From positions 1-53,642 of the IMG/VR virus record IMGVR_UViG_3300025098_000062: a stretch of DNA of 53,642 nucleotides; one strand, given 5' to 3'. The stretch comes from a virus. Of the stretch, positions 1 through 53,642 are shown one piece after another; position 1 is the first letter of the stretch; every line of letters starts with the position of its first letter. Under the pieces are notes generated by a model. It did not search any database and was not told where the DNA came from. It saw only the letters and a program-made list of their open reading frames with translations. The translations under genes were made by a program, and so were the position numbers.

Positions 1-1
1 T

Positions 2-559
2 CCATCTAATATGTTTACAAAATATACAGATGCAGAGAAAGCTGCTATAGGAATATATCCTGTAGAAGATAGTGGTACAAAAGGAGATGATAGATTTGAA
101 AATACTTCACAAGCTACATATAGTTTTAGTGCTTCTGATAAGAAAGTAACAACATCTTATACAATAACAGCTAAGTCTTTAGTAGATGTTAATGATGTAG
201 ATAAAGATGGTAATGCAATAAAAGATTACAAAGGTAATCAAACAGTAACATTAGGTTTAAAAACATTAGCTAAAAATTTAACTAAACAACGAGCTAATAA
301 TTATATATCTAGATTTAATTGGTTAGTAGAAAGATTAGCTTATGATAGTAGTAAAACTATACCAAGTGCTGTTGGAACCTATGTAGGAAATATTAAAACA
401 GACTGTGCAGCTATTGAAGCAGCTATAGATGGTGCAAGTGATATGGCAGCATTTAAAGCATTATATGAAGACACTAGAGATAGTGATGGTAATGTAACAG
501 AAATAGCAAGAATAAACAGATGGAGTGATGATTATGACGTTAAAACGTACATACGTTAA
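2..559 (+). CDS. Tail-region protein, 5' end cut off
   Basis: The reading frame is open from the first bases, so the true start lies upstream of the window; the first internal ATG is at 11. The visible 185 or so residues are rich in T, D, N and A, with repeated acidic DxDGN stretches and a more helical second half. I do not recognise a named family. It sits directly before tail fibre-like genes in the same direction, so a tail fibre, tail-associated or fibre-assembly role is likely but inferred from position only. Its 3' end overlaps the small cationic peptide gene at 534 by 26 bases. Confidence 0.6.
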   Translation, partial: PSNMFTKYTDAEKAAIGIYPVEDSGTKGDDRFENTSQATYSFSASDKKVTTSYTITAKSLVDVNDVDKDGNAIKDYKGNQTVTLGLKTLAKNLTKQRANNYISRFNWLVERLAYDSSKTIPSAVGTYVGNIKTDCAAIEAAIDGASDMAAFKALYEDTRDSDGNVTEIARINRWSDDYDVKTYIR

Positions 560-629
560 GATTAAAAGATTTTTTAAAAGATTAAAAAAAAGATTATTTG
601 GTAAACTTTGCCAATGTAATGATAAATAG
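534..629 (+). CDS. Small cationic amphipathic peptide (31 aa)
   Basis: ATG at 534 lies within the end of the upstream gene, preceded by GGAG at a workable distance, and the frame ends TAG at 629, ten bases before the next gene. The peptide is almost all K, R, F and L in its middle (KRFFKRLKKRLFGKL), then a CxC pair and a short polar end. As a helix this would be strongly cationic and amphipathic, like a membrane-active peptide. A lysis, membrane or nucleic-acid binding role is possible; none is shown. The compact overlap and spacing support a real gene rather than chance. Confidence 0.5.
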   Translation: MTLKRTYVKIKRFFKRLKKRLFGKLCQCNDK

Positions 630-638
630 GAGAAATAA

Positions 639-1562
639 ATGGCATCAACATATACAAGCAGGTTAAGACTAGTAAAACAAGGAGATGGAGATAATCCAAA
701 TACTTGGGGTACTGTATTAAATGATGGTATGATAAGTCTAGTTGATGATGCTATTGCAGCTTATACTACAGTAGAAATAGGAGCTAATGCTACAGTAACT
801 TTATCAGCAGTAGATGGTTCAGGTGATGTACCACGTTCTGCTTTCTTAGAAGTTAAAGGTTCAGTAGGTGGAACTAATACAACAATAACAATGATAATAC
901 CTGCTCAATCTAAAAGCTATGTTATTAATAATACAGTTTCTGCTAATACAACTGCAAGTGATATAGTTAAAATTAAAACTGCTAGTGGTGATGGATATAA
1001 TATTCCTTTTGGTGCAGTAGGTTTAGTTATATGTGATGGTACAAGTGTATTTCCTACTAATGCTAAAGGATTAGGATTAGGTACAGCAGCTAATGCAGAT
1101 GTAGGTGTATGTGCAACTAATATTGCAGATGTATCTTTAGCAGATATTAGATATGTAAGAACTTCAGTAACAGCTAATACAACTGTACGTGGAGACTTTG
1201 TAGTAGAAGCAGGTTCATTAAAAGTAGGAACATCTGCTAGAGCTTATAATCCAATAACAACATTAACAGATGCTGCAAGTATAACAGTAGACTTTGCATT
1301 AGGTAATAACTTCTTAGTTACTATAGGTGGTAATAGAACATTAGCAGCACCAACTAATGCAGTAGCAGGTCAAACAGGAAACATATATGTAATTCAAGAT
1401 GGCACAGGTTCAAGAACATTATCATATAATACAGCATATCAATTTGTATCTGCTGCAGTACCTACATTAAGTACAGGTGCAGGAGATGTAGATATGTTAA
1501 TATATAGTGCAAGAAGTGCATCAACAATAGATTCAGTATTATTAAAAAACTTTGATAGGTAA
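639..1562 (+). CDS. Tail fibre-like protein
   Basis: A 307-residue protein with AGGAG seven bases before the ATG. The N-terminal 25 residues (YTSRLRLVKQGDGDNPNTWG) match a motif I associate with phage tail/fibre proteins, where a conserved GxxNxxTWGxxxN is followed by beta-rich, T/A/G/V-rich repeats. The rest is low-complexity beta-type sequence ending in a more compact C-terminal domain. Probably a virion surface protein, perhaps a receptor-binding or short fibre. The receptor cannot be inferred. Confidence 0.65.
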   Translation: MASTYTSRLRLVKQGDGDNPNTWGTVLNDGMISLVDDAIAAYTTVEIGANATVTLSAVDGSGDVPRSAFLEVKGSVGGTNTTITMIIPAQSKSYVINNTVSANTTASDIVKIKTASGDGYNIPFGAVGLVICDGTSVFPTNAKGLGLGTAANADVGVCATNIADVSLADIRYVRTSVTANTTVRGDFVVEAGSLKVGTSARAYNPITTLTDAASITVDFALGNNFLVTIGGNRTLAAPTNAVAGQTGNIYVIQDGTGSRTLSYNTAYQFVSAAVPTLSTGAGDVDMLIYSARSASTIDSVLLKNFDR

Positions 1563-1565
1563 CTA

Positions 1566-3428
1566 ATGGCAAAGTCCACTCTAACTAAAATGGATTTCAA
1601 AGCTGGAATCCAAAGAGAGTCCACACAGTATGCAGAAACAGGTTCATGGTATGACGCTGATAAAGTACGTTTTAGAGCAGGTAAGCCAGAGAACATAGGT
1701 GGTTATGCAACAAAAGTATCTGCATCTTTTAATGGTGCAGGAAGAGATTTAATTACATGGTCTGATAATGACCAATTTAAAAGAGCTATGTTTGGTACAT
1801 CTCAAATGTTGTATGAACATAATGGTGACCAGATATTTGATGTTACTCCTGTATCTGCTAGTGTAACATTAGCTAGTGCATTTACTTGTGCTCTTAGTGT
1901 TAATACAGTAACAGTATCTGCAACAGCTCATGGTAGAACAACAGGTGACTTTGTATTCTTTACAAGCTCTACTACTATTGGTGGTAATATATTATTAGGT
2001 ACAGATACATATCCTGTAAGTGTTATTAATTCAAATACTTTTGCTATTGATGTTGCAACTACATCTAGTGTTGCTCAATCATCTTCAGGTAGTGGTACTA
2101 TACATTATTTAATTGCTAATGGTGTAGATAATGCAGCAACAGGTTTAGGTTATGGAGCAGGTTCTTATAATGCAGGTGTAAGTACAGTAGGAGGAAGAGC
2201 ATGGAATAGTCCTACTTCAGCAGGTGCTAGTGACTTCTTTAGTCAAATAACACAGTGGAGTTTAGATAACTGGGGTGAAGATGTGATTGCTAATCGAAGA
2301 GGAGGTACTATATATTATTGGGATGCTGATGCATCAACAAGTCCTTTAAGAGCTGTTAAAGTTTCAGGTAGTACAAACTCTACACCAACAACTGTAAATT
2401 CAATTATTGTTTCTCCTAATGATAGACATCTTATTACATTAGGAACAAATCAATTTGGAACAACAGCATCACCTACAGGAACATATGACCCTTTAACTGT
2501 ACGTTGGTCTAATCAAGAAGACTATACAAACTTTGTTCCTTCTATTAGTTCTACTTCAGGTGAAGTAATTCTTACAGATGGTACAGAAATAGTTGGAGCT
2601 AAGAGGTCACGTAATGCTGTTAACATATGGACAGATAATTCTTTATGGGCTATGTCTTTTGTTGGTCCACCTTTTATATTTAACTTTAATCAGTTAGGTA
2701 CTAATTGTGGATTGATAGCACCACATGCAGCAATAGATTATGATGGTGCATCTATATGGATGGGACATGATAACTTCTATATGTTTGATGGACAAGTTAA
2801 GAACTTAGATTGTACTGTAAGAAGATTTGTATTTGATAGATTAAACATGGACCAGAAAGATAAAATATTCTGTGGTATTAATTCTGAGTTTAAAGAAGTT
2901 ATATGGTTATATCCTTCTACTAACTCTACTGAATGTGATAGTTATGTTATCTATTCTCCTACAGAAAATTACTGGACAATAGGTTCTAGTATCTTTACAA
3001 CCTTTGCAGATAAGAATGTATTTAGTAATACTATAACAACAGGTACAGTAGGTACTGCTAATAATTTATATAACAATGAACCTGATGGTGTATATACAGC
3101 AGATGGTGTATCTCAACCTTCCTTTATTGAATCAGCAGATTTTGATATAGCGTCAGGTAATGATATAATGTTTTTAAGTAGAATTATTCCTGACTTTGAT
3201 ATAAGTGATGGTTCATTAAGTTTCTCCATTAAGACTAAAGATTTTCCTGAAAGTGGTACAGCTAGAGAGAAACCTAATCCACCACATGTTATTACTAACG
3301 CAACAACTAAGATAGATATGAGAGCTAGAGGTAGACAAGGAAGAGTAAGAGTATCCTGTAATGCAGCGAATACAAGCTGGAGATGGGGTTCAATACGTTT
3401 AGCTATACAACCAGATGGTAGAAGATAA
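1566..3428 (+). CDS. Tail/neck hub protein, P22 gp10-like (putative)
   Basis: A 620-residue virion protein. The N-terminus describes a protein that reads 'MDFKAGI..ES..YA..GSW..ADKVRFRAGKPENIGGY', followed by GTSQMLYEH and IFDVTPV. This pattern is typical of large beta-propeller-like tail or neck proteins of short-tailed phages, comparable to the P22 gp10 tail accessory factor. The central part is S/T/G-rich and contains many tryptophans around WSDNDQF, WSNQEDY and IWTDNSLW, as in repeated propeller blades. It follows the fibre gene by three bases and its stop overlaps the next start (TAATG). The assignment rests on remembered pattern and context, not a search. Confidence 0.55.
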   Translation: MAKSTLTKMDFKAGIQRESTQYAETGSWYDADKVRFRAGKPENIGGYATKVSASFNGAGRDLITWSDNDQFKRAMFGTSQMLYEHNGDQIFDVTPVSASVTLASAFTCALSVNTVTVSATAHGRTTGDFVFFTSSTTIGGNILLGTDTYPVSVINSNTFAIDVATTSSVAQSSSGSGTIHYLIANGVDNAATGLGYGAGSYNAGVSTVGGRAWNSPTSAGASDFFSQITQWSLDNWGEDVIANRRGGTIYYWDADASTSPLRAVKVSGSTNSTPTTVNSIIVSPNDRHLITLGTNQFGTTASPTGTYDPLTVRWSNQEDYTNFVPSISSTSGEVILTDGTEIVGAKRSRNAVNIWTDNSLWAMSFVGPPFIFNFNQLGTNCGLIAPHAAIDYDGASIWMGHDNFYMFDGQVKNLDCTVRRFVFDRLNMDQKDKIFCGINSEFKEVIWLYPSTNSTECDSYVIYSPTENYWTIGSSIFTTFADKNVFSNTITTGTVGTANNLYNNEPDGVYTADGVSQPSFIESADFDIASGNDIMFLSRIIPDFDISDGSLSFSIKTKDFPESGTAREKPNPPHVITNATTKIDMRARGRQGRVRVSCNAANTSWRWGSIRLAIQPDGRR

Positions 3429-4285
3429 TGACAACAATGTACAATACAACTGGTTATGACCCTGGTGCTTTTTTAACTAATTTAAAAAATACAGCATTAC
3501 AAAAGTATAATCAACAAATGGGAGCTTCAGGTGGAGCTGCAGATATTGCAGCAAAGACTGCAAGTTTACCTAATCCTGTATTTAGTAGAAAATATAATCC
3601 TAATCCAACAGGTTTAGATAGTTTACCTATAACTGGTCAAGAAATTTTACAAGGATTTAATAAAATTAATCCAATGGCTATGGTTATTGAAAAAGGAATA
3701 AATCTACCTGAAATTAATGAGTTAGAATATCAATATGGACCAGGATATACTGGAAAACCTTCTGATGCAAGACATATGGCAGCTGCTAATAATATTAGTA
3801 ATGCTGTAAGTAATCTTATTGAAAAAGGAAGTCTTGGTCTAGTTCCAGAATCAGTTTCAACTTTTATTGGAGATGCTACACCTAATGTAGCAGGAGGAAT
3901 AAAAGAATTAATATCTTTAGGATATAATGTATTACCTACTGGTGATATAACACCTTCAGAAGCTATTGATATGTTTAAAGAAGATATAGCAGCTAATTAT
4001 CAAGGAAGTTTTGGAATACCTCAAAATACAATGACTGCTAAAGATATATATGAAAAAGTTTATAGTGAACCACAAGAAGAAATTAATTTTTCAGGATTAC
4101 CTATTCAAGTAGGTTCTATATATCCTAGTTATTTTGAAGATAAAGAAGAGTTTGATAGAACTGGTAGAGGAGTATATGCAGGTAGACCTGTATATTATTC
4201 AGAAGGTCCTGACTTACCTCAAGGAGGTTTAGTATATTCAGGAACTGCAGAAGATTTAGAAAATTTTTATAGTAGTATGCAGTAA
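3428..4285 (+). CDS. Hypothetical virion-region protein (285 aa)
   Basis: Begins by TAATG overlap with the preceding gene and ends by the same overlap with the next, so it belongs to the structural operon. Residues about 113-130 hold SDARHMAAANNISNAVS, a helix with R and H that looks like a conserved core; the rest has G/P-rich loops and a Y-rich end. No signal peptide or membrane segment. An internal virion or tail component is likely from position; function unknown. Confidence 0.6.
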   Translation: MTTMYNTTGYDPGAFLTNLKNTALQKYNQQMGASGGAADIAAKTASLPNPVFSRKYNPNPTGLDSLPITGQEILQGFNKINPMAMVIEKGINLPEINELEYQYGPGYTGKPSDARHMAAANNISNAVSNLIEKGSLGLVPESVSTFIGDATPNVAGGIKELISLGYNVLPTGDITPSEAIDMFKEDIAANYQGSFGIPQNTMTAKDIYEKVYSEPQEEINFSGLPIQVGSIYPSYFEDKEEFDRTGRGVYAGRPVYYSEGPDLPQGGLVYSGTAEDLENFYSSMQ

Positions 4286-4563
4286 TGGCTAGATACCCAG
4301 AGTTACCAAGATTTGTACAAACAGAAGATGATGCTAAAGAGTTCTATCGTTATGTACAACAATGGGGAGCAGCTTTAATTAATCAGTTAGATACAAGAGA
4401 CCAAGAAGTAAATAGAAAACCTTCTACTAATATATATGCTGTTGTAACTATAACAGATATAGGTTTACCTAAGAAAGGTGATATAGCATATGCAGCATCA
4501 GCAGGTAAATTTAAAGGATACGTTAGTACAACAGCAACACAAGCATGGGAAAATTTAAACTAA
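4285..4563 (+). CDS. Small virion-region protein (92 aa)
   Basis: Joined to the previous gene by TAATG. The N-terminal half is helical (DDAKEFYRYVQQWGAALINQ), and the second half is a short beta region ending in GKFKGYVSTTATQAWENLN, with a W near the end. Small proteins of this build occur beside tail genes in marine phages. Possibly a tail or fibre-tip component; inferred from neighbours only. Confidence 0.6.
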   Translation: MARYPELPRFVQTEDDAKEFYRYVQQWGAALINQLDTRDQEVNRKPSTNIYAVVTITDIGLPKKGDIAYAASAGKFKGYVSTTATQAWENLN

Positions 4564-4564
4564 T

Positions 4565-4732
4565 ATGAAAAACAATATTATTAAATTTCCTAAAGCTAAA
4601 AAAGAACTTGAAGAAGATAATAATGTTATAAGTAAAGAAGAAATATTAGAACAACAACACCAGCTTATAATACAACAACAAGAAATTTTAAAACAAAGAG
4701 AAAAAATACTAGAGATAATTAATGAAAAATAA
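4565..4732 (+). CDS. Small coiled-coil protein (55 aa)
   Basis: A short frame filling the gap between 4563 and 4722 and overlapping the next start by 11 bases. The sequence begins MKNNIIKFPKAKKELEE and continues as an uninterrupted Q/E/K/L/I helix with heptad-like spacing (EEILEQQHQLIIQQQEILKQ), so a coiled coil is likely. No enzyme motif. Position, co-direction and tight packing support it as a gene; a virion assembly or scaffolding role is a guess. Confidence 0.55.
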   Translation: MKNNIIKFPKAKKELEEDNNVISKEEILEQQHQLIIQQQEILKQREKILEIINEK

Positions 4733-4949
4733 ATACTCACAACAAGATTATCTTAAAATCTTAAACAGTCCTTCTAGTACCTACTTTGGTTTAGTTAATA
4801 GAGGTATGGTTATTCCTAATGTAAATCGTTTAGATAAACTAAGTACTGTTATGAAAGATTTTCCTAAGACTAATACTTTTGTAGCTAATAATACATTAGC
4901 ACAATCTAACCCTTATTCACCTAATCAAGTACTACGGAAGAAAAAATAA
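4722..4949 (+). CDS. Small hypothetical protein (75 aa)
   Basis: A 75-residue protein, N/S/T/K-rich, ending in a basic LRKKK tail, packed between two structural-region genes with short overlaps on both sides. No recognised domain, no membrane segment. Likely part of the internal virion/tail operon. Confidence 0.55.
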   Translation: MKNKYSQQDYLKILNSPSSTYFGLVNRGMVIPNVNRLDKLSTVMKDFPKTNTFVANNTLAQSNPYSPNQVLRKKK

Positions 4950-6607
4950 TGATGATGCAACCACAACCACAATTAAATAGGATACAGCAAATGAATAATA
5001 TGATGCAAAATGTCAGGAGAGATGATGGTCTTTCTAACCTTATGGCATTACAACAAATGCGACAAATGAGACAACCTCAAATGATGCAACAACCACCAAC
5101 TGTATATAATGCACAAGGTGGCTTTCCTGATTTAAGTGGTGATGGTACAATAACACAAAAAGATATATTAATGGCTAAAGGTGTTATAGAGAGAAATCAA
5201 GGAGGACTTACAAGTTTACCTGTGATAAAAGCTTTTTCAGGTTTTAGAAGTTTTAAAATACCAAAACCTATAAGACAAATAGGTAGGACTGTAAGTAAAG
5301 GTGCACAAATGATTGGTGGTGCAGCTCAAGATGTTGTTGATGGAACATTGTCAGGTGTATCAAGTGCTTTAGGTGGTGGTAAAGGTACTGGTGATTTTCT
5401 TAAAACATTAGCATTAATGGCTGTAACTAATATATTAATTCCTGGAGGTGGTCCTTTAATGACTGCATTAAAAGCTTATGCTGTTCCTTCATTAGCAACT
5501 GGAGGATTAAATGAACTTACTTCAGACCCTTTAAGACAAGATAAATTACTAAGAGCTGCTGCAGCTGGAGCAATGCATTATGGAGCTGATAAGTATCAAG
5601 CTTATCAAGCTAAGAATGCACCTGACCCTACTTTTTCTGCAGATGCAGTTAAAGGTACTAGTCCTGAATTACAATATGCAGATAAATCAGGTGGTATGTC
5701 TTCTTCAACAACAGGAGGAATAGATTCTGGTAGTTTATCTAGTAATTATGCACAAAGCAATATAAATAATCCAAATATGTTTGAAAGAGGAATAGATACA
5801 GCAGGAGGTTATATAGATAAAGCAGGAAGTTATGTTGATTCTGCTGTAAATACAACTAAAGATTTTCTTGGAAAAGAAATAGTTCCAGGAAGATATGATG
5901 TAGCTCAACTTGGTAAAGATGCAGTAACAGCATATGGTACAACAGAAATTAAAAAAGAAATAGATGCAGCTAAAAAAGCATATCAAGATGCACAAGGACT
6001 ATCAGAACAAATACAAGCAGAAGCTGAAGGTAGACAAATGACTGCTAGACAGTTTGCTAAAGCAGCTATAGAAGACCCAGTTAAATATTCTTATATTTAT
6101 AAGTATGGAGCTAATCCACAAAGTGTAGCAGATGTTTTAAATAGAATGTATCAAGGAACAGAAGATACAGAAACTGCTCAATACTTTGAGCCTGCTACTT
6201 ATACTACAGAGTCAGGAAGACTACCTGGAGAATTAGCAGCAGCTACAGGTGGTGGTATCTCAAGTATTATTAATAATGCAAGAGGACAGAATAATCAATT
6301 CTTTCAAGGACAAGTACCTAATACAACAAGAGATAAATCAGATGGTATGAGTGATAATGAAACTATGTTAATTACTGATGAGACAGGACAAAAGCCTAAA
6401 GGTATTATGAAGATAAGTGAAAAAGAATATGTTGTATCTGCTCCTGATATGGCTATACTAGGTAATGGAGACCCTAACGCAGGAGCACAAGCATTGGATG
6501 AATTTAGAGAAGGATTACGAAAAGCTGCATATGGAACTAAAGCACATCAACCTAGACTTAACCCAAGAACAGCATTACAATCATTAGCAAACAAAGCATT
6601 TGGATAA
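4949..6607 (+). CDS. Internal virion-type protein with an EF-hand-like loop
   Basis: 552 residues. The first 55 residues are extremely M- and Q-rich. Residues 61-72 read DLSGDGTITQKD, a textbook EF-hand/dockerin-like calcium loop with acidic or hydroxyl ligands at positions 1, 3, 5, 7, 9 and 12. Residues about 95-190 are G/A-rich with hydrophobic stretches (LKTLALMAVTNILIPGGGPL), as in proteins that insert into membranes during DNA ejection. A GGG-I motif (ATGGGISSIINN) lies near residue 430 and recurs in the next protein. Probably ejected or internal virion protein; precise role unknown. Confidence 0.6.
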   Translation: MMMQPQPQLNRIQQMNNMMQNVRRDDGLSNLMALQQMRQMRQPQMMQQPPTVYNAQGGFPDLSGDGTITQKDILMAKGVIERNQGGLTSLPVIKAFSGFRSFKIPKPIRQIGRTVSKGAQMIGGAAQDVVDGTLSGVSSALGGGKGTGDFLKTLALMAVTNILIPGGGPLMTALKAYAVPSLATGGLNELTSDPLRQDKLLRAAAAGAMHYGADKYQAYQAKNAPDPTFSADAVKGTSPELQYADKSGGMSSSTTGGIDSGSLSSNYAQSNINNPNMFERGIDTAGGYIDKAGSYVDSAVNTTKDFLGKEIVPGRYDVAQLGKDAVTAYGTTEIKKEIDAAKKAYQDAQGLSEQIQAEAEGRQMTARQFAKAAIEDPVKYSYIYKYGANPQSVADVLNRMYQGTEDTETAQYFEPATYTTESGRLPGELAAATGGGISSIINNARGQNNQFFQGQVPNTTRDKSDGMSDNETMLITDETGQKPKGIMKISEKEYVVSAPDMAILGNGDPNAGAQALDEFREGLRKAAYGTKAHQPRLNPRTALQSLANKAFG

Positions 6608-6620
6608 GGAGTAAAACAGA

Positions 6621-9443
6621 ATGTCAATATTTTCACCACAGTTTCCTAGTCAACCAACTCCTGCTGGAGCAACAGTTGCTACGACTCAGTTTCCCACAGA
6701 GTTAGCTCCTTTTATAAAAGACATATTAGAAAAAGCTAAAGCACAACAATCAGATGCAAGTTATCAAGCATATACAGGACCACAATTAGCACAGTTTACA
6801 GATAAAGAAACTGCTGCTATGAATGCTATTGTAAATCAAGCAACAGGATTAGCAGGTACAGATGTAGCTCAAGCTTCTCCTTATTTTCAAGGAGCTAAGA
6901 CTGCTGTTGAAGGATTAGGACAACAGTTTACAGGAGACACAGCACAACAGTATATGAATCCATATCAACAAGCTGTAGTTGACCAAGCTAAAGCTAAAGC
7001 TGTAGAAGATTATGAATCTAAGATAGCACCTGGAATAGCTGCTCAAGCAGTTGCTTCACAACCTTTTGGTGGTTCAAGACAAGCTATTGCAGAAGGAATG
7101 GCAAGACAAGACTTAACAGATAAATTAACTGAGATACAAGAGAGAGGTTCAGCAGATGCTTTTAATCAAGGACGAGCTGCCTTTGAAGCCCAGAAAGCTA
7201 GAGAGTTACAACAAGGACAACAGTTTGCTCAGTTAGGACAAACTATACCACAACAAGCTTTAAGAGATTTAGCGATACAACAACAGATAGGTGAACAAGA
7301 AAGACAACAAGAACAACGAGGATTAGATTTAGCTAAATCACAGTTTATGGAAGAAAGAGAATTTCCAACTAGAGCTTTACAAGAATACTCTGCAGTAGTT
7401 AGAGGATTTCCTTTTCAACCTTCTACTTATACAGCACAAACACAATATCAACCTACACCTTCTATAGGTTCACAACTATTACAACTTGGTGGTGCAGGAT
7501 TAGGAGCTTATACACAATTTGGTGGACAACTTCCTAAACTATTTGGTGCTACTGGTGGTGGTATAGCAGATATTATACATAATCAAGAAGGAACAAATGA
7601 GCAGAATACAGGTCTTACTGAAGAGTCAGCTTTAACAACTACTTTTGAAAATAATAAAAGAGGATTTGATATAGTAAACGGAGAACGTGTACCTATAAGT
7701 TCAGAAGAATTTCATAATAGATATGGTATAGGTGGCACACAAAGAACAAATATAGAAAGTATAATAGCTCCTGAATTTTTACCTACTGAACCTGCTCCTT
7801 TTAGAATACAAATGCAAATGGAAGAAAGTGCACAAGGAGCTCCTATGGGTGGACCTTTACCTTCTCAAGAAGAAATGCAACAACAATTTTTAAATGAGCA
7901 GTTACAAAATAGACCAGCTTTTTATAATCAAGGTGGTTTAGTTACTGTTTATAATCAAGCAGGAGAGAATGACCAGAATGTAGAAGAAGACTCAAATTTA
8001 ATTAATGAAACATATACAATGTCAGAAGTTCCTGAAATTTCAGGCACTAATATAATACCAGATATATCTTATACAGAACCTAGTGCATTAGATATACAAG
8101 AAAGTGCAGCTTTTTTAAAAGGTATACCTGGATTAGATACAGCTGTTAAATCATCTCTAGATAAATTAACAGAGAATAAAAGTATATATGACGCTAAAGC
8201 TTATAAAGAAGCAATAAACCCTAATAAAGGTTTATTAAAAACTACAACTTTAGCACAAAAAAAATTAGAAGAACAAAGTGACCCTACCTCTAAATATAGT
8301 TTAGATAAAGAAGAAAAAGATAAACGAGCAGCACAGATAACTTTTGGTCAAGGCATAACTAAAGCAGCTTTAAATATAGACCCTAATGCTTCTTTTGTAC
8401 AACAGTTATCTGGATTAATAGGAGGTATTGGTAATGCTAAAGGTCAATCAACAAAAGAATATGATGCATTAACTGAAGAAAATATTAAAAATCAAATTAA
8501 TGCAGCATCTGGTGCAGTTGAATTAAATACAAATTATTTAAATACATTAAATCAAATTGAAGAAAATGTTATTAAAGCTGATGCAGCTGAACAAAATAAA
8601 CATTTAACTTTAGTTAATTCACAGATTGATAATTTAAAAACATATAATATGTTAACTGGAGATATTTATAAACATAAAGGAAATTTAGAATTAAAACTAA
8701 TAGACCAAAAACTTGCACGAGCTCAAACACAACTTGACAGAGATGAATTAAAAGTAAAAAGAGCTGAAGTTATAAATAGTATTAAAGCTGCAAATGTTAA
8801 ATCTGCATTAGAATCTATTCAAACTAATACTGATAAAAATTATAAACTAGGTAGTTTAGAACTAGAAGGTAGAAAAATATTATTAGATTATAATGCTACT
8901 ATTAGTGCATTAGATAAAGATAAAATATTAGATGCTGATGATGGTAAAAAAATTATGCAAATAACTCTTAATTCTTTTGGTTACAGATATAATGATGAGA
9001 ATCAATTAGTTGGTGAGGGTGGTTCAGCTATAGAAAATCCAAGAGATTTAGCAGCTTTTAATGCTGCATTATCTTATGCTATAGGTGAAGCAGGTGTATT
9101 AAAAGCTAGTGGTAAAGCTGTATTAGATTCTGAATTACTAAATAATATTCAATCTTTTCAAGAAAATAGAGCAACAGGATTAAGTCCAATACTAAGAGCT
9201 GCTATTCCTATGAATACAGCTGTTAAAACAAAGTTGACAGAAGAATATAATAAGTTTGTTGGAACTAGAAATGAATTTAATGCTTATATAATAGGACAAC
9301 TTTCTAATCAAGATGGAACTTATAATCCTACTAATACTTTAGGAATTGAACTTAAAAATATGGCTGCAGACCAATGGCAACAATTAAGTAAAGCTATACA
9401 AAGTGGACAAAGAGTAATACCACGAAATACAAGGAATAAATAA
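6621..9443 (+). CDS. Large internal virion-type protein (940 aa)
   Basis: AAGGAG lies about ten bases before the ATG. The first 250 residues are helical and Q/A/E-rich with repeated YxxPYQQAVVDQ-like and GSRQAIAEGMARQDL segments, a pattern seen in internal core or DNA-ejection proteins of short-tailed phages. Near residue 310 is ATGGGIADIIHNQ, parallel to the motif in the upstream 552-residue protein. The remaining part is long helical, K/N/D-rich sequence. No catalytic motif is visible. The next gene begins directly at its stop codon. Confidence 0.6.
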   Translation: MSIFSPQFPSQPTPAGATVATTQFPTELAPFIKDILEKAKAQQSDASYQAYTGPQLAQFTDKETAAMNAIVNQATGLAGTDVAQASPYFQGAKTAVEGLGQQFTGDTAQQYMNPYQQAVVDQAKAKAVEDYESKIAPGIAAQAVASQPFGGSRQAIAEGMARQDLTDKLTEIQERGSADAFNQGRAAFEAQKARELQQGQQFAQLGQTIPQQALRDLAIQQQIGEQERQQEQRGLDLAKSQFMEEREFPTRALQEYSAVVRGFPFQPSTYTAQTQYQPTPSIGSQLLQLGGAGLGAYTQFGGQLPKLFGATGGGIADIIHNQEGTNEQNTGLTEESALTTTFENNKRGFDIVNGERVPISSEEFHNRYGIGGTQRTNIESIIAPEFLPTEPAPFRIQMQMEESAQGAPMGGPLPSQEEMQQQFLNEQLQNRPAFYNQGGLVTVYNQAGENDQNVEEDSNLINETYTMSEVPEISGTNIIPDISYTEPSALDIQESAAFLKGIPGLDTAVKSSLDKLTENKSIYDAKAYKEAINPNKGLLKTTTLAQKKLEEQSDPTSKYSLDKEEKDKRAAQITFGQGITKAALNIDPNASFVQQLSGLIGGIGNAKGQSTKEYDALTEENIKNQINAASGAVELNTNYLNTLNQIEENVIKADAAEQNKHLTLVNSQIDNLKTYNMLTGDIYKHKGNLELKLIDQKLARAQTQLDRDELKVKRAEVINSIKAANVKSALESIQTNTDKNYKLGSLELEGRKILLDYNATISALDKDKILDADDGKKIMQITLNSFGYRYNDENQLVGEGGSAIENPRDLAAFNAALSYAIGEAGVLKASGKAVLDSELLNNIQSFQENRATGLSPILRAAIPMNTAVKTKLTEEYNKFVGTRNEFNAYIIGQLSNQDGTYNPTNTLGIELKNMAADQWQQLSKAIQSGQRVIPRNTRNK

Positions 9444-12400
9444 TTGACAGAAAATAAACAATCTTTATTTAATATAAATGATTTTATTACTAAAAAAGAT
9501 TTTTTAGATAACTCTACTCCTAGTTTAAAAACTATTAATAATAATAGTGTAGGAAAAAGTTTAATAGAAATGGATAAAATATTAAATAATGTTCCTTCAT
9601 CTTCTATTAGTTCTACACCTATACCAGTAGAAAACACAGGAGAAATTTCTCCTAGTTTAAAAAATATATTAAACTCATATAATATTAAACCTCCTGTAGA
9701 TTCTTCTCCTGTTGTAGATGAACCTAGTGAAAAAGATAAATCATGGTCTGAAGATGATTTAAGAAAAGATAAAGGTTGGATTAATAATGCAAAAACTATT
9801 TATAAGTATCAAAAAGGTAAAGACTTTGAAGGTACAGATAAAGAAGTTGCATCTTGGTTATTAAATAGACATACAAGATTAGGTAATAACTTTACTAACT
9901 TAGGTTTAACAGCAGCTCAAGCAGATAACATGGATGAAGATGTAAAGAATGCTTGGGTAGATTCTATTGAAAAATATGAAAACTCTGATTGGACTTTACG
10001 TGGATTCTTTAAGGGAGCTTTTTGGTCTGTTGCTGATTTACCTACATTATTATCAGGTGGTTCATTACTCTTAGCTAAACAACTAGGAGGAAAGTATGCA
10101 ACAGCTGTAGCTAAACATAGCTTTAAAGAAATGTTAAAAAAGAATTTAAAAGATAAAACTATTAAAGAAGGTGGACGTAAATTAAGTAAAGACCAGATAG
10201 CAGAAGTAAGTAAACAGACAGGTAAAGAAGTAGCTAAACGACAAGCTAAAACTGGTGCAGTTATAGGTCCAGCTTATAGTGGTTTGTATGATGTTATGTA
10301 TCAAGATTATAAAGGTAAGATAGATGAAGAGTATGAGTATAATCCTTATAATACTGGTATAGCATTAGCATTTGGTCTTGGTTTTGGTACAGCTGCTCCT
10401 GTTGGTTTTACTCGTGCAGGTGAAAAACTATTTCGTAATAAAAGAGTAGAGAAAGCTTTTGCTAATCCTGATGAATATACACGAGAAATAAAATTAAAAG
10501 ATGCAGATGTATTTGACACTGATGAAGAAAACTTTTTAGCTAAACAACAAAAAGAAGGAGTTACAGCTCCTAATAAAAATACAGATACTCAAGATATTTT
10601 AAGTGCATTAGTAGCTCAAAAAAAAGTTGAAACAAATGGTAAAAAATTAAAAATTTTAACAGAAGGTTCTGGAGAATATAAAGAAAAAGCAAATCAAACA
10701 GACTTAGGTAATGATATAGATGATGGAGGTATTTTACAAAAAGATAAAAGAGGTAGAAACATAAAAGTAAATTATAAAGCAATACCAGAAAAAAAATATT
10801 TAGAAAAAATATTACCTAAAGATACAGAAATAAAAGCTAAAGATTTAGCACCAGTTGAAGAAAATGCACCTAAAGGACAGTTTGCTTTAGATTCTGAAGT
10901 AGGACAAGCAGACTTTGATGTAGTACTTGGAGCTAATTTTTTAGGACAATTAAATCCTGCTCAAGCAAAAGTACAAATAGAAAAAATGGCTGATAGTGTA
11001 AATGCAGGTGGTGATTTAGTTGTTAATGTAGGTAAAAGAAAACAAGGCAAACCAATAAGTGAAACAATTATTACAAAAGGAGATAAGACACTTAGAACAG
11101 GTGAAAGTAAAAAACCTGGTGAAAAGTCTAAAGATTTTACAGAAGAAATTACTGAACAAGATACAGTACTTGCAAAAGAAGAAATTGGTGTTAATAGTAA
11201 ACAAGTTAAAGCTTTATTAGAAGATAATTTTGAAGAAGTAAAGCCTGTTAGTTGGGACAAAAAAAAGAAAACTTATGTAGATGATAAAAATTCAGATATT
11301 TTTATAGCACGTAGAAGATATACTGTTGATGCTAATTTACTTGGAAATGAAAACTTAACAAATAAAGATTTTACTTTTAAAAAGTTATTTAGTTTTGGAC
11401 CTAAAATAAATAAAGATAAGATTAAATTAAATTTTACACAAAGTGCAGGTCTTCCTAAAGAAATATCTGAAGCTATAAAAGTTGCTAATAGATTAACAGA
11501 AACAATAAAACCTAAAATTAGAAGAAAAATAAAAGTTTTTAATACTGCTGTTCGTGAAACAATAGAGACAGTAGGTGATGGTAGAAAATGGAAAGACATG
11601 ACTCCTAAAGAAAGAGACTATGTTAATCATATAACAACACAAATATTTCGTGGTAAAAATAAATACATATCTCCTGATGGAGATAAAAAATATAGTCGTC
11701 TTGATTATGTAAAAGGAAAAGATAAAACATTAAGAAATGCTGACTTTGATGATTTAAATGCTGACCCTATTGAAAGTATTTCTCCTAGAGTTATAAAAGC
11801 TATTGAAGATTTACGTAAAGATATAACTACCTTGCAAAAAAAAGCTATTAAAGAAGGACTTATTGAAAAAAATACTCCATTATTAGCATCATTTAAAAAA
11901 AGTATGGGAGAAGGTACAACTGTTGATAATATAGATTTACATGTTCATAGACAATATAGAATAATTGACGATAAAGGATGGAGAAAAACACTTAAAAAGT
12001 TTTATCCTGAACGTATTGCAAGAGCTAAAAAATATTTTAAAAGTAACTTAGATAATGATACTGAGTTAGCAAAACTTTCAAATTCTATAAAAAACTATCA
12101 AGACTTAAAACCTTATTTTAAAGAAATAATTTTACTTGATGAAACTAAACCTAAAGATGCAAAACGTATTGCAGAAATATTAAATGCAAAAGAGGTTAAG
12201 TCTAAAGGTATAAATAATGTACAAGACTTTCAAGCTAAATTTGTAAAATCTGAAGAAGATTCATTAGATGAATTAGTTAATTCTTTTTTAGATAAATATT
12301 CTCCTGAAGAAGTTTCTTTTTTACGTAATAAAGGTGATTTTAATAATATTAAACCAGATGCTGATATTTTTACTAGTCCTTCTGCAAAAATTAGAAATAC

Positions 12401-14933
12401 ATTTTATAAACGAGGTAAAGTTCCTTCTCCTTTAAGAAGTTTAATGGGAGAGTATCAGAATGTAGAAGATAATTATGTACAAACTTATTATAAGTTAGCA
12501 CAAAATGTAGCAAACTATAAAATGGAAAAAGATATACAACGTATATTAAATAATAGTATTAATCCTGAAACTATGGAAAGTAGTTTATTTCCTAATGTAA
12601 AGTTTATTAGAAAAGAAGGAGATGTTTCTGTTGCTGCACCTGAAGGATATGCATCTTTAACAGATGCTACTAGATTACCTCAATTTACTAAAGGAATAAA
12701 TGTACCTCTTAGAGAAATAGACCCTAAGTTTCAACAGAAACCAACAGAACTTTATGTTCCTGAAGTTATTGCTGATGCAATTAAAAATGGTAATGATGTC
12801 AAACCTTTACAAGCAGATGGTTTTTTAGGAAATGCATGGAGGTTTTTAATAGGAGCTCAAGCTTATAGTCGTTTAGCTGTTACTGCTTTACGTCTTAGTG
12901 CTTATCCTAGAAACTTTGCAGGTGCAGGTATTAAATCTTTAGCTAATGGTAATCTTAGTGCTGAAGCAGTAAGAGAAGCTAATAAAGTATTTAAAGTTCT
13001 TAAAGGTTTTGATGACCCTAAATTTAATAGTTTATTTATGAAGCTTACAGATTTAGGATTAGTAGGACAAAGTACTAGAGCTGCTGATATAAGAAGTGCT
13101 TTTAATGAAGCAGCTGATAATCCTCTTAGACTTTGGACTATGGATTCTTTAACTAATACACAAGGATTAAAAGATAATCCTGTTAAAAGTGTTAAAGGTT
13201 TTTTAGATAAAAGCCAACAATATTTATTAGATAGATATCAGTTAATGGATGACTATTGGAAAGTCTACACATGGGTAGCTGAAAGAAATAAATATAGAGA
13301 AGTTTTATTAGATGACCCAGAAATACTTGGTACATATAAAATTGGTCAAGACAAGATAGCTAATTTTAATGGTAAAAAAGTTGGAGATGTTATTAGTCCT
13401 GATGATATTAAAAGAGGTTTTGATAGTGATGAGTTAGATGTAGCAAAAGGTAAATACAAAAAAGTTACAGTTAGTTATTTAGATGACTATGCTTCACAAG
13501 TAGTAGCTAGACATATGGATAACTATGGAGAGTTATCTAGATTTTTAAAATCAACTAGAAGATTTCCAGTAGCTGACTTCTTATCTTATAAAGCTGAACA
13601 AGTACGAACTACTTGGAATACATTAGAAGATGCTTTATATGATATTAAACGAGGAATACAATTACAAAGTGAAAGTGGTGGTACTAGAGGTGGTGCTCAA
13701 TATATGGTAGGACTTAAAAGATTAGGTTCTATTATAGCAACCTTTGGTATAAACTCTTCTATGCCTGCTGCTATAACATACTTTACATTAAGAGAAGGTT
13801 ATGAAGAAAATGGTAGTGATACTATTAAAATAGATGGTAAACTATATGAAAATCCTGTAACAGTAGACCAAGCTATGAAAGATATTTCTCGTGCTGATTA
13901 TCAAAAAGGTGCAGCTTTTGTTCCATTAGGAAAACAAAGAAAAGATGGTACATATTCAGCATTAGATTATAATCGTATTAATCCTTTTGCTCCTTTACAA
14001 GAAAACTTTAGTATTATTATGCAAGCATTTGAACAAGGTGGTTTAAGTCTTTCAGAAAAATTAAGTGAAACTATGAAGACAACTATGGTTAGATTATATG
14101 AAGAGCTTGGTCCTAGTATGGTATTAAAAGCTTTAATAAATGTATCTCAAGGACGAGATGAATTTGGTAGACCTCTTTCAAATGCTTATGAAGACCAAGA
14201 AGCATCAACAAAAGCAACAGCATATTTAAAAGAAGCTGGTAAAGTACTTGTACCAGGAATAGGTAGAGATATAAATTCACTTAGAAAAGTTTTAAAAAAA
14301 ACTGAAGGTAAAACTTTTTTTAAATATAAAGATATAGAAGGAGAAGAAAGAAGAGAATCGAGAAGTGCAGGAGGATTTCGTAAAAAACCTGTTGATGAAG
14401 TATATAAAGCTGTTGGTATTCCTATAGTTGATGTACAACCTTTAGAGTCTATGCCTTTTAAATTTGCTAATTCATTAAAAACTATTCAAAATAGTTCTAA
14501 AATATTTTTAGATGAGTTAGTTACAGATGAAACTTTAGATGTAAATAGAATTGTAGATGCATATAGAAAAGCTTTATTAGAAGAAAAAAAAGGATACAAT
14601 GATTTAAGTTTTGGTTTAATAAAAGCTAAAAGAATTATGTCTAATGAAGAAATAACTAGAAGTCTTACTCTTAATAAAAGTGACCCTTCAAAATTTAATA
14701 CTTATTTTAAAAAAATATTAAAGTTACCTTCTAAATATAAAGTAAGTGATGGCTTACAACCTAACTCAAAACAAATAGATACAAGATTAAGAAAAATAAG
14801 ATACAATAGAAGAGGAAAAAATTATCCTAAAGAATTTGACCAAATAAGACCATTATTAAAAGAAGTATATAACAGTATTAATGGTTCTGAATATAGTTAT
14901 GTAAGTAAATTAAAACCAAAGGAGAAAGATTAA
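9444..14933 (+). CDS. Giant polyvalent/internal virion protein with a methyltransferase-like domain
   Basis: 1829 residues, starting at TTG immediately after the TAA of the previous gene; no better ATG lies upstream. Hydrophobic segments occur near residues 187-215, 300-325, 1135-1160 and 1422-1450, fitting a protein that reaches the membrane during ejection. Residues about 488-622 resemble a degraded class I methyltransferase fold as found in large polyvalent phage proteins: DFDVVLGANFLGQLNP (strand 4 equivalent), then NAGGDLVVNV, ending in IFIARRR. Around 1370 is RRFPVADFLSYKAEQVR, a conserved-looking block also typical of such giants. The role is probably delivery into the host with the genome; enzymatic activity is unproven. 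Confidence 0.65.
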   Translation: MTENKQSLFNINDFITKKDFLDNSTPSLKTINNNSVGKSLIEMDKILNNVPSSSISSTPIPVENTGEISPSLKNILNSYNIKPPVDSSPVVDEPSEKDKSWSEDDLRKDKGWINNAKTIYKYQKGKDFEGTDKEVASWLLNRHTRLGNNFTNLGLTAAQADNMDEDVKNAWVDSIEKYENSDWTLRGFFKGAFWSVADLPTLLSGGSLLLAKQLGGKYATAVAKHSFKEMLKKNLKDKTIKEGGRKLSKDQIAEVSKQTGKEVAKRQAKTGAVIGPAYSGLYDVMYQDYKGKIDEEYEYNPYNTGIALAFGLGFGTAAPVGFTRAGEKLFRNKRVEKAFANPDEYTREIKLKDADVFDTDEENFLAKQQKEGVTAPNKNTDTQDILSALVAQKKVETNGKKLKILTEGSGEYKEKANQTDLGNDIDDGGILQKDKRGRNIKVNYKAIPEKKYLEKILPKDTEIKAKDLAPVEENAPKGQFALDSEVGQADFDVVLGANFLGQLNPAQAKVQIEKMADSVNAGGDLVVNVGKRKQGKPISETIITKGDKTLRTGESKKPGEKSKDFTEEITEQDTVLAKEEIGVNSKQVKALLEDNFEEVKPVSWDKKKKTYVDDKNSDIFIARRRYTVDANLLGNENLTNKDFTFKKLFSFGPKINKDKIKLNFTQSAGLPKEISEAIKVANRLTETIKPKIRRKIKVFNTAVRETIETVGDGRKWKDMTPKERDYVNHITTQIFRGKNKYISPDGDKKYSRLDYVKGKDKTLRNADFDDLNADPIESISPRVIKAIEDLRKDITTLQKKAIKEGLIEKNTPLLASFKKSMGEGTTVDNIDLHVHRQYRIIDDKGWRKTLKKFYPERIARAKKYFKSNLDNDTELAKLSNSIKNYQDLKPYFKEIILLDETKPKDAKRIAEILNAKEVKSKGINNVQDFQAKFVKSEEDSLDELVNSFLDKYSPEEVSFLRNKGDFNNIKPDADIFTSPSAKIRNTFYKRGKVPSPLRSLMGEYQNVEDNYVQTYYKLAQNVANYKMEKDIQRILNNSINPETMESSLFPNVKFIRKEGDVSVAAPEGYASLTDATRLPQFTKGINVPLREIDPKFQQKPTELYVPEVIADAIKNGNDVKPLQADGFLGNAWRFLIGAQAYSRLAVTALRLSAYPRNFAGAGIKSLANGNLSAEAVREANKVFKVLKGFDDPKFNSLFMKLTDLGLVGQSTRAADIRSAFNEAADNPLRLWTMDSLTNTQGLKDNPVKSVKGFLDKSQQYLLDRYQLMDDYWKVYTWVAERNKYREVLLDDPEILGTYKIGQDKIANFNGKKVGDVISPDDIKRGFDSDELDVAKGKYKKVTVSYLDDYASQVVARHMDNYGELSRFLKSTRRFPVADFLSYKAEQVRTTWNTLEDALYDIKRGIQLQSESGGTRGGAQYMVGLKRLGSIIATFGINSSMPAAITYFTLREGYEENGSDTIKIDGKLYENPVTVDQAMKDISRADYQKGAAFVPLGKQRKDGTYSALDYNRINPFAPLQENFSIIMQAFEQGGLSLSEKLSETMKTTMVRLYEELGPSMVLKALINVSQGRDEFGRPLSNAYEDQEASTKATAYLKEAGKVLVPGIGRDINSLRKVLKKTEGKTFFKYKDIEGEERRESRSAGGFRKKPVDEVYKAVGIPIVDVQPLESMPFKFANSLKTIQNSSKIFLDELVTDETLDVNRIVDAYRKALLEEKKGYNDLSFGLIKAKRIMSNEEITRSLTLNKSDPSKFNTYFKKILKLPSKYKVSDGLQPNSKQIDTRLRKIRYNRRGKNYPKEFDQIRPLLKEVYNSINGSEYSYVSKLKPKEKD

Positions 14934-15184
14934 TGCAGGATATGACTATGATATGGAATGCTGTCTTAACTATGGCTATTGGTGGATTCTTGTGGTGGAT
15001 ACGTTCTACTTCAGCTTCTATATCTAAAGTCAAAGATGAGGTACATGCAGCACGAGAACATGTAGCCTTAACATATGCAACTAAAGAAGATGTTAAAGAT
15101 GATTTACAACAACTCCTTCAAAGATTTGATAGACTTGAAGGTAAAATAGATGACATGATAAGGAGACAATCTAATGGCAATTAA
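14933..15184 (+). CDS. Single-TM coiled-coil protein, lysis-region candidate
   Basis: 83 residues joined to the giant gene by TAATG. Residues about 6-23 form one membrane helix rich in W (AVLTMAIGGFLWWIRS), followed by a charged helix with heptad spacing to the end. That topology fits an inner-membrane spanin-like, pinholin-regulator or XhlA-like protein. It lies in a run leading to a cell-wall peptidase, which supports a lysis or membrane role. No lipoprotein partner is recognised nearby. Confidence 0.55.
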   Translation: MQDMTMIWNAVLTMAIGGFLWWIRSTSASISKVKDEVHAAREHVALTYATKEDVKDDLQQLLQRFDRLEGKIDDMIRRQSNGN

Positions 15185-16262
15185 AAAAGTTAAACCTCCT
15201 AGAGCTATGAAAGTTAAAACTCTTGTAGGAAGAAAACGTGGTAAAGGAGAAGGATTAACTAATGAAGAAGGATTAACTAAAGGTTCTGGACTAATTACTA
15301 AAAAAGTAGGAGAGAATTTAAAACCTGTTAAAGAAATTGTAACAGGAAAGAATATAAGAAAAACTATTATGGCTAAAGAAGGCTCATCAAAAAACAAACA
15401 AGGAGAAACCAAAGTGAATACTTATCAACAACAAAATGAAAAGAAATCATCTCAACAACAAAATAAAAAGAAATTATCATATCCAAAAACAACAGGAGAA
15501 TTTAAAATAAATCCTAATGATACTTTAACTCAAATATCTAAATTAACTGGCAAAAGTATTAAAGAAATAAGAGAACTTAATCCAGATATTGTAGATGCAA
15601 ATAAGATTAGAGCTGGAGCTGGACTAAAAGGATTAGGTAAAAGGTCTGATTATACTAATACTGATAATGTTAAAGCTAAAAAAACTAAATTAGTATTAGG
15701 TGCTGGTAGAGATAATAAGCCAGCTAAAAAAATGTCTAAGACTATAGATATGGGTGGTAAGAAAAAAACTACTCAAGAAATTAATAGAAAGTTAAGAGCA
15801 AAAGTTAATCCTAAAAGACCTACTACTAATATCTTTAAAGTAAAAAAAGGAGAGAGCACTACAAAAGCAGCAGATGCTAAAAGAAAAACTACAGGTAGAG
15901 GTTTAACAGTAAAAGGAAAAGCTACTCCTAGAAAACTTTCTAATGAAGAAAGAAGAAAGCAAGAAAGATTAAAGCGTTCTTTTAGAGCAGCCAATCAAAT
16001 GAAAGAAGGTCCAGGTAGAGATAGAGCTATGGAAAGAGCACGTAAATATATGCGTAAATCTTTACGTGGTAAATTAGTAGATGGACCTAAAGCTGCTGAA
16101 AGATATGCAGAAATACTTGGTACTAAAAATAAAAATATAAAAGTTGCTAATAAAGCAACTGGTAGTAATGCTTCTGATTATACAGAAATTAGAATGAATA
16201 CAAAATCTAAAGGTAAAGGTGCAGGTGCAGCTTTAAGAGGAATGGGAAAGGTAATAATTTAA
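15174..16262 (+). CDS. Basic LysM-domain protein with C-terminal ALRG tag
   Basis: 362 residues, very rich in K and R throughout. Residues about 110-155 match a LysM module (NDTLTQISKLTGKSIKEIRELN), which binds peptidoglycan GlcNAc. The N-terminal 60 residues carry repeated G-L-T motifs, and the C-terminus ends GKGAGAALRGMGKVII, sharing a GxGxALRGxG motif with two proteins at 47550 and 47887. It overlaps the TM protein by 11 bases and the endopeptidase start follows by TAATG. Probably a virion-associated or lysis-helper cell-wall binder. Confidence 0.65.
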   Translation: MAIKKVKPPRAMKVKTLVGRKRGKGEGLTNEEGLTKGSGLITKKVGENLKPVKEIVTGKNIRKTIMAKEGSSKNKQGETKVNTYQQQNEKKSSQQQNKKKLSYPKTTGEFKINPNDTLTQISKLTGKSIKEIRELNPDIVDANKIRAGAGLKGLGKRSDYTNTDNVKAKKTKLVLGAGRDNKPAKKMSKTIDMGGKKKTTQEINRKLRAKVNPKRPTTNIFKVKKGESTTKAADAKRKTTGRGLTVKGKATPRKLSNEERRKQERLKRSFRAANQMKEGPGRDRAMERARKYMRKSLRGKLVDGPKAAERYAEILGTKNKNIKVANKATGSNASDYTEIRMNTKSKGKGAGAALRGMGKVII

Positions 16263-16654
16263 TGAACAACAAAAGATGGAAGTATTTTTCAGAAGATGAG
16301 CTAAGATGTAAAGGTACTGGTGAAGTTAAAATGATGGAAGAGTTTATGAATAAGTTAATTCTTCTAAGAGAGAAGCTTAATCAACCTATGGTTATTAGTT
16401 CTGGATATAGAACACCTGAACATAATGAAAGAATAGGTGGCTCAAAAAAATCTGCTCACATTTTAGGTAAAGCTGTAGACATTGTATGTTCTGGTGAGAA
16501 AGCACATGCTATTCTTACCCTTGCATTAGAGCTGGGGTTCACAGGTATAGGTGTTAAACAGCATGGAGACCATAAAAGTAGGTTCATACACCTTGATACA
16601 GTCAAAAGTGGCGTAGAAGGCATACCAAGACCATGGGTTTGGTCTTATAAGTAG
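16262..16654 (+). CDS. M15-family peptidase endolysin
   Basis: 130 residues with the Peptidase_M15 (D-Ala-D-Ala carboxypeptidase-like) pattern: ISSGYRTPEHN near residues 46-55, then SAHILGKAVD with zinc ligands H66 and D73, and FIHLD with H110. These zinc peptidases cut peptide cross-links in peptidoglycan. Length agrees with single-domain phage M15 enzymes and there is no signal peptide, so export would depend on a holin; a 3-TM holin gene lies on the opposite strand at 18450. Start overlaps the LysM gene. Confidence 0.9.
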   Translation: MNNKRWKYFSEDELRCKGTGEVKMMEEFMNKLILLREKLNQPMVISSGYRTPEHNERIGGSKKSAHILGKAVDIVCSGEKAHAILTLALELGFTGIGVKQHGDHKSRFIHLDTVKSGVEGIPRPWVWSYK

Positions 16655-16659
16655 CTGGT

Positions 16660-16734
16660 ATGATTGTAACTAAAAGGACTTTACATGCACTCTATGAGCT
16701 TTATATGGAACAAATTTTAAACAATGAGGAATAA
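16660..16734 (+). CDS. Possible 24-aa peptide
   Basis: A short ATG frame that exactly fills the space between the peptidase stop and the next ATG, and carries the ribosome site of that next gene (GAGGA) at its end. No clear ribosome site of its own and no recognisable motif, so it may simply be leader sequence. Confidence 0.25.
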   Translation: MIVTKRTLHALYELYMEQILNNEE

Positions 16735-17184
16735 ATGGACCCAATTACTGCACTTGCTGCAGCAACCACAGCATTTAACGCAATTAAGAAAGGATTCTCT
16801 GTTGGTCGTGATGTAGAAAGTATGTCTAAAGATTTAGGCAGGTGGATGGGTGCTATACAGGATGTAAAAGATGGTCATAAGAAAAGTAAAGGTAGGTCGT
16901 TTGGCTCTGTTGAAGAAGAAGCTTTGGAAACATTTGCTGCAAAGAAAAAAGCAGAGCAGATGGAATGGGATTTACGTAATTTTGTTAATTTGTCTCATGG
17001 TCCTAATGCTTGGAATGAAGTAATAAGAATACAAGCAAGTATAAGATTAAAGAAAAAAGAAGCTATAGCAGAAGCTAAAAGAAAACAAAGACGTATGATA
17101 GAGAATACTATTATAGGTGCTTGTTGTATATTTTTTTTAGGAGCAGTAGGTGTAGTTTTATATATTGTATTTAGTCTAAGATAA
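16735..17184 (+). CDS. Membrane protein with C-terminal TM, lysis-region
   Basis: 149 residues. The N-terminus (MDPITALAAATTAFNAIKKG) and the long basic helix that follows match a protein type commonly seen next to endolysins in marine phages. A single membrane helix spans about residues 125-146, after a K/R-rich stretch, giving a C-terminally anchored protein. A holin-associated or spanin-like job is plausible; there is no proof. Its end overlaps the convergent small terminase gene by 14 bases, so the two operons meet tail to tail here with no room for a separate terminator. Confidence 0.65.
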   Translation: MDPITALAAATTAFNAIKKGFSVGRDVESMSKDLGRWMGAIQDVKDGHKKSKGRSFGSVEEEALETFAAKKKAEQMEWDLRNFVNLSHGPNAWNEVIRIQASIRLKKKEAIAEAKRKQRRMIENTIIGACCIFFLGAVGVVLYIVFSLR

Positions 17185-17587
17185 AGTCACACTTTTTTAA
17201 TAATGTTATTACTTTTTCTTTTCCTAATATTTTTAAAGAAGCTACAATCTTTTCCTCTAACTGTTCAGGAGTATTTATATTTTCTTTATCGCTTTTATTT
17301 CCTCGTATTCTTGACAGTAGTTCTAAAGCTTTTAACGCACTGTTCCCATTATTGTTTGCTTTAGCTACAGTATATTGAGCTTCAATCTCAGACACAACAT
17401 CTACATCCGTAGTTAATTCTTTTTCTAACTCAGCTATTCTTTCCTGTACTTCTTCGTTCTGAAGAAGACGATACCCTTGATTATAAGCAGACTCTTTAGA
17501 GTATCCAGCAGTACGTGCTGCATCAGTTGCATTTCTATTTAAGCAATATGCTTGTGCAAACTTTTCTTGTTTATCATTAAGTGACAT
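17171..17587 (-). CDS. terS: Terminase small subunit
   Basis: 138 residues. The N-terminal 55 residues fit Terminase_2: LNDKQEKFAQAYCLNRNATDAARTAGYS, then helices ending NEEVQERIAELEKEL. The first part is a DNA-binding helix-turn-helix; the second half is helical and would build the oligomer ring. It selects phage DNA and hands it to the large subunit. Unusually, it lies about 21 kb from terL and on the opposite strand, last in a minus-strand operon that also carries lysis and glycan genes. Confidence 0.85.
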   Translation of the reverse strand: MSLNDKQEKFAQAYCLNRNATDAARTAGYSKESAYNQGYRLLQNEEVQERIAELEKELTTDVDVVSEIEAQYTVAKANNNGNSALKALELLSRIRGNKSDKENINTPEQLEEKIVASLKILGKEKVITLLKKCDFILD

Positions 17588-17831
17588 AGTAATTTATTAT
17601 TCCATTTAAATATATTGATAATGATATTCCATTTACTATAAGTAGTGCTCTATCATTCCATATTAATCCTACTATAGTCCAACCTAATAAACCAAAAGAA
17701 CTAATAAATAAATTAATAGGATAAATGTTTTGAGCAGTAAACAGTATACCTATGATAAGTATAATAGAAGATACCCATTTAAGATACCAGTCTTTAGTCT
17801 TATAAGGTGTTGTTTTTTTTAGTTCTGCCAT
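17577..17831 (-). CDS. Three-helix membrane protein, DUF6552-like
   Basis: 84 residues with hydrophobic segments around 20-35, 41-58 and 64-80. The block NLFISSFGLLGWTIVGLIWN with NDRAL following resembles the marine-phage family I know as DUF6552; this is from memory. Overlaps its neighbours by about ten bases on each side. Function unknown; an inner-membrane location is expected. Confidence 0.55.
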   Translation of the reverse strand: MAELKKTTPYKTKDWYLKWVSSIILIIGILFTAQNIYPINLFISSFGLLGWTIVGLIWNDRALLIVNGISLSIYLNGIINYYVT

Positions 17832-18040
17832 AACTTAGTAAACTCTTTTAACTCTGAGTACCCACCTACCTTCATAAATATTTGAGGTACTGTTTTATAT
17901 CCTGATTGTTTAAATTTTTTTAATTTTTCAGGTGTATCTAATAATCTTTCTTCATACTCCCATTCTTTTTCTTTCATTAAATCTTTAGCTAGATTACAAA
18001 AATTACATCTATGTTGTGTGTATATAATAAACTTAGCCAT
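17819..18040 (-). CDS. Glutaredoxin
   Basis: 73 residues with the thioredoxin-fold redox pair C12-N-F-C15 near the N-terminus, the cis-proline segment TVPQIF at 50-55 and a following GGYSEL loop, all in the order of a classical short glutaredoxin. It would reduce disulfides using glutathione and could supply electrons to ribonucleotide reductase encoded at 22684. Compact length matches the family. Confidence 0.88.
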   Translation of the reverse strand: MAKFIIYTQHRCNFCNLAKDLMKEKEWEYEERLLDTPEKLKKFKQSGYKTVPQIFMKVGGYSELKEFTKLWQN

Positions 18041-18041
18041 C

Positions 18042-18092
18042 TTATATTACCTGCATTAATCCTATGATAATGCACCATACTAGTATTTCCAT
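18042..18092 (-). CDS. Possible hydrophobic micro-peptide (16 aa)
   Basis: Starts by TAATG overlap with the zinc-ribbon gene upstream and ends just before the glutaredoxin start. The peptide is nearly all hydrophobic (MEILVWCIIIGLMQVI), one short membrane helix. It could be coupled translation of a tiny membrane peptide or only spacer. Confidence 0.3.
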   Translation of the reverse strand: MEILVWCIIIGLMQVI

Positions 18093-18247
18093 TATTTTTC
18101 TTCCTTTTGTTTTGGTGTATAAATTAAATAAAAAGTCCTACAGTTAGGACAAGACATGTTTGTTTCAATAGCATAATCTTCTGTATCTTCATCACAGTCA
18201 TGGTCACCTCCCCATATTAATTCTGTATCACAATTCCAACATCTCAT
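18092..18247 (-). CDS. Small zinc-ribbon protein (51 aa)
   Basis: Frame from an ATGA overlap with the upstream gene to a TAA. Contains two Cys pairs, C3-x2-C6 (CWNC) and C33-x2-C36 (CPNC), separated by an acidic stretch: a minimal zinc ribbon. Too short for enzymatic function; nucleic-acid or protein binding is likely. Codons and packing are like those of neighbours. Confidence 0.6.
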   Translation of the reverse strand: MRCWNCDTELIWGGDHDCDEDTEDYAIETNMSCPNCRTFYLIYTPKQKEEK

Positions 18248-18450
18248 TGATACATCCTTACATTAGGTTTAGTTGTATCTATTGTAACAGGTTTACATAT
18301 ACCAGTATATCTTTTTTTAGTACCTGGTACAGCAGGTTGTTTACTTATTCTAGTAGCAAAATATTTACATCTATTAATATCACGAAAATGCATATCACTT
18401 TGTTGCACAGCATCACCTAAATAAATTACTAATAGAAATACAGTAGTCAT
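18244..18450 (-). CDS. Small hypothetical with N-terminal hydrophobic segment
   Basis: 68 residues; residues 2-12 are hydrophobic (TTVFLLVIYLG), then a soluble part with DINRCKYFATRISKQ and two cysteines. It may be a signal-anchored periplasmic protein. I associate this sequence type with marine phages next to the 3-TM holin. No function known. Confidence 0.6.
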   Translation of the reverse strand: MTTVFLLVIYLGDAVQQSDMHFRDINRCKYFATRISKQPAVPGTKKRYTGICKPVTIDTTKPNVRMYQ

Positions 18451-18857
18451 TATTTAAGGTTATCTCTTGCTATATTCTTAGACTTTTCAAAAGACCTCAT
18501 GGCTCCGAGTCCTAGAAGCGACATAACTAAAGTTACTAAACCTTCTACTTCTAGTTCTGGTGGTACCATCTCTGGATACCACATCATAGCACCCCATGTT
18601 AATATAGGACCGACAAAGAATTGCCAAAGTAAACCAAGACAACAGACCCACATTATTGCAGGACGAGCTCCACTAACAAATATACTAGGATGTTTAGCTT
18701 GTTCTTTATTAATATCTATTTGACCTTTTGCTAGTTCTTGTGCATGCTTCTCTGCCATAGTTGCAATAGAATGTGCTAACTTATTCTTCTGGTCTTTATC
18801 TTCTATAAATTTACCCAGCAGTTTTGTTGCTGGACCTATCAGACTTAGTAGTGCCAT
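18450..18857 (-). CDS. Holin, 3-TM superfamily
   Basis: 135 residues from the ATG at 18857, chosen over an upstream start because AGGAGAAGAAG lies directly before it. The pattern is a charged helical N-terminus, then ARPAIMWVCCLGLLWQFFVG and two more hydrophobic segments ending LVMSLLGLGAMRSFEK, as in the GTA/phage holin 3TM family. It would open the inner membrane for the M15 enzyme. It overlaps the end of the methyltransferase gene by 47 bases. Confidence 0.75.
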   Translation of the reverse strand: MALLSLIGPATKLLGKFIEDKDQKNKLAHSIATMAEKHAQELAKGQIDINKEQAKHPSIFVSGARPAIMWVCCLGLLWQFFVGPILTWGAMMWYPEMVPPELEVEGLVTLVMSLLGLGAMRSFEKSKNIARDNLK

Positions 18858-19500
18858 CTTCTTCTCCTTTAATACAAGTACCAACTATTCCTTTAGTTGA
18901 TTGCCATGTTAAATAAATTTTTAAATGTTTATGTTTTTGTCTTATCTTATGACATTGATTAACCCACCATTCATTATTAAATAATGATACGTGTACGTTT
19001 CTACCTTTATGTTTTCCTTCTGGAAAAGTTTTAATTGCAGCTGCACCACAGACATTTAAGAATACTATCTTAGTTGCATGACTATATATTTTATCCATAA
19101 CCCAATCTAAATCTTGAGAAGGTACATGTTCTAATACATCTGTAGAAATAACTGCATCATACTGTTTAGTAGGTGGTTCAGCATGTTCTAGATAAGCAGG
19201 GTCATATAAAGAAAATTCTGTAATACCTAAAGTATCTTGAATAGGTTCTTTTAAATCAGGATATTTACTTCCTTTATCTGCTTTTTTAAAATCTTTAGTA
19301 TATAGTAAACCTTTACCACATCCATAATCTAAAAAACTTTTAATTTTATTTTCATCAAATATGCTTTTAATAATATAAGTTAAAGGTATTAAACTTATAC
19401 CCATAAAAGCTCGTTCATCTTTATGCATTATTTTATATGCATCTATAAGTTCTTCGTATTCTTGTGAAGGAATAACATTTGGTTCTGGGTAATTACTCAT
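18811..19500 (-). CDS. Class I SAM-dependent methyltransferase
   Basis: 229 residues from ATG 19500, which has AAAGGA upstream; a longer frame to 19563 would only overlap the previous gene. Motif I is FLDYGCGKG at residues 56-64, and the post-motif region DAVISTDVLEHVP at 115-127 is typical of small-molecule methyltransferases. A C-terminal HVSLFNNEWW region may form the substrate pocket. It follows two glycosyltransferase genes, so methylation of a glycan or sugar is the best guess. Confidence 0.75.
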   Translation of the reverse strand: MSNYPEPNVIPSQEYEELIDAYKIMHKDERAFMGISLIPLTYIIKSIFDENKIKSFLDYGCGKGLLYTKDFKKADKGSKYPDLKEPIQDTLGITEFSLYDPAYLEHAEPPTKQYDAVISTDVLEHVPSQDLDWVMDKIYSHATKIVFLNVCGAAAIKTFPEGKHKGRNVHVSLFNNEWWVNQCHKIRQKHKHLKIYLTWQSTKGIVGTCIKGEEDGTTKSDRSSNKTAG

Positions 19501-21829
19501 TAAATGTCCTTTCAAATGAAGGTTGTTTTGCTCTTTGTTCTTGAGATAGATTCCATAGTTCACTTATTAAAGTATCTTTACCATGAAAGTTTATACACAT
19601 CTCTAAAACATTTTCATTAAATATCTTTTCACAATCTTGTGCCATAGCTAAAAGCTCACCAGTAGTCCAAAAGTTTTTATCTTTAACAGCTACTTTAAAA
19701 TACTTAGGTCTTGGCTCTTCATCATCAGCACCAGTTGTTTCTTTTTTCATATCATCTGTAGGTTCATTCATACAAGAATCATAGCCAAACAAATCAAACT
19801 GCCTGAATCCCATAGTATGCATAATACCAATAGCTCTCATTGCTGCACAAGTACCACCTGTAATTAATGTAGAACCTTTAGGTATACCTAGTTCTTCATT
19901 AAGTGTTACTTGATTATTTACTATACCTTTCTTTTGTTCTTCTGGGTCACGTAATGATTCTGTAAATGCATGCCATCCCCATATGTCTGCTTTCTTTTCT
20001 ATTAAATAATTAGTAACAGAAGGGTCAGTCATAGATGCAACAAAGAATTTAGTTGTTGGATGTATAGTTTTAAATAGTTCTTTTCTTACTACACCATGAG
20101 TACTTGTACCAGTAATAGGTCTAGGGTCTAGTACTATACAAGCCCAAGGTTGTATACCATGCTCTAATAATTTAGGATAAGAATGTTTAACAGCTATAAT
20201 TTTTTTCTTAGGATTATTGTATATAAAATCAGATAACTTTTTATAGTCTGTAAATGGACCACCTGAAACTACAATAGCACCTTGTTGATTCATTGGATAT
20301 TTAGATAACCATTTATCTTTATCTATAAGTTTCATGTTAGCTTTAATATTATTTCTAATATAATCTTTAGGAACACAATCTCTAGGATTAACTACAATAG
20401 GTACATTTAATAATTCTTTAGGTGGTTTATCTAAATCTTTACCATGTAATATTAAATTTAAATGTGTGTGTCCTCCTCCTCTAACTCTATCTCCTGAAGG
20501 AAGAACATACTTTTTTATTTCTTTATCTATAGATTTAAATACTTCATTAGTTCCTTTAAACTTTTCTTCTACATCATTCTTATCTTTATCAGCTAAGAAG
20601 TAATGGTCCATCATTACAATAGGTATATGTTTTAAACTATCGTAATCACTCTTAGCAGTAGGTATACTATTACCACCACCTATTAAAGCAAAGTCTATAG
20701 TAGGAAGAAACTTAAATAAATTTTCTTGTTTTAAAGTTTCTCTTGAGTTACCTTTAGTTAAAACAAAAGTAAATGTTTTCTTTTTTTCTTTCATTTTATC
20801 TTTAAACTCAGTTAATCTTTTGTCTACAGCAGCCATAGTATTATGTGCTTTAACATTAAACTCTTCTAAGTCTGTCTCTGTAGTCCCATCTTCAAACAAA
20901 TCATAACCATAGTATTCTACTTTATCTGTATATTCAAAAGCAGTTAAAGCCATTTCAATAGCACGTCCTGCATTCCATGTACCAACTTCTAAAAAGTTTT
21001 TAGGTTTATAGTGACGTATTACTTCAGCTAATTGTTTATATCTATTAGGCATTATGTCAGGACTTGTTTCTTCATTAGATAAATCAAATAATCTATTACC
21101 TTCTTTATCTCTTAATGGTAATGTAGAAGGATTAATATTACCATTAAAATGTAGAATCGTATCAGTAATACTTTCTAATGTAACAGCTTTTAATCCATGT
21201 GTTAAATATATATTCATTAATCTTTCTGTAATAAATGCATCATGCCATTCTCTATATTGAAATACTTCTCCTGCTACATATGCTTTTTTTAAATCCATAA
21301 GTAAATCATATGTTGCTTGATGATTTAAATTAAAAGCCATGACAGAAGAATCAATACCTTGAGTACCATCTTCATAACTACGTAATCCTCTATATGCTAT
21401 ATGTGCATCTTCAGGTAGCATCTTATCTAAGTCAGCTTCAGTTAATCTTTTATTTACATAAGAGTCTGCATCAATCCATATTAACCAACCTTTTTTATAC
21501 ACAGCTTCTGCATGTTTAGTTAATGCAAATACTTTATGACTATTTCTTTTAGCATCTAGTTTAATATTATATGTTATTTGTCCACCTTCTGTACCATCAT
21601 GTATAGAATGCATTTCTTTAAATGTATTATACTCTTTAATATCATTAATACTTTTATAAGAAATAGAATCTTTTTTAATTAATTTATAAGAGTCTATATT
21701 ACAATCGTGATAGTAGCAGGTTAAGTTTAATGCAGGTTCAAATTGATTGTCTATAGATTTAATTAAATGATGTCCTATATTCTTATAAATAGTTTCATTA
21801 AAAGAAGTTACAAAGTTGTACTTACTCAT
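19493..21829 (-). CDS. Three-domain glycosyltransferase / methyltransferase-like / MAF-like (DUF115) protein
   Basis: 778 residues. Residues 1-235: glycosyltransferase-like, with LIWIDADSY (D120, D122 as a DxD metal site) and a WHDAF-containing end. Residues about 265-470: methyltransferase-like, with NFLEVGTWNAGRA at 278-290 and a histidine-rich GGGHTHLN loop near 451. Residues about 495-770: resembles DUF115/MptE-like or flagellin-glycosylating MAF proteins, with GAIVVSGGPF at 517-526, IAVKHS, CIVLDPRP and STLITGGTCAAMRAIG. Such fusions build or transfer sugars on proteins or surfaces. Start is an ATGA overlap with the glycosyltransferase upstream. The substrate is unknown; virion glycosylation or masking of a host receptor are possible. 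Confidence 0.7.
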   Translation of the reverse strand: MSKYNFVTSFNETIYKNIGHHLIKSIDNQFEPALNLTCYYHDCNIDSYKLIKKDSISYKSINDIKEYNTFKEMHSIHDGTEGGQITYNIKLDAKRNSHKVFALTKHAEAVYKKGWLIWIDADSYVNKRLTEADLDKMLPEDAHIAYRGLRSYEDGTQGIDSSVMAFNLNHQATYDLLMDLKKAYVAGEVFQYREWHDAFITERLMNIYLTHGLKAVTLESITDTILHFNGNINPSTLPLRDKEGNRLFDLSNEETSPDIMPNRYKQLAEVIRHYKPKNFLEVGTWNAGRAIEMALTAFEYTDKVEYYGYDLFEDGTTETDLEEFNVKAHNTMAAVDKRLTEFKDKMKEKKKTFTFVLTKGNSRETLKQENLFKFLPTIDFALIGGGNSIPTAKSDYDSLKHIPIVMMDHYFLADKDKNDVEEKFKGTNEVFKSIDKEIKKYVLPSGDRVRGGGHTHLNLILHGKDLDKPPKELLNVPIVVNPRDCVPKDYIRNNIKANMKLIDKDKWLSKYPMNQQGAIVVSGGPFTDYKKLSDFIYNNPKKKIIAVKHSYPKLLEHGIQPWACIVLDPRPITGTSTHGVVRKELFKTIHPTTKFFVASMTDPSVTNYLIEKKADIWGWHAFTESLRDPEEQKKGIVNNQVTLNEELGIPKGSTLITGGTCAAMRAIGIMHTMGFRQFDLFGYDSCMNEPTDDMKKETTGADDEEPRPKYFKVAVKDKNFWTTGELLAMAQDCEKIFNENVLEMCINFHGKDTLISELWNLSQEQRAKQPSFERTFNE

Positions 21830-22614
21830 ATTAGATAGTCCTTATCTTGTGGTAGAATGCCATTATATTTTAACCACTTAGCATCATTACACCATTCAAC
21901 AGCATATTTATTATCTTGTACTCTTGTTCCACCCCAGTCCTTAAACCAAGGTCCACCTGTAGTAAAGTGTACATTCTTAGCTTCTAATTTTTCATTTGAG
22001 TGTCCATCTAACCAGTTCCATTCTTCAGGTAGAGTTCCTATATCTGCTTCTTTATCTGGTAACCATTGAAATGTATGCAGCCATCTTCCTGTTTGAGTAT
22101 TGATAGCATCTACTGTAAGTTTTTCATTATAGTGATGTGAACAATTAAACATCATAAGACTAGACCAGTTCTTTCTTGCATAAGGTTCTTGTACTTTACC
22201 ATCCATTTTAGTTCCTTTAGGTGGTTCATACTTATGTTTAACACACCATAATGGATAATAATTATCTTGACACATGTCAAATAATTCTGTTATATCAGTT
22301 CTAATATACATATCACAGTCCATATATAAAGCTAAACCTTGATACATATTTAAATGTGGTACAAGAAATCTAGTAAAACTAAAATCAGTAGAGAAAGGTT
22401 TACCATCTATTTCATCAAAAGATTGTCCTCCTATTGAGTTAGATTTTCTAGTATATAATCCCATTCTTGAAACAACATCTTTTTTAATTGGTACAACACG
22501 TACACCTTTAGTTGCTATTCTTTCTATTGAAAACTTTAAAACTTCATAAGCTGTATGTTCTCTTGAATCATAACCAATGTATACTGTATTAGTCATTTCT
22601 TTTCTTATCCTCAT
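21826..22614 (-). CDS. Glycosyltransferase, GT8-like fold
   Basis: 262 residues. YIGYDSREHTAYEVLKFSI at 12-30 is the nucleotide-binding start typical of this fold, LYMDCDMYI at 97-104 is the DxD metal motif (D99, D101), and HFTTGGPWF near 217-225 is the late acceptor/GGP motif. ATG 22614 is chosen because AGGAGATAGC precedes it; the ATG at 22596 lacks a good site. First gene after the strong promoter at 22648-22676, transcribed with the three-domain protein and the methyltransferase. Confidence 0.8.
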   Translation of the reverse strand: MRIRKEMTNTVYIGYDSREHTAYEVLKFSIERIATKGVRVVPIKKDVVSRMGLYTRKSNSIGGQSFDEIDGKPFSTDFSFTRFLVPHLNMYQGLALYMDCDMYIRTDITELFDMCQDNYYPLWCVKHKYEPPKGTKMDGKVQEPYARKNWSSLMMFNCSHHYNEKLTVDAINTQTGRWLHTFQWLPDKEADIGTLPEEWNWLDGHSNEKLEAKNVHFTTGGPWFKDWGGTRVQDNKYAVEWCNDAKWLKYNGILPQDKDYLI

Positions 22615-22647
22615 GCTATCTCCTGTATATAATATTGTAGTGTTCTA

Positions 22648-22676
22648 ATTATAAATCATTTATATATTAAAGTCAA
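22648..22676 (-). promoter_or_regulatory. Sigma70-type promoter for the glycan/lysis/terS operon
   Basis: On the minus strand: -35 TTGACT (22671-22676), a 17-base spacer, and -10 TATAAT (22648-22653). One mismatch to consensus and ideal spacing, in a 69-base gap between nrdJ and the glycosyltransferase gene. Transcription would start near 22641 and run leftward. Confidence 0.8.
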
Positions 22677-22683
22677 CAAATAT

Positions 22684-24603
22684 TTATATATCTACTAACT
22701 CACATGAACCTGCAGTGCATGCTAACTCTTGTGAACCTTTTGTTGTATCTTCTTTCTCAAACTTACTAAGCTCAGACCAGTTAATATTCTTTGGCATTTT
22801 AGCTGCAAGCTCTTCATATGTAGCTTTATCTATGTCTTGATAAGGTGCTTGTTGATATGTATGGTCAGAAAAAGGTAAGAAAGATATACCAGATAGTGCA
22901 TCAAAGTTATCCCAACACCAATTACCTACGTTAATCCATTCATGTTCTTTAACAGATATAGTTACTGAAGGTTTATGTTCACACCAATGCTCTGCATAAC
23001 ACTTCCATATCTCTAGCTGTTCTATAGCTGTCATATCATCTCTGAATACAGCATTAGAATCTGCTTTCATAGGAAAAGAAAATACAGAATTATTTGGCTG
23101 CATTACATCATCTTCACAAGGTATACCCTGGTCTTTCATAAATTCTGTTAGTGGGTCTTTCTTATCTCCTCTAACTGTTCTTATGTAATAAGGATTATGT
23201 CTAGCATGAATACCACTAGCACTATCTACTAACTGACTAACTGTGCCTGAAGGTTTAACACAAGTAATAGCTGTTGATTGTGGTATGCCTAACTTCTCTG
23301 ACCACTCTTTGTTTACTGTTACAGCTTTTTGTTTCATATCTTGTAGTGTTTCTGGTAACGTACTTCTCATTCTAGATAGTATACTATTATCCATAATACC
23401 TGTTAATGATACACCAAGTAATCTTTCTTCTTCTGTATTATCTTTCCATCTCTTTCTTAGATAACCAAAGTTAGTAAGTGTAGCTTGTATTGTACCTAAT
23501 ATAGTAGCTACTTCTATTTTATTCTTTAATGTTTCTACTGTATCAGTAGGTCTACATACTACCTCAGTTAAGTTACAAAACTGATTAGGTCTAAGTATAA
23601 TTTCACTACAAGGATTAGTACCAAATGCATAGTCTGATTTACGTCTACCATTCTCTTTAGCTTTTGCTTGAGCTGATACTCTACTAAAGATACCACGTTC
23701 ACCTGATTTACTTTCATATAAAGCTAACCATTCTTTCATAAAAATACCTACATCAGGTTTCTCTGTATAAGCTACTGAGTTATTAGCTAATGCTCTTTCA
23801 GGATTTGTCTCCCACCAAGCACCAGACTTAGCAACTCTTAATCTCTGGTCTGATAAATTAGATAGAGATATAAGAGCTGACCTACGTACACCACCAACAA
23901 CTACAACTTCACCTGTTTTACATACAATATCGTGACACTCCATAGAAGATAACTTTCTACCTTTAGCTTCTTTAAATTTATTAATAGTAAAATCAATTAA
24001 ATTAAGTAATGGTTGAGGACCACTAGCTCTTCCTCCAAATGTTTTTAATCTTGCACCTGCAGGTCTTATTTTATTTGGGTCTATTTTAGGTACTCTATTA
24101 GTATAAAGAAAAGATATTAAATCTCTAAATGCTCTAGCCCATCCTTCTTTAGAATCAGCTATAGATATTACATCTTCTGTATGTTCAAACTCTCTATCAG
24201 GTATAGTAGGTAGTTTAGAAACTCCTTCTCTTTCAACAGAAAAACCTACACCTGTACCATTCATAAGTATATAAAGTATCTCATCAAAAGAACGAGGACT
24301 ATCTATAGGTACATAAGAACAATTATATCCTGATATGTTTTCTCTTTCTAGTGCTGGACCTGCTGTCATTAATGCTCTCATTGAAGGCATAACTTGTAGT
24401 CCTATAATACTATCTTCTATTCTTCTCCATACTTCAGGAGGTAATACTACACCTAAGTTTTTATCTAAATGTCCTTGCATAAAATTACTAAACCTAGATA
24501 CTGTTTCAATCCAGCTTTCTCTTCTACCTTCATCAGGTAACCAACGTGCATATCTAGATGCATGTATAAATGTTTGATAGTCTGTAGGTAAATAATTACT
24601 CAT
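22684..24603 (-). CDS. nrdJ: Adenosylcobalamin-dependent (class II) ribonucleotide reductase
   Basis: 639 residues. GYNCSYV carries C95, and the active-site segment TNPCSEIILRPNQFCN holds the radical cysteine C332, E334 and C343; C95/C343 match the redox pair and spacing of the monomeric RTPR enzymes of class II. The C-terminus ends with C629-x4-C634, the exchange pair that takes electrons from thioredoxin or glutaredoxin. N330 and the GTGVGFS loop are also present, so it looks intact although shorter than the 739-residue Lactobacillus enzyme. It makes deoxynucleotides for phage DNA and needs vitamin B12 from the host. Overlaps the DUF3310 gene by eight bases. Confidence 0.93.
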   Translation of the reverse strand: MSNYLPTDYQTFIHASRYARWLPDEGRRESWIETVSRFSNFMQGHLDKNLGVVLPPEVWRRIEDSIIGLQVMPSMRALMTAGPALERENISGYNCSYVPIDSPRSFDEILYILMNGTGVGFSVEREGVSKLPTIPDREFEHTEDVISIADSKEGWARAFRDLISFLYTNRVPKIDPNKIRPAGARLKTFGGRASGPQPLLNLIDFTINKFKEAKGRKLSSMECHDIVCKTGEVVVVGGVRRSALISLSNLSDQRLRVAKSGAWWETNPERALANNSVAYTEKPDVGIFMKEWLALYESKSGERGIFSRVSAQAKAKENGRRKSDYAFGTNPCSEIILRPNQFCNLTEVVCRPTDTVETLKNKIEVATILGTIQATLTNFGYLRKRWKDNTEEERLLGVSLTGIMDNSILSRMRSTLPETLQDMKQKAVTVNKEWSEKLGIPQSTAITCVKPSGTVSQLVDSASGIHARHNPYYIRTVRGDKKDPLTEFMKDQGIPCEDDVMQPNNSVFSFPMKADSNAVFRDDMTAIEQLEIWKCYAEHWCEHKPSVTISVKEHEWINVGNWCWDNFDALSGISFLPFSDHTYQQAPYQDIDKATYEELAAKMPKNINWSELSKFEKEDTTKGSQELACTAGSCELVDI

Positions 24604-24904
24604 TATTAAACTGCTCCTTATATTTTTCTATTGCTAACTGTAGACAGTGAATTCCTTTTTCATAATCTTCAATTACATTTCTACCTTTATTTTTATGCCT
24701 AGCTCTTGTTATATATTTAATACTATTTCCTTCTAAAAAAGTTAAATTGTTTGCTACAATATAATCTACAGGTTGAATCTTTAAATTTTTATAATGATTT
24801 CCTCCTACTTGTTTACCTCTTATAGCAACTTCTTTTAAATTTGTTTTATTAAAATCTTTTTTATCTTTAACTGTTTCTCTTATTGCATCATCCATTTGTC
24901 CCAT
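24596..24904 (-). CDS. DUF3310 (SaV-like) protein
   Basis: 102 residues with the family core KQVGGNHYKNLKIQPVDYI, then FLEGNSIKYITRARHKNKG and EDYEKGIHCLQLAIE. Members are widespread in phages next to nucleotide metabolism genes and are sometimes called nucleotide kinase-like; activity is not firmly known. AAAGGAAAATAAA precedes the ATG. It sits just upstream of nrdJ. Confidence 0.8.
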   Translation of the reverse strand: MGQMDDAIRETVKDKKDFNKTNLKEVAIRGKQVGGNHYKNLKIQPVDYIVANNLTFLEGNSIKYITRARHKNKGRNVIEDYEKGIHCLQLAIEKYKEQFNNE

Positions 24905-24916
24905 TTTATTTTCCTT

Positions 24917-25036
24917 TTATAATTTTGATAAAAAATAGGCTACTAAAACAATTAGTAACCCTATACATATTCCTACTAGTAAAAAAAATATATTAACATC
25001 ATAACTTGAATTGAAGTATAACATTAGTACATTCAT
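24917..25036 (-). CDS. Small single-TM protein (39 aa)
   Basis: ATG frame in the gap between two genes, ending 12 bases before the DUF3310 start, with that gene's AAGGA site following its stop. Residues about 16-37 are a continuous membrane helix (IFFLLVGICIGLLIVLVAYF). A membrane micro-protein is likely; role unknown. Confidence 0.5.
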   Translation of the reverse strand: MNVLMLYFNSSYDVNIFFLLVGICIGLLIVLVAYFLSKL

Positions 25037-25043
25037 AGTCAAC

Positions 25044-25382
25044 TCATTTAGATAACAACTTATTAATTCTTTTTCTTACATACTTAACTTCTTTTGATTG
25101 TAAAACTTTATATGCAAATCCTCTAACATATTTAGAATCTAAGTTAGCACTATCACATATGTATTCAAAGTTAGAACAAGTAACACCTACAGTAGAAAAA
25201 AACCATCCTTTAGCTTGGTCTCTAGCTACAATACTTATTTCAGTTTCATTAGATGCTTCAGGTTTTGTTGCATCTAGTAATGCTTGAAGTATTACTGATA
25301 AGAATAAAAGTCTTTCAGTAGGACAATCACTAAATGATTTCTGCAAATATTCTGTGTATAGTATTTCTTGTTTTTCTTTCAT
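25044..25382 (-). CDS. Hypothetical early protein (112 aa)
   Basis: Overlaps the endonuclease I gene by 53 bases. Middle region DATKPEAS, then ISIVARDQAKGWFFSTVGVTCSNFE and YVRGFAYKVL, a pattern I have seen in phage hypothetical proteins of the replication module. Mostly helical, with two cysteines. Unknown function. Confidence 0.6.
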   Translation of the reverse strand: MKEKQEILYTEYLQKSFSDCPTERLLFLSVILQALLDATKPEASNETEISIVARDQAKGWFFSTVGVTCSNFEYICDSANLDSKYVRGFAYKVLQSKEVKYVRKRINKLLSK

Positions 25383-25740
25383 TAATCCACTCTTCAGGTA
25401 TCCCTTCTCTTAAAGAACAATATTTAAAATTGTGTCTGATGCACCAACTTGCATTAGTCATCTTACCACCTTTATATAATTTAGCTTTTGGATTATCAAA
25501 TATAAATCTTATATCTAATTCTGGTTTTTGTTTTTTTATAAACAAATGTTTCTTTCTATCTTCTCTTACGAATCTACCTTTAACTTCTAATATAATTCCA
25601 TTTTCTTTTAATATAAAATCTGGAATATATCTTTTATGTTCTAACCATTCGTATTCTATTTTACCTTTTTCATATTCATGAGCTATCTTTTTATCTATAA
25701 GTAAGTTGTATATCTTTTCTTCTGACTTACTACGAAACAT
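25330..25740 (-). CDS. T7-type endonuclease I (Holliday junction resolvase)
   Basis: 136 residues aligning by eye with T7 gp3: RSKSEEK gives E7, PDF gives D41, and LEVKGRF gives E52 and K54, the full PD-(D/E)XK active site. It is followed by the family's DRKKHL, FIFDNPKAKLYKG and ASWCIRHNFKYC blocks. The enzyme resolves branched DNA before packaging. Position between exonuclease and nucleotide genes is usual. Start at 25740 overlaps the exonuclease stop. Confidence 0.93.
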   Translation of the reverse strand: MFRSKSEEKIYNLLIDKKIAHEYEKGKIEYEWLEHKRYIPDFILKENGIILEVKGRFVREDRKKHLFIKKQKPELDIRFIFDNPKAKLYKGGKMTNASWCIRHNFKYCSLREGIPEEWINERKTRNTIHRIFAEII

Positions 25741-26593
25741 TTACTTCTTCGACATTAGGTAATTTTTTAACTTGTGTAAGATGTCTAATGCCTTTTGAAT
25801 ATTTAAAACCACGTAGTCCCTTACCCTCATTAGCATCAGCCCAACATTCTCTTTTATAAGAGCAGTATACGCAACCAATCGAAAGTTTAAAGTTACCACT
25901 AACACCATCAGGTACATCAGGGTAGCACCTCTGAGGTTTAATATCTTGTACCACAACTTTTTTAAGGTGTTTAATCCTATCTTTAGCATTTATCATCTCC
26001 ATATCATGTAGTTTAAGTAAAGCAAGTGAACCATTCTGTTTATCAATAGCAAAGAAAGCAGCTTCTTTATCTCCATGAGCATCAGCATAAGCTGATATCT
26101 GTGCTATGTAACCGAAAGGGTCTTCTTCTCTTAATGTACCATGACTAAATTTTTTAAAAGAAGAAGCTGATGCACTCTTAACATCAACTAATACTCCATC
26201 TATTCTACAGTCTTGATGTCCTACAACACCTTGTACTTTAACTTCTTTCTGTTCTTCCGTAACAGTATGTCCTGCTAGTTTAGTTAAAGCTATAAGTAAA
26301 GACTCTAACATATGTCCATATAAAAACTTTATTCTAGTAGCAGGTGTAAATTGTTTTTCTTTATTAGTGTTCTTCATATCATACCATAGTTGTCTGTCTG
26401 GTTTTCCTATAGCAGATAATCTTAAATTATTTTTTCCTCTAGGTTCATTATATAGATAATCAAAAAGACATTCTTTTATTTCTTTTCCTAATTGTTCTAG
26501 TATTTTATTTGCTTCTGTCTTAGATAAGTTTGGTTTGTTTGCTAAATCAAATAGTCTATAAATATCTTCTACTAATGTATCAATGTTTTTCAT
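25730..26593 (-). CDS. PD-(D/E)XK exonuclease, RecB/Cas4-like
   Basis: 287 residues. Motifs in order: LYGHMLESL (GxxxE), GHQDCRIDGVLVDVKSA (D and DxK), and YIAQISAYADA (QxxxY), the pattern of RecB-family nucleases used by T7-like phages in place of gp6. C-terminal IGCVYCSYKRECW gives clustered cysteines that could hold an iron-sulfur cluster as in Cas4/AddB. Starts at 26593 with no visible Shine-Dalgarno site: an intrinsic terminator-like hairpin with U-tract abuts the start. An in-frame stop lies just upstream, so no earlier start exists. Confidence 0.82.
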   Translation of the reverse strand: MKNIDTLVEDIYRLFDLANKPNLSKTEANKILEQLGKEIKECLFDYLYNEPRGKNNLRLSAIGKPDRQLWYDMKNTNKEKQFTPATRIKFLYGHMLESLLIALTKLAGHTVTEEQKEVKVQGVVGHQDCRIDGVLVDVKSASASSFKKFSHGTLREEDPFGYIAQISAYADAHGDKEAAFFAIDKQNGSLALLKLHDMEMINAKDRIKHLKKVVVQDIKPQRCYPDVPDGVSGNFKLSIGCVYCSYKRECWADANEGKGLRGFKYSKGIRHLTQVKKLPNVEEVNVS

Positions 26594-26597
26594 GTGT

Positions 26598-26635
26598 AAA
26601 AAAAGGGAGTAGTAAAATGAACTAAAACTACTCCC
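26598..26635 (-). terminator. Intrinsic terminator-like hairpin downstream of ssb
   Basis: On the minus strand a perfect 9-bp stem GGGAGTAGT/ACTACTCCC (26627-26635 with 26605-26613), 13-base loop, then seven Ts (26598-26604). It lies between the SSB stop and the exonuclease start, so it would reduce expression of everything downstream. Confidence 0.8.
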
Positions 26636-26653
26636 TATCCCTTCAGTTAGGAA

Positions 26654-27121
26654 TTATGCAAAAGCTGCAGAAGTATCTTCATTTGATGTATATCCATCTT
26701 TAACTACATCAAAATCTTCTTGTGGTCCTGAATCATAAGGTACAAGGTCTGTTACTTGTACTGATTTTAAATCAGCTGATGTACCTTTTCTACCTTTAAA
26801 CTCCCAATCGTATGTAGAGTATAGTACATTAACTAAGGAACCATTTCCTATTAGTGTATTGATAAGAGGTCTCTTTTGAGCATCTACTACAATAGGTGCA
26901 GCATTCTCATTACCATCTTTTCTTTTCACTTTTCTTTTTACTGTTACAAAATCTCCTCGGTCATCACCTTTGTTCTTAATAGTAAGTCCATCAGCTTTAA
27001 CCATTTCAATGTTCTTTTTATCTAAGTTACAAACATCAAGAGTCCACACACCATCTGCATCAAATGTTGTATTAGGTGATGTAATGGATGCCCAATAAGC
27101 TTTTCCTGTTATAACTGTCAT
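26654..27121 (-). CDS. Single-stranded DNA-binding protein, T7 gp2.5-like
   Basis: 155 residues. N-terminal GKAYWASITSPNTTF and GVWTLDVCNLD, central basic KRKVKRKDG, and NVLYSTYDWEFKGRKG fit the OB-fold SSB of T7-like phages. The C-terminal tail is acidic with a final aromatic (EDTSAAFA), as required for contacts with polymerase and helicase. AAAAAGGAG precedes the ATG. It sits in the replication cluster with an intrinsic terminator after it, which would allow a high level for SSB alone. Confidence 0.8.
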   Translation of the reverse strand: MTVITGKAYWASITSPNTTFDADGVWTLDVCNLDKKNIEMVKADGLTIKNKGDDRGDFVTVKRKVKRKDGNENAAPIVVDAQKRPLINTLIGNGSLVNVLYSTYDWEFKGRKGTSADLKSVQVTDLVPYDSGPQEDFDVVKDGYTSNEDTSAAFA

Positions 27122-27187
27122 ATTTAATTAACTCCTTTTTACTGTTATAAGATACATAATCATGTACCTTTTGTTATTAATAAATTT

Positions 27188-27216
27188 ATTATTATATATT
27201 TAATTATTATTGTCAA
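27188..27216 (-). promoter_or_regulatory. Possible sigma70 promoter for ssb
   Basis: Minus strand TTGACA (27211-27216), 17-base spacer, AATAAT (27188-27193). The -35 is perfect but lies inside the end of the upstream coding region, and the -10 is weak. A 67-base leader would follow to the SSB start. Confidence 0.35.
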
Positions 27217-27625
27217 TACTTTTTTTAATAATATCTGAAGAAAAAATATTCTGGATATTCATTAGATACATTTTACTTGCATTATGGTCTCCACCAGATA
27301 CTGTTTTCTTATTAGTTGTTTGTTCTACAATACGTCTAAGCATATCAGTTTTAAAAACTAATGTTGCATATACGTCTTCATTTATACATAGATTATGAAA
27401 CCAATAGTCTGATTCAGTAGCTGCTATACCACTAGGTTTACCATAGCTTTCATATTCTATTGCTATGTTACCTGTCTTTAACCACATACCTCTTTCTGAT
27501 TTCACTTCTATCTTCTTATCTTGTAACATGTCTGCTACAATCTTCTCTTTAACTAGACCATACTTTAAGTCTAAATCAAATTTCTTTCTATCTTGTATCT
27601 TTGGTTTTAATGTGTTGCTGCCCAT
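27200..27625 (-). CDS. Small PD-(D/E)XK nuclease-like protein
   Basis: 141 residues from ATG 27625 (AGGA seven bases upstream); a GTG at 27643 is possible but less likely. FDLDLKYGLVKEKIVADML followed by KIEVKSERGMW and TGNIAIEYESYGKPSGI is a restriction-endonuclease-like arrangement with a candidate D...EVK site. Overlaps the polymerase end by 19 bases. Probable nuclease or recombination helper; substrate unknown. Confidence 0.6.
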   Translation of the reverse strand: MGSNTLKPKIQDRKKFDLDLKYGLVKEKIVADMLQDKKIEVKSERGMWLKTGNIAIEYESYGKPSGIAATESDYWFHNLCINEDVYATLVFKTDMLRRIVEQTTNKKTVSGGDHNASKMYLMNIQNIFSSDIIKKSIDNNN

Positions 27626-29244
27626 GTTAATCCTGCCTTCCACTCACTATCTAAAGGACAATTAAGTTTTAATATTTGTTCTGTTTGTTTAATAGATTCT
27701 TTACTTATCTGTCCAAACTTTTGTACATCTTTATGATTAACTTCAAATTGATATTCATCATGAACAGATGCTACTAAGTGAGCATCAATACCAGAAGCAG
27801 TAATCATATCCATCATACATACTAACCATTGTTTACAAACAATAGCACCTGCTCCTTGTAGTAAAGTATTTAAAGCACTATGAGGACTACGTATTTGAAA
27901 GACTCTACCATCTAATCCTTTAATAACTCCTTTTATAGAAGCTTCTTGTACATTATCACGTAATGCTGCAAGAGCAGGCATATTAGTTAAGAATCTGTTA
28001 ACTAATATTTGTCCTTGTTTAGCACCTGCATCTACAACTTTACCTATTTTAGCTGCACCTGCTCCATATAAAAAAGCATATATAAATGTTTTAGCTTGGT
28101 CTCTATTAGTTAAACCTGCCATCTTCATATTAGCTGTATGTATGTCACCTGTTAACAACTCATTAGTAAATTTAGCATCATTCATATAATGTGCTAGACA
28201 TCTTAATTCTAAACCACTCGCATCAGTACCTACCAATGTATACTTAGAAGAGTCAGATACTGTCCAACAATCTCTACATTCTTTACCATAAGGAGAATAG
28301 GTAGCAGGTACTTGAGCAAGGTTCGGAGAATTGTGTGCCATACGTCCTGTAACAGTTTTTAATGTCATTACTCTACCATGTACTTTGTTATCATCTCCAC
28401 ATAACTCTATCCAGGATTTAATTTGTGACACTCTTTTTTGTAGTAGTAAATATCTTGAAAACATTTTAGCTTCTTTCATATCAATATTATTTAATACTTC
28501 TTCATTTACTATTACATTACCTTTATCAGTTTTAAGTTTAGGTTTCCATCCTTTTTCTATTAAACGTTCAGCTATTTGTTTTCTACTACCAATATTAAAA
28601 GGTATATATTTAACTTTAGTTTTAAGTTGAACTTCTGTAGGTGGAAATATTTCTGTAGCTTCATTAGATAAACTATTAGCTTCATCTTCTAAGGATGCTT
28701 TAAGTGTAGTTGCTTTTCTTAAATCTAAAGTAAATCCATTCTCTTCTTGCTTATCTATAATAACTCTAACTTTTTTTTCTAGTTCTATAGATTCATTAGA
28801 AAATTTACTTTTCTCTTTATCTAATTCATTCATTACTTTATGAGTTAAGTTTACATCCTGTGTGCAGTACGTAAGCATATCAGGAGAATACGTATCAAAA
28901 GAATCCATATCTCCTTTTTCAAATCTTAACTTCTTTCCCCATGCATTTAGTCCATGTCCTTCTTCTCTTATAGGATTAAAGAGTTGTGATTCTATTAGAG
29001 TATCTCTTATTTGATTAGATTCAATAGACGAACCAGTAAATTTATTTAATAAAGGTGCATCAAAAGATAAACCATTATGCATTATAAATGTATCAATGTT
29101 CTTACTCCAATCTTTAAAGTCTTTACATTCTTCTTGTACCCAATGTTTAATCGTATTAGTCTTAGGACACTTAGCTACAATACAATGTATTTGAGTAGCT
29201 TCATTCTTAAAACCATTTGTTTCTATATCAACTATAGCTGCCAT
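27607..29244 (-). CDS. polA: DNA polymerase, family A (T7-like) with 3'-5' exonuclease
   Basis: 545 residues from ATG 29244, which has AAAGGAGGAGAAAG in front; an upstream start is unnecessary. Exonuclease motifs DIETNG (residues 6-11), HNGLSFDAPLL and YCTQDVNLT are present. Polymerase motif A is DASGLELRCLAHY, motif B RDQAKTFIYAFLYGAG and motif C VASVHDEY. At the position of E. coli Phe762 motif B has Tyr, as in T7. Short for the family but all catalytic motifs remain. It copies the phage genome together with the gp4-like protein at 30243 and the SSB. Confidence 0.95.
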   Translation of the reverse strand: MAAIVDIETNGFKNEATQIHCIVAKCPKTNTIKHWVQEECKDFKDWSKNIDTFIMHNGLSFDAPLLNKFTGSSIESNQIRDTLIESQLFNPIREEGHGLNAWGKKLRFEKGDMDSFDTYSPDMLTYCTQDVNLTHKVMNELDKEKSKFSNESIELEKKVRVIIDKQEENGFTLDLRKATTLKASLEDEANSLSNEATEIFPPTEVQLKTKVKYIPFNIGSRKQIAERLIEKGWKPKLKTDKGNVIVNEEVLNNIDMKEAKMFSRYLLLQKRVSQIKSWIELCGDDNKVHGRVMTLKTVTGRMAHNSPNLAQVPATYSPYGKECRDCWTVSDSSKYTLVGTDASGLELRCLAHYMNDAKFTNELLTGDIHTANMKMAGLTNRDQAKTFIYAFLYGAGAAKIGKVVDAGAKQGQILVNRFLTNMPALAALRDNVQEASIKGVIKGLDGRVFQIRSPHSALNTLLQGAGAIVCKQWLVCMMDMITASGIDAHLVASVHDEYQFEVNHKDVQKFGQISKESIKQTEQILKLNCPLDSEWKAGLTWAATH

Positions 29245-29383
29245 CTTTCTCCTCCTTTCCACACCAGTTACAAGGTTCTCCTTCACCTATTTCCATTAAA
29301 CTATCTTCAACATTACAATAGTGTTTCCACATTTTTATTCTATCTGGATTTTCACTAGGTTCTTCTGGAATAATATATTTCAT
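29228..29383 (-). CDS. Small CxxC protein upstream of DNA polymerase (51 aa)
   Basis: A frame in the gap between the cytosine methyltransferase and the polymerase, ending 17 bases into the polymerase gene, whose AAGGAGG site it contains. Sequence PDRIKMWKHYCNVEDSLMEI then EPCNWCGKEE, with a CxxC and one further cysteine, suggests a partial zinc knuckle. Coupled translation with the polymerase is likely. Role unknown. Confidence 0.6.
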   Translation of the reverse strand: MKYIIPEEPSENPDRIKMWKHYCNVEDSLMEIGEGEPCNWCGKEEKDGSYS

Positions 29384-29395
29384 TTTATTTTCTCT

Positions 29396-30241
29396 TTATT
29401 TATTTATATTTTTAAGTATATGTGCAATTACATTTATTGTCCACCCATTTCCTAACATTTTATATCGTTGAGTTTTACTAACACTTGCTGTATAAAAATC
29501 AGGAACTGTTTGTGCTCGTTCACATTCTAATGGTGTAATATATCTTAATCCTTTTTTATCTGGTATTCCAAAAAATCTTTGAGAACTACAACCTTTTCCA
29601 TGTGAACCTTCTATCATCTGAACTTTCTCATTATCTTTTTGTATTCTTAATTTTTTATTTTTTCTTTTACTATGTCTATGAATCCAATCTAACATCTTAT
29701 TAGAATAATAATATTTATCATTTACATTTTTTTCTTTTATATCTTTATATAAAATATTTTTATCTTTAGGTATTTTAAAAGATATATTAGTCCAATATAA
29801 TCTTTTTCTATTTTGTGCTGATACTAAATTACTATTAACTTCTATTGGTTTAACACCTAATTCTTTAGATATAATATTTTCATATTCTTTTTTCATCTTA
29901 ACATTCTCATATAAAAACCAACTTGGTTTTAATTTATTTTTAATTTTAACATAATCAAAAAAGTATTGACTTCTTTTATCTTTAAATCCTAATTTTTTAC
30001 CTGCATTAGAAAAGCCTTGACAAGGAGAACCACCTAATAATAAATCAAAAAAAGGAAAATTTGCACTGAAATCTATATGAGAAACATCACCTAAATTAAT
30101 TGTATCAGGATAATTTAATTTAGTTACTTGAATACAAAACTTATCTATTTCGGCTGTAAAATAATTATTGTATTTTATATTAGCTTTATTAAGAGCTAAT
30201 TGTCCACAAGACATTCCATCAAACAAAGATAAGACATTCAT
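29396..30241 (-). CDS. DNA (cytosine-5) methyltransferase
   Basis: 281 residues with all core C5-MTase motifs: LSLFDGMSCGQLAL (I), GGSPCQGFS with catalytic C74 (IV), YENV at 111-114 (VI), QNRKRLYW at 143-150 (VIII) and LGNGWTINVIAHIL (X). The target-recognition region between VIII and X is short, about 100 residues. No restriction enzyme is beside it, so it is an orphan enzyme, likely protecting phage DNA. It looks more AT-rich and K/N-rich than flanking genes, which could mean recent arrival. Confidence 0.93.
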   Translation of the reverse strand: MNVLSLFDGMSCGQLALNKANIKYNNYFTAEIDKFCIQVTKLNYPDTINLGDVSHIDFSANFPFFDLLLGGSPCQGFSNAGKKLGFKDKRSQYFFDYVKIKNKLKPSWFLYENVKMKKEYENIISKELGVKPIEVNSNLVSAQNRKRLYWTNISFKIPKDKNILYKDIKEKNVNDKYYYSNKMLDWIHRHSKRKNKKLRIQKDNEKVQMIEGSHGKGCSSQRFFGIPDKKGLRYITPLECERAQTVPDFYTASVSKTQRYKMLGNGWTINVIAHILKNINK

Positions 30242-30242
30242 T

Positions 30243-31910
30243 TTAATCTCCTACATCAAATTGATTAGTATCGTCAAGCTTATTATCTTTAAGCTCTTTT
30301 AATCTACCTGTTGCTCTATCATAAAGTAAATTACCTGCTGCTCCTGTATCACCTGTATATCTATTCTTTAAGATACGAAGCATAGTTGTATTAGCTGTCA
30401 TAGAATCATGTGCTTGTTGATTACGTTCAAGAGCAATAACACAATCACTAAGATGTGCAATAGAAGCTGAACCTCTAAGATGTGACAGTGTAACTTCTCT
30501 ACCATTTTCGTGACCTGTATCACCTGTTGGTCTTCTTAGATGTGATACTAATAATAAACCTACACCTGTCTGTTCAACTAAACTTCTTAACTTAGTCATA
30601 AGAATATCAATAGACTTTCTTTCATCATCTCCCTCTTGTCCACTAACTAAAATAGATAGATGGTCTAAGATAATCCATTTACAATCTAAAGCTTTAGCCA
30701 TGTATTGTACACGATTTAGTATTTCATCATTATGTATAGAACCAAAGTGGTCAAAGGCATAGAACCTACCAGTTCCTATAGTAGCATCTTCCCACTTTTT
30801 TAATTGTTCTCTTGTATGTTGGTCTCTAATTTCTTTAATATATAATCTAGCACCTGCTTCAACAGACATAATATTAAATGCAGTTTTCTTAATGTTTTCT
30901 TCTAATGCTAAGACACCTATATTAGAATTAGTAGCAGTAAGTATATGATGCATTAGTTCTCTTGTTACTGATGACTTACCCATTCCTGCACCTGCAGTAA
31001 AAGTAACTAACTCACCTGTTCTCATACCATAAGTCTTATCATTAAGAGCTTGCCAAGGATACAAACATGTATCATTCTTTTGTTCTTCATATAAAGAACT
31101 TTGTAATGATTTAAGATTAATAATACCTGCTGGTGTATATACATCTGCATCCCACCATGCATCTAAGAACTTTTTACTTTCTCCTCTTTGTGCATATTCA
31201 TTAGCATCTTTGTAATCTAAACGCATAATCTTACACTTATTAGGTTCAAAGAGTTGAGCTACTTTAGATGCTGCTGCTTTACCTGGTTCGTCATTATCAA
31301 AACAAATTATAATTGTTTCAAACTTATTTAAGTATTCATAAGATGCTTTACAATCTCTTACTGCACCTGCTGCTCCTGTCTTAACAGAAACACAAGCCCA
31401 CTTAGCACCCATCATTTGATAAGCAGACATACAATCTATTTCACCTTCAGTGATAGTAACAAACTTACCTCTTGCTGCAAATAAGTTTTGTCCGAAGAGA
31501 CCTGCTGTAGATATAGAACCTTCAGCCCAGAACTCTTTCTCTTTAGTGTTACGTACCTTAGATGCTACATGTGAATTATTACTATCATAGTATTTATATA
31601 TATGTTGTGTAATATTATTGTCATTGTCTTTACGTACAGCAACATTAAACTTACTACAGGTTTCTTTATTTATTCTTCTATCATGTAGTGCTTCAGTATG
31701 TCCTTCTGTAAAATTAGTTTTAACTACACCTCTTATAGGTGCAGGTGTTATATTATTATTATTGTTCATTTGTTTCCTTTCTGGTGGTGTATAAGTGTTA
31801 CATGAAAAGCAGTACCAGTGTCCATCTTCATATAATGTATTTGCATCACTTGAACTACAGTTACTACATGCTCCTTGTTTAATTACTTTATCGTTCATTT
31901 TATCGTTCAT
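30243..31910 (-). CDS. Primase-helicase, T7 gp4-like
   Basis: 555 residues. N-terminal zinc finger C15-x2-C18 and C34-x2-C37 reads DNA templates for primers. TOPRIM catalytic residues lie at TEGEIDC (E155) and ICFDNDEPG (D205, D207). Helicase domain: Walker A GAGMGKSS at 307-314 and Walker B-like WIILDHLS with D416, plus a later HLRRPTGDTG loop. It unwinds DNA and makes primers for the family A polymerase. The first ATG at 31910 follows AGGAG by ten bases; a second in-frame Met is at 31898. Confidence 0.94.
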   Translation of the reverse strand: MNDKMNDKVIKQGACSNCSSSDANTLYEDGHWYCFSCNTYTPPERKQMNNNNNITPAPIRGVVKTNFTEGHTEALHDRRINKETCSKFNVAVRKDNDNNITQHIYKYYDSNNSHVASKVRNTKEKEFWAEGSISTAGLFGQNLFAARGKFVTITEGEIDCMSAYQMMGAKWACVSVKTGAAGAVRDCKASYEYLNKFETIIICFDNDEPGKAAASKVAQLFEPNKCKIMRLDYKDANEYAQRGESKKFLDAWWDADVYTPAGIINLKSLQSSLYEEQKNDTCLYPWQALNDKTYGMRTGELVTFTAGAGMGKSSVTRELMHHILTATNSNIGVLALEENIKKTAFNIMSVEAGARLYIKEIRDQHTREQLKKWEDATIGTGRFYAFDHFGSIHNDEILNRVQYMAKALDCKWIILDHLSILVSGQEGDDERKSIDILMTKLRSLVEQTGVGLLLVSHLRRPTGDTGHENGREVTLSHLRGSASIAHLSDCVIALERNQQAHDSMTANTTMLRILKNRYTGDTGAAGNLLYDRATGRLKELKDNKLDDTNQFDVGD

Positions 31911-31923
31911 TTTATTTTATCTC

Positions 31924-32112
31924 CTAATCATTATTATCCAATACAGTTCTATATAGTTCGTTAACAAAACTAGTTTTATCTTCCATAACTTCATTAACTT
32001 CTTTCTTAGCTAACTTCTTAGCTTCTTGTTTAGTATAACCTTCTTCTTGATACTCTTTAACAAAAGTCCAGAACATTCTATTTCTTTCTTTATCCCAGAG
32101 ATTTGTGCTCAT
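31924..32112 (-). CDS. Small early protein (62 aa)
   Basis: Highly charged helical protein (FVKEYQEEGYTKQEAKKLAKK) 13 bases upstream of the primase-helicase gene. No known domain. Part of the early operon. Confidence 0.5.
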   Translation of the reverse strand: MSTNLWDKERNRMFWTFVKEYQEEGYTKQEAKKLAKKEVNEVMEDKTSFVNELYRTVLDNND

Positions 32113-32317
32113 GTATCCACCTTACTCTTTCTATTCTCTTATCTTTAGTATAATAAGTATATTTATATTTATTATTCTTGTCAACATAAGAATATTTATT
32201 TTTAGAAAATTTAGAATACAATACCATATCACATCCCATAGTTTTCCAAACTCCTTGATGTAAGTTCCAATGTTCTTCTGGAGTTAATGAGCACTGTTCA
32301 TTCGTATTAGTCATCAT
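32090..32317 (-). CDS. Small early protein (75 aa)
   Basis: 75 residues, two cysteines, W-rich N-terminal half (PEEHWNLHQGVWKTMGCDM) and a Y/K-rich second half. Overlaps both neighbours by 11-23 bases. Unknown function. Confidence 0.5.
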   Translation of the reverse strand: MMTNTNEQCSLTPEEHWNLHQGVWKTMGCDMVLYSKFSKNKYSYVDKNNKYKYTYYTKDKRIERVRWIHEHKSLG

Positions 32318-32495
32318 GTTTTATATCCTTTTCTGCCCAGCTAATACCACCAGAAAACGTGGCTTCTGGGTTTATTTTTCTACGTAAGTAATGTAGTTCT
32401 TCTGTTAATACTTTTATTCTTATATGAGCTCTGCTCAGTTGTTCTTGTAAGTCTTTAATATTCTTTTTATATAAGTCTTCTCTTTGCTGTGTCAT
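32307..32495 (-). CDS. Small coiled-coil early protein (62 aa)
   Basis: First 45 residues are a regular charged helix (KKNIKDLQEQLSRAHIRIKV) with heptad spacing, then a short G-S-G turn with W. Probably a coiled-coil dimer; binding partner unknown. Confidence 0.5.
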   Translation of the reverse strand: MTQQREDLYKKNIKDLQEQLSRAHIRIKVLTEELHYLRRKINPEATFSGGISWAEKDIKHDD

Positions 32496-32496
32496 A

Positions 32497-32691
32497 TTAA
32501 TGTATCCTATATATTTTAATTGAGCTAGAATTTAAATCAAAATCTATTGGTGCTATACTTAATATAAAAGAAGTAGCTTCTTCAATAGATTTAAACTTCA
32601 TTGGCATTTGAAAATCATCTACTAAATAGTCAGGTAACTCATCTTCAAAAGGACTAGCGTGAGCTATAACATAAGCATCTTTAACATTCAT
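32497..32691 (-). CDS. Small early protein (64 aa)
   Basis: 64 residues, acidic, with an alternating pattern (AYVIAHASPF... FKSIEEATSFILSIAP) suggesting a small alpha/beta fold. No named family recognised. Separated by one base from the next gene. Confidence 0.5.
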   Translation of the reverse strand: MNVKDAYVIAHASPFEDELPDYLVDDFQMPMKFKSIEEATSFILSIAPIDFDLNSSSIKIYRIH

Positions 32692-32756
32692 TATTATTCT
32701 CCTGTAGTAATGCTATTTAAGTATAGCATATATATTAATAATATAAAATAATTATT

Positions 32757-32906
32757 TTAATTACGTACTAGTATTAAGCATATCAATGATATAACTAATA
32801 CAATTGGAAAGATATAGTTTAACCAGAGTGTCTTATCTTTTTCTGCTGGTGCGAACCAGTGACCAGTACGTTTCATTCTACGTTTACGTTCAGTTTCTTT
32901 ATCCAT
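32757..32906 (-). CDS. Small single-TM protein (49 aa)
   Basis: Starts with ATG in an eight-base overlap with the upstream gene and GGAGGAG before it. Basic N-terminus (DKETERKRRMKRTGHWFAPA), then a C-terminal membrane helix of about 20 hydrophobic residues (YIFPIVLVISLICLILV). A basic cytoplasmic face with C-terminal anchor is suggested. Confidence 0.55.
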   Translation of the reverse strand: MDKETERKRRMKRTGHWFAPAEKDKTLWLNYIFPIVLVISLICLILVRN

Positions 32907-33156
32907 CTTTTAAATCTCCTCCTCCATATGTTATCTCACAATCTGAATTACCCCATTCATTACCATGATATTCAACTAATACAACAAGACTATCATATAA
33001 TGGAATCTTATGTGTTGTTCCTTCTTCAGAATAATTTACATCTGCTTCAGAAACTACAAAACTTATTTCTTCTCTTGTTAATTTTCTATTACTTTTAATA
33101 GTATAACTTCGTGTATCTTGTGACCATTCTTCAAAGCCATATGTATACTTACTCAT
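32899..33156 (-). CDS. Small early protein (85 aa)
   Basis: 85 residues, acidic, with SYTIKSNRKLTREEISFVV then beta-type segments ending YGGGDLKDG. The KLTREEI pattern is shared in form with the 84-residue protein at 33412 (KLSIDELEEYV), so the two may be distant paralogues. Function unknown. Confidence 0.5.
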   Translation of the reverse strand: MSKYTYGFEEWSQDTRSYTIKSNRKLTREEISFVVSEADVNYSEEGTTHKIPLYDSLVVLVEYHGNEWGNSDCEITYGGGDLKDG

Positions 33157-33422
33157 TTGTTATTCTCCTTTATTTTATTATCATTTTTACCTACTGCTGA
33201 CCTGGGCAGTACAACTACTTCTGCATCTGTTTCTATCCAGACCTTAGCACCACAAGACAAAGGCTTATCAGGACTGTATATAACTTTACTCTCACCTAGT
33301 ATCTTTACTTCGTGAGCATATGTATTACTATTATAAGTCTTAACAGTAATTACTGGGTCTCTTCTATCATTCTTGTGATTAGATTTAATAACGTGTTGGT
33401 TAATATGTATTCTAGTCTTCAT
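33153..33422 (-). CDS. Small early protein (89 aa), marine-phage type
   Basis: Beta-rich protein: MKTRIHINQHVIKSNHK, VITVKTYNSNTYAHEV and PLSCGAKVWIETDAEV. I associate this order of motifs with a conserved hypothetical in marine phages. Overlap of four bases with the gene downstream. No function assigned. Confidence 0.6.
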   Translation of the reverse strand: MKTRIHINQHVIKSNHKNDRRDPVITVKTYNSNTYAHEVKILGESKVIYSPDKPLSCGAKVWIETDAEVVVLPRSAVGKNDNKIKENNK

Positions 33423-33666
33423 GATTTATATCTCCATGTCCATTAACTACATTAAAAGATTCTTCAGATAGTATAACATCTCTACCTATGTATGTAGTTT
33501 CTGTTTCTAAATTATCTAATTTAATTTTTTTAGATTGTCCTACAAATAAACATTTCTCTCGTACATATTCTTCTAACTCATCAATAGATAATTTATCAGT
33601 AGAAGTTACAATATATCTATCTACATTTTTATTTGTTTTTATTATTTCATATTCATATTTAATCAT
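33412..33666 (-). CDS. Small early protein (84 aa)
   Basis: Start set to ATG 33666, which has GAGAGGTAGCT before it; a longer frame to 33723 would run far into the neighbour. Alternating beta pattern then KLSIDELEEYVREK helix. Similar in outline to the protein at 32899. Confidence 0.5.
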   Translation of the reverse strand: MIKYEYEIIKTNKNVDRYIVTSTDKLSIDELEEYVREKCLFVGQSKKIKLDNLETETTYIGRDVILSEESFNVVNGHGDINHED

Positions 33667-33916
33667 AGCTACCTCTCTCTTCATATTTAACAAACTGTAA
33701 TTTAATTCTATCGTCATCATCATGTATAGTAAAACCTAAACTGTTCCATATATCAGGACATTCATCTCCATATATGTATGTATACTTATCAGATTTTTGT
33801 TCTTTATCTTTTAAATCAGAAACATATTCAAGTATCTCATTATGTGTATATCTTTGTGCAGCATTATCTCCTACTAATGCTTCCATTAACTGTATTAATT
33901 TTTCTCTATTGTTCAT
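33659..33916 (-). CDS. Small early protein (85 aa)
   Basis: Helical N-terminus (REKLIQLMEALVGDNAAQRY), then TYIYGDECPDIWNSLGF and an acidic DDDDR patch. No recognised domain. AAGGAGAATAAAA precedes the ATG. Confidence 0.5.
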   Translation of the reverse strand: MNNREKLIQLMEALVGDNAAQRYTHNEILEYVSDLKDKEQKSDKYTYIYGDECPDIWNSLGFTIHDDDDRIKLQFVKYEERGSYD

Positions 33917-34055
33917 TTTTATTCTCCTTGTTATTGTTACGTATTAGTATATAATCTTTTTTTCTACTCATTAAGAAATCAAACAACTTAAAATGTACAT
34001 CTTTAGTAGTAGGTTTTCTTTTAAAGTTAAGCGTAATAGTAACTGTCCATTTCAT
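33906..34055 (-). CDS. Small basic early protein (49 aa)
   Basis: Frame between two early genes with an AAGGAAACTTAA upstream of ATG 34055. MKWTVTITLNFKRKP then a basic helix. The end overlaps the next start and includes its ribosome site. Also covers one copy of an ACTAATACG motif near 33939. Confidence 0.5.
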   Translation of the reverse strand: MKWTVTITLNFKRKPTTKDVHFKLFDFLMSRKKDYILIRNNNKENKNEQ

Positions 34056-34301
34056 TTAAGTTTCCTTTATTATTTTTAATGCTTCCTCAACAGTTTGATT
34101 ATCTTTATAAACTTTCCAATTAGTTCTATCATAAGGCATAGTTTCTATTACATATTCTCCTTTAGTATTATGTCTAAAGATACACATATATATTTCTTCT
34201 ACTGTATCTCTAAATTCTTTCTGAGAATATTTAGATATATTTATTTCTTTTACTAAAGATGCAAAGTGTTGTGTTTCTATTTGATTAAATCTTTTACTCA
34301 T
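34056..34301 (-). CDS. Small early protein (81 aa)
   Basis: Helical start (RFNQIETQHFASLVKEIN) then short beta segments (YVIETMPYDRTNWKVYKD). AAGGAGATAAAG lies before the ATG. No known family. Confidence 0.5.
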   Translation of the reverse strand: MSKRFNQIETQHFASLVKEINISKYSQKEFRDTVEEIYMCIFRHNTKGEYVIETMPYDRTNWKVYKDNQTVEEALKIIKET

Positions 34302-34315
34302 CTTTATCTCCTTTA

Positions 34316-34537
34316 TTAGTTTTTAATTAATTGAATCTCTAAGAACCCTCCACCATTTCCTTCTGGGTCACGACTAACTACAACTTGATATTCTTTACCT
34401 TTATATTTTGTAATCAAAATTGGAAAAGGTTCTATGTCTGCATCTTTATCATCTAAAACATACTCTGTAATAGTATGACCTATTAATTGTTTATAATGCT
34501 TTGCCATTGCATTTTTATATTGTTCACTTGTATTCAT
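34316..34537 (-). CDS. Small early protein (73 aa)
   Basis: HYKQLIGHTITEYVLDDKDA, then FPILITKYKGKEYQVVVSRD and GNGGGFLEIQ: a small beta-barrel-like pattern seen in some phage hypothetical proteins. Overlaps the upstream gene by four bases. Confidence 0.5.
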   Translation of the reverse strand: MNTSEQYKNAMAKHYKQLIGHTITEYVLDDKDADIEPFPILITKYKGKEYQVVVSRDPEGNGGGFLEIQLIKN

Positions 34538-34905
34538 TTTTTATCTCCTGATATTGCACCTATTTGTGGTAAGATTTTATCTTCTATTGCATTCTCTATA
34601 TTCTCTAATAAGCTAGGTGATGTAGTAGGTTTACCATACTTATACGTAACAGTATTATTTTTTATGTCATCAACATCTGATGGCTGCAACCATACTAGTT
34701 TTTCTCTATCAGGTGTAGCTAACCAATCTATTACTGCTGTATTAATTATATAATTTTCTCCATGGTTTTCATTTAAGTAATATAAGAAATCAAAAAAGCT
34801 ATCATCACCTAGTCCATCACCAAGCTTATCATTACCATCTTTATTCTTAATAGGTTTAGTAAGTATTTGTTTTAGTTTGTCTTTATCTACGTGCCATGTT
34901 CCCAT
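34534..34905 (-). CDS. Hypothetical early protein (123 aa)
   Basis: MGTWHVDKDKLKQILTKPI, a G/D-rich central loop, then WLATPDREKLVWLQPSD. Acidic overall, no catalytic motif recognised. AAAAGGAGA precedes the ATG. Confidence 0.5.
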   Translation of the reverse strand: MGTWHVDKDKLKQILTKPIKNKDGNDKLGDGLGDDSFFDFLYYLNENHGENYIINTAVIDWLATPDREKLVWLQPSDVDDIKNNTVTYKYGKPTTSPSLLENIENAIEDKILPQIGAISGDKK

Positions 34906-34932
34906 GTCAATCTCCTTTTAATAATTTATTAT

Positions 34933-34979
34933 AAGAACTATGAGTTCTTTTCTAAAAGTAAAAAAGAACTCGATAGTTC
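34933..34979. promoter_or_regulatory. Tandem GAACT hairpins
   Basis: Two short inverted repeats in the 84-base gap: AAGAACT-atg-AGTTCTT (34933-34949) and GAACT-cgat-AGTTC (34966-34979). On the minus strand the second is followed by five Ts, like a weak intrinsic terminator after the DUF932 gene; the first is T-flanked on the plus side. They may act as terminators or as paired protein-binding sites. Confidence 0.4.
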
Positions 34980-34989
34980 GTTTTAAATG

Positions 34990-35970
34990 TTAAGCTACAT
35001 CAGCATACTGTAATGCTTTAGTTAACGCTTCTTGTTTATACTTACTTGCGTCACCATACCAAGAACTTCTTACTCTAGATGCATTACTTTTACCTAGCTT
35101 ATGGTCATACATATATGTAACTGTATTAAATGTATCCCACCAAGAATCTTTAACTAGTCCTGCACCAGGTGTACCATTGTTATGTAATCTATTAGCATAA
35201 GCTGCTTTTTTACTACGCACATAACCTTTAACTTCTTCTTCATAATGTGTCATAGGAAATAACTTACTAAAGTATTCATCTCTGCTTTCTTTAGTACTCA
35301 TTTTATTAACAAGATGTTTAGCTTGGTTACTATATTCTATCATACTATTAGAAGCTAACCCAAGTGCATCTTTAACCATGTGTGGGTCAAACTTTTTAGT
35401 ATGGTCTAAGCGTATACCATTATTGTTACTACCAAGAGCAAGCTGTAAAGTATTATTACAAACCACCCTGATTGGCGTAAACCTGACATTGAGAGAAGTA
35501 CCAAATGAATGAGGATTAGTAAACAACATATAACTTTCAACGACATCATCTTTAACCACCTCAAATGTTTCATTAACTTTAGCAAGTATCCATACTATCT
35601 TGCCATTACTTAATGAACCAGCTGTATGCATTTCCATCTTCCCTTCTTCGACCCAATCATAAAAGAAATCAAAGGCTTCTTGATTCTGAACAGGATGCCA
35701 GTTCTTACCTACTACATCTAGTTCAGTGTTATCTTCTTCTCTTATCAGTGCCATCTTATTCTTTATTAACATACCACCATGATATTGATTTAGATTATCT
35801 TGTTCAATAGCACTATTATTTAATCTAAACATTGGTACTTTCTTAACAGTCCAGTTTAACTGTGCTGCTTCCATCATTTCGTATGCACTCATATCATTTG
35901 ATACAGGTACACCTAACCCATGCCAAGGTAACTCCCCAGCATAAGCCATAGTTTCTACGTTATGTGACAT
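34990..35970 (-). CDS. DUF932 protein
   Basis: 326 residues. N-terminal MSHNVETMAYAGELPWHGLG with a following VSNDMSAYEMMEAA is the signature of DUF932/phage-plasmid-like proteins, and RVVCNNTLQLAL with the later C-terminal helices also fits. The family is common on phages and plasmids, often near replication genes, but its role is not firmly known. GGAGACAAT precedes the ATG. It is the longest gene of the early small-gene block. Confidence 0.85.
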   Translation of the reverse strand: MSHNVETMAYAGELPWHGLGVPVSNDMSAYEMMEAAQLNWTVKKVPMFRLNNSAIEQDNLNQYHGGMLIKNKMALIREEDNTELDVVGKNWHPVQNQEAFDFFYDWVEEGKMEMHTAGSLSNGKIVWILAKVNETFEVVKDDVVESYMLFTNPHSFGTSLNVRFTPIRVVCNNTLQLALGSNNNGIRLDHTKKFDPHMVKDALGLASNSMIEYSNQAKHLVNKMSTKESRDEYFSKLFPMTHYEEEVKGYVRSKKAAYANRLHNNGTPGAGLVKDSWWDTFNTVTYMYDHKLGKSNASRVRSSWYGDASKYKQEALTKALQYADVA

Positions 35971-35980
35971 ATTGTCTCCT

Positions 35981-36217
35981 TCATTTTAGTTTATCAAAAG
36001 CTGCAACAGAAGTTTCTATTTCATGTTGCAACACCTCTTTATTAAACTGTCGTATCAATCCATTAATAGTATCAATCGGTACGATAGCCCAATTCTCTCC
36101 GAGCATATGTGTCAAATCATCTAAGTTATCTTGACTACATTTATCTCTTAATTCTTTATGGTCTTTCCATGTATGTTTATGTTCCCAACTACCATACAAT
36201 TTTTTATCTAGTATCAT
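35981..36217 (-). CDS. Small early protein (78 aa)
   Basis: YGSWEHKHTWKDHKELRDKC, then LTHMLGENWAIVPIDTING; a small mixed fold with three W residues. Overlaps the upstream gene by four bases. No family recognised. Confidence 0.5.
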   Translation of the reverse strand: MILDKKLYGSWEHKHTWKDHKELRDKCSQDNLDDLTHMLGENWAIVPIDTINGLIRQFNKEVLQHEIETSVAAFDKLK

Positions 36218-36402
36218 TTTGTTATCATCCTCTCTCTAATGTCTTCAACATTTGATTGTAAGTCATTGATTTTACAGACGATAGTATCTTGATTATCTAA
36301 TACTTTTTGTAGTAAATCTAAAAGTGCAGTAAAGTTTTTAGTGTAATGCATTTCAACTGCCAGGTCTTGTAATTTTTGTAAACTTGTATCTACTTTGTTC
36401 AT
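36214..36402 (-). CDS. Small helical early protein (62 aa)
   Basis: All-helical, with L/V/I heptads (DLLQKVLDNQDTIVCKINDL). AACGGAGAAAACAA lies before ATG 36402. Probably a small coiled coil. Confidence 0.5.
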   Translation of the reverse strand: MNKVDTSLQKLQDLAVEMHYTKNFTALLDLLQKVLDNQDTIVCKINDLQSNVEDIRERMITK

Positions 36403-36520
36403 TTGTTTTCTCCGTTATAAATTTAAGTTTGTAACATGGTGGACACCAGCCTTCATCTAATTCGATAAAGACTGATGTTGCACCACACTTCACACATCTT
36501 CGCTGATAATCTTTAACCAC
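36353..36520 (-). CDS. Small zinc-ribbon protein, GTG start (55 aa)
   Basis: Open from a stop at 36533 with GTG at 36520 the only usual start. Two Cys pairs: C9-x2-C12 (CVKCG) and C26-x2-C29 (WCPPCYK), an ordinary zinc ribbon with an EGW just before the second pair. Its end overlaps the next gene by 50 bases. The clear zinc-ribbon logic argues it is translated. Confidence 0.5.
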   Translation of the reverse strand: MVKDYQRRCVKCGATSVFIELDEGWCPPCYKLKFITEKTNEQSRYKFTKITRPGS

Positions 36521-36680
36521 ATTTAATTCTTTCTAATGCAGTCAATAAGCTTCTTGAACTAATGTACTCTTTGTGTACGATATGTCTTTCTAATATATCA
36601 ACAGCCCAAGACCATGTAACAGGTTCTTCTTTGACTATTGCTTTTACTTTATCTTCAGTTATATCCATTAAACTACACAT
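36513..36680 (-). CDS. Small early protein (55 aa)
   Basis: ATG 36680 is preferred to 36695 because AAAGGAAATAAT precedes it. MCSLMDITEDKVKAIVKEEP then a helical end with LLTALERIKCG. No known domain. Confidence 0.45.
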   Translation of the reverse strand: MCSLMDITEDKVKAIVKEEPVTWSWAVDILERHIVHKEYISSRSLLTALERIKCG

Positions 36681-36696
36681 ATTATTTCCTTTCATT

Positions 36697-36927
36697 TTAT
36701 GATAATGGTGTTAAATAATCTGCCCATACTTCATGCCAAGCTTCAGCTGCTGCTTCTTCAAACTCAGTCATAGAAATATGTTCAGGTCTGCTAATGCTAC
36801 CATCTTTTTCAGCAGCATTAAACTGTTGCCAGAACTCTTGTATATTCTCTGATGATTTCATCATGTCTGTACATTCGTTCCAGAATTCTTCTTGTTCTTC
36901 CATCATTTTATTTTTAACTTGTCCCAT
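36697..36927 (-). CDS. Small acidic early protein (76 aa)
   Basis: 76 residues, strongly acidic and W-rich, with EEFWNECTDMMKSS, IQEFWQQFNAAEKDG and a helical EAAAEAWHEVWADY end. Acidic, helical small early proteins are sometimes DNA mimics or inhibitors; that is only a suggestion here. Confidence 0.5.
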   Translation of the reverse strand: MGQVKNKMMEEQEEFWNECTDMMKSSENIQEFWQQFNAAEKDGSISRPEHISMTEFEEAAAEAWHEVWADYLTPLS

Positions 36928-36928
36928 A

Positions 36929-37162
36929 TTAGTAACTCCCTAATGTGTTAATTTTATATAAGTTCTTTAACTCTTTTAGCTTTGGTGCACCTAAGTTATG
37001 TATACCTTTCAGTATGTTTACTATGTTTGAAGAGCTACAACTAAGTGCATCTGCTAGCTGCTGTATAGTTAAATTATTATCAATAGCTATCTTGTACAGT
37101 AACTTACCATGTGGTCCAATAGCTTTATCAAAGTCTTGTATTGTTAATGCTGGTCTACCCAT
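36929..37162 (-). CDS. Helix-turn-helix DNA-binding protein (77 aa)
   Basis: Start set to ATG 37162, joined by TAATG to the gene upstream with AGGATAAGC before it; a longer frame would overlap that gene for 66 bases. Residues about 32-55 (NLTIQQLADALSCSSSNIVN) form a helix-turn-helix like those of small phage regulators, with a basic helix after it. Possible regulator of early transcription. Confidence 0.6.
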   Translation of the reverse strand: MGRPALTIQDFDKAIGPHGKLLYKIAIDNNLTIQQLADALSCSSSNIVNILKGIHNLGAPKLKELKNLYKINTLGSY

Positions 37163-37341
37163 TAGCTTATCCTTTCTATTAATACTCTTACACCTGGTCC
37201 ATACCAGTTGTATGTTTCTTTTAACCAAGTGCGTTTCTTTAATGCTTGGTCTAGTGTGTATGTACCATCTAGTTCTACTGTCTGTCCTACATCAGGATGC
37301 ACATCTTTGTATATTAATTTAAACAACATTTCTTTCTTCAT
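37162..37341 (-). CDS. Small early protein (59 aa)
   Basis: ATG 37341 with AAGGAGATTAAA before it, ending TAATG with the HTH gene. FKLIYKDVHPDVGQTVELDG, then a helix and a WYGPGVRVLIER strand. A small alpha/beta fold of unknown role. The strong ribosome site and join support it as a gene. Confidence 0.6.
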   Translation of the reverse strand: MKKEMLFKLIYKDVHPDVGQTVELDGTYTLDQALKKRTWLKETYNWYGPGVRVLIERIS

Positions 37342-37354
37342 TTTAATCTCCTTA

Positions 37355-37573
37355 TTATAAAGTTATATTAGCATAGAGCAATCCTAAAAGAAAGCATATT
37401 CCAAAAAACAATACAAATAAACCTGCACCAAGTAATGCATCAAACAACTGGTCTTCCCAGAACTTCTTTGATGATATATCTTGCAGGTCTTTCTGTGCTT
37501 TATATAATATTCTTGCTTTCTTTCTTTCATATCTTCGTTGGTTATCTAAGTCTCTAAGTTCTACATTGTTCAT
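37355..37573 (-). CDS. Small membrane protein (72 aa)
   Basis: ATG 37573 has GGAGATTATT before it. The first 40 residues are a charged basic helix (RRYERKKARILYKAQKDL), then a C-terminal membrane helix (LGAGLFVLFFGICFLLGLLY). Likely anchored in the inner membrane with the basic part in the cytoplasm. Confidence 0.55.
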   Translation of the reverse strand: MNNVELRDLDNQRRYERKKARILYKAQKDLQDISSKKFWEDQLFDALLGAGLFVLFFGICFLLGLLYANITL

Positions 37574-37606
37574 AATAATCTCCATGTTATGTATAATTTT
37601 TTTAAC

Positions 37607-37623
37607 TATTTCCGAAGGAAATA
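37607..37623. promoter_or_regulatory. Perfect 7-bp palindrome in early leader
   Basis: TATTTCC-GAA-GGAAATA, perfect dyad, 34 bases upstream of the membrane-protein gene on the minus strand. No U-tract follows in that direction. Could be an operator or RNA hairpin. Confidence 0.45.
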
Positions 37624-37650
37624 AATAGAGATAAAAAAATTAATTAGTTA

Positions 37651-37695
37651 CGTATTAGTTACGACTTAGCATCATAGCTATCAAGTCGTATTAGT
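37651..37695 (-). promoter_or_regulatory. Dyad flanked by ACTAATACG repeats
   Basis: An interrupted inverted repeat ACGACTT...AAGTCGT with an inner TAGC/GCTA (37661-37689) lies between two minus-strand copies of ACTAATACG (37651-37659 and 37687-37695). The right copy continues as TAATACGACT, identical to ten bases of the T7 promoter consensus. It sits between the first and second early genes. Promoter, operator or structured RNA are all possible. Confidence 0.4.
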
Positions 37696-37732
37696 TTAAT
37701 CTAAGAATAAAAGCTAAAAGTGTTTTAGGAGA

Positions 37733-37762
37733 GCAAGAGAGAGCTATTACACTCTCTCCTGC
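37733..37762 (-). terminator. 11-bp hairpin without U-tract after the first early gene
   Basis: Minus strand GCAGGAGAGAG / CTCTCTCTTGC, one G-U pair, eight-base loop, starting seven bases after the stop of the 37770-38063 gene. No run of Ts follows, so it may be a processing site or attenuator more than a simple terminator. Confidence 0.45.
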
Positions 37763-37769
37763 CAGGCTC

Positions 37770-38063
37770 CTACTCTTCGATAGCAGGGAGGTTGCTATCG
37801 GAAGCTTTTTCTGGTACATCATCACCAAACTGTATGGTAATGTTACCTTTGGTAGTTTTACTGTGCCAAGCAGTTGCCCATACTTTTCTACCAGATGCAA
37901 CTAGATTACCTTTTTCGTCACGCACTGGATTACCTTGGTCGTCATACTTGGCTAGGTTAGCGATACCCTTCTTGAATCCACCAGCCTTTATGAATCCAGG
38001 ATTCACTCCCTTGTTATACAAAGTAATTGAAGCGATTGTATTTTGAAGTTGTTTTTTATCCAT
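37770..38063 (-). CDS. First early gene, hypothetical (97 aa)
   Basis: ATG 38063 is chosen because AAGGAGAGAACA precedes it; the frame extends to 38156 but without reason. Basic N-terminal half with GVNPGFIKAGGFKKGIANL and KYDDQGNPVRDEKG, then RKVWATAWHSKTTKGNITIQ. Acidic end (EKASDSNLPAIEE). Less AT-biased than neighbours. As first gene of the leftward arm it would be expressed earliest, so host takeover is a fair guess. A perfect 8-bp hairpin (37778-37800) lies in its last codons. Confidence 0.6.
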   Translation of the reverse strand: MDKKQLQNTIASITLYNKGVNPGFIKAGGFKKGIANLAKYDDQGNPVRDEKGNLVASGRKVWATAWHSKTTKGNITIQFGDDVPEKASDSNLPAIEE

Positions 38064-38087
38064 TGTTCTCTCCTTGAGAATTAAGTT

Positions 38088-38096
38088 AATATAACA
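38088..38096 (-). promoter_or_regulatory. Extended -10 candidate for the early arm
   Basis: Minus strand TG-T-TATATT, an extended -10 (TGnTATAAT) with one mismatch, about 25 bases before the first early gene's start. No good -35 at 17 bases upstream. A second, better promoter further upstream may exist. Confidence 0.35.
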
Positions 38097-38497
38097 GAAA
38101 AATGTTTTCTCTTTTTCCAAAGGAAAAAAAAGGGAGAAAAGATTTAGGGATGCCATTGAGATAGATAGAAGCTTATCATCATATACTAATGGATAAAAAA
38201 CCTACTTTAAAATATAATCGCTTTGATTGCTTTGGATAGCATGGAGTGTATTCTGGATGAATAAAGGTATCTCTTATAGCCAGGTATGACGACTAAGGTA
38301 ATGCAGTTCATCATGGTAGGAGCAAAAACACGACTAGCTAGTTATATATATATGTGATAGTGTGACATAATTACCAAAAAAACTAAGGTATCTTTTTTAG
38401 TGGGGAGTTACATATAGTATATATAATATATATAAGTTACTCTTAGACATCTTAGCCTATAAGTACTATATTTCTTATACTACTACTACCATATTCT

Positions 38498-38526
38498 TAT
38501 ATATAATATATATATATATATATAAT
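38498..38526. repeat. Alternating TA tract
   Basis: A near-pure AT/TA run of about 29 bases, easy to melt and likely to bend, 80 bases before the late-arm promoter region. Could be a DNA unwinding element. Confidence 0.5.
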
Positions 38527-38556
38527 AAGAAGAAGAATCTTTCTGAAAGAAAATTC

Positions 38557-38585
38557 TTGCAATAAATTAAAAACTACGTTATACT
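38557..38585 (+). promoter_or_regulatory. Sigma70-type promoter for the terminase/portal operon
   Basis: -35 TTGCAA (38557-38562), 17-base spacer, -10 TATACT (38580-38585). Start would be near 38592, giving a very short leader before terL at 38605 with its TAGGAG site. Spacing is ideal, hexamers each have two or fewer mismatches. Confidence 0.55.
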
Positions 38586-38604
38586 GAAATCTTAGGAGTC
38601 CTCT

Positions 38605-40158
38605 ATGCAACAAAATATCCATGATGAAGTAGCTAACAATGCAGTTTTAGACTATATGGAGCTACACCAGCATTTAAGCGAGAAAGTAGAAGCAGAAGCA
38701 AAGATAGATTTTATTACATTTGTACGTTTAATGGCTCCTAAACTCATCTCAGACTGGAAGATGGGAAAGCACATTGAGGTTATCTCAGAAAAACTAAGAC
38801 AATTAGAAAGTGGAGAGATAAAACGTCTCATGGTTTTTCTTCCTCCACGTTCCTCGAAGTCTGTAATCTGTTCTAAACTCTTTCCTGCTTGGTATATTGG
38901 TAGAAATCCAGAGCATGAAATCTTAACTGTGTCCCATAGTGACCAATTATCTAGTGATTTTGGTAGAAGTGTAAGAGATTTAGTAAATGAAGAGGACTTT
39001 TCTAAGATTTTTGGGGGAGTTTCGCTGCGTTCAGACGTAAGAGCTGCAGGAAAATGGAAAACAACGCAAGGTGGTACGTATTATGCAGCAGGTGTGAGGT
39101 CACAAATAGCAGGACGTGGTGCACATATTGCAATATTAGATGATGTGATGTCTGAAGAAGACTCATATTCAGAAGCAGGACGTAAATATGTTAAAGAATG
39201 GTACCCTGCTGGACTAAGAACACGTATTATGCCTAACGGAAGTATTCTTATCATAAATACTAGGTACCATTATGATGATTTGTGTGGGTGGTTGCTTAAA
39301 CAACAAGAAGATATGTCTGAATATTCTGTTATTCCTTGGGATGTAGTACGTATTCCTGCGTGGGTAGATGATGAAGCATCAAAACTATTAGATTTACCTG
39401 TAGGTTCTTCTTATTTTCCTGAATGGAAACCAGATGATGTACTTAAAATAGATGAAGAAGAAATAAGAGCTTCTAATGGTAGTAGATATTGGGAAGCTCT
39501 CTACATGCAGAACCCAACACCAGAAGAAGGTGGTCTAATTAAAAAGAATTGGTTACAATATTGGGAATATGAGGACCCTCCTACTTGTGATTTTATGATT
39601 CAAACATATGATACTGCATTTTCTACTAGTACTACAGCTGATTACAGTGTAATACAAACTTGGGGTATCTTTTCTATGTATGACCAAGATGAATTTGGAG
39701 ATGAAGGTTACCCTGCCAACCTAATCTTACTAGGAAACATACGAGGTAGGTTTGAGTATCCTATGCTAAGACGTATGGCTCAAGAATTATACAGTAAACA
39801 CATGCCAGATATTTGTATTGTAGAAAAAAAAGCATCAGGTCAATCTCTTATTCAAGATATGAGAAGAGCAGGACTACCAGTTAAAGAATATTTACCAGAT
39901 AGAGATAAAGTATCTAGGGTGTATGCAGCTTCACCTATGATTGAATCAGGTAGAGTATGGTTACCTAAAAATAAAAGATGGGCAGATGATTTAGTAACAG
40001 AATTATTACAGTTTCCTAACTCAGCCCATGATGACCAAGTAGATGCTTTAACTATGGCTATTCACTACATGAAAGAGTCATGGCATTTAGAACATCCTGA
40101 AGACCCATACTACGAAGATGAGCCAAGAAAAAAAAGAGTTGCGTACTGGAGAGTATGA
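38605..40158 (+). CDS. terL: Terminase large subunit
   Basis: 517 residues. ATPase: Walker A FLPPRSSKS (78-86) and Walker B HIAILDD with D179/D180, then INTRYHYDD coupling motif. Nuclease domain: IQTYDTAFSTSTTADYS (first Asp), CIVEKKASGQSL and SAHDDQVDA (late Asp pair). Full length for the family. It pumps DNA through the portal and cuts it. The small subunit lies far away on the other strand. TAGGAG precedes the ATG. Confidence 0.95.
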   Translation: MQQNIHDEVANNAVLDYMELHQHLSEKVEAEAKIDFITFVRLMAPKLISDWKMGKHIEVISEKLRQLESGEIKRLMVFLPPRSSKSVICSKLFPAWYIGRNPEHEILTVSHSDQLSSDFGRSVRDLVNEEDFSKIFGGVSLRSDVRAAGKWKTTQGGTYYAAGVRSQIAGRGAHIAILDDVMSEEDSYSEAGRKYVKEWYPAGLRTRIMPNGSILIINTRYHYDDLCGWLLKQQEDMSEYSVIPWDVVRIPAWVDDEASKLLDLPVGSSYFPEWKPDDVLKIDEEEIRASNGSRYWEALYMQNPTPEEGGLIKKNWLQYWEYEDPPTCDFMIQTYDTAFSTSTTADYSVIQTWGIFSMYDQDEFGDEGYPANLILLGNIRGRFEYPMLRRMAQELYSKHMPDICIVEKKASGQSLIQDMRRAGLPVKEYLPDRDKVSRVYAASPMIESGRVWLPKNKRWADDLVTELLQFPNSAHDDQVDALTMAIHYMKESWHLEHPEDPYYEDEPRKKRVAYWRV

Positions 40159-40191
40159 TGCTATACTGTAATTTAACCCAAGGAGTATCTT

Positions 40192-40275
40192 ATGAAAAAT
40201 AAATGGAAAAAGCCAGAAATAAAAGAAATTAGCGTAGGTTTAGAAATTAATTGTTATGCGTGTGCTGAAATCTAA
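40192..40275 (+). CDS. PqqA-like peptide (27 aa)
   Basis: CCAAGGAGTATCTT gives an excellent ribosome site at ATG 40192; the stop overlaps the portal start (TAATG). The peptide matches the PQQ precursor family layout: W5-x-K7-P8 near the N-terminus, then G16-L-E18-I-N-C-Y22, with the Glu and Tyr spaced as E-x3-Y, the pair that becomes PQQ. The tail is ACAEI. No PqqB, C, D or E gene is in the window. Either host PQQ enzymes process it, or the family resemblance hides another function. Placement between terL and portal is fixed by the overlap. Confidence 0.65.
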   Translation: MKNKWKKPEIKEISVGLEINCYACAEI

Positions 40276-42779
40276 TGGCAACTGAAAAAAATCCTTTTGA
40301 ACAAATGAGACCTGCAGCTGAAAATATTATTCAGTTAGGAGCTCAACAAGAACAACCACAGACAGGAGACCCAACCTTTGAGTTGGAAGATGATGGTGGT
40401 TTAACAGTTGACTTTTCTTCCACAGAAGAGAATACAGAGATGGGAGCATCAACTGAAATAGGTGAGTGGTATGGCAACTTAGCAGAAAACTTAGACCAAG
40501 ATTTATTAGAAGATATAGGTAATGATGTTTATGATAACTTTGTTGCAGATAAAGATTCTAGGTCTGAGTGGGAGTCTATGTTTGAAAGAGGTTTTGATTT
40601 ATTAGGTTTAAAAATACAAGATACAACAGAACCTTTTGAAGGAGCATGTACTGCAGTGCATCCATTATTAATTGAATCTGCAGTTAAGTTTCAATCAAAA
40701 GCATCACAAGAATTATTTCCATCTAAAGGACCAGTTAAAGCACAGATACTTGGTAAAGTAACTCCTGAAAAAGAAATACAGGCAAATAGAGTTCAAGACT
40801 TTATGAACTATCAAGTAACAGAACAGATGCCTGAATACTTTGATGAGTTTGAAAGAATGCTTTTTCATTTACCTTTATTAGGTTCAGCATTTAAAAAAAT
40901 ATATTATGATGAAACATTAAAGAGACCTGTATCTGAGTTTGTTCCTATAGACCAGTTTTATGTTTCTTACTATGCAAGTAATTTAAGTAAAGCAGAAAGA
41001 TACACACATTTAATTTATCGTAATCCAGTAGATTTAGCAAAAGAAATACGTAATGAAGTATACTTAGATTTAGATTTACCTGACCCACAAAATCCAACAC
41101 AAACTACATTAGCAGAAAAGATGGATACTATACTTGGTTTATCTCCAAGTTCAGACATTGACCCACAATATGTATTATTAGAACAACATTGTTTTTTAGA
41201 TATTAAAGATTCAGAAAGTGAAGAAGGAGAATCTTGTCCTTACATTGTAACAATAGAAGAACAATCTAGAAAAGTTTTAGGTATTAGAAGAAACTGGAAA
41301 CCTACAGATAAAACTAAAACTAAGAATTTACATTTTGTACATTATCGTTTTGTACCAGGATTTAGTTTCTATGGTTTAGGACTAATGCATTTCTTAGGTA
41401 ACATAACCATGACTGCAACTGCAGCTATGAGAAGTTTAGTTGATGCAGGACAATTCGCTAACCTTCCAGGTGGTTTTAAAGCCAAGGGTGTAAGAATGGT
41501 TGGTGACAATGAACCTATAGCTCCAGGAGAGTTTAAAGAAGTAGAAGCACTAGGTACAGATTTATCTAAAGCTATTGTGCCTTTACCTTATAAAGAACCT
41601 TCAGGAACTTTATTTCAAATGCTAGGTTTTATGACTGCAGCAGGACAGAAGTTTGCAGATAGTACAGAACAAGTAATTGCAGATGGTTCTAACTATGGAC
41701 CAGTAGGAACAACAATGGCATTACTAGAAGCTTCAAGTAAGTTTTTTACTGCAATACATAAACGATTACATAAATCACAGAAAGATGAGTTTAGAATCTT
41801 AGCTCAAATAGACCACGACTACTTACCAGAAGAATATCCTTATGATGTTCCTATGGCAGAAAGAAATATTTTTAAAGAAGACTTTAATGGTAAAGTAGAT
41901 ATTATACCTGTTAGTGACCCTAATATTCCTTCTAATGCTCACAGACTTATGTTAGCTCAAATGGCATTACAGATGGCACAACAATCTCCACCAGGAATGT
42001 TTAACTTAGAAGCATTAAATAGAACAATATTAAATGCATCTAATATTCCTAACGTAGATGAAATACTACCACCTAAAGTAGAACCACAAGAGATGGACCC
42101 AGTATCAGATATAATGGCTGCATCTAAAGGAATGCCTATTGCAGCATTTCCAGGACAAGACCATGAGTCACATATTACTATAAAGATGGCATATTTAAAT
42201 GACCCTCAAAATGGTGCCAATCCTATTATGGCAAAGATACAACCTATCTTAGCATCTAATATACAAGAACATTCTGTAATGAAATATCAAGAACAAATTA
42301 ATGGTATGACACAGCAGAAGTTACAAACTAAAGTATCTCCAGAGCAAGCACAGAATCCTGCAGTAGTACAAGGAGCAATGGCAGAAGCTGCTCAAGAAGT
42401 ATTAAATGCAAATATGGCAATGGGTAAAGTAGAATCTCCTGAACAACAAATGGTAGATTTAGAAAAACAAAAAGTATTATTAGAACAAAAGAAATTAGAA
42501 TTAAAAGCTATGCAAGATAATGCTAAAGCAGTACTAGAAGCTCAGAAGTTAGAAATGGAGCAAAGTGAAATAATGTTAAAAGTTGCTGACCAAGCACAAA
42601 CAAAACAATTTAAAGAACAAAAAGCTCAAGCTGATAGATTATCTAAACAACAAATAAAAGCTTTAGACAATTTAATGAATATGTCCATTGAAGAAAAGAA
42701 ACAAGAAACAGAACAAGATAAGATAACAAGTAAAGAAAAGATGAAAGCAGCTGAACTTGCAACTAAGCTTGCTACATAA
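40275..42779 (+). CDS. Portal protein
   Basis: 834 residues after terL. EWESMFERGFDLLGLKIQD, then GACTAVHPLLIESAVKFQSK, RMLFHLPLLGSAFKKIYYD and EFVPIDQFYVSYYA fit the portal type of large short-tailed marine phages. C-terminal 150 residues are a Q/K/E/M-rich coiled coil (LEKQKVLLEQKKLELKAMQD), which would form the barrel. It builds the dodecameric DNA gate and meets terminase and the adaptor proteins. Confidence 0.88.
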   Translation: MATEKNPFEQMRPAAENIIQLGAQQEQPQTGDPTFELEDDGGLTVDFSSTEENTEMGASTEIGEWYGNLAENLDQDLLEDIGNDVYDNFVADKDSRSEWESMFERGFDLLGLKIQDTTEPFEGACTAVHPLLIESAVKFQSKASQELFPSKGPVKAQILGKVTPEKEIQANRVQDFMNYQVTEQMPEYFDEFERMLFHLPLLGSAFKKIYYDETLKRPVSEFVPIDQFYVSYYASNLSKAERYTHLIYRNPVDLAKEIRNEVYLDLDLPDPQNPTQTTLAEKMDTILGLSPSSDIDPQYVLLEQHCFLDIKDSESEEGESCPYIVTIEEQSRKVLGIRRNWKPTDKTKTKNLHFVHYRFVPGFSFYGLGLMHFLGNITMTATAAMRSLVDAGQFANLPGGFKAKGVRMVGDNEPIAPGEFKEVEALGTDLSKAIVPLPYKEPSGTLFQMLGFMTAAGQKFADSTEQVIADGSNYGPVGTTMALLEASSKFFTAIHKRLHKSQKDEFRILAQIDHDYLPEEYPYDVPMAERNIFKEDFNGKVDIIPVSDPNIPSNAHRLMLAQMALQMAQQSPPGMFNLEALNRTILNASNIPNVDEILPPKVEPQEMDPVSDIMAASKGMPIAAFPGQDHESHITIKMAYLNDPQNGANPIMAKIQPILASNIQEHSVMKYQEQINGMTQQKLQTKVSPEQAQNPAVVQGAMAEAAQEVLNANMAMGKVESPEQQMVDLEKQKVLLEQKKLELKAMQDNAKAVLEAQKLEMEQSEIMLKVADQAQTKQFKEQKAQADRLSKQQIKALDNLMNMSIEEKKQETEQDKITSKEKMKAAELATKLAT

Positions 42780-42781
42780 GA

Positions 42782-42973
42782 ATGGACATTTTTGACGAAA
42801 TTATCAAACGATATGCTGATGAGATTCAAAACTTAAAGAATACATTAGCAGATGGTAATGCAGACTCCTATGATAGTTATAAACAAATCGTAGGAACTAT
42901 TAATGGTATAGAATGGGCACGAACCCAGTTTATTGAAACTATAAAAAAACGTAATTATACAGAAGAGGATTAA
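42782..42973 (+). CDS. Small helical protein (63 aa)
   Basis: Helical, acidic (FDEIIKRYADEIQNLKNTLA), between portal and GroES-like genes with gaps of one or two bases. Possibly a head assembly factor; no family recognised. Confidence 0.6.
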   Translation: MDIFDEIIKRYADEIQNLKNTLADGNADSYDSYKQIVGTINGIEWARTQFIETIKKRNYTEED

Positions 42974-42974
42974 T

Positions 42975-43403
42975 ATGCAACAAGTACACGTAGGAAAAGC
43001 AGTAAAGAATGATGCTTGGATAACAAAGAACGAACAGGAAGACCCAGATATTTTACCTGAATTACCAGGTTATCATGTTTTAGTTAGACCTGTAAGTATA
43101 AAACAAGAGACTAAAGGTGGAATTCTATTGCCAGATTCTACTAGAGAAGATATGGCATACTTAACGACAGTAGGTAAAGTAGTTGCAATAGGTGACTTAG
43201 CTTATGCAGATGAAGAAAAATTTAATAAAGGACCTTGGTGTAAGATAGATGATTATGTATGCTATGGTAAACATACAGGTCAAAAAATAAAATATAAAGG
43301 TATTAAATATATTTTATTATATGATGACCAAATAATTATGAGAGTAGAAAGTCCTAAGACTTTAGACCCAACATTTAATTTATCTGCTGCTAGTTCAAAT
43401 TAA
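42975..43403 (+). CDS. GroES-like co-chaperonin
   Basis: 142 residues. LPGYHVLVRPVSIKQETKGG then ILLPDSTRED is the Cpn10 roof/mobile-loop pattern, followed by TVGKVVAIGDLAY, GPWCKIDDYVCYGKHTGQKI and a final ILLYDDQIIMRV beta strand. It would cap host GroEL and favour folding of the capsid protein encoded 2 kb downstream, as gp31 does in T4. Longer than host GroES by about 45 residues, mainly at the N-terminus. No GroEL in the window. Confidence 0.85.
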   Translation: MQQVHVGKAVKNDAWITKNEQEDPDILPELPGYHVLVRPVSIKQETKGGILLPDSTREDMAYLTTVGKVVAIGDLAYADEEKFNKGPWCKIDDYVCYGKHTGQKIKYKGIKYILLYDDQIIMRVESPKTLDPTFNLSAASSN

Positions 43404-43425
43404 ATTTCTTTAACTAAAAATTATA

Positions 43426-43434
43426 TGATATAAT
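43426..43434 (+). promoter_or_regulatory. Extended -10 promoter for the scaffold/capsid genes
   Basis: TG-A-TATAAT, a perfect extended -10, in the gap before the scaffold gene; the -35 position is weak (TTCTTT). Transcription would begin near 43441, exactly at an inverted repeat. This promoter could raise capsid and scaffold levels over portal. Confidence 0.65.
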
Positions 43435-43440
43435 AAATTT

Positions 43441-43456
43441 AAACGTAAATACGTTT
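43441..43456. promoter_or_regulatory. AAACGT-AAAT-ACGTTT dyad at the promoter start point
   Basis: Perfect 6-bp inverted repeat with four-base spacer, right at the predicted start of the transcript, 24 bases before the scaffold ATG. Operator or 5' RNA hairpin. Confidence 0.5.
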
Positions 43457-43479
43457 GTCTCGTAAACAACGGAGGTAAC

Positions 43480-44433
43480 ATGACAAAGGAAGAAAACTGG
43501 GAGAAAGTAGAAGCTCCTGTAAAAGAAGAAGAAGAAAAAATAGAAGTAGAAGTAGAAAAAGATGATGCTACTCCTTCTTCAGTAGAACCAAAAGCAGAAG
43601 CACCAGCAGAAAAAGAATTAGAAGGCATTGAAACTAAAGGTGCTCAAAAAAGAATAAGACAATTAATTAAACAAAGAAAAGATAAAGAAGACCAGATAAC
43701 TCAACTTGTACAACAAAACGAACAACTACAAGGTTTAGTTAAACAAAGAGAAACAGAATTTACTTCTGTTAATCAAAAGAATTTAGAAGTAACAGAAAAA
43801 CAATTAACTGATAAATTACAAATGGCTCGTACAGCATACAAGAATGCTTATGAAGCAGGTGACCAAGACAAACTTTTATCAGCTCAAGAGATGCTTAATG
43901 AAGCTCAAGTTGATTTAAAGAATGTTAATGTTACAAAAGAAAGATTTAAAAATGTGCAACAAGCACCAAGACAGCCTGTCGCATCACCACAACAACAGCA
44001 GTATCAACAACCAGCACCAGCAGGAGACCCTAAAGCACAAGACTGGGCAAGAAATAATGAATGGTTTGGTAAAGATAATGTAATGACTGCATCAGCTCTA
44101 GCAATAGATGCTGAACTAAAAGCAGAAGGTTATGAAACTGGTGATGATGAATTTTATCAGGAAGTTGACAAAAGAATTCGAGAAGCATTTCCTACAAAGT
44201 TTCAAGAAGTGCAAGAGAATAATCGGCAGCAGGTTACGTCAAGACCTGCTCAAGTAGTAGCAGGAGCATCACGTTCTACTCCTAATTCCAAGAAAGTTAG
44301 ATTATCTAAGAATGAAGTTAATATAGCTACTAAATGGAATATACCACTTGAAAAGTATGCTCAAGAGAAAATGAAAGCTGAACAAGCTGATGGTGAGTAT
44401 ACAACAATTAATACGCAACGTGGAGGTAAATAA
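43480..44433 (+). CDS. Scaffold protein
   Basis: 317 residues, very acidic N-terminus (EEEEKIEVEVEKDDATP), long coiled coil (residues about 50-150), Q/P-rich hinge (SPQQQQYQQPAPAGDPK), and a structured end with NEWFGKDNVMTASALAIDAE and VDKRIREAFP. That order and its place before the capsid are typical of phage scaffolds. AACGGAGGTAAC precedes the ATG. Ends by TAATG with the next gene. Confidence 0.8.
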   Translation: MTKEENWEKVEAPVKEEEEKIEVEVEKDDATPSSVEPKAEAPAEKELEGIETKGAQKRIRQLIKQRKDKEDQITQLVQQNEQLQGLVKQRETEFTSVNQKNLEVTEKQLTDKLQMARTAYKNAYEAGDQDKLLSAQEMLNEAQVDLKNVNVTKERFKNVQQAPRQPVASPQQQQYQQPAPAGDPKAQDWARNNEWFGKDNVMTASALAIDAELKAEGYETGDDEFYQEVDKRIREAFPTKFQEVQENNRQQVTSRPAQVVAGASRSTPNSKKVRLSKNEVNIATKWNIPLEKYAQEKMKAEQADGEYTTINTQRGGK

Positions 44434-44927
44434 TGACAACACGAACAAATACACGTAGTTCACAACTTAGAGAAAACAACATTAAACAAGAAACTGAATA
44501 TACATTTGAAGAGCCTAATCAACTTCAAATACCAGAAGCAGTTGAAGAACGCTACGCCAGCGAAGGCATATCTTTAGGATGGTTAAGAATAACTCTTAAA
44601 GGTCAAGAAGATTATGCACATATAGGGCGAAAAATGCAAGAGGGATGGCAGTTTGTTGCTAGTGATGAAGTACCTGAGATGGGAGCAACATCTATCGTGA
44701 GAGATGAAGGTCGATACAAAGGAGCTGTCTGTCGTGGAGACTTGGCGTTAGGTAAAATACCTACTGGACGTATCGAAGCAAGAAAGGCACACTATAAGAA
44801 TAAGGCTGACAAATTAATGGATGCTGTTAATTCTCAACTTATGGGAACTAATCCTTCTAGGATGCCAATCAGTAACTCAAGTAAAACTCAAACAATCAGA
44901 GGACGAACTCCTAAATTTCAAGAGTAA
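44433..44927 (+). CDS. Head-region hypothetical protein (164 aa)
   Basis: Between scaffold and capsid genes. IPEAVEERYASEGISLGWLRITLKG and GWQFVASDEVPEM, then LGKIPTGRIEARKAHYKNKA with a basic end. The pattern recurs in marine phages at this place. A head assembly or decoration role is likely; no enzymatic motif. Confidence 0.7.
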   Translation: MTTRTNTRSSQLRENNIKQETEYTFEEPNQLQIPEAVEERYASEGISLGWLRITLKGQEDYAHIGRKMQEGWQFVASDEVPEMGATSIVRDEGRYKGAVCRGDLALGKIPTGRIEARKAHYKNKADKLMDAVNSQLMGTNPSRMPISNSSKTQTIRGRTPKFQE

Positions 44928-44955
44928 GTTCTCTACATTTTCATAGGAGAAAATC

Positions 44956-45573
44956 ATGGCACATGCTAAAGCATTTCAAGGTTTTGTTCCTGCAAGAAAA
45001 AAGGGTGGAGCTTACAACACTGGTTCTTTCACAGAAATTTTTTCACCTACGTCAGGTGGAGCATGTAATAACAACATATTTTCTGGAGACCCTGTTGTAC
45101 TTCCTGGTGCAAACTTTGCAACCATTTCACCTTTTATCGCAGCGACATTAAAACCTTCAGGAATATTTGCTGGTTGTTCTTATGTCCTAAATGGCGAACA
45201 AAAGTTTAGTCGTTATTGGGGAACAGGGACTTCAGCAGCTGGTTATTCAGATGTTAAATTTTTTATAATAACTGACCCTGACCAAACTTATTACATTCAA
45301 TGTTCATTGTCACTTTCAGCAAATGAATTAATGGTAACTAAAAACTATAATGTTACAGTTAGTTCAACAGCAAGTTCTGGTAGTACAGTAACTGGACAAT
45401 CAAGTTACTACTTAATGGCTTCTTCAGGAGCTGAAACAGAACAAGCAGCAAGAGTAATAGGTAAGAAAAGAGATGGAGAAGAAACTGATGATTCAGATGC
45501 TTATCCAATCGTTGAAGTATTTTTAAACACGCACAGAGACAGATACGTCACTGCTACTGCGTCAACAGCATAA
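44956..45573 (+). CDS. Head-region protein, possible decoration protein (205 aa)
   Basis: TAGGAGAAAATC precedes the ATG. 205 residues, beta-type, G/S/T-rich, with GGAYNTGSFTEIFSP, LPGANFATISPF and a conserved-looking IVEVFLNTHRDRY end. It lies 12 bases before the capsid gene. Decoration or vertex protein by position. Confidence 0.6.
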   Translation: MAHAKAFQGFVPARKKGGAYNTGSFTEIFSPTSGGACNNNIFSGDPVVLPGANFATISPFIAATLKPSGIFAGCSYVLNGEQKFSRYWGTGTSAAGYSDVKFFIITDPDQTYYIQCSLSLSANELMVTKNYNVTVSSTASSGSTVTGQSSYYLMASSGAETEQAARVIGKKRDGEETDDSDAYPIVEVFLNTHRDRYVTATASTA

Positions 45574-45585
45574 GGAGAATAAGAC

Positions 45586-46533
45586 ATGGCTATAAATAGA
45601 GCTAGTATTAGTAAAGAACTCCTTCCTGGATTGAACCAAGTATTTGGGACGGAGTATGGTGAGGTAGCTGACGAACATGCACCTCTTTTTGAAATAGAGA
45701 ACTCAGATAGAGCTTTTGAAGAAGAAGTTCTATTTACAGGGTTTGGCACTGCACCTACTAAAGGTGAAGGTGAATCCATTTCTTACGATAACGCACAAGA
45801 AAGTTATACAGCTCGTTACGACAACGAGACTATTGCTTTAGCTTTTGCAGTTACTGAAGAAGCAATGGAAGATAACCTTTATGATACTTTTGCAAAGTTA
45901 AGAGCAAAAGGTTTAGCTAGAGCAATGGCAAACACTAAGCAGGTTAAAGCTGCTAAAATCTACAACAATGGTTTTAGTACAGCAGGTGCTGATGCAATAG
46001 GAGATGGGCAACCATTTTTTAGTGACTCTCATCCAACAATATCTGCAGGTGTTCAAACTAACACTGCAACTGGAGCAGCTTTATCAGAAGCAGCTATTGA
46101 GACTGCAGTAATACAAATTCAGAAACAAGAAGATGATAGAGGTATCTTAATTGGTGCTCAATCAGTATCACTTCATGTTCCTACAGATTTGATATTTACT
46201 GCTAATCAAATATTAGGAAGTGACTATTCAACTGCTATTGGAGTTAATCCAACAACAGCAGCAAATGGTGCTACTAATGTTAATGACATCAATGCTATTA
46301 AGAGTATGGGAATGATGCCAGGTGGTATATTTGTAAACAGAAGGTTTTCAGATATTAACGCATGGTTCATTAAGACTGACATACCTAATGGTACTAAGAT
46401 GTTTAATAGAACTCCTCTACAAACTAAGATGGAACCTGACTTCGATACAGGTAACCTTAGATTTAAAGCCAGAGAAAGATATTCTTTTGGAGTATCTGAC
46501 TGGAGAGGTTGGTTTGGTAACGCAGGTGCGTAA
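45586..46533 (+). CDS. Major capsid protein (HK97 fold)
   Basis: 315 residues after an AAGGAG site. N-arm LLPGLNQVFGTEYGEV, then E-loop/P-domain pattern YTARYDNETIALAFAVTEEAMEDNLYDT, and a C-terminal FKARERYSFGVSDWRGWFGNAGA. Size and location after a scaffold are as expected. A 'Mu gpT-like' HK97 fold is my best match. A stem-loop follows the gene. Confidence 0.85.
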   Translation: MAINRASISKELLPGLNQVFGTEYGEVADEHAPLFEIENSDRAFEEEVLFTGFGTAPTKGEGESISYDNAQESYTARYDNETIALAFAVTEEAMEDNLYDTFAKLRAKGLARAMANTKQVKAAKIYNNGFSTAGADAIGDGQPFFSDSHPTISAGVQTNTATGAALSEAAIETAVIQIQKQEDDRGILIGAQSVSLHVPTDLIFTANQILGSDYSTAIGVNPTTAANGATNVNDINAIKSMGMMPGGIFVNRRFSDINAWFIKTDIPNGTKMFNRTPLQTKMEPDFDTGNLRFKARERYSFGVSDWRGWFGNAGA

Positions 46534-46544
46534 GCATTAATAAC

Positions 46545-46577
46545 TTAGGGAGGGTGATGCTCACACATCCTCCCTAA
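46545..46577 (+). terminator. Stem-loop downstream of the capsid gene
   Basis: Perfect 9-bp stem TTAGGGAGG/CCTCCCTAA with an inner GTG/CAC, 11 bases after the capsid stop. The T-run afterwards is short (CTTTA), so it is probably a partial terminator or mRNA-end stabiliser. Confidence 0.6.
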
Positions 46578-46592
46578 CTTTAAGGATTTAAT

Positions 46593-46862
46593 ATGGCTAA
46601 TAATATTACAAGTAAATTTCTAGCTGGTACTGGTGTTATTGTAACAACAACTAATATTACAAGAGTAGTAGCTATCCATGCATATTCAACTGTTAATGGA
46701 ACATTTGCTATTTCAGATAGTACTGGAGATAAAATAAAATTTCAAGTTCCTACTAGTGGTCAAGCAGATATTTATATAGGTGACCAAGGCGTAAGCTTTA
46801 GTGCTACAGTTAGTGTATCTACACCTGGAGCTAATGGTGGCGTAACACTATTTGTAGGATAA
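46593..46862 (+). CDS. Small head protein (89 aa)
   Basis: Beta-rich (FLAGTGVIVTTTNITRVVAI, GQADIYIGDQGVSFSATVSV), no charged helices. Directly after capsid. Probably a decoration or head-completion protein. Confidence 0.55.
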   Translation: MANNITSKFLAGTGVIVTTTNITRVVAIHAYSTVNGTFAISDSTGDKIKFQVPTSGQADIYIGDQGVSFSATVSVSTPGANGGVTLFVG

Positions 46863-46866
46863 GATA

Positions 46867-47547
46867 ATGCCTAACTATGCATATCTTAAAACAGATATAA
46901 TAAACACAACAGAGAACGATTCAGCTGAGTTTGAGAATCAAATTCCTTTTTTAATTGAAAAAGCTGAAATACGTTTAACAAAAGATTTAGATGATGTAGG
47001 ACTAACTGAGTTTAGTTCTTTTTCTTTTACAGCTTCTAATCCTGTAGTTAGTCTTCCAGCTGACACAAGAATTATAAGAAGTGTAAATTATAAGACAAGT
47101 GTATCTTCTAATATAACAACTCTTCTACAACGACCTTATGAGTATGCTATAGATTACTTTCCTCATGCAAGTGCATCTACAGGTACTCCTAGGTATTATT
47201 CCAGAAAAACACAAACAGCTATTTATGTAGTACCAACTCCTGCTTCTACTTTAACAGGAGAAATATCTTATGTGCGTAGACCAATAGGTTTAGCTAGTGC
47301 AACAGGTGTAAGTGTAACTACATCTAATTACTTTAGTGAGTTTTGTTATGATGCATTATTTTATGCATGCATGATGGAAGCAGCAAGGTTTAATAAAAGT
47401 ACAGAAGATTTACAACTATATCAAGGTGACTATGTAAATGCAGTAGAAGGTTTACGTAATCAAGCAAGAAGGTCAAGACAAGATAATATGGAGACTGCAG
47501 CTAATCCTAGTGGTGGTCCTAATGTTTTAGTTAAAGGGAGTAATTAA
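46867..47547 (+). CDS. Head-tail adaptor protein (SU10-adaptor-like)
   Basis: 226 residues. FLIEKAEIRLTKDLDDVGLT near residue 30 and VVSLPADTRIIRSVNYKT at about 60, then a beta region and helices SEFCYDALFYACMMEAARF, LYQGDYVNAVEGLRNQA. This matches the adaptor family that binds below the portal in phages such as SU10. A second protein with an adaptor-like plan is at 51697. Confidence 0.75.
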   Translation: MPNYAYLKTDIINTTENDSAEFENQIPFLIEKAEIRLTKDLDDVGLTEFSSFSFTASNPVVSLPADTRIIRSVNYKTSVSSNITTLLQRPYEYAIDYFPHASASTGTPRYYSRKTQTAIYVVPTPASTLTGEISYVRRPIGLASATGVSVTTSNYFSEFCYDALFYACMMEAARFNKSTEDLQLYQGDYVNAVEGLRNQARRSRQDNMETAANPSGGPNVLVKGSN

Positions 47548-47549
47548 TT

Positions 47550-47783
47550 ATGGCTAAATATAAAAAACCTAAAGTAAAAGAAATAACAGATAAAATTATT
47601 CCAACTGAATCACTAGAAGAATATATGGAAAGAAATAACATAACAGTAGATGAAATGTTTGGAATAAAAGGAGAAGACTATGCTACAGGTGGTATAGTAA
47701 AAGTTAAAAAGAAAAAAAAGAAAATGAAAAAACCTAGAGGTGTAGGAGCAGCATTAAGAGGTTATGGAAAGGCATGTAAATAA
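47550..47783 (+). CDS. Small basic protein with ALRG tag (77 aa)
   Basis: 77 residues; ESLEEYMERNNITVDEMFGI, a GGIVKVKKKKKKMKK basic part and a C-terminal RGVGAALRGYGKACK. The GxGxALRGxG end is shared with the LysM protein at 15174 and the 578-residue protein at 47887. Probably a virion component. Confidence 0.65.
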   Translation: MAKYKKPKVKEITDKIIPTESLEEYMERNNITVDEMFGIKGEDYATGGIVKVKKKKKKMKKPRGVGAALRGYGKACK

Positions 47784-47890
47784 TGACAATAGGTAGGTCA
47801 AGTATTAGAATGCAATTAACTAAAAGATTACAAAATAAAAAAGTTAAAAAAAAGAAAAAGAAAAAAATATATAAAAGAAAAAAAGTATGA
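47783..47890 (+). CDS. Very basic small protein (35 aa)
   Basis: Joined by TAATG to the previous gene and by ATGA to the next. More than half K or R, with a run of lysines (NKKVKKKKKKKIYKRKK). The two overlaps make translation likely. May bind DNA or RNA. Confidence 0.5.
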   Translation: MTIGRSSIRMQLTKRLQNKKVKKKKKKKIYKRKKV

Positions 47891-49623
47891 TTAAAAATTC
47901 TGCAGCATTACAAAGAAAAATAGCTAGAGGTGGTAAAAAACTTTTAGAAGTTTTATTAGAAAGTACAACTAGTAAAGGTGATGAAAAACCTCCTATATAT
48001 AATAAAACTGGTTACTCCTCTTCTTTGGAAGAAGTAACAGATACAAAAGGATATTACACTGCAAGTGAACGAGAAAAAGGAATAGATAAAACATTAAGAT
48101 TATCTGGTTATTATAATCCTAAAGTTAGTAAATCTGGAATTAAAAATCTTACTAAAAAAATAAAAAGTGTTGCAACTCGTGTTGATAACAAAAAAGAAAA
48201 AGATGCAATGTTAAGTCTTGCTTCTGATTTAAATAAAAGTGTTACTAAACAAAAAAAATCTTGGGAAAAAGATAGTTCTTTTCTTGGTAAATTTTTTGAT
48301 TCTTCTGCTTTTACAGATATAACTAAAAAAGGAAGAGGAGTACAAGATGTTTTATTTGAAACTGATGATACCCCAACTATGGCAGATTTTAAACAAGCTG
48401 CTAAAATTTTTAATCAAGAAGATTTTGTAGCAGCAGCTCAAAAAGATGCAAGTATCAGAAAAATATATGATACAGAAACACGTAAAAGAAATCCTATGAA
48501 TGAGTTAAAGGTTAGTTTACGTGATATAAAAAAAATAGCATTAGAAAAAATTAATCAATTAGCTCCTTCTAAAACTAAAGAAATAATAGATGTATTAAAT
48601 ATGCCTGCAGATGATGTAGGATTTACAGGTACTTCAAAGGGTGGAAGGGAACTTCGTTATCCTAAACAATACATAGGTAAAGATGATATAATTACTTATC
48701 GAACAAAAGAAGATAAAACATCTTTACCACCTTCAGATAATCCTGCTGGTTTTACACCAGAATATTATATACCTTCAGCTGGAGACCCTTCAGAATTTAA
48801 TAGACCTGAAATAATAGGTAATACATTACGTGACATGGAAAAAGCTGATAGAGATGTAATACGAAGAAGTGAACCTAATTTATTAGATACTCAATCAACA
48901 CAAGTTGAACAAAGAGGTCTTACATTACCTAAAGATATGACACCAACACAGTTAAAAAATCTTTCATTAGAAGAAAGAAGATTTATAGAACAAGCTCAAG
49001 ATATTTATGATGAAGCTTATGTTAGAGCTCAACAAAATGGTTTTAATAAAAGAGATTCAGATGCTATAGCTCAAGAAGAAATAGTAGCAGTTATGTTTGG
49101 TCGTGCTGCAGATACAGATTCTATAAGTGGTAATGTATTAAAACCAGATGATGTATTAGCACGTAAATATAAATCATCTATTACTGGTAGAAAAAAAGGC
49201 TTATTGCCAGAAGAAAAACCTGAATACTTAAAAGGTGAACAACGTGATTTATTTAAAGATAAACAATATCCTATAACAGGAAGATTTACAAGAGGTGATA
49301 TAAAATACTTTCCTTCTCCTGTACGTTCAACTAATTATAGTAATAAAACTTTTCCACAAGGACCTCAGTCTATACAAAGTAGTGCAAGTAGTCTTTTAGA
49401 AAATCCTGATAGTTTTGTTGGTAATGAAATATTAAGATTATATAAAGATATATTAATGAAAAAAAGAGGATTAGCTAAAGGTGGTTTAGCAAGTTTAAAG
49501 AAAAAGAAAAAAAGAAAAATACCTAAAATATTAAAAAATAAAAGTTTAAGAGCAAGAAAAGAAAATAAAAAACCTAAAGGTGTAGGACAAGCATTAAGAG
49601 GATTTGGAGCAGTAAATGCCTAA
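47887..49623 (+). CDS. Virion-region protein with basic C-terminus and ALRG tag (578 aa)
   Basis: 578 residues, hydrophilic, K/D/S-rich. Sections: helical AALQRKIARGGKKLLEVLLE; a middle with TPTMADFKQAAKIFNQEDF; DAYVRAQQ-like helices; and a C-terminal basic segment GGLASLKKKKKRKIPKI ending KPKGVGQALRGFGAVNA. Resembles polyvalent internal proteins but no enzyme motif is seen. The C-terminal plan (GG-I/L, lysine run, GVGxALRGxG) repeats that of the 77-residue protein upstream. Confidence 0.6.
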   Translation: MIKNSAALQRKIARGGKKLLEVLLESTTSKGDEKPPIYNKTGYSSSLEEVTDTKGYYTASEREKGIDKTLRLSGYYNPKVSKSGIKNLTKKIKSVATRVDNKKEKDAMLSLASDLNKSVTKQKKSWEKDSSFLGKFFDSSAFTDITKKGRGVQDVLFETDDTPTMADFKQAAKIFNQEDFVAAAQKDASIRKIYDTETRKRNPMNELKVSLRDIKKIALEKINQLAPSKTKEIIDVLNMPADDVGFTGTSKGGRELRYPKQYIGKDDIITYRTKEDKTSLPPSDNPAGFTPEYYIPSAGDPSEFNRPEIIGNTLRDMEKADRDVIRRSEPNLLDTQSTQVEQRGLTLPKDMTPTQLKNLSLEERRFIEQAQDIYDEAYVRAQQNGFNKRDSDAIAQEEIVAVMFGRAADTDSISGNVLKPDDVLARKYKSSITGRKKGLLPEEKPEYLKGEQRDLFKDKQYPITGRFTRGDIKYFPSPVRSTNYSNKTFPQGPQSIQSSASSLLENPDSFVGNEILRLYKDILMKKRGLAKGGLASLKKKKKRKIPKILKNKSLRARKENKKPKGVGQALRGFGAVNA

Positions 49624-49915
49624 GAAAAGAAAAAGAACAGGTACAGGAATGAAAGGCATGTCTATTGGTAGTGGCGATAAACGTCCTACTAAAAGTGGTG
49701 CAGGAATGACTGCTAAAGGTGTAGCTAAGTATAGAAGAAATAATCCTGGTAGTAAATTAAAAACTGCTGTAACAGAAAAAAAACCTACAGGTAAAAGAGC
49801 TTCAAGGAGAAAGAGTTATTGTGCTAGGTCTGCAGGACAAATGAAGAAGTTTCCTAAAGCAGCTAAGAATCCTAACTCAAGATTAAGACAAGCAAGACGT
49901 AGATGGAGATGTTAG
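49616..49915 (+). CDS. DUF6321-like basic protein (99 aa)
   Basis: 99 residues, strongly basic. MTAKGVAKYRRNNPGSKLKT followed by GKRASRRKSYCARSAGQMKKF and a RQARRRWRC end fit the DUF6321 family of marine phages. Starts inside the end of the previous gene. It carries a GGAG eight bases before its stop that may serve the next, oddly started gene. Confidence 0.75.
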   Translation: MPKKRKRTGTGMKGMSIGSGDKRPTKSGAGMTAKGVAKYRRNNPGSKLKTAVTEKKPTGKRASRRKSYCARSAGQMKKFPKAAKNPNSRLRQARRRWRC

Positions 49916-50596
49916 ATTTCATATTTAATTAGTAACATACCACATTTTAAATGTTGGGTACGTAAAGAGTTTACACACAACCATTTAAAATATCATGGTG
50001 AGTTTTTACATGGAATAGCATTTGCAGTTAATACAATACCAGATAGATGTTTATCTTTTCAAGTTATGTTTACTGGTATAGATGAAGAAGATAATATACA
50101 TGGTGGTGCAATGTGGGCAAGAATGCCAATAACAGCATTAGTCGCAGATGAAATATTAGATGAAGCTCCAGAAAGAATGGATACACATTTAGCACAACCT
50201 TGGGATTGCTCATCAAGAACACATACTGTAGTAAAACTTGATTTATTAACAGCAAGTCCTTGGATGTGTAAGATAGATAATGAATTTTATAAAGGTAAGT
50301 ATATGTTTACAGTTGACTTTACAGATAGTGATATAAGTGATTGTCCTGCACAACATAAACAAAACCATGTAATACAATTAACTGATGCAGGTAAATGGAC
50401 AGGTAATATAATAGCATTACCTAATAATAGAGTTCGAGCAACAAGTCCTGCTTTATGGGTAACAGGTGAAGGTGCACCAGATTTTAGACCAAGCCAACAT
50501 ACTCATGCAGCAGAAATACATGATAGTTACACAGACCCAGAAATAACATTTAACAACTTATATAAGGAGAATAATAATGGCAGGAATGAAGACTAA
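49916..50596 (+). CDS. Virion-region protein lacking a normal start codon
   Basis: The conserved-looking protein plainly begins well before the first ATG at 50066: IPHFKCWVRKEFTHNH and HGIAFAVNTIPDRC are coded upstream in the same frame, and I recall homologues starting there. The frame opens right after the TAG of the DUF6321-like gene, and the only candidates are ATT codons at 49916 or 49928. GGAG (49905-49908) has ideal spacing to 49916. Another option is ATG 49909 in another frame (MLDFIF) with a +1 shift near 49927. The rest reads QPWDCSSRTHTVVKLD, TVDFTDSDIS and WVTGEGAPDFRPSQH, a beta-rich virion-type protein. Function unknown. Confidence 0.6.
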   Translation: MSYLISNIPHFKCWVRKEFTHNHLKYHGEFLHGIAFAVNTIPDRCLSFQVMFTGIDEEDNIHGGAMWARMPITALVADEILDEAPERMDTHLAQPWDCSSRTHTVVKLDLLTASPWMCKIDNEFYKGKYMFTVDFTDSDISDCPAQHKQNHVIQLTDAGKWTGNIIALPNNRVRATSPALWVTGEGAPDFRPSQHTHAAEIHDSYTDPEITFNNLYKENNNGRNED

Positions 50597-50747
50597 ATAT
50601 ATGTCTAAAGGTACAGGAATGAAAACTAAATATATGTCTAAAGGTAGTACAGGAATGAAGACTAAATATATGTCTATGGGTAGTGGAGCACCTGGTAGTC
50701 CAAAAACATTAAGTAGAAGATTTGGTACTAAAGCTAAAAAGAAATAA
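50577..50747 (+). CDS. Repeat peptide GMKTKYMSKG x3 (56 aa)
   Basis: AAGGAGAATAATA precedes ATG 50577. Three near-identical copies of GMKTKYMSKG are followed by a G/S linker and a basic RRFGTKAKKK end. The DNA copies are nearly identical, about 36-39 bases each, so the repeat is recent. Part of the basic protein cluster. Confidence 0.65.
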   Translation: MAGMKTKYMSKGTGMKTKYMSKGSTGMKTKYMSMGSGAPGSPKTLSRRFGTKAKKK

Positions 50748-50749
50748 CT

Positions 50750-50929
50750 ATGGGTAAACTTTGTCCAAAAGGTAAAGCAGCAGCTAAACGAAAGTTTGAT
50801 GTTTATCCATCTGCTTATGCTAATATGTATGCATCAGCAGTATGTTCTGGTAAAGTAAAACCAGGAGGTAAAAAGAAAAAGAAAACTACTAAGAAAAAAA
50901 GAAAAACTGTTAGAAAGAAAAAGAAATGA
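50750..50929 (+). CDS. Small basic protein (59 aa)
   Basis: LCPKGKAAAKRKFDVYPSAY and ASAVCSGK followed by a lysine/arginine tail with no further structure. The Y-P-S-A-Y-A-N and two cysteines mark a marine-phage small protein type. Ends by ATGA with the next gene. Confidence 0.65.
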   Translation: MGKLCPKGKAAAKRKFDVYPSAYANMYASAVCSGKVKPGGKKKKKTTKKKRKTVRKKKK

Positions 50930-51189
50930 GCTTACGTAAATGGGTAGGTGAGAAATGGGTAGACATAGGTGCACCAAAAAAGAATGGAAAGTATCAACCT
51001 TGTGGTAGAAAAAAAGCTAAAGGTAGTAAACGTAAATATCCTAAATGTGTACCATTAGCAAAAGCACAACGTATGTCAAAGTCTCAAAAAACTTCAGCAG
51101 TAAAAAGAAAGAGAGCTAAAGCACAAGGAGTAGGTGGTAGACCTACCTTTGTAAAAACATTTAAAAAAAGAACAAAGAAAAAAACATAA
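50926..51189 (+). CDS. DUF5872-like basic protein (87 aa)
   Basis: WVGEKWVDIGAPKKNGKYQP then CGRKKAKGSKRKYPKCVPLA, a conserved CGR..YPKC pair, and KTSAVKRKRAKAQGVGGRP. This is the pattern I know as DUF5872. Likely binds nucleic acid or virion protein; not known. Confidence 0.75.
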   Translation: MSLRKWVGEKWVDIGAPKKNGKYQPCGRKKAKGSKRKYPKCVPLAKAQRMSKSQKTSAVKRKRAKAQGVGGRPTFVKTFKKRTKKKT

Positions 51190-51258
51190 TCGTTTGACTC
51201 CTTGAGTTGGAAGTAAGCATTGACTGAAGAAACGCACTAACTTTAATTAGGAGGTGTT
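51190..51258 (+). other. Structured 69-base non-coding spacer
   Basis: The only sizeable gap in this operon, with a composition richer in G and C than its flanks. It contains TTGACT twice (51194-51199 and 51220-51225), an ACTC-CTT-GAGT dyad, and CGTTT...AAACG ends that could close a larger hairpin. Ends with a strong AGGAGG for the next gene. Possible processing or regulatory RNA element. Confidence 0.4.
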
Positions 51259-51435
51259 ATGGATAATCAAACATTATACATTTTACAAAAAGAAAAAAGA
51301 GAAATATTTATGGTACGTAAATTAAAAAAAATTAAAAAAGAATTACTTGGTGCATCTAAAATGCATAAAAAACAAGCAACTACTATTGGTAAAATGATTA
51401 AGAAAAAAAAGAAGAATGTTAAAAAAAGAACCTAG
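51259..51435 (+). CDS. Small basic coiled-coil protein (58 aa)
   Basis: TAGGAGGTGTT gives a near-perfect ribosome site. Helical N-terminus (LYILQKEKREIFMVRKLKK) and a lysine-rich end. Overlaps the next gene by 20 bases. Member of the basic cluster. Confidence 0.6.
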   Translation: MDNQTLYILQKEKREIFMVRKLKKIKKELLGASKMHKKQATTIGKMIKKKKKNVKKRT

Positions 51436-51697
51436 AAAAGGAACAGGTAAAAAACCAAAGGGTTCAAGTCGTAGACTTTATACAGATGAGAATCCTAAAG
51501 ATACAGTATCTATAAAGTATGCAACTGTAGAAGATGCTAAGAAAACTATAAGAAAAGTTAAAAGAATTAAAAAACCTTATGCTAGAAAGATACAAATACT
51601 TACTGTATTAGAACAAAGAGCTAAAGTACAAGGTAAAACTAAACAAGCACAATTAGCTAAAGCAGCTAAAGAACAATTAAAAAGGAACAGAGCATAA
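51416..51697 (+). CDS. Basic conserved marine-phage protein (93 aa)
   Basis: KGTGKKPKGSSRRLYTDENP, SIKYATVEDAKKTIRKVKR, KPYARKIQILTVLEQRAKVQ: a recurring small marine-phage protein, mostly helical. The SRRLYTDENPKDTV block is the strongest marker. No function known. TAATG join with the connector gene. Confidence 0.7.
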   Translation: MLKKEPRKGTGKKPKGSSRRLYTDENPKDTVSIKYATVEDAKKTIRKVKRIKKPYARKIQILTVLEQRAKVQGKTKQAQLAKAAKEQLKRNRA

Positions 51698-52377
51698 TGG
51701 CAACTTCAGGAACATATAACTTTAATCTTGATATAGATGAGATTATACAAGAAGCTACTGAGATGATAGGTGGTGAACAGACATTAGGACACGAACCTAA
51801 GTCTGCTAGACGTTCTATTAATTTAATGTTGAATGATTGGCAGAATCGTGGTATACTGTTATGGAGTACCTTTACAACTGCAGTAACTGTAGCAGCAAGT
51901 ACAACTTCTATTAATTTAGAAGGTTCAGCTTTAGATGCTTTAATTGTAACATATAAAATAAACTCAACAGGAACAGAAACACAATTAACAAGAAAAAGCT
52001 TTGAAGAATATAATGTTCTTCCTGAAAAGTCTCAAAGTGGTAGACCTACTCAGTATGCAATGAAAAGAAATATAAGTAATCCTACTATGTTTTTATATCC
52101 AGTACCTAATGTTTCTACAGGTATTTTAAACATAGAAGCAATACGACAAGTAGAAGATATTAATAAATCATATGCACAAAATGCAGATGCACCTGTTAGA
52201 TTTCTGCCTTGTTTAACTGCTGGTCTAGCTTACTATATGTCTTTAAAAAGAAATGGTGTACCTGAAACAAAGATTTCAATATTAAAAACAAACTATGAAG
52301 AATTACTCGGAAGAGCAATGGATGAAGATAGAGAGAGAGCAAGTATTTATTTTAAACCTAAACTAAAAGCTGTATAA
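51697..52377 (+). CDS. Tail accessory/connector protein, P22 gp4-like
   Basis: 226 residues. IDEIIQEATEMIGGEQTLG, then ARRSINLMLNDWQNRGILLW is the typical helical start of gp4-type tail accessory/connector proteins; beta region with SALDALIVTYKI, then AGLAYYMSLKRNGVPETKIS helices. It would extend the portal exit and carry the tail. Short basic proteins precede it and a zinc-ribbon protein follows by TAATG. Confidence 0.8.
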   Translation: MATSGTYNFNLDIDEIIQEATEMIGGEQTLGHEPKSARRSINLMLNDWQNRGILLWSTFTTAVTVAASTTSINLEGSALDALIVTYKINSTGTETQLTRKSFEEYNVLPEKSQSGRPTQYAMKRNISNPTMFLYPVPNVSTGILNIEAIRQVEDINKSYAQNADAPVRFLPCLTAGLAYYMSLKRNGVPETKISILKTNYEELLGRAMDEDRERASIYFKPKLKAV

Positions 52378-52658
52378 TGGCTACTGATAGAAGAGCAAAA
52401 GCAATGTGTGACTCATGTGGGTTTGTGTATCCCATGAGAGTTATGAAGTTAAGTAGTTATGATACAGTAAGATGCCCACAATGTTTTGATGGTGCATATG
52501 ATTTAAAAAATCATCCTCAGAATAAACCTGCTAGTTTAAGAGAAGACCCTGCTATTCAAAATGCTAGAATAGATGATACAGGTAGAAACTTAACTTGGGA
52601 ACAATCAGGTTTTACATGGGATGATACAACCCAAGATAGATGGTGGCAAACAATATGA
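52377..52658 (+). CDS. Zinc-ribbon virion-region protein (93 aa)
   Basis: CDSCGFVYPMRVMKL and RCPQCFDGAYDLKNHPQNKP give two Cys pairs of a zinc ribbon, and the W-rich end (LTWEQSGFTWDDTTQDRWW) is conserved-looking. Known as a small protein beside tail connectors in marine phages. Probably a virion or tail-assembly part. Confidence 0.7.
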   Translation: MATDRRAKAMCDSCGFVYPMRVMKLSSYDTVRCPQCFDGAYDLKNHPQNKPASLREDPAIQNARIDDTGRNLTWEQSGFTWDDTTQDRWWQTI

Positions 52659-53642
52659 GTGATTTAACAGGCAAATTAGTATCAAAGAGTTATAAACAAC
52701 TTCTTAAAGTAGCAGTATCTGGTAATGAAGGAGTTAGTGCTGGTTTATTACAAGTGCAGTCAGGTGATGGAACTAATTCAGCATTACAGATATCTACAAG
52801 TATAATACAAGTAGCAGGTAAGTTTGGTGTATCAGAGGATGTGTCAATATCTGGTGATATACAAATTTTAGGTAAAGTTTGTGCATCTGCATATTATGGA
52901 GATGGTTCTAACTTATCTGGTGTAACTGCAACAATAGAAGGTAATATATCTGTATCTAATGTAGTAGCAGGTGGTACTTTAAATGTAGCAGGAACTGCAA
53001 CAATAACAGGTGCTGTAATGGTATCTGGTGGTGAAATAGCAATTAAGAATACAGGGTCTGTATCTAATATAAAATTATATTGTGAATCTAGTAATGCTCA
53101 TTATGCAGCGTTACAATCACCTCCACATTCTTCTTATAGTGGTAATTTAACAATAACATTACCAACAAGTAGTGCAACACTTGTAGGAACATCTACTACT
53201 GATACTTTAACTAATAAAACTTTTGGAGATAAAGTAGACTTTGATAATGATGTATGTATAAGTGGAGATGCTTTTATAGGAGGTACAGCTACTATTGCAA
53301 GTAATGTTTCTATAGGTGGAACTTTATCAGTAGGAGGAGCTACTCATTTAGCAAGCACATTAACAGTAGCAGGTAATACTACATTAACAGGAACATTAGG
53401 TGTAGGTGGTAATGCTACCTTTGCAGAAAAAGTTTGTGCTAGTGCTTTTTATGGTGATGGTACAAATATTACAGGTATACCTATTACAGGTAATATATCA
53501 GTTTCAAATGCACAAGTAGGTGGTACATTAAAAGTATCTTCTACTGCAACAATCGAAGGTGCTACACATTTAAAAAGTACATTAAGTGTAGGTGGAGCAG
53601 TTAATCTTGCAAGTACATTAACAGTAGCAAGTAATGTATCTA
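52655..53642 (+). CDS. Repetitive tail fibre protein, 3' end cut off
   Basis: ATGA overlap with the previous gene; open to the end of the window, at least 329 residues. After a 60-residue start there are repeats of about 15 residues with V/T/G/A at fixed spacing (GGTLxVxGxATI type), as in left-handed beta-helical fibre shafts. A KVCASAYYGDGSNLSGV block recurs 187 residues later as KVCASAFYGDGTNITGI. Likely the receptor-binding fibre or its shaft. Confidence 0.75.
   Translation, partial: MSDLTGKLVSKSYKQLLKVAVSGNEGVSAGLLQVQSGDGTNSALQISTSIIQVAGKFGVSEDVSISGDIQILGKVCASAYYGDGSNLSGVTATIEGNISVSNVVAGGTLNVAGTATITGAVMVSGGEIAIKNTGSVSNIKLYCESSNAHYAALQSPPHSSYSGNLTITLPTSSATLVGTSTTDTLTNKTFGDKVDFDNDVCISGDAFIGGTATIASNVSIGGTLSVGGATHLASTLTVAGNTTLTGTLGVGGNATFAEKVCASAFYGDGTNITGIPITGNISVSNAQVGGTLKVSSTATIEGATHLKSTLSVGGAVNLASTLTVASNVS

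Follow-up and report, generated by a model that had tools for sequence, protein, structure and literature searches.

A pqqA precursor gene carried without pqqB-E between the terminase and portal genes of a virus

Results

The locus and its gene order

The window, that is, the whole stretch of DNA analysed here, corresponds to one IMG/VR record of a marine phage, 53.6 kb long with 31.7% G+C. Besides terL and portal, it encodes a GroES-like protein, a DNA polymerase of family A, a DUF932 protein and a ribonucleotide reductase of the B12 type. On the plus strand, the large terminase subunit gene terL (38605..40158; PF17289 and PF03237) is directly followed by a small pqqA gene (40192..40275) and this by the portal protein gene (40275..42779; tblastn to annotated phage portals, e.g. 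OR003939.1, 44%), whose product is 42-44% identical to those of phages DSL-LC04, 023Pt_psg01 and Pelagibacter phage HTVC027P. The pqqA product, MKNKWKKPEIKEISVGLEINCYACAEI, is a 27-aa PqqA precursor peptide with the motifs W5-K-K-P8 and G16-L-E18-I-N-C-Y22, in which E18 and Y22 form the predicted cross-linked pair. A ribosome-binding site, AAGGAG (40180..40185, plus strand), lies 6 nt ahead of the ATG and is also found by alignment in the relatives L002, L004, L005 and L008. At the other end, the pqqA stop (TAA, 40273-40275) and the portal start (ATG, 40275-40277) share one base in a plus-strand TAATG (40273..40277), as the alignment of relatives with and without pqqA confirms. An earlier note, made from the letters of this DNA, had described the reading frame, its W-x-K-P and G-L-E-x3-Y motifs with E18 and Y22, its ribosome site and its position overlapping the portal start, all of which are present in the sequence.

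Upstream, the end of terL holds a possible but weak promoter (TTGCGT-17-TATACT, 40139..40167, plus strand), inferred from the sequence and kept in L006, a relative without pqqA, with TTGCAT-17-TATAAT in L012; it falls below the threshold of a promoter scan that found no sigma-70 promoter upstream of pqqA. Elsewhere in the window, a GroES-like co-chaperonin gene (Cpn10, 42975-43403) stands between portal and the next structural genes, and a 778-aa protein with an MptE-like domain (19493-21829) adjoins a 262-aa gene and a methyltransferase gene; relatives of this 778-aa protein adjoin pqqA in three other loci (L180, L255 and L271).

The profile search that the earlier note had proposed gave matches above both curated cut-offs, with 35.9 bits for TIGR02107 (cut-off 20, E=4.7e-9, whole model covered) and 29.4 bits for PF08042 (cut-off 21.1, E=7.6e-7), while TIGR02107 was positive in 0/14 control genomes. 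Given these scores and controls, the PqqA likeness of the peptide is not due to chance. The peptide also has the E-x3-Y spacing of the residues that become PQQ (E18/Y22) and, as expected of a PqqA of some 20-30 residues, is encoded as a separate short peptide that has a start of its own (27 aa, a ribosome site, and start and stop conserved). Adjacency to pqqB-E, usual but not obligatory since orphan copies exist, is lacking in the viral copies. No family in PHROGs and no entry in the PDB matched the window peptide, and it was rejected as a sactipeptide precursor (StsA, NF045558), with 14.1 bits against a cut-off of 42.

Optional cargo at several positions

The gene occupies the identical position between terL and portal in the TerL relatives L002-L005 and L008-L010, and it is exactly pqqA that is absent from L006 and L007, whose TerL is 98% identical to that of the window. 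The gap between terL and portal measures 31 bases in these two relatives versus 120 in the window, which indicates that pqqA is optional cargo. In other relatives, the gene is found between portal and a 63-aa gene (P63)/GroES, or beside glycosyltransferase-like genes. In all, 15 of the 45 records of the window lineage were positive for PqqA, and on a TerL tree of 37 sequences the presence or absence of pqqA requires 8 changes, and position plus presence 9.

In L006 and L007 the portal gene has its own ribosome site, AGGAG (AGGAGAACTTATG), which is absent in the window and makes coupling of portal translation to pqqA probable there; as judged from the aligned sequences, pqqA has taken over the translation start of the portal. 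The TAATG overlap and the lost ribosome site are what would be expected if the small frame were a leader whose translation sets the level of portal protein, its PqqA likeness being incidental. We regard such a leader as extremely improbable, since the profile scores exclude a chance likeness, and the same peptide occurs elsewhere in relatives (at the portal to P63/GroES junction and beside the glycosyltransferase-like genes) as well as in unrelated phages. The coupling may rather be a side effect of where pqqA was placed.

Spread and conservation of viral pqqA

Scans of IMG/VR with degenerate DNA patterns detected pqqA in at least 119-120 viral contigs per scan, and the true numbers are therefore higher. 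Among the matches listed there are three classes of viral peptide, with the cores VGLEINCYACAE (that of the window), VGLEINSYACAE and GFEVTMYVMNK. Of 137 first-class loci among the matches listed, 88 share genes with the window lineage and make up one component, the remaining ones being distributed over 14 further components, several of which are short fragments. The peptide is thus also present in phages unrelated to the window lineage. Neither the window peptide nor its MWKSPVV form gave a tblastn match to the window's peptide class among 50,697 phage records. A PqqA-like match of 18 residues (78%) was seen in a record named Acinetobacter phage MD-2021a (CAKLQF020000010.1, 108210-108263).

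Glu and Tyr are kept in all 256 distinct viral DNA sequences (160 peptides) among the matches listed. The expression used for collecting this set fixes W, P and G, and the scan patterns fix parts of the core, so that the unbiased tests are the scan with a free Glu codon, the scan with Cys-Tyr free and the TerL-based set. With the Glu codon free, only Glu appeared among the matches listed (at least 119), and with Cys-Tyr free, only CY or SY (also at least 119 matches listed). Conservation is weaker at the second Glu, that of the C-terminal AE, where the variants ACAIL, ACADI and ACAGL occur. Taken over the whole peptide, the dN/dS ratios of the three classes are 0.126, 0.070 and 0.123; they drop to 0.021, 0.024 and 0.062 in the C-terminal half, where synonymous differences are near saturation. 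In many phages, purifying selection on pqqA is strong, and with its repeated gain or loss on the TerL tree and its place in bona fide phage genomes between terL and portal, the gene shows the features of an auxiliary gene. The examination of homologues beside terL and portal, which the earlier note had suggested, found E, Y, W and P all conserved, and none of the homologues found had lost E or Y or was frameshifted, the outcome that would have spoken against PqqA.

The third class (GFEVTMYVMNK) is present in nine cultured Methylophilales phages, namely Venkman EXVC282S, P19250A, MEP301, MEP401, MEP402 and four Melnitz phages. These nine are the carriers found among sequences, and NCBI taxonomy names further Methylophilales phages. 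None of the nine copies is annotated as PqqA, and four of the phages (Venkman, P19250A, MEP301 and MEP401) have an unannotated gap where the gene lies; in five records the peptide is intact, each time with a likely ribosome site. In Melnitz EXVC044M (MZ577097.1, 76100-76205; L474:2461-2566), the annotation places a small hypothetical CDS on the other strand from pqqA, which is probably a mis-call that hides the gene. In the papers on MEP301, MEP401/402, Venkman and Melnitz, PQQ is absent, except as a medium supplement in one of them.

A precursor without processing enzymes

The earlier note saw no PQQ-maturation enzyme, and our searches agree, as the window record contains no match to PqqE and none to a PQQ dehydrogenase. 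Around 200 viral loci showed no pqqB-E at E<=1e-3, and PqqE was above its cut-off in 0/91 whole virus records (41 + 50), nearly all of them pqqA-bearing and many of them fragments. Two sub-threshold PqqE matches reached 27.7-27.8 bits, the cut-off being 381, and resemble radical SAM proteins of other kinds. One likely radical SAM protein of this kind (L285, G076:11921-12292; 27.8 bits to PqqE, far below the cut-off) is encoded on the pqqA-bearing contig of L274. A PQQ alcohol dehydrogenase was above cut-off in only 1/91 virus records, so that carrying the precursor only is the rule in these viruses. The single exception, the 72 kb record IMGVR_UViG_3300025120_009955 (G125, also L394), carries both pqqA and a 628-aa frame (G125:C1:34049-35731) for a PQQ-dependent alcohol dehydrogenase (608 bits with neighbours), the same combination reported for the Lake Baikal phage VP_266.

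A viral precursor without processing enzymes of its own, but with its whole core conserved, could also act as a decoy or inhibitor that would occupy host PqqD/PqqE, lower PQQ synthesis and close a competing host pathway. Such a decoy could dispense with the reactive Glu and Tyr, yet neither residue varies in the viral sequences among the matches listed, and a dehydrogenase dependent on PQQ, as carried by G125 and VP_266, would make little sense in a virus that lowers this cofactor. The decoy is for these reasons improbable.

Bacteria sharing the peptide core

When 84,980 species genomes of bacteria and archaea were scanned with the core pattern of the window's peptide class, 71 stretches matched. 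Almost all of them bear the title of Alphaproteobacteria or of an order in that class, and 56 of these 71 cellular loci contain pqqB-E genes. One of them, from Rhodospirillaceae AG-422-C09 (L140), has pqqABCDE, with PqqB, C, D and E above cut-off by NCBIfam. Bacteria sharing the window's peptide core therefore encode the pqqB-E genes that the earlier note had advised looking for in likely hosts. Among the core-sharing bacterial genomes, 17/18 scored for PqqA and 12/18 had a PQQ alcohol dehydrogenase above cut-off. For several viral peptides there is a cellular copy that agrees in every letter, e.g. MWKSPVVKEVAVGLEINCYACAEI, shared by viral L172 and chromosomal L100. An additional, orphan pqqA is present in some genomes (L100 with L136; L107 with L159), and orphan cellular copies apart from pqqB-E occur in small marine alphaproteobacterial genomes (L100, L107, L110 and L167), that of L100 being flanked by genes for a LysR regulator and an EmrB-type transporter. 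The window phage may be tied to marine Alphaproteobacteria, judging from its peptide type and base composition; a tRNA search for a host hint found none in the window. Among open-licence papers, none was found on PQQ in AEGEAN-169.

The occurrence of the NCYACAE core in bacterial pqqABCDE operons also bears on a further alternative, in which the peptide would be the substrate of another radical-SAM/RiPP pathway, such as a sactipeptide using its two cysteines, and have no part in PQQ. The paired cysteines of NCYAC, the weak StsA match (E=0.034) and the other radical SAM protein on the contig of L274 are in line with it. Besides sharing its core with those operons, however, the viral family includes the GFEVTMYVMNK class, which usually lacks the paired cysteine and keeps E and Y, making a different RiPP very improbable.

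Discussion

In PQQ synthesis, PqqD binds PqqA and PqqE links its Glu to its Tyr, a protease together with PqqB and PqqC finishes PQQ, and one PqqA peptide is spent per PQQ. The reading that we favour, with a probability of roughly 0.78, is that this genuine pqqA gene would serve the phage as an auxiliary metabolic gene feeding the host PQQ pathway during infection. This reading draws on the conservation of E and Y, the purifying selection, the absence of viral processing genes and the presence of pqqB-E in bacteria with the same peptide. Among the three functions offered by the earlier note, a substrate for host enzymes is thus better supported than a decoy or another modification.

The pathway would start with the synthesis of the peptide together with the head genes after infection. 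Host PqqD would bind the viral peptide, host PqqE would cross-link E18 and Y22, and a host protease, PqqB and PqqC would cut and oxidise the product to PQQ. Since one PqqA is spent per PQQ and host transcripts are lost during infection, the supplied precursor would keep or raise PQQ in the infected cell. Finally, the maintained PQQ would keep periplasmic PQQ-dependent alcohol/methanol dehydrogenases of the host running, whose activity would give electrons and carbon to phage replication. The dehydrogenase that G125 carries beside pqqA, as VP_266 does, counts in favour of an auxiliary metabolic role, whereas the existence of close relatives without pqqA (L006 and L007) counts against it. As for the dose of the precursor, one methylotroph has five copies of pqqA, of which three stand alone (orphan pqqA3-5; PMC9851590). 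In acetic acid bacteria, PQQ rises with a higher pqq gene dose, partial or whole, and a higher dose of pqqA alone is among those that change its level, according to PMC7936290 and works cited there.

A rise in PQQ could also serve superinfection exclusion, if leaked PQQ filled the importer PqqU, the receptor of some phages, and so blocked rivals or re-adsorption to debris. PQQ does block infection by a PqqU-targeting coliphage (PMC12124388), but that known case concerns E. coli, a non-maker of PQQ, and nothing ties the present phages or their hosts to PqqU. As exclusion would depend on a rise in PQQ just as the auxiliary metabolic role does, we consider it quite improbable.

On a wider scale, it seems rather probable from the sequences that precursor-only boosting of the cofactor is widespread, and that unrelated phages of PQQ-making or methylotrophic marine and freshwater bacteria have independently come to carry a pqqA matched to the host type as their only PQQ gene, the peptide being the consumed and limiting part. 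Such genes would have been missed since frames of 23-27 codons are rarely called. If so, phages steer a redox cofactor of the host via its ribosomal precursor alone, pqqA is about the smallest auxiliary metabolic gene conceivable, and the hosts so steered, abundant methylotrophs and marine Alphaproteobacteria, are oxidisers of methanol and other alcohols. The cultured pairs that carry pqqA (Venkman/H5P1, MEP401/FZCC0133 and P19250A/IMCC19250) make the limitation of PQQ by PqqA in nature testable. Moreover, pqqA offers a host clue for unassigned viruses, and its history indicates that functional genes as small as this escape annotation pipelines.

A last point is the relation of viral pqqA to systems already described. 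The PqqA family itself is known, and viral PqqA has two earlier mentions, a fairly detailed one (PMC7678222) and a list entry (PMC13188868). No report was found in the open-licence literature of a solitary gene in marine viruses of the alphaproteobacterial type, of its spread or of its presence in cultured methylophages; what appears to be new is that the gene stands alone, how far it has spread and that it was overlooked in isolates. The window copy resembles bacterial PqqA (TIGR02107/PF08042) in length, W-x-x-P, G-x-E-x3-Y and full-length profile match, and shares the VGLEINCYACAE core with marine Alphaproteobacteria that have pqqABCDE, but it heads a block of phage structural genes without pqqB-E. 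Orphan bacterial copies (pqqA3-5 of PMC9851590; L100, L107 and L110) are likewise extra pqqA genes off the operon that add precursor, although they are chromosomal and lie beside cellular genes. In viral contigs, pqqA was called in a list of P-cycling genes from reservoir sediment (PMC13188868), where pqqA/pqqD/pqqE form an entry read as phosphate solubilisation and the peptide is not analysed in the main text. A viral precedent is the methylophage VP_266 from Lake Baikal (Coutinho et al. 2020, PMC7678222), whose PqqA was also read as an auxiliary metabolic gene. VP_266 has a methanol dehydrogenase and a methylotroph link, whereas the window has no dehydrogenase and a peptide of the alphaproteobacterial class.
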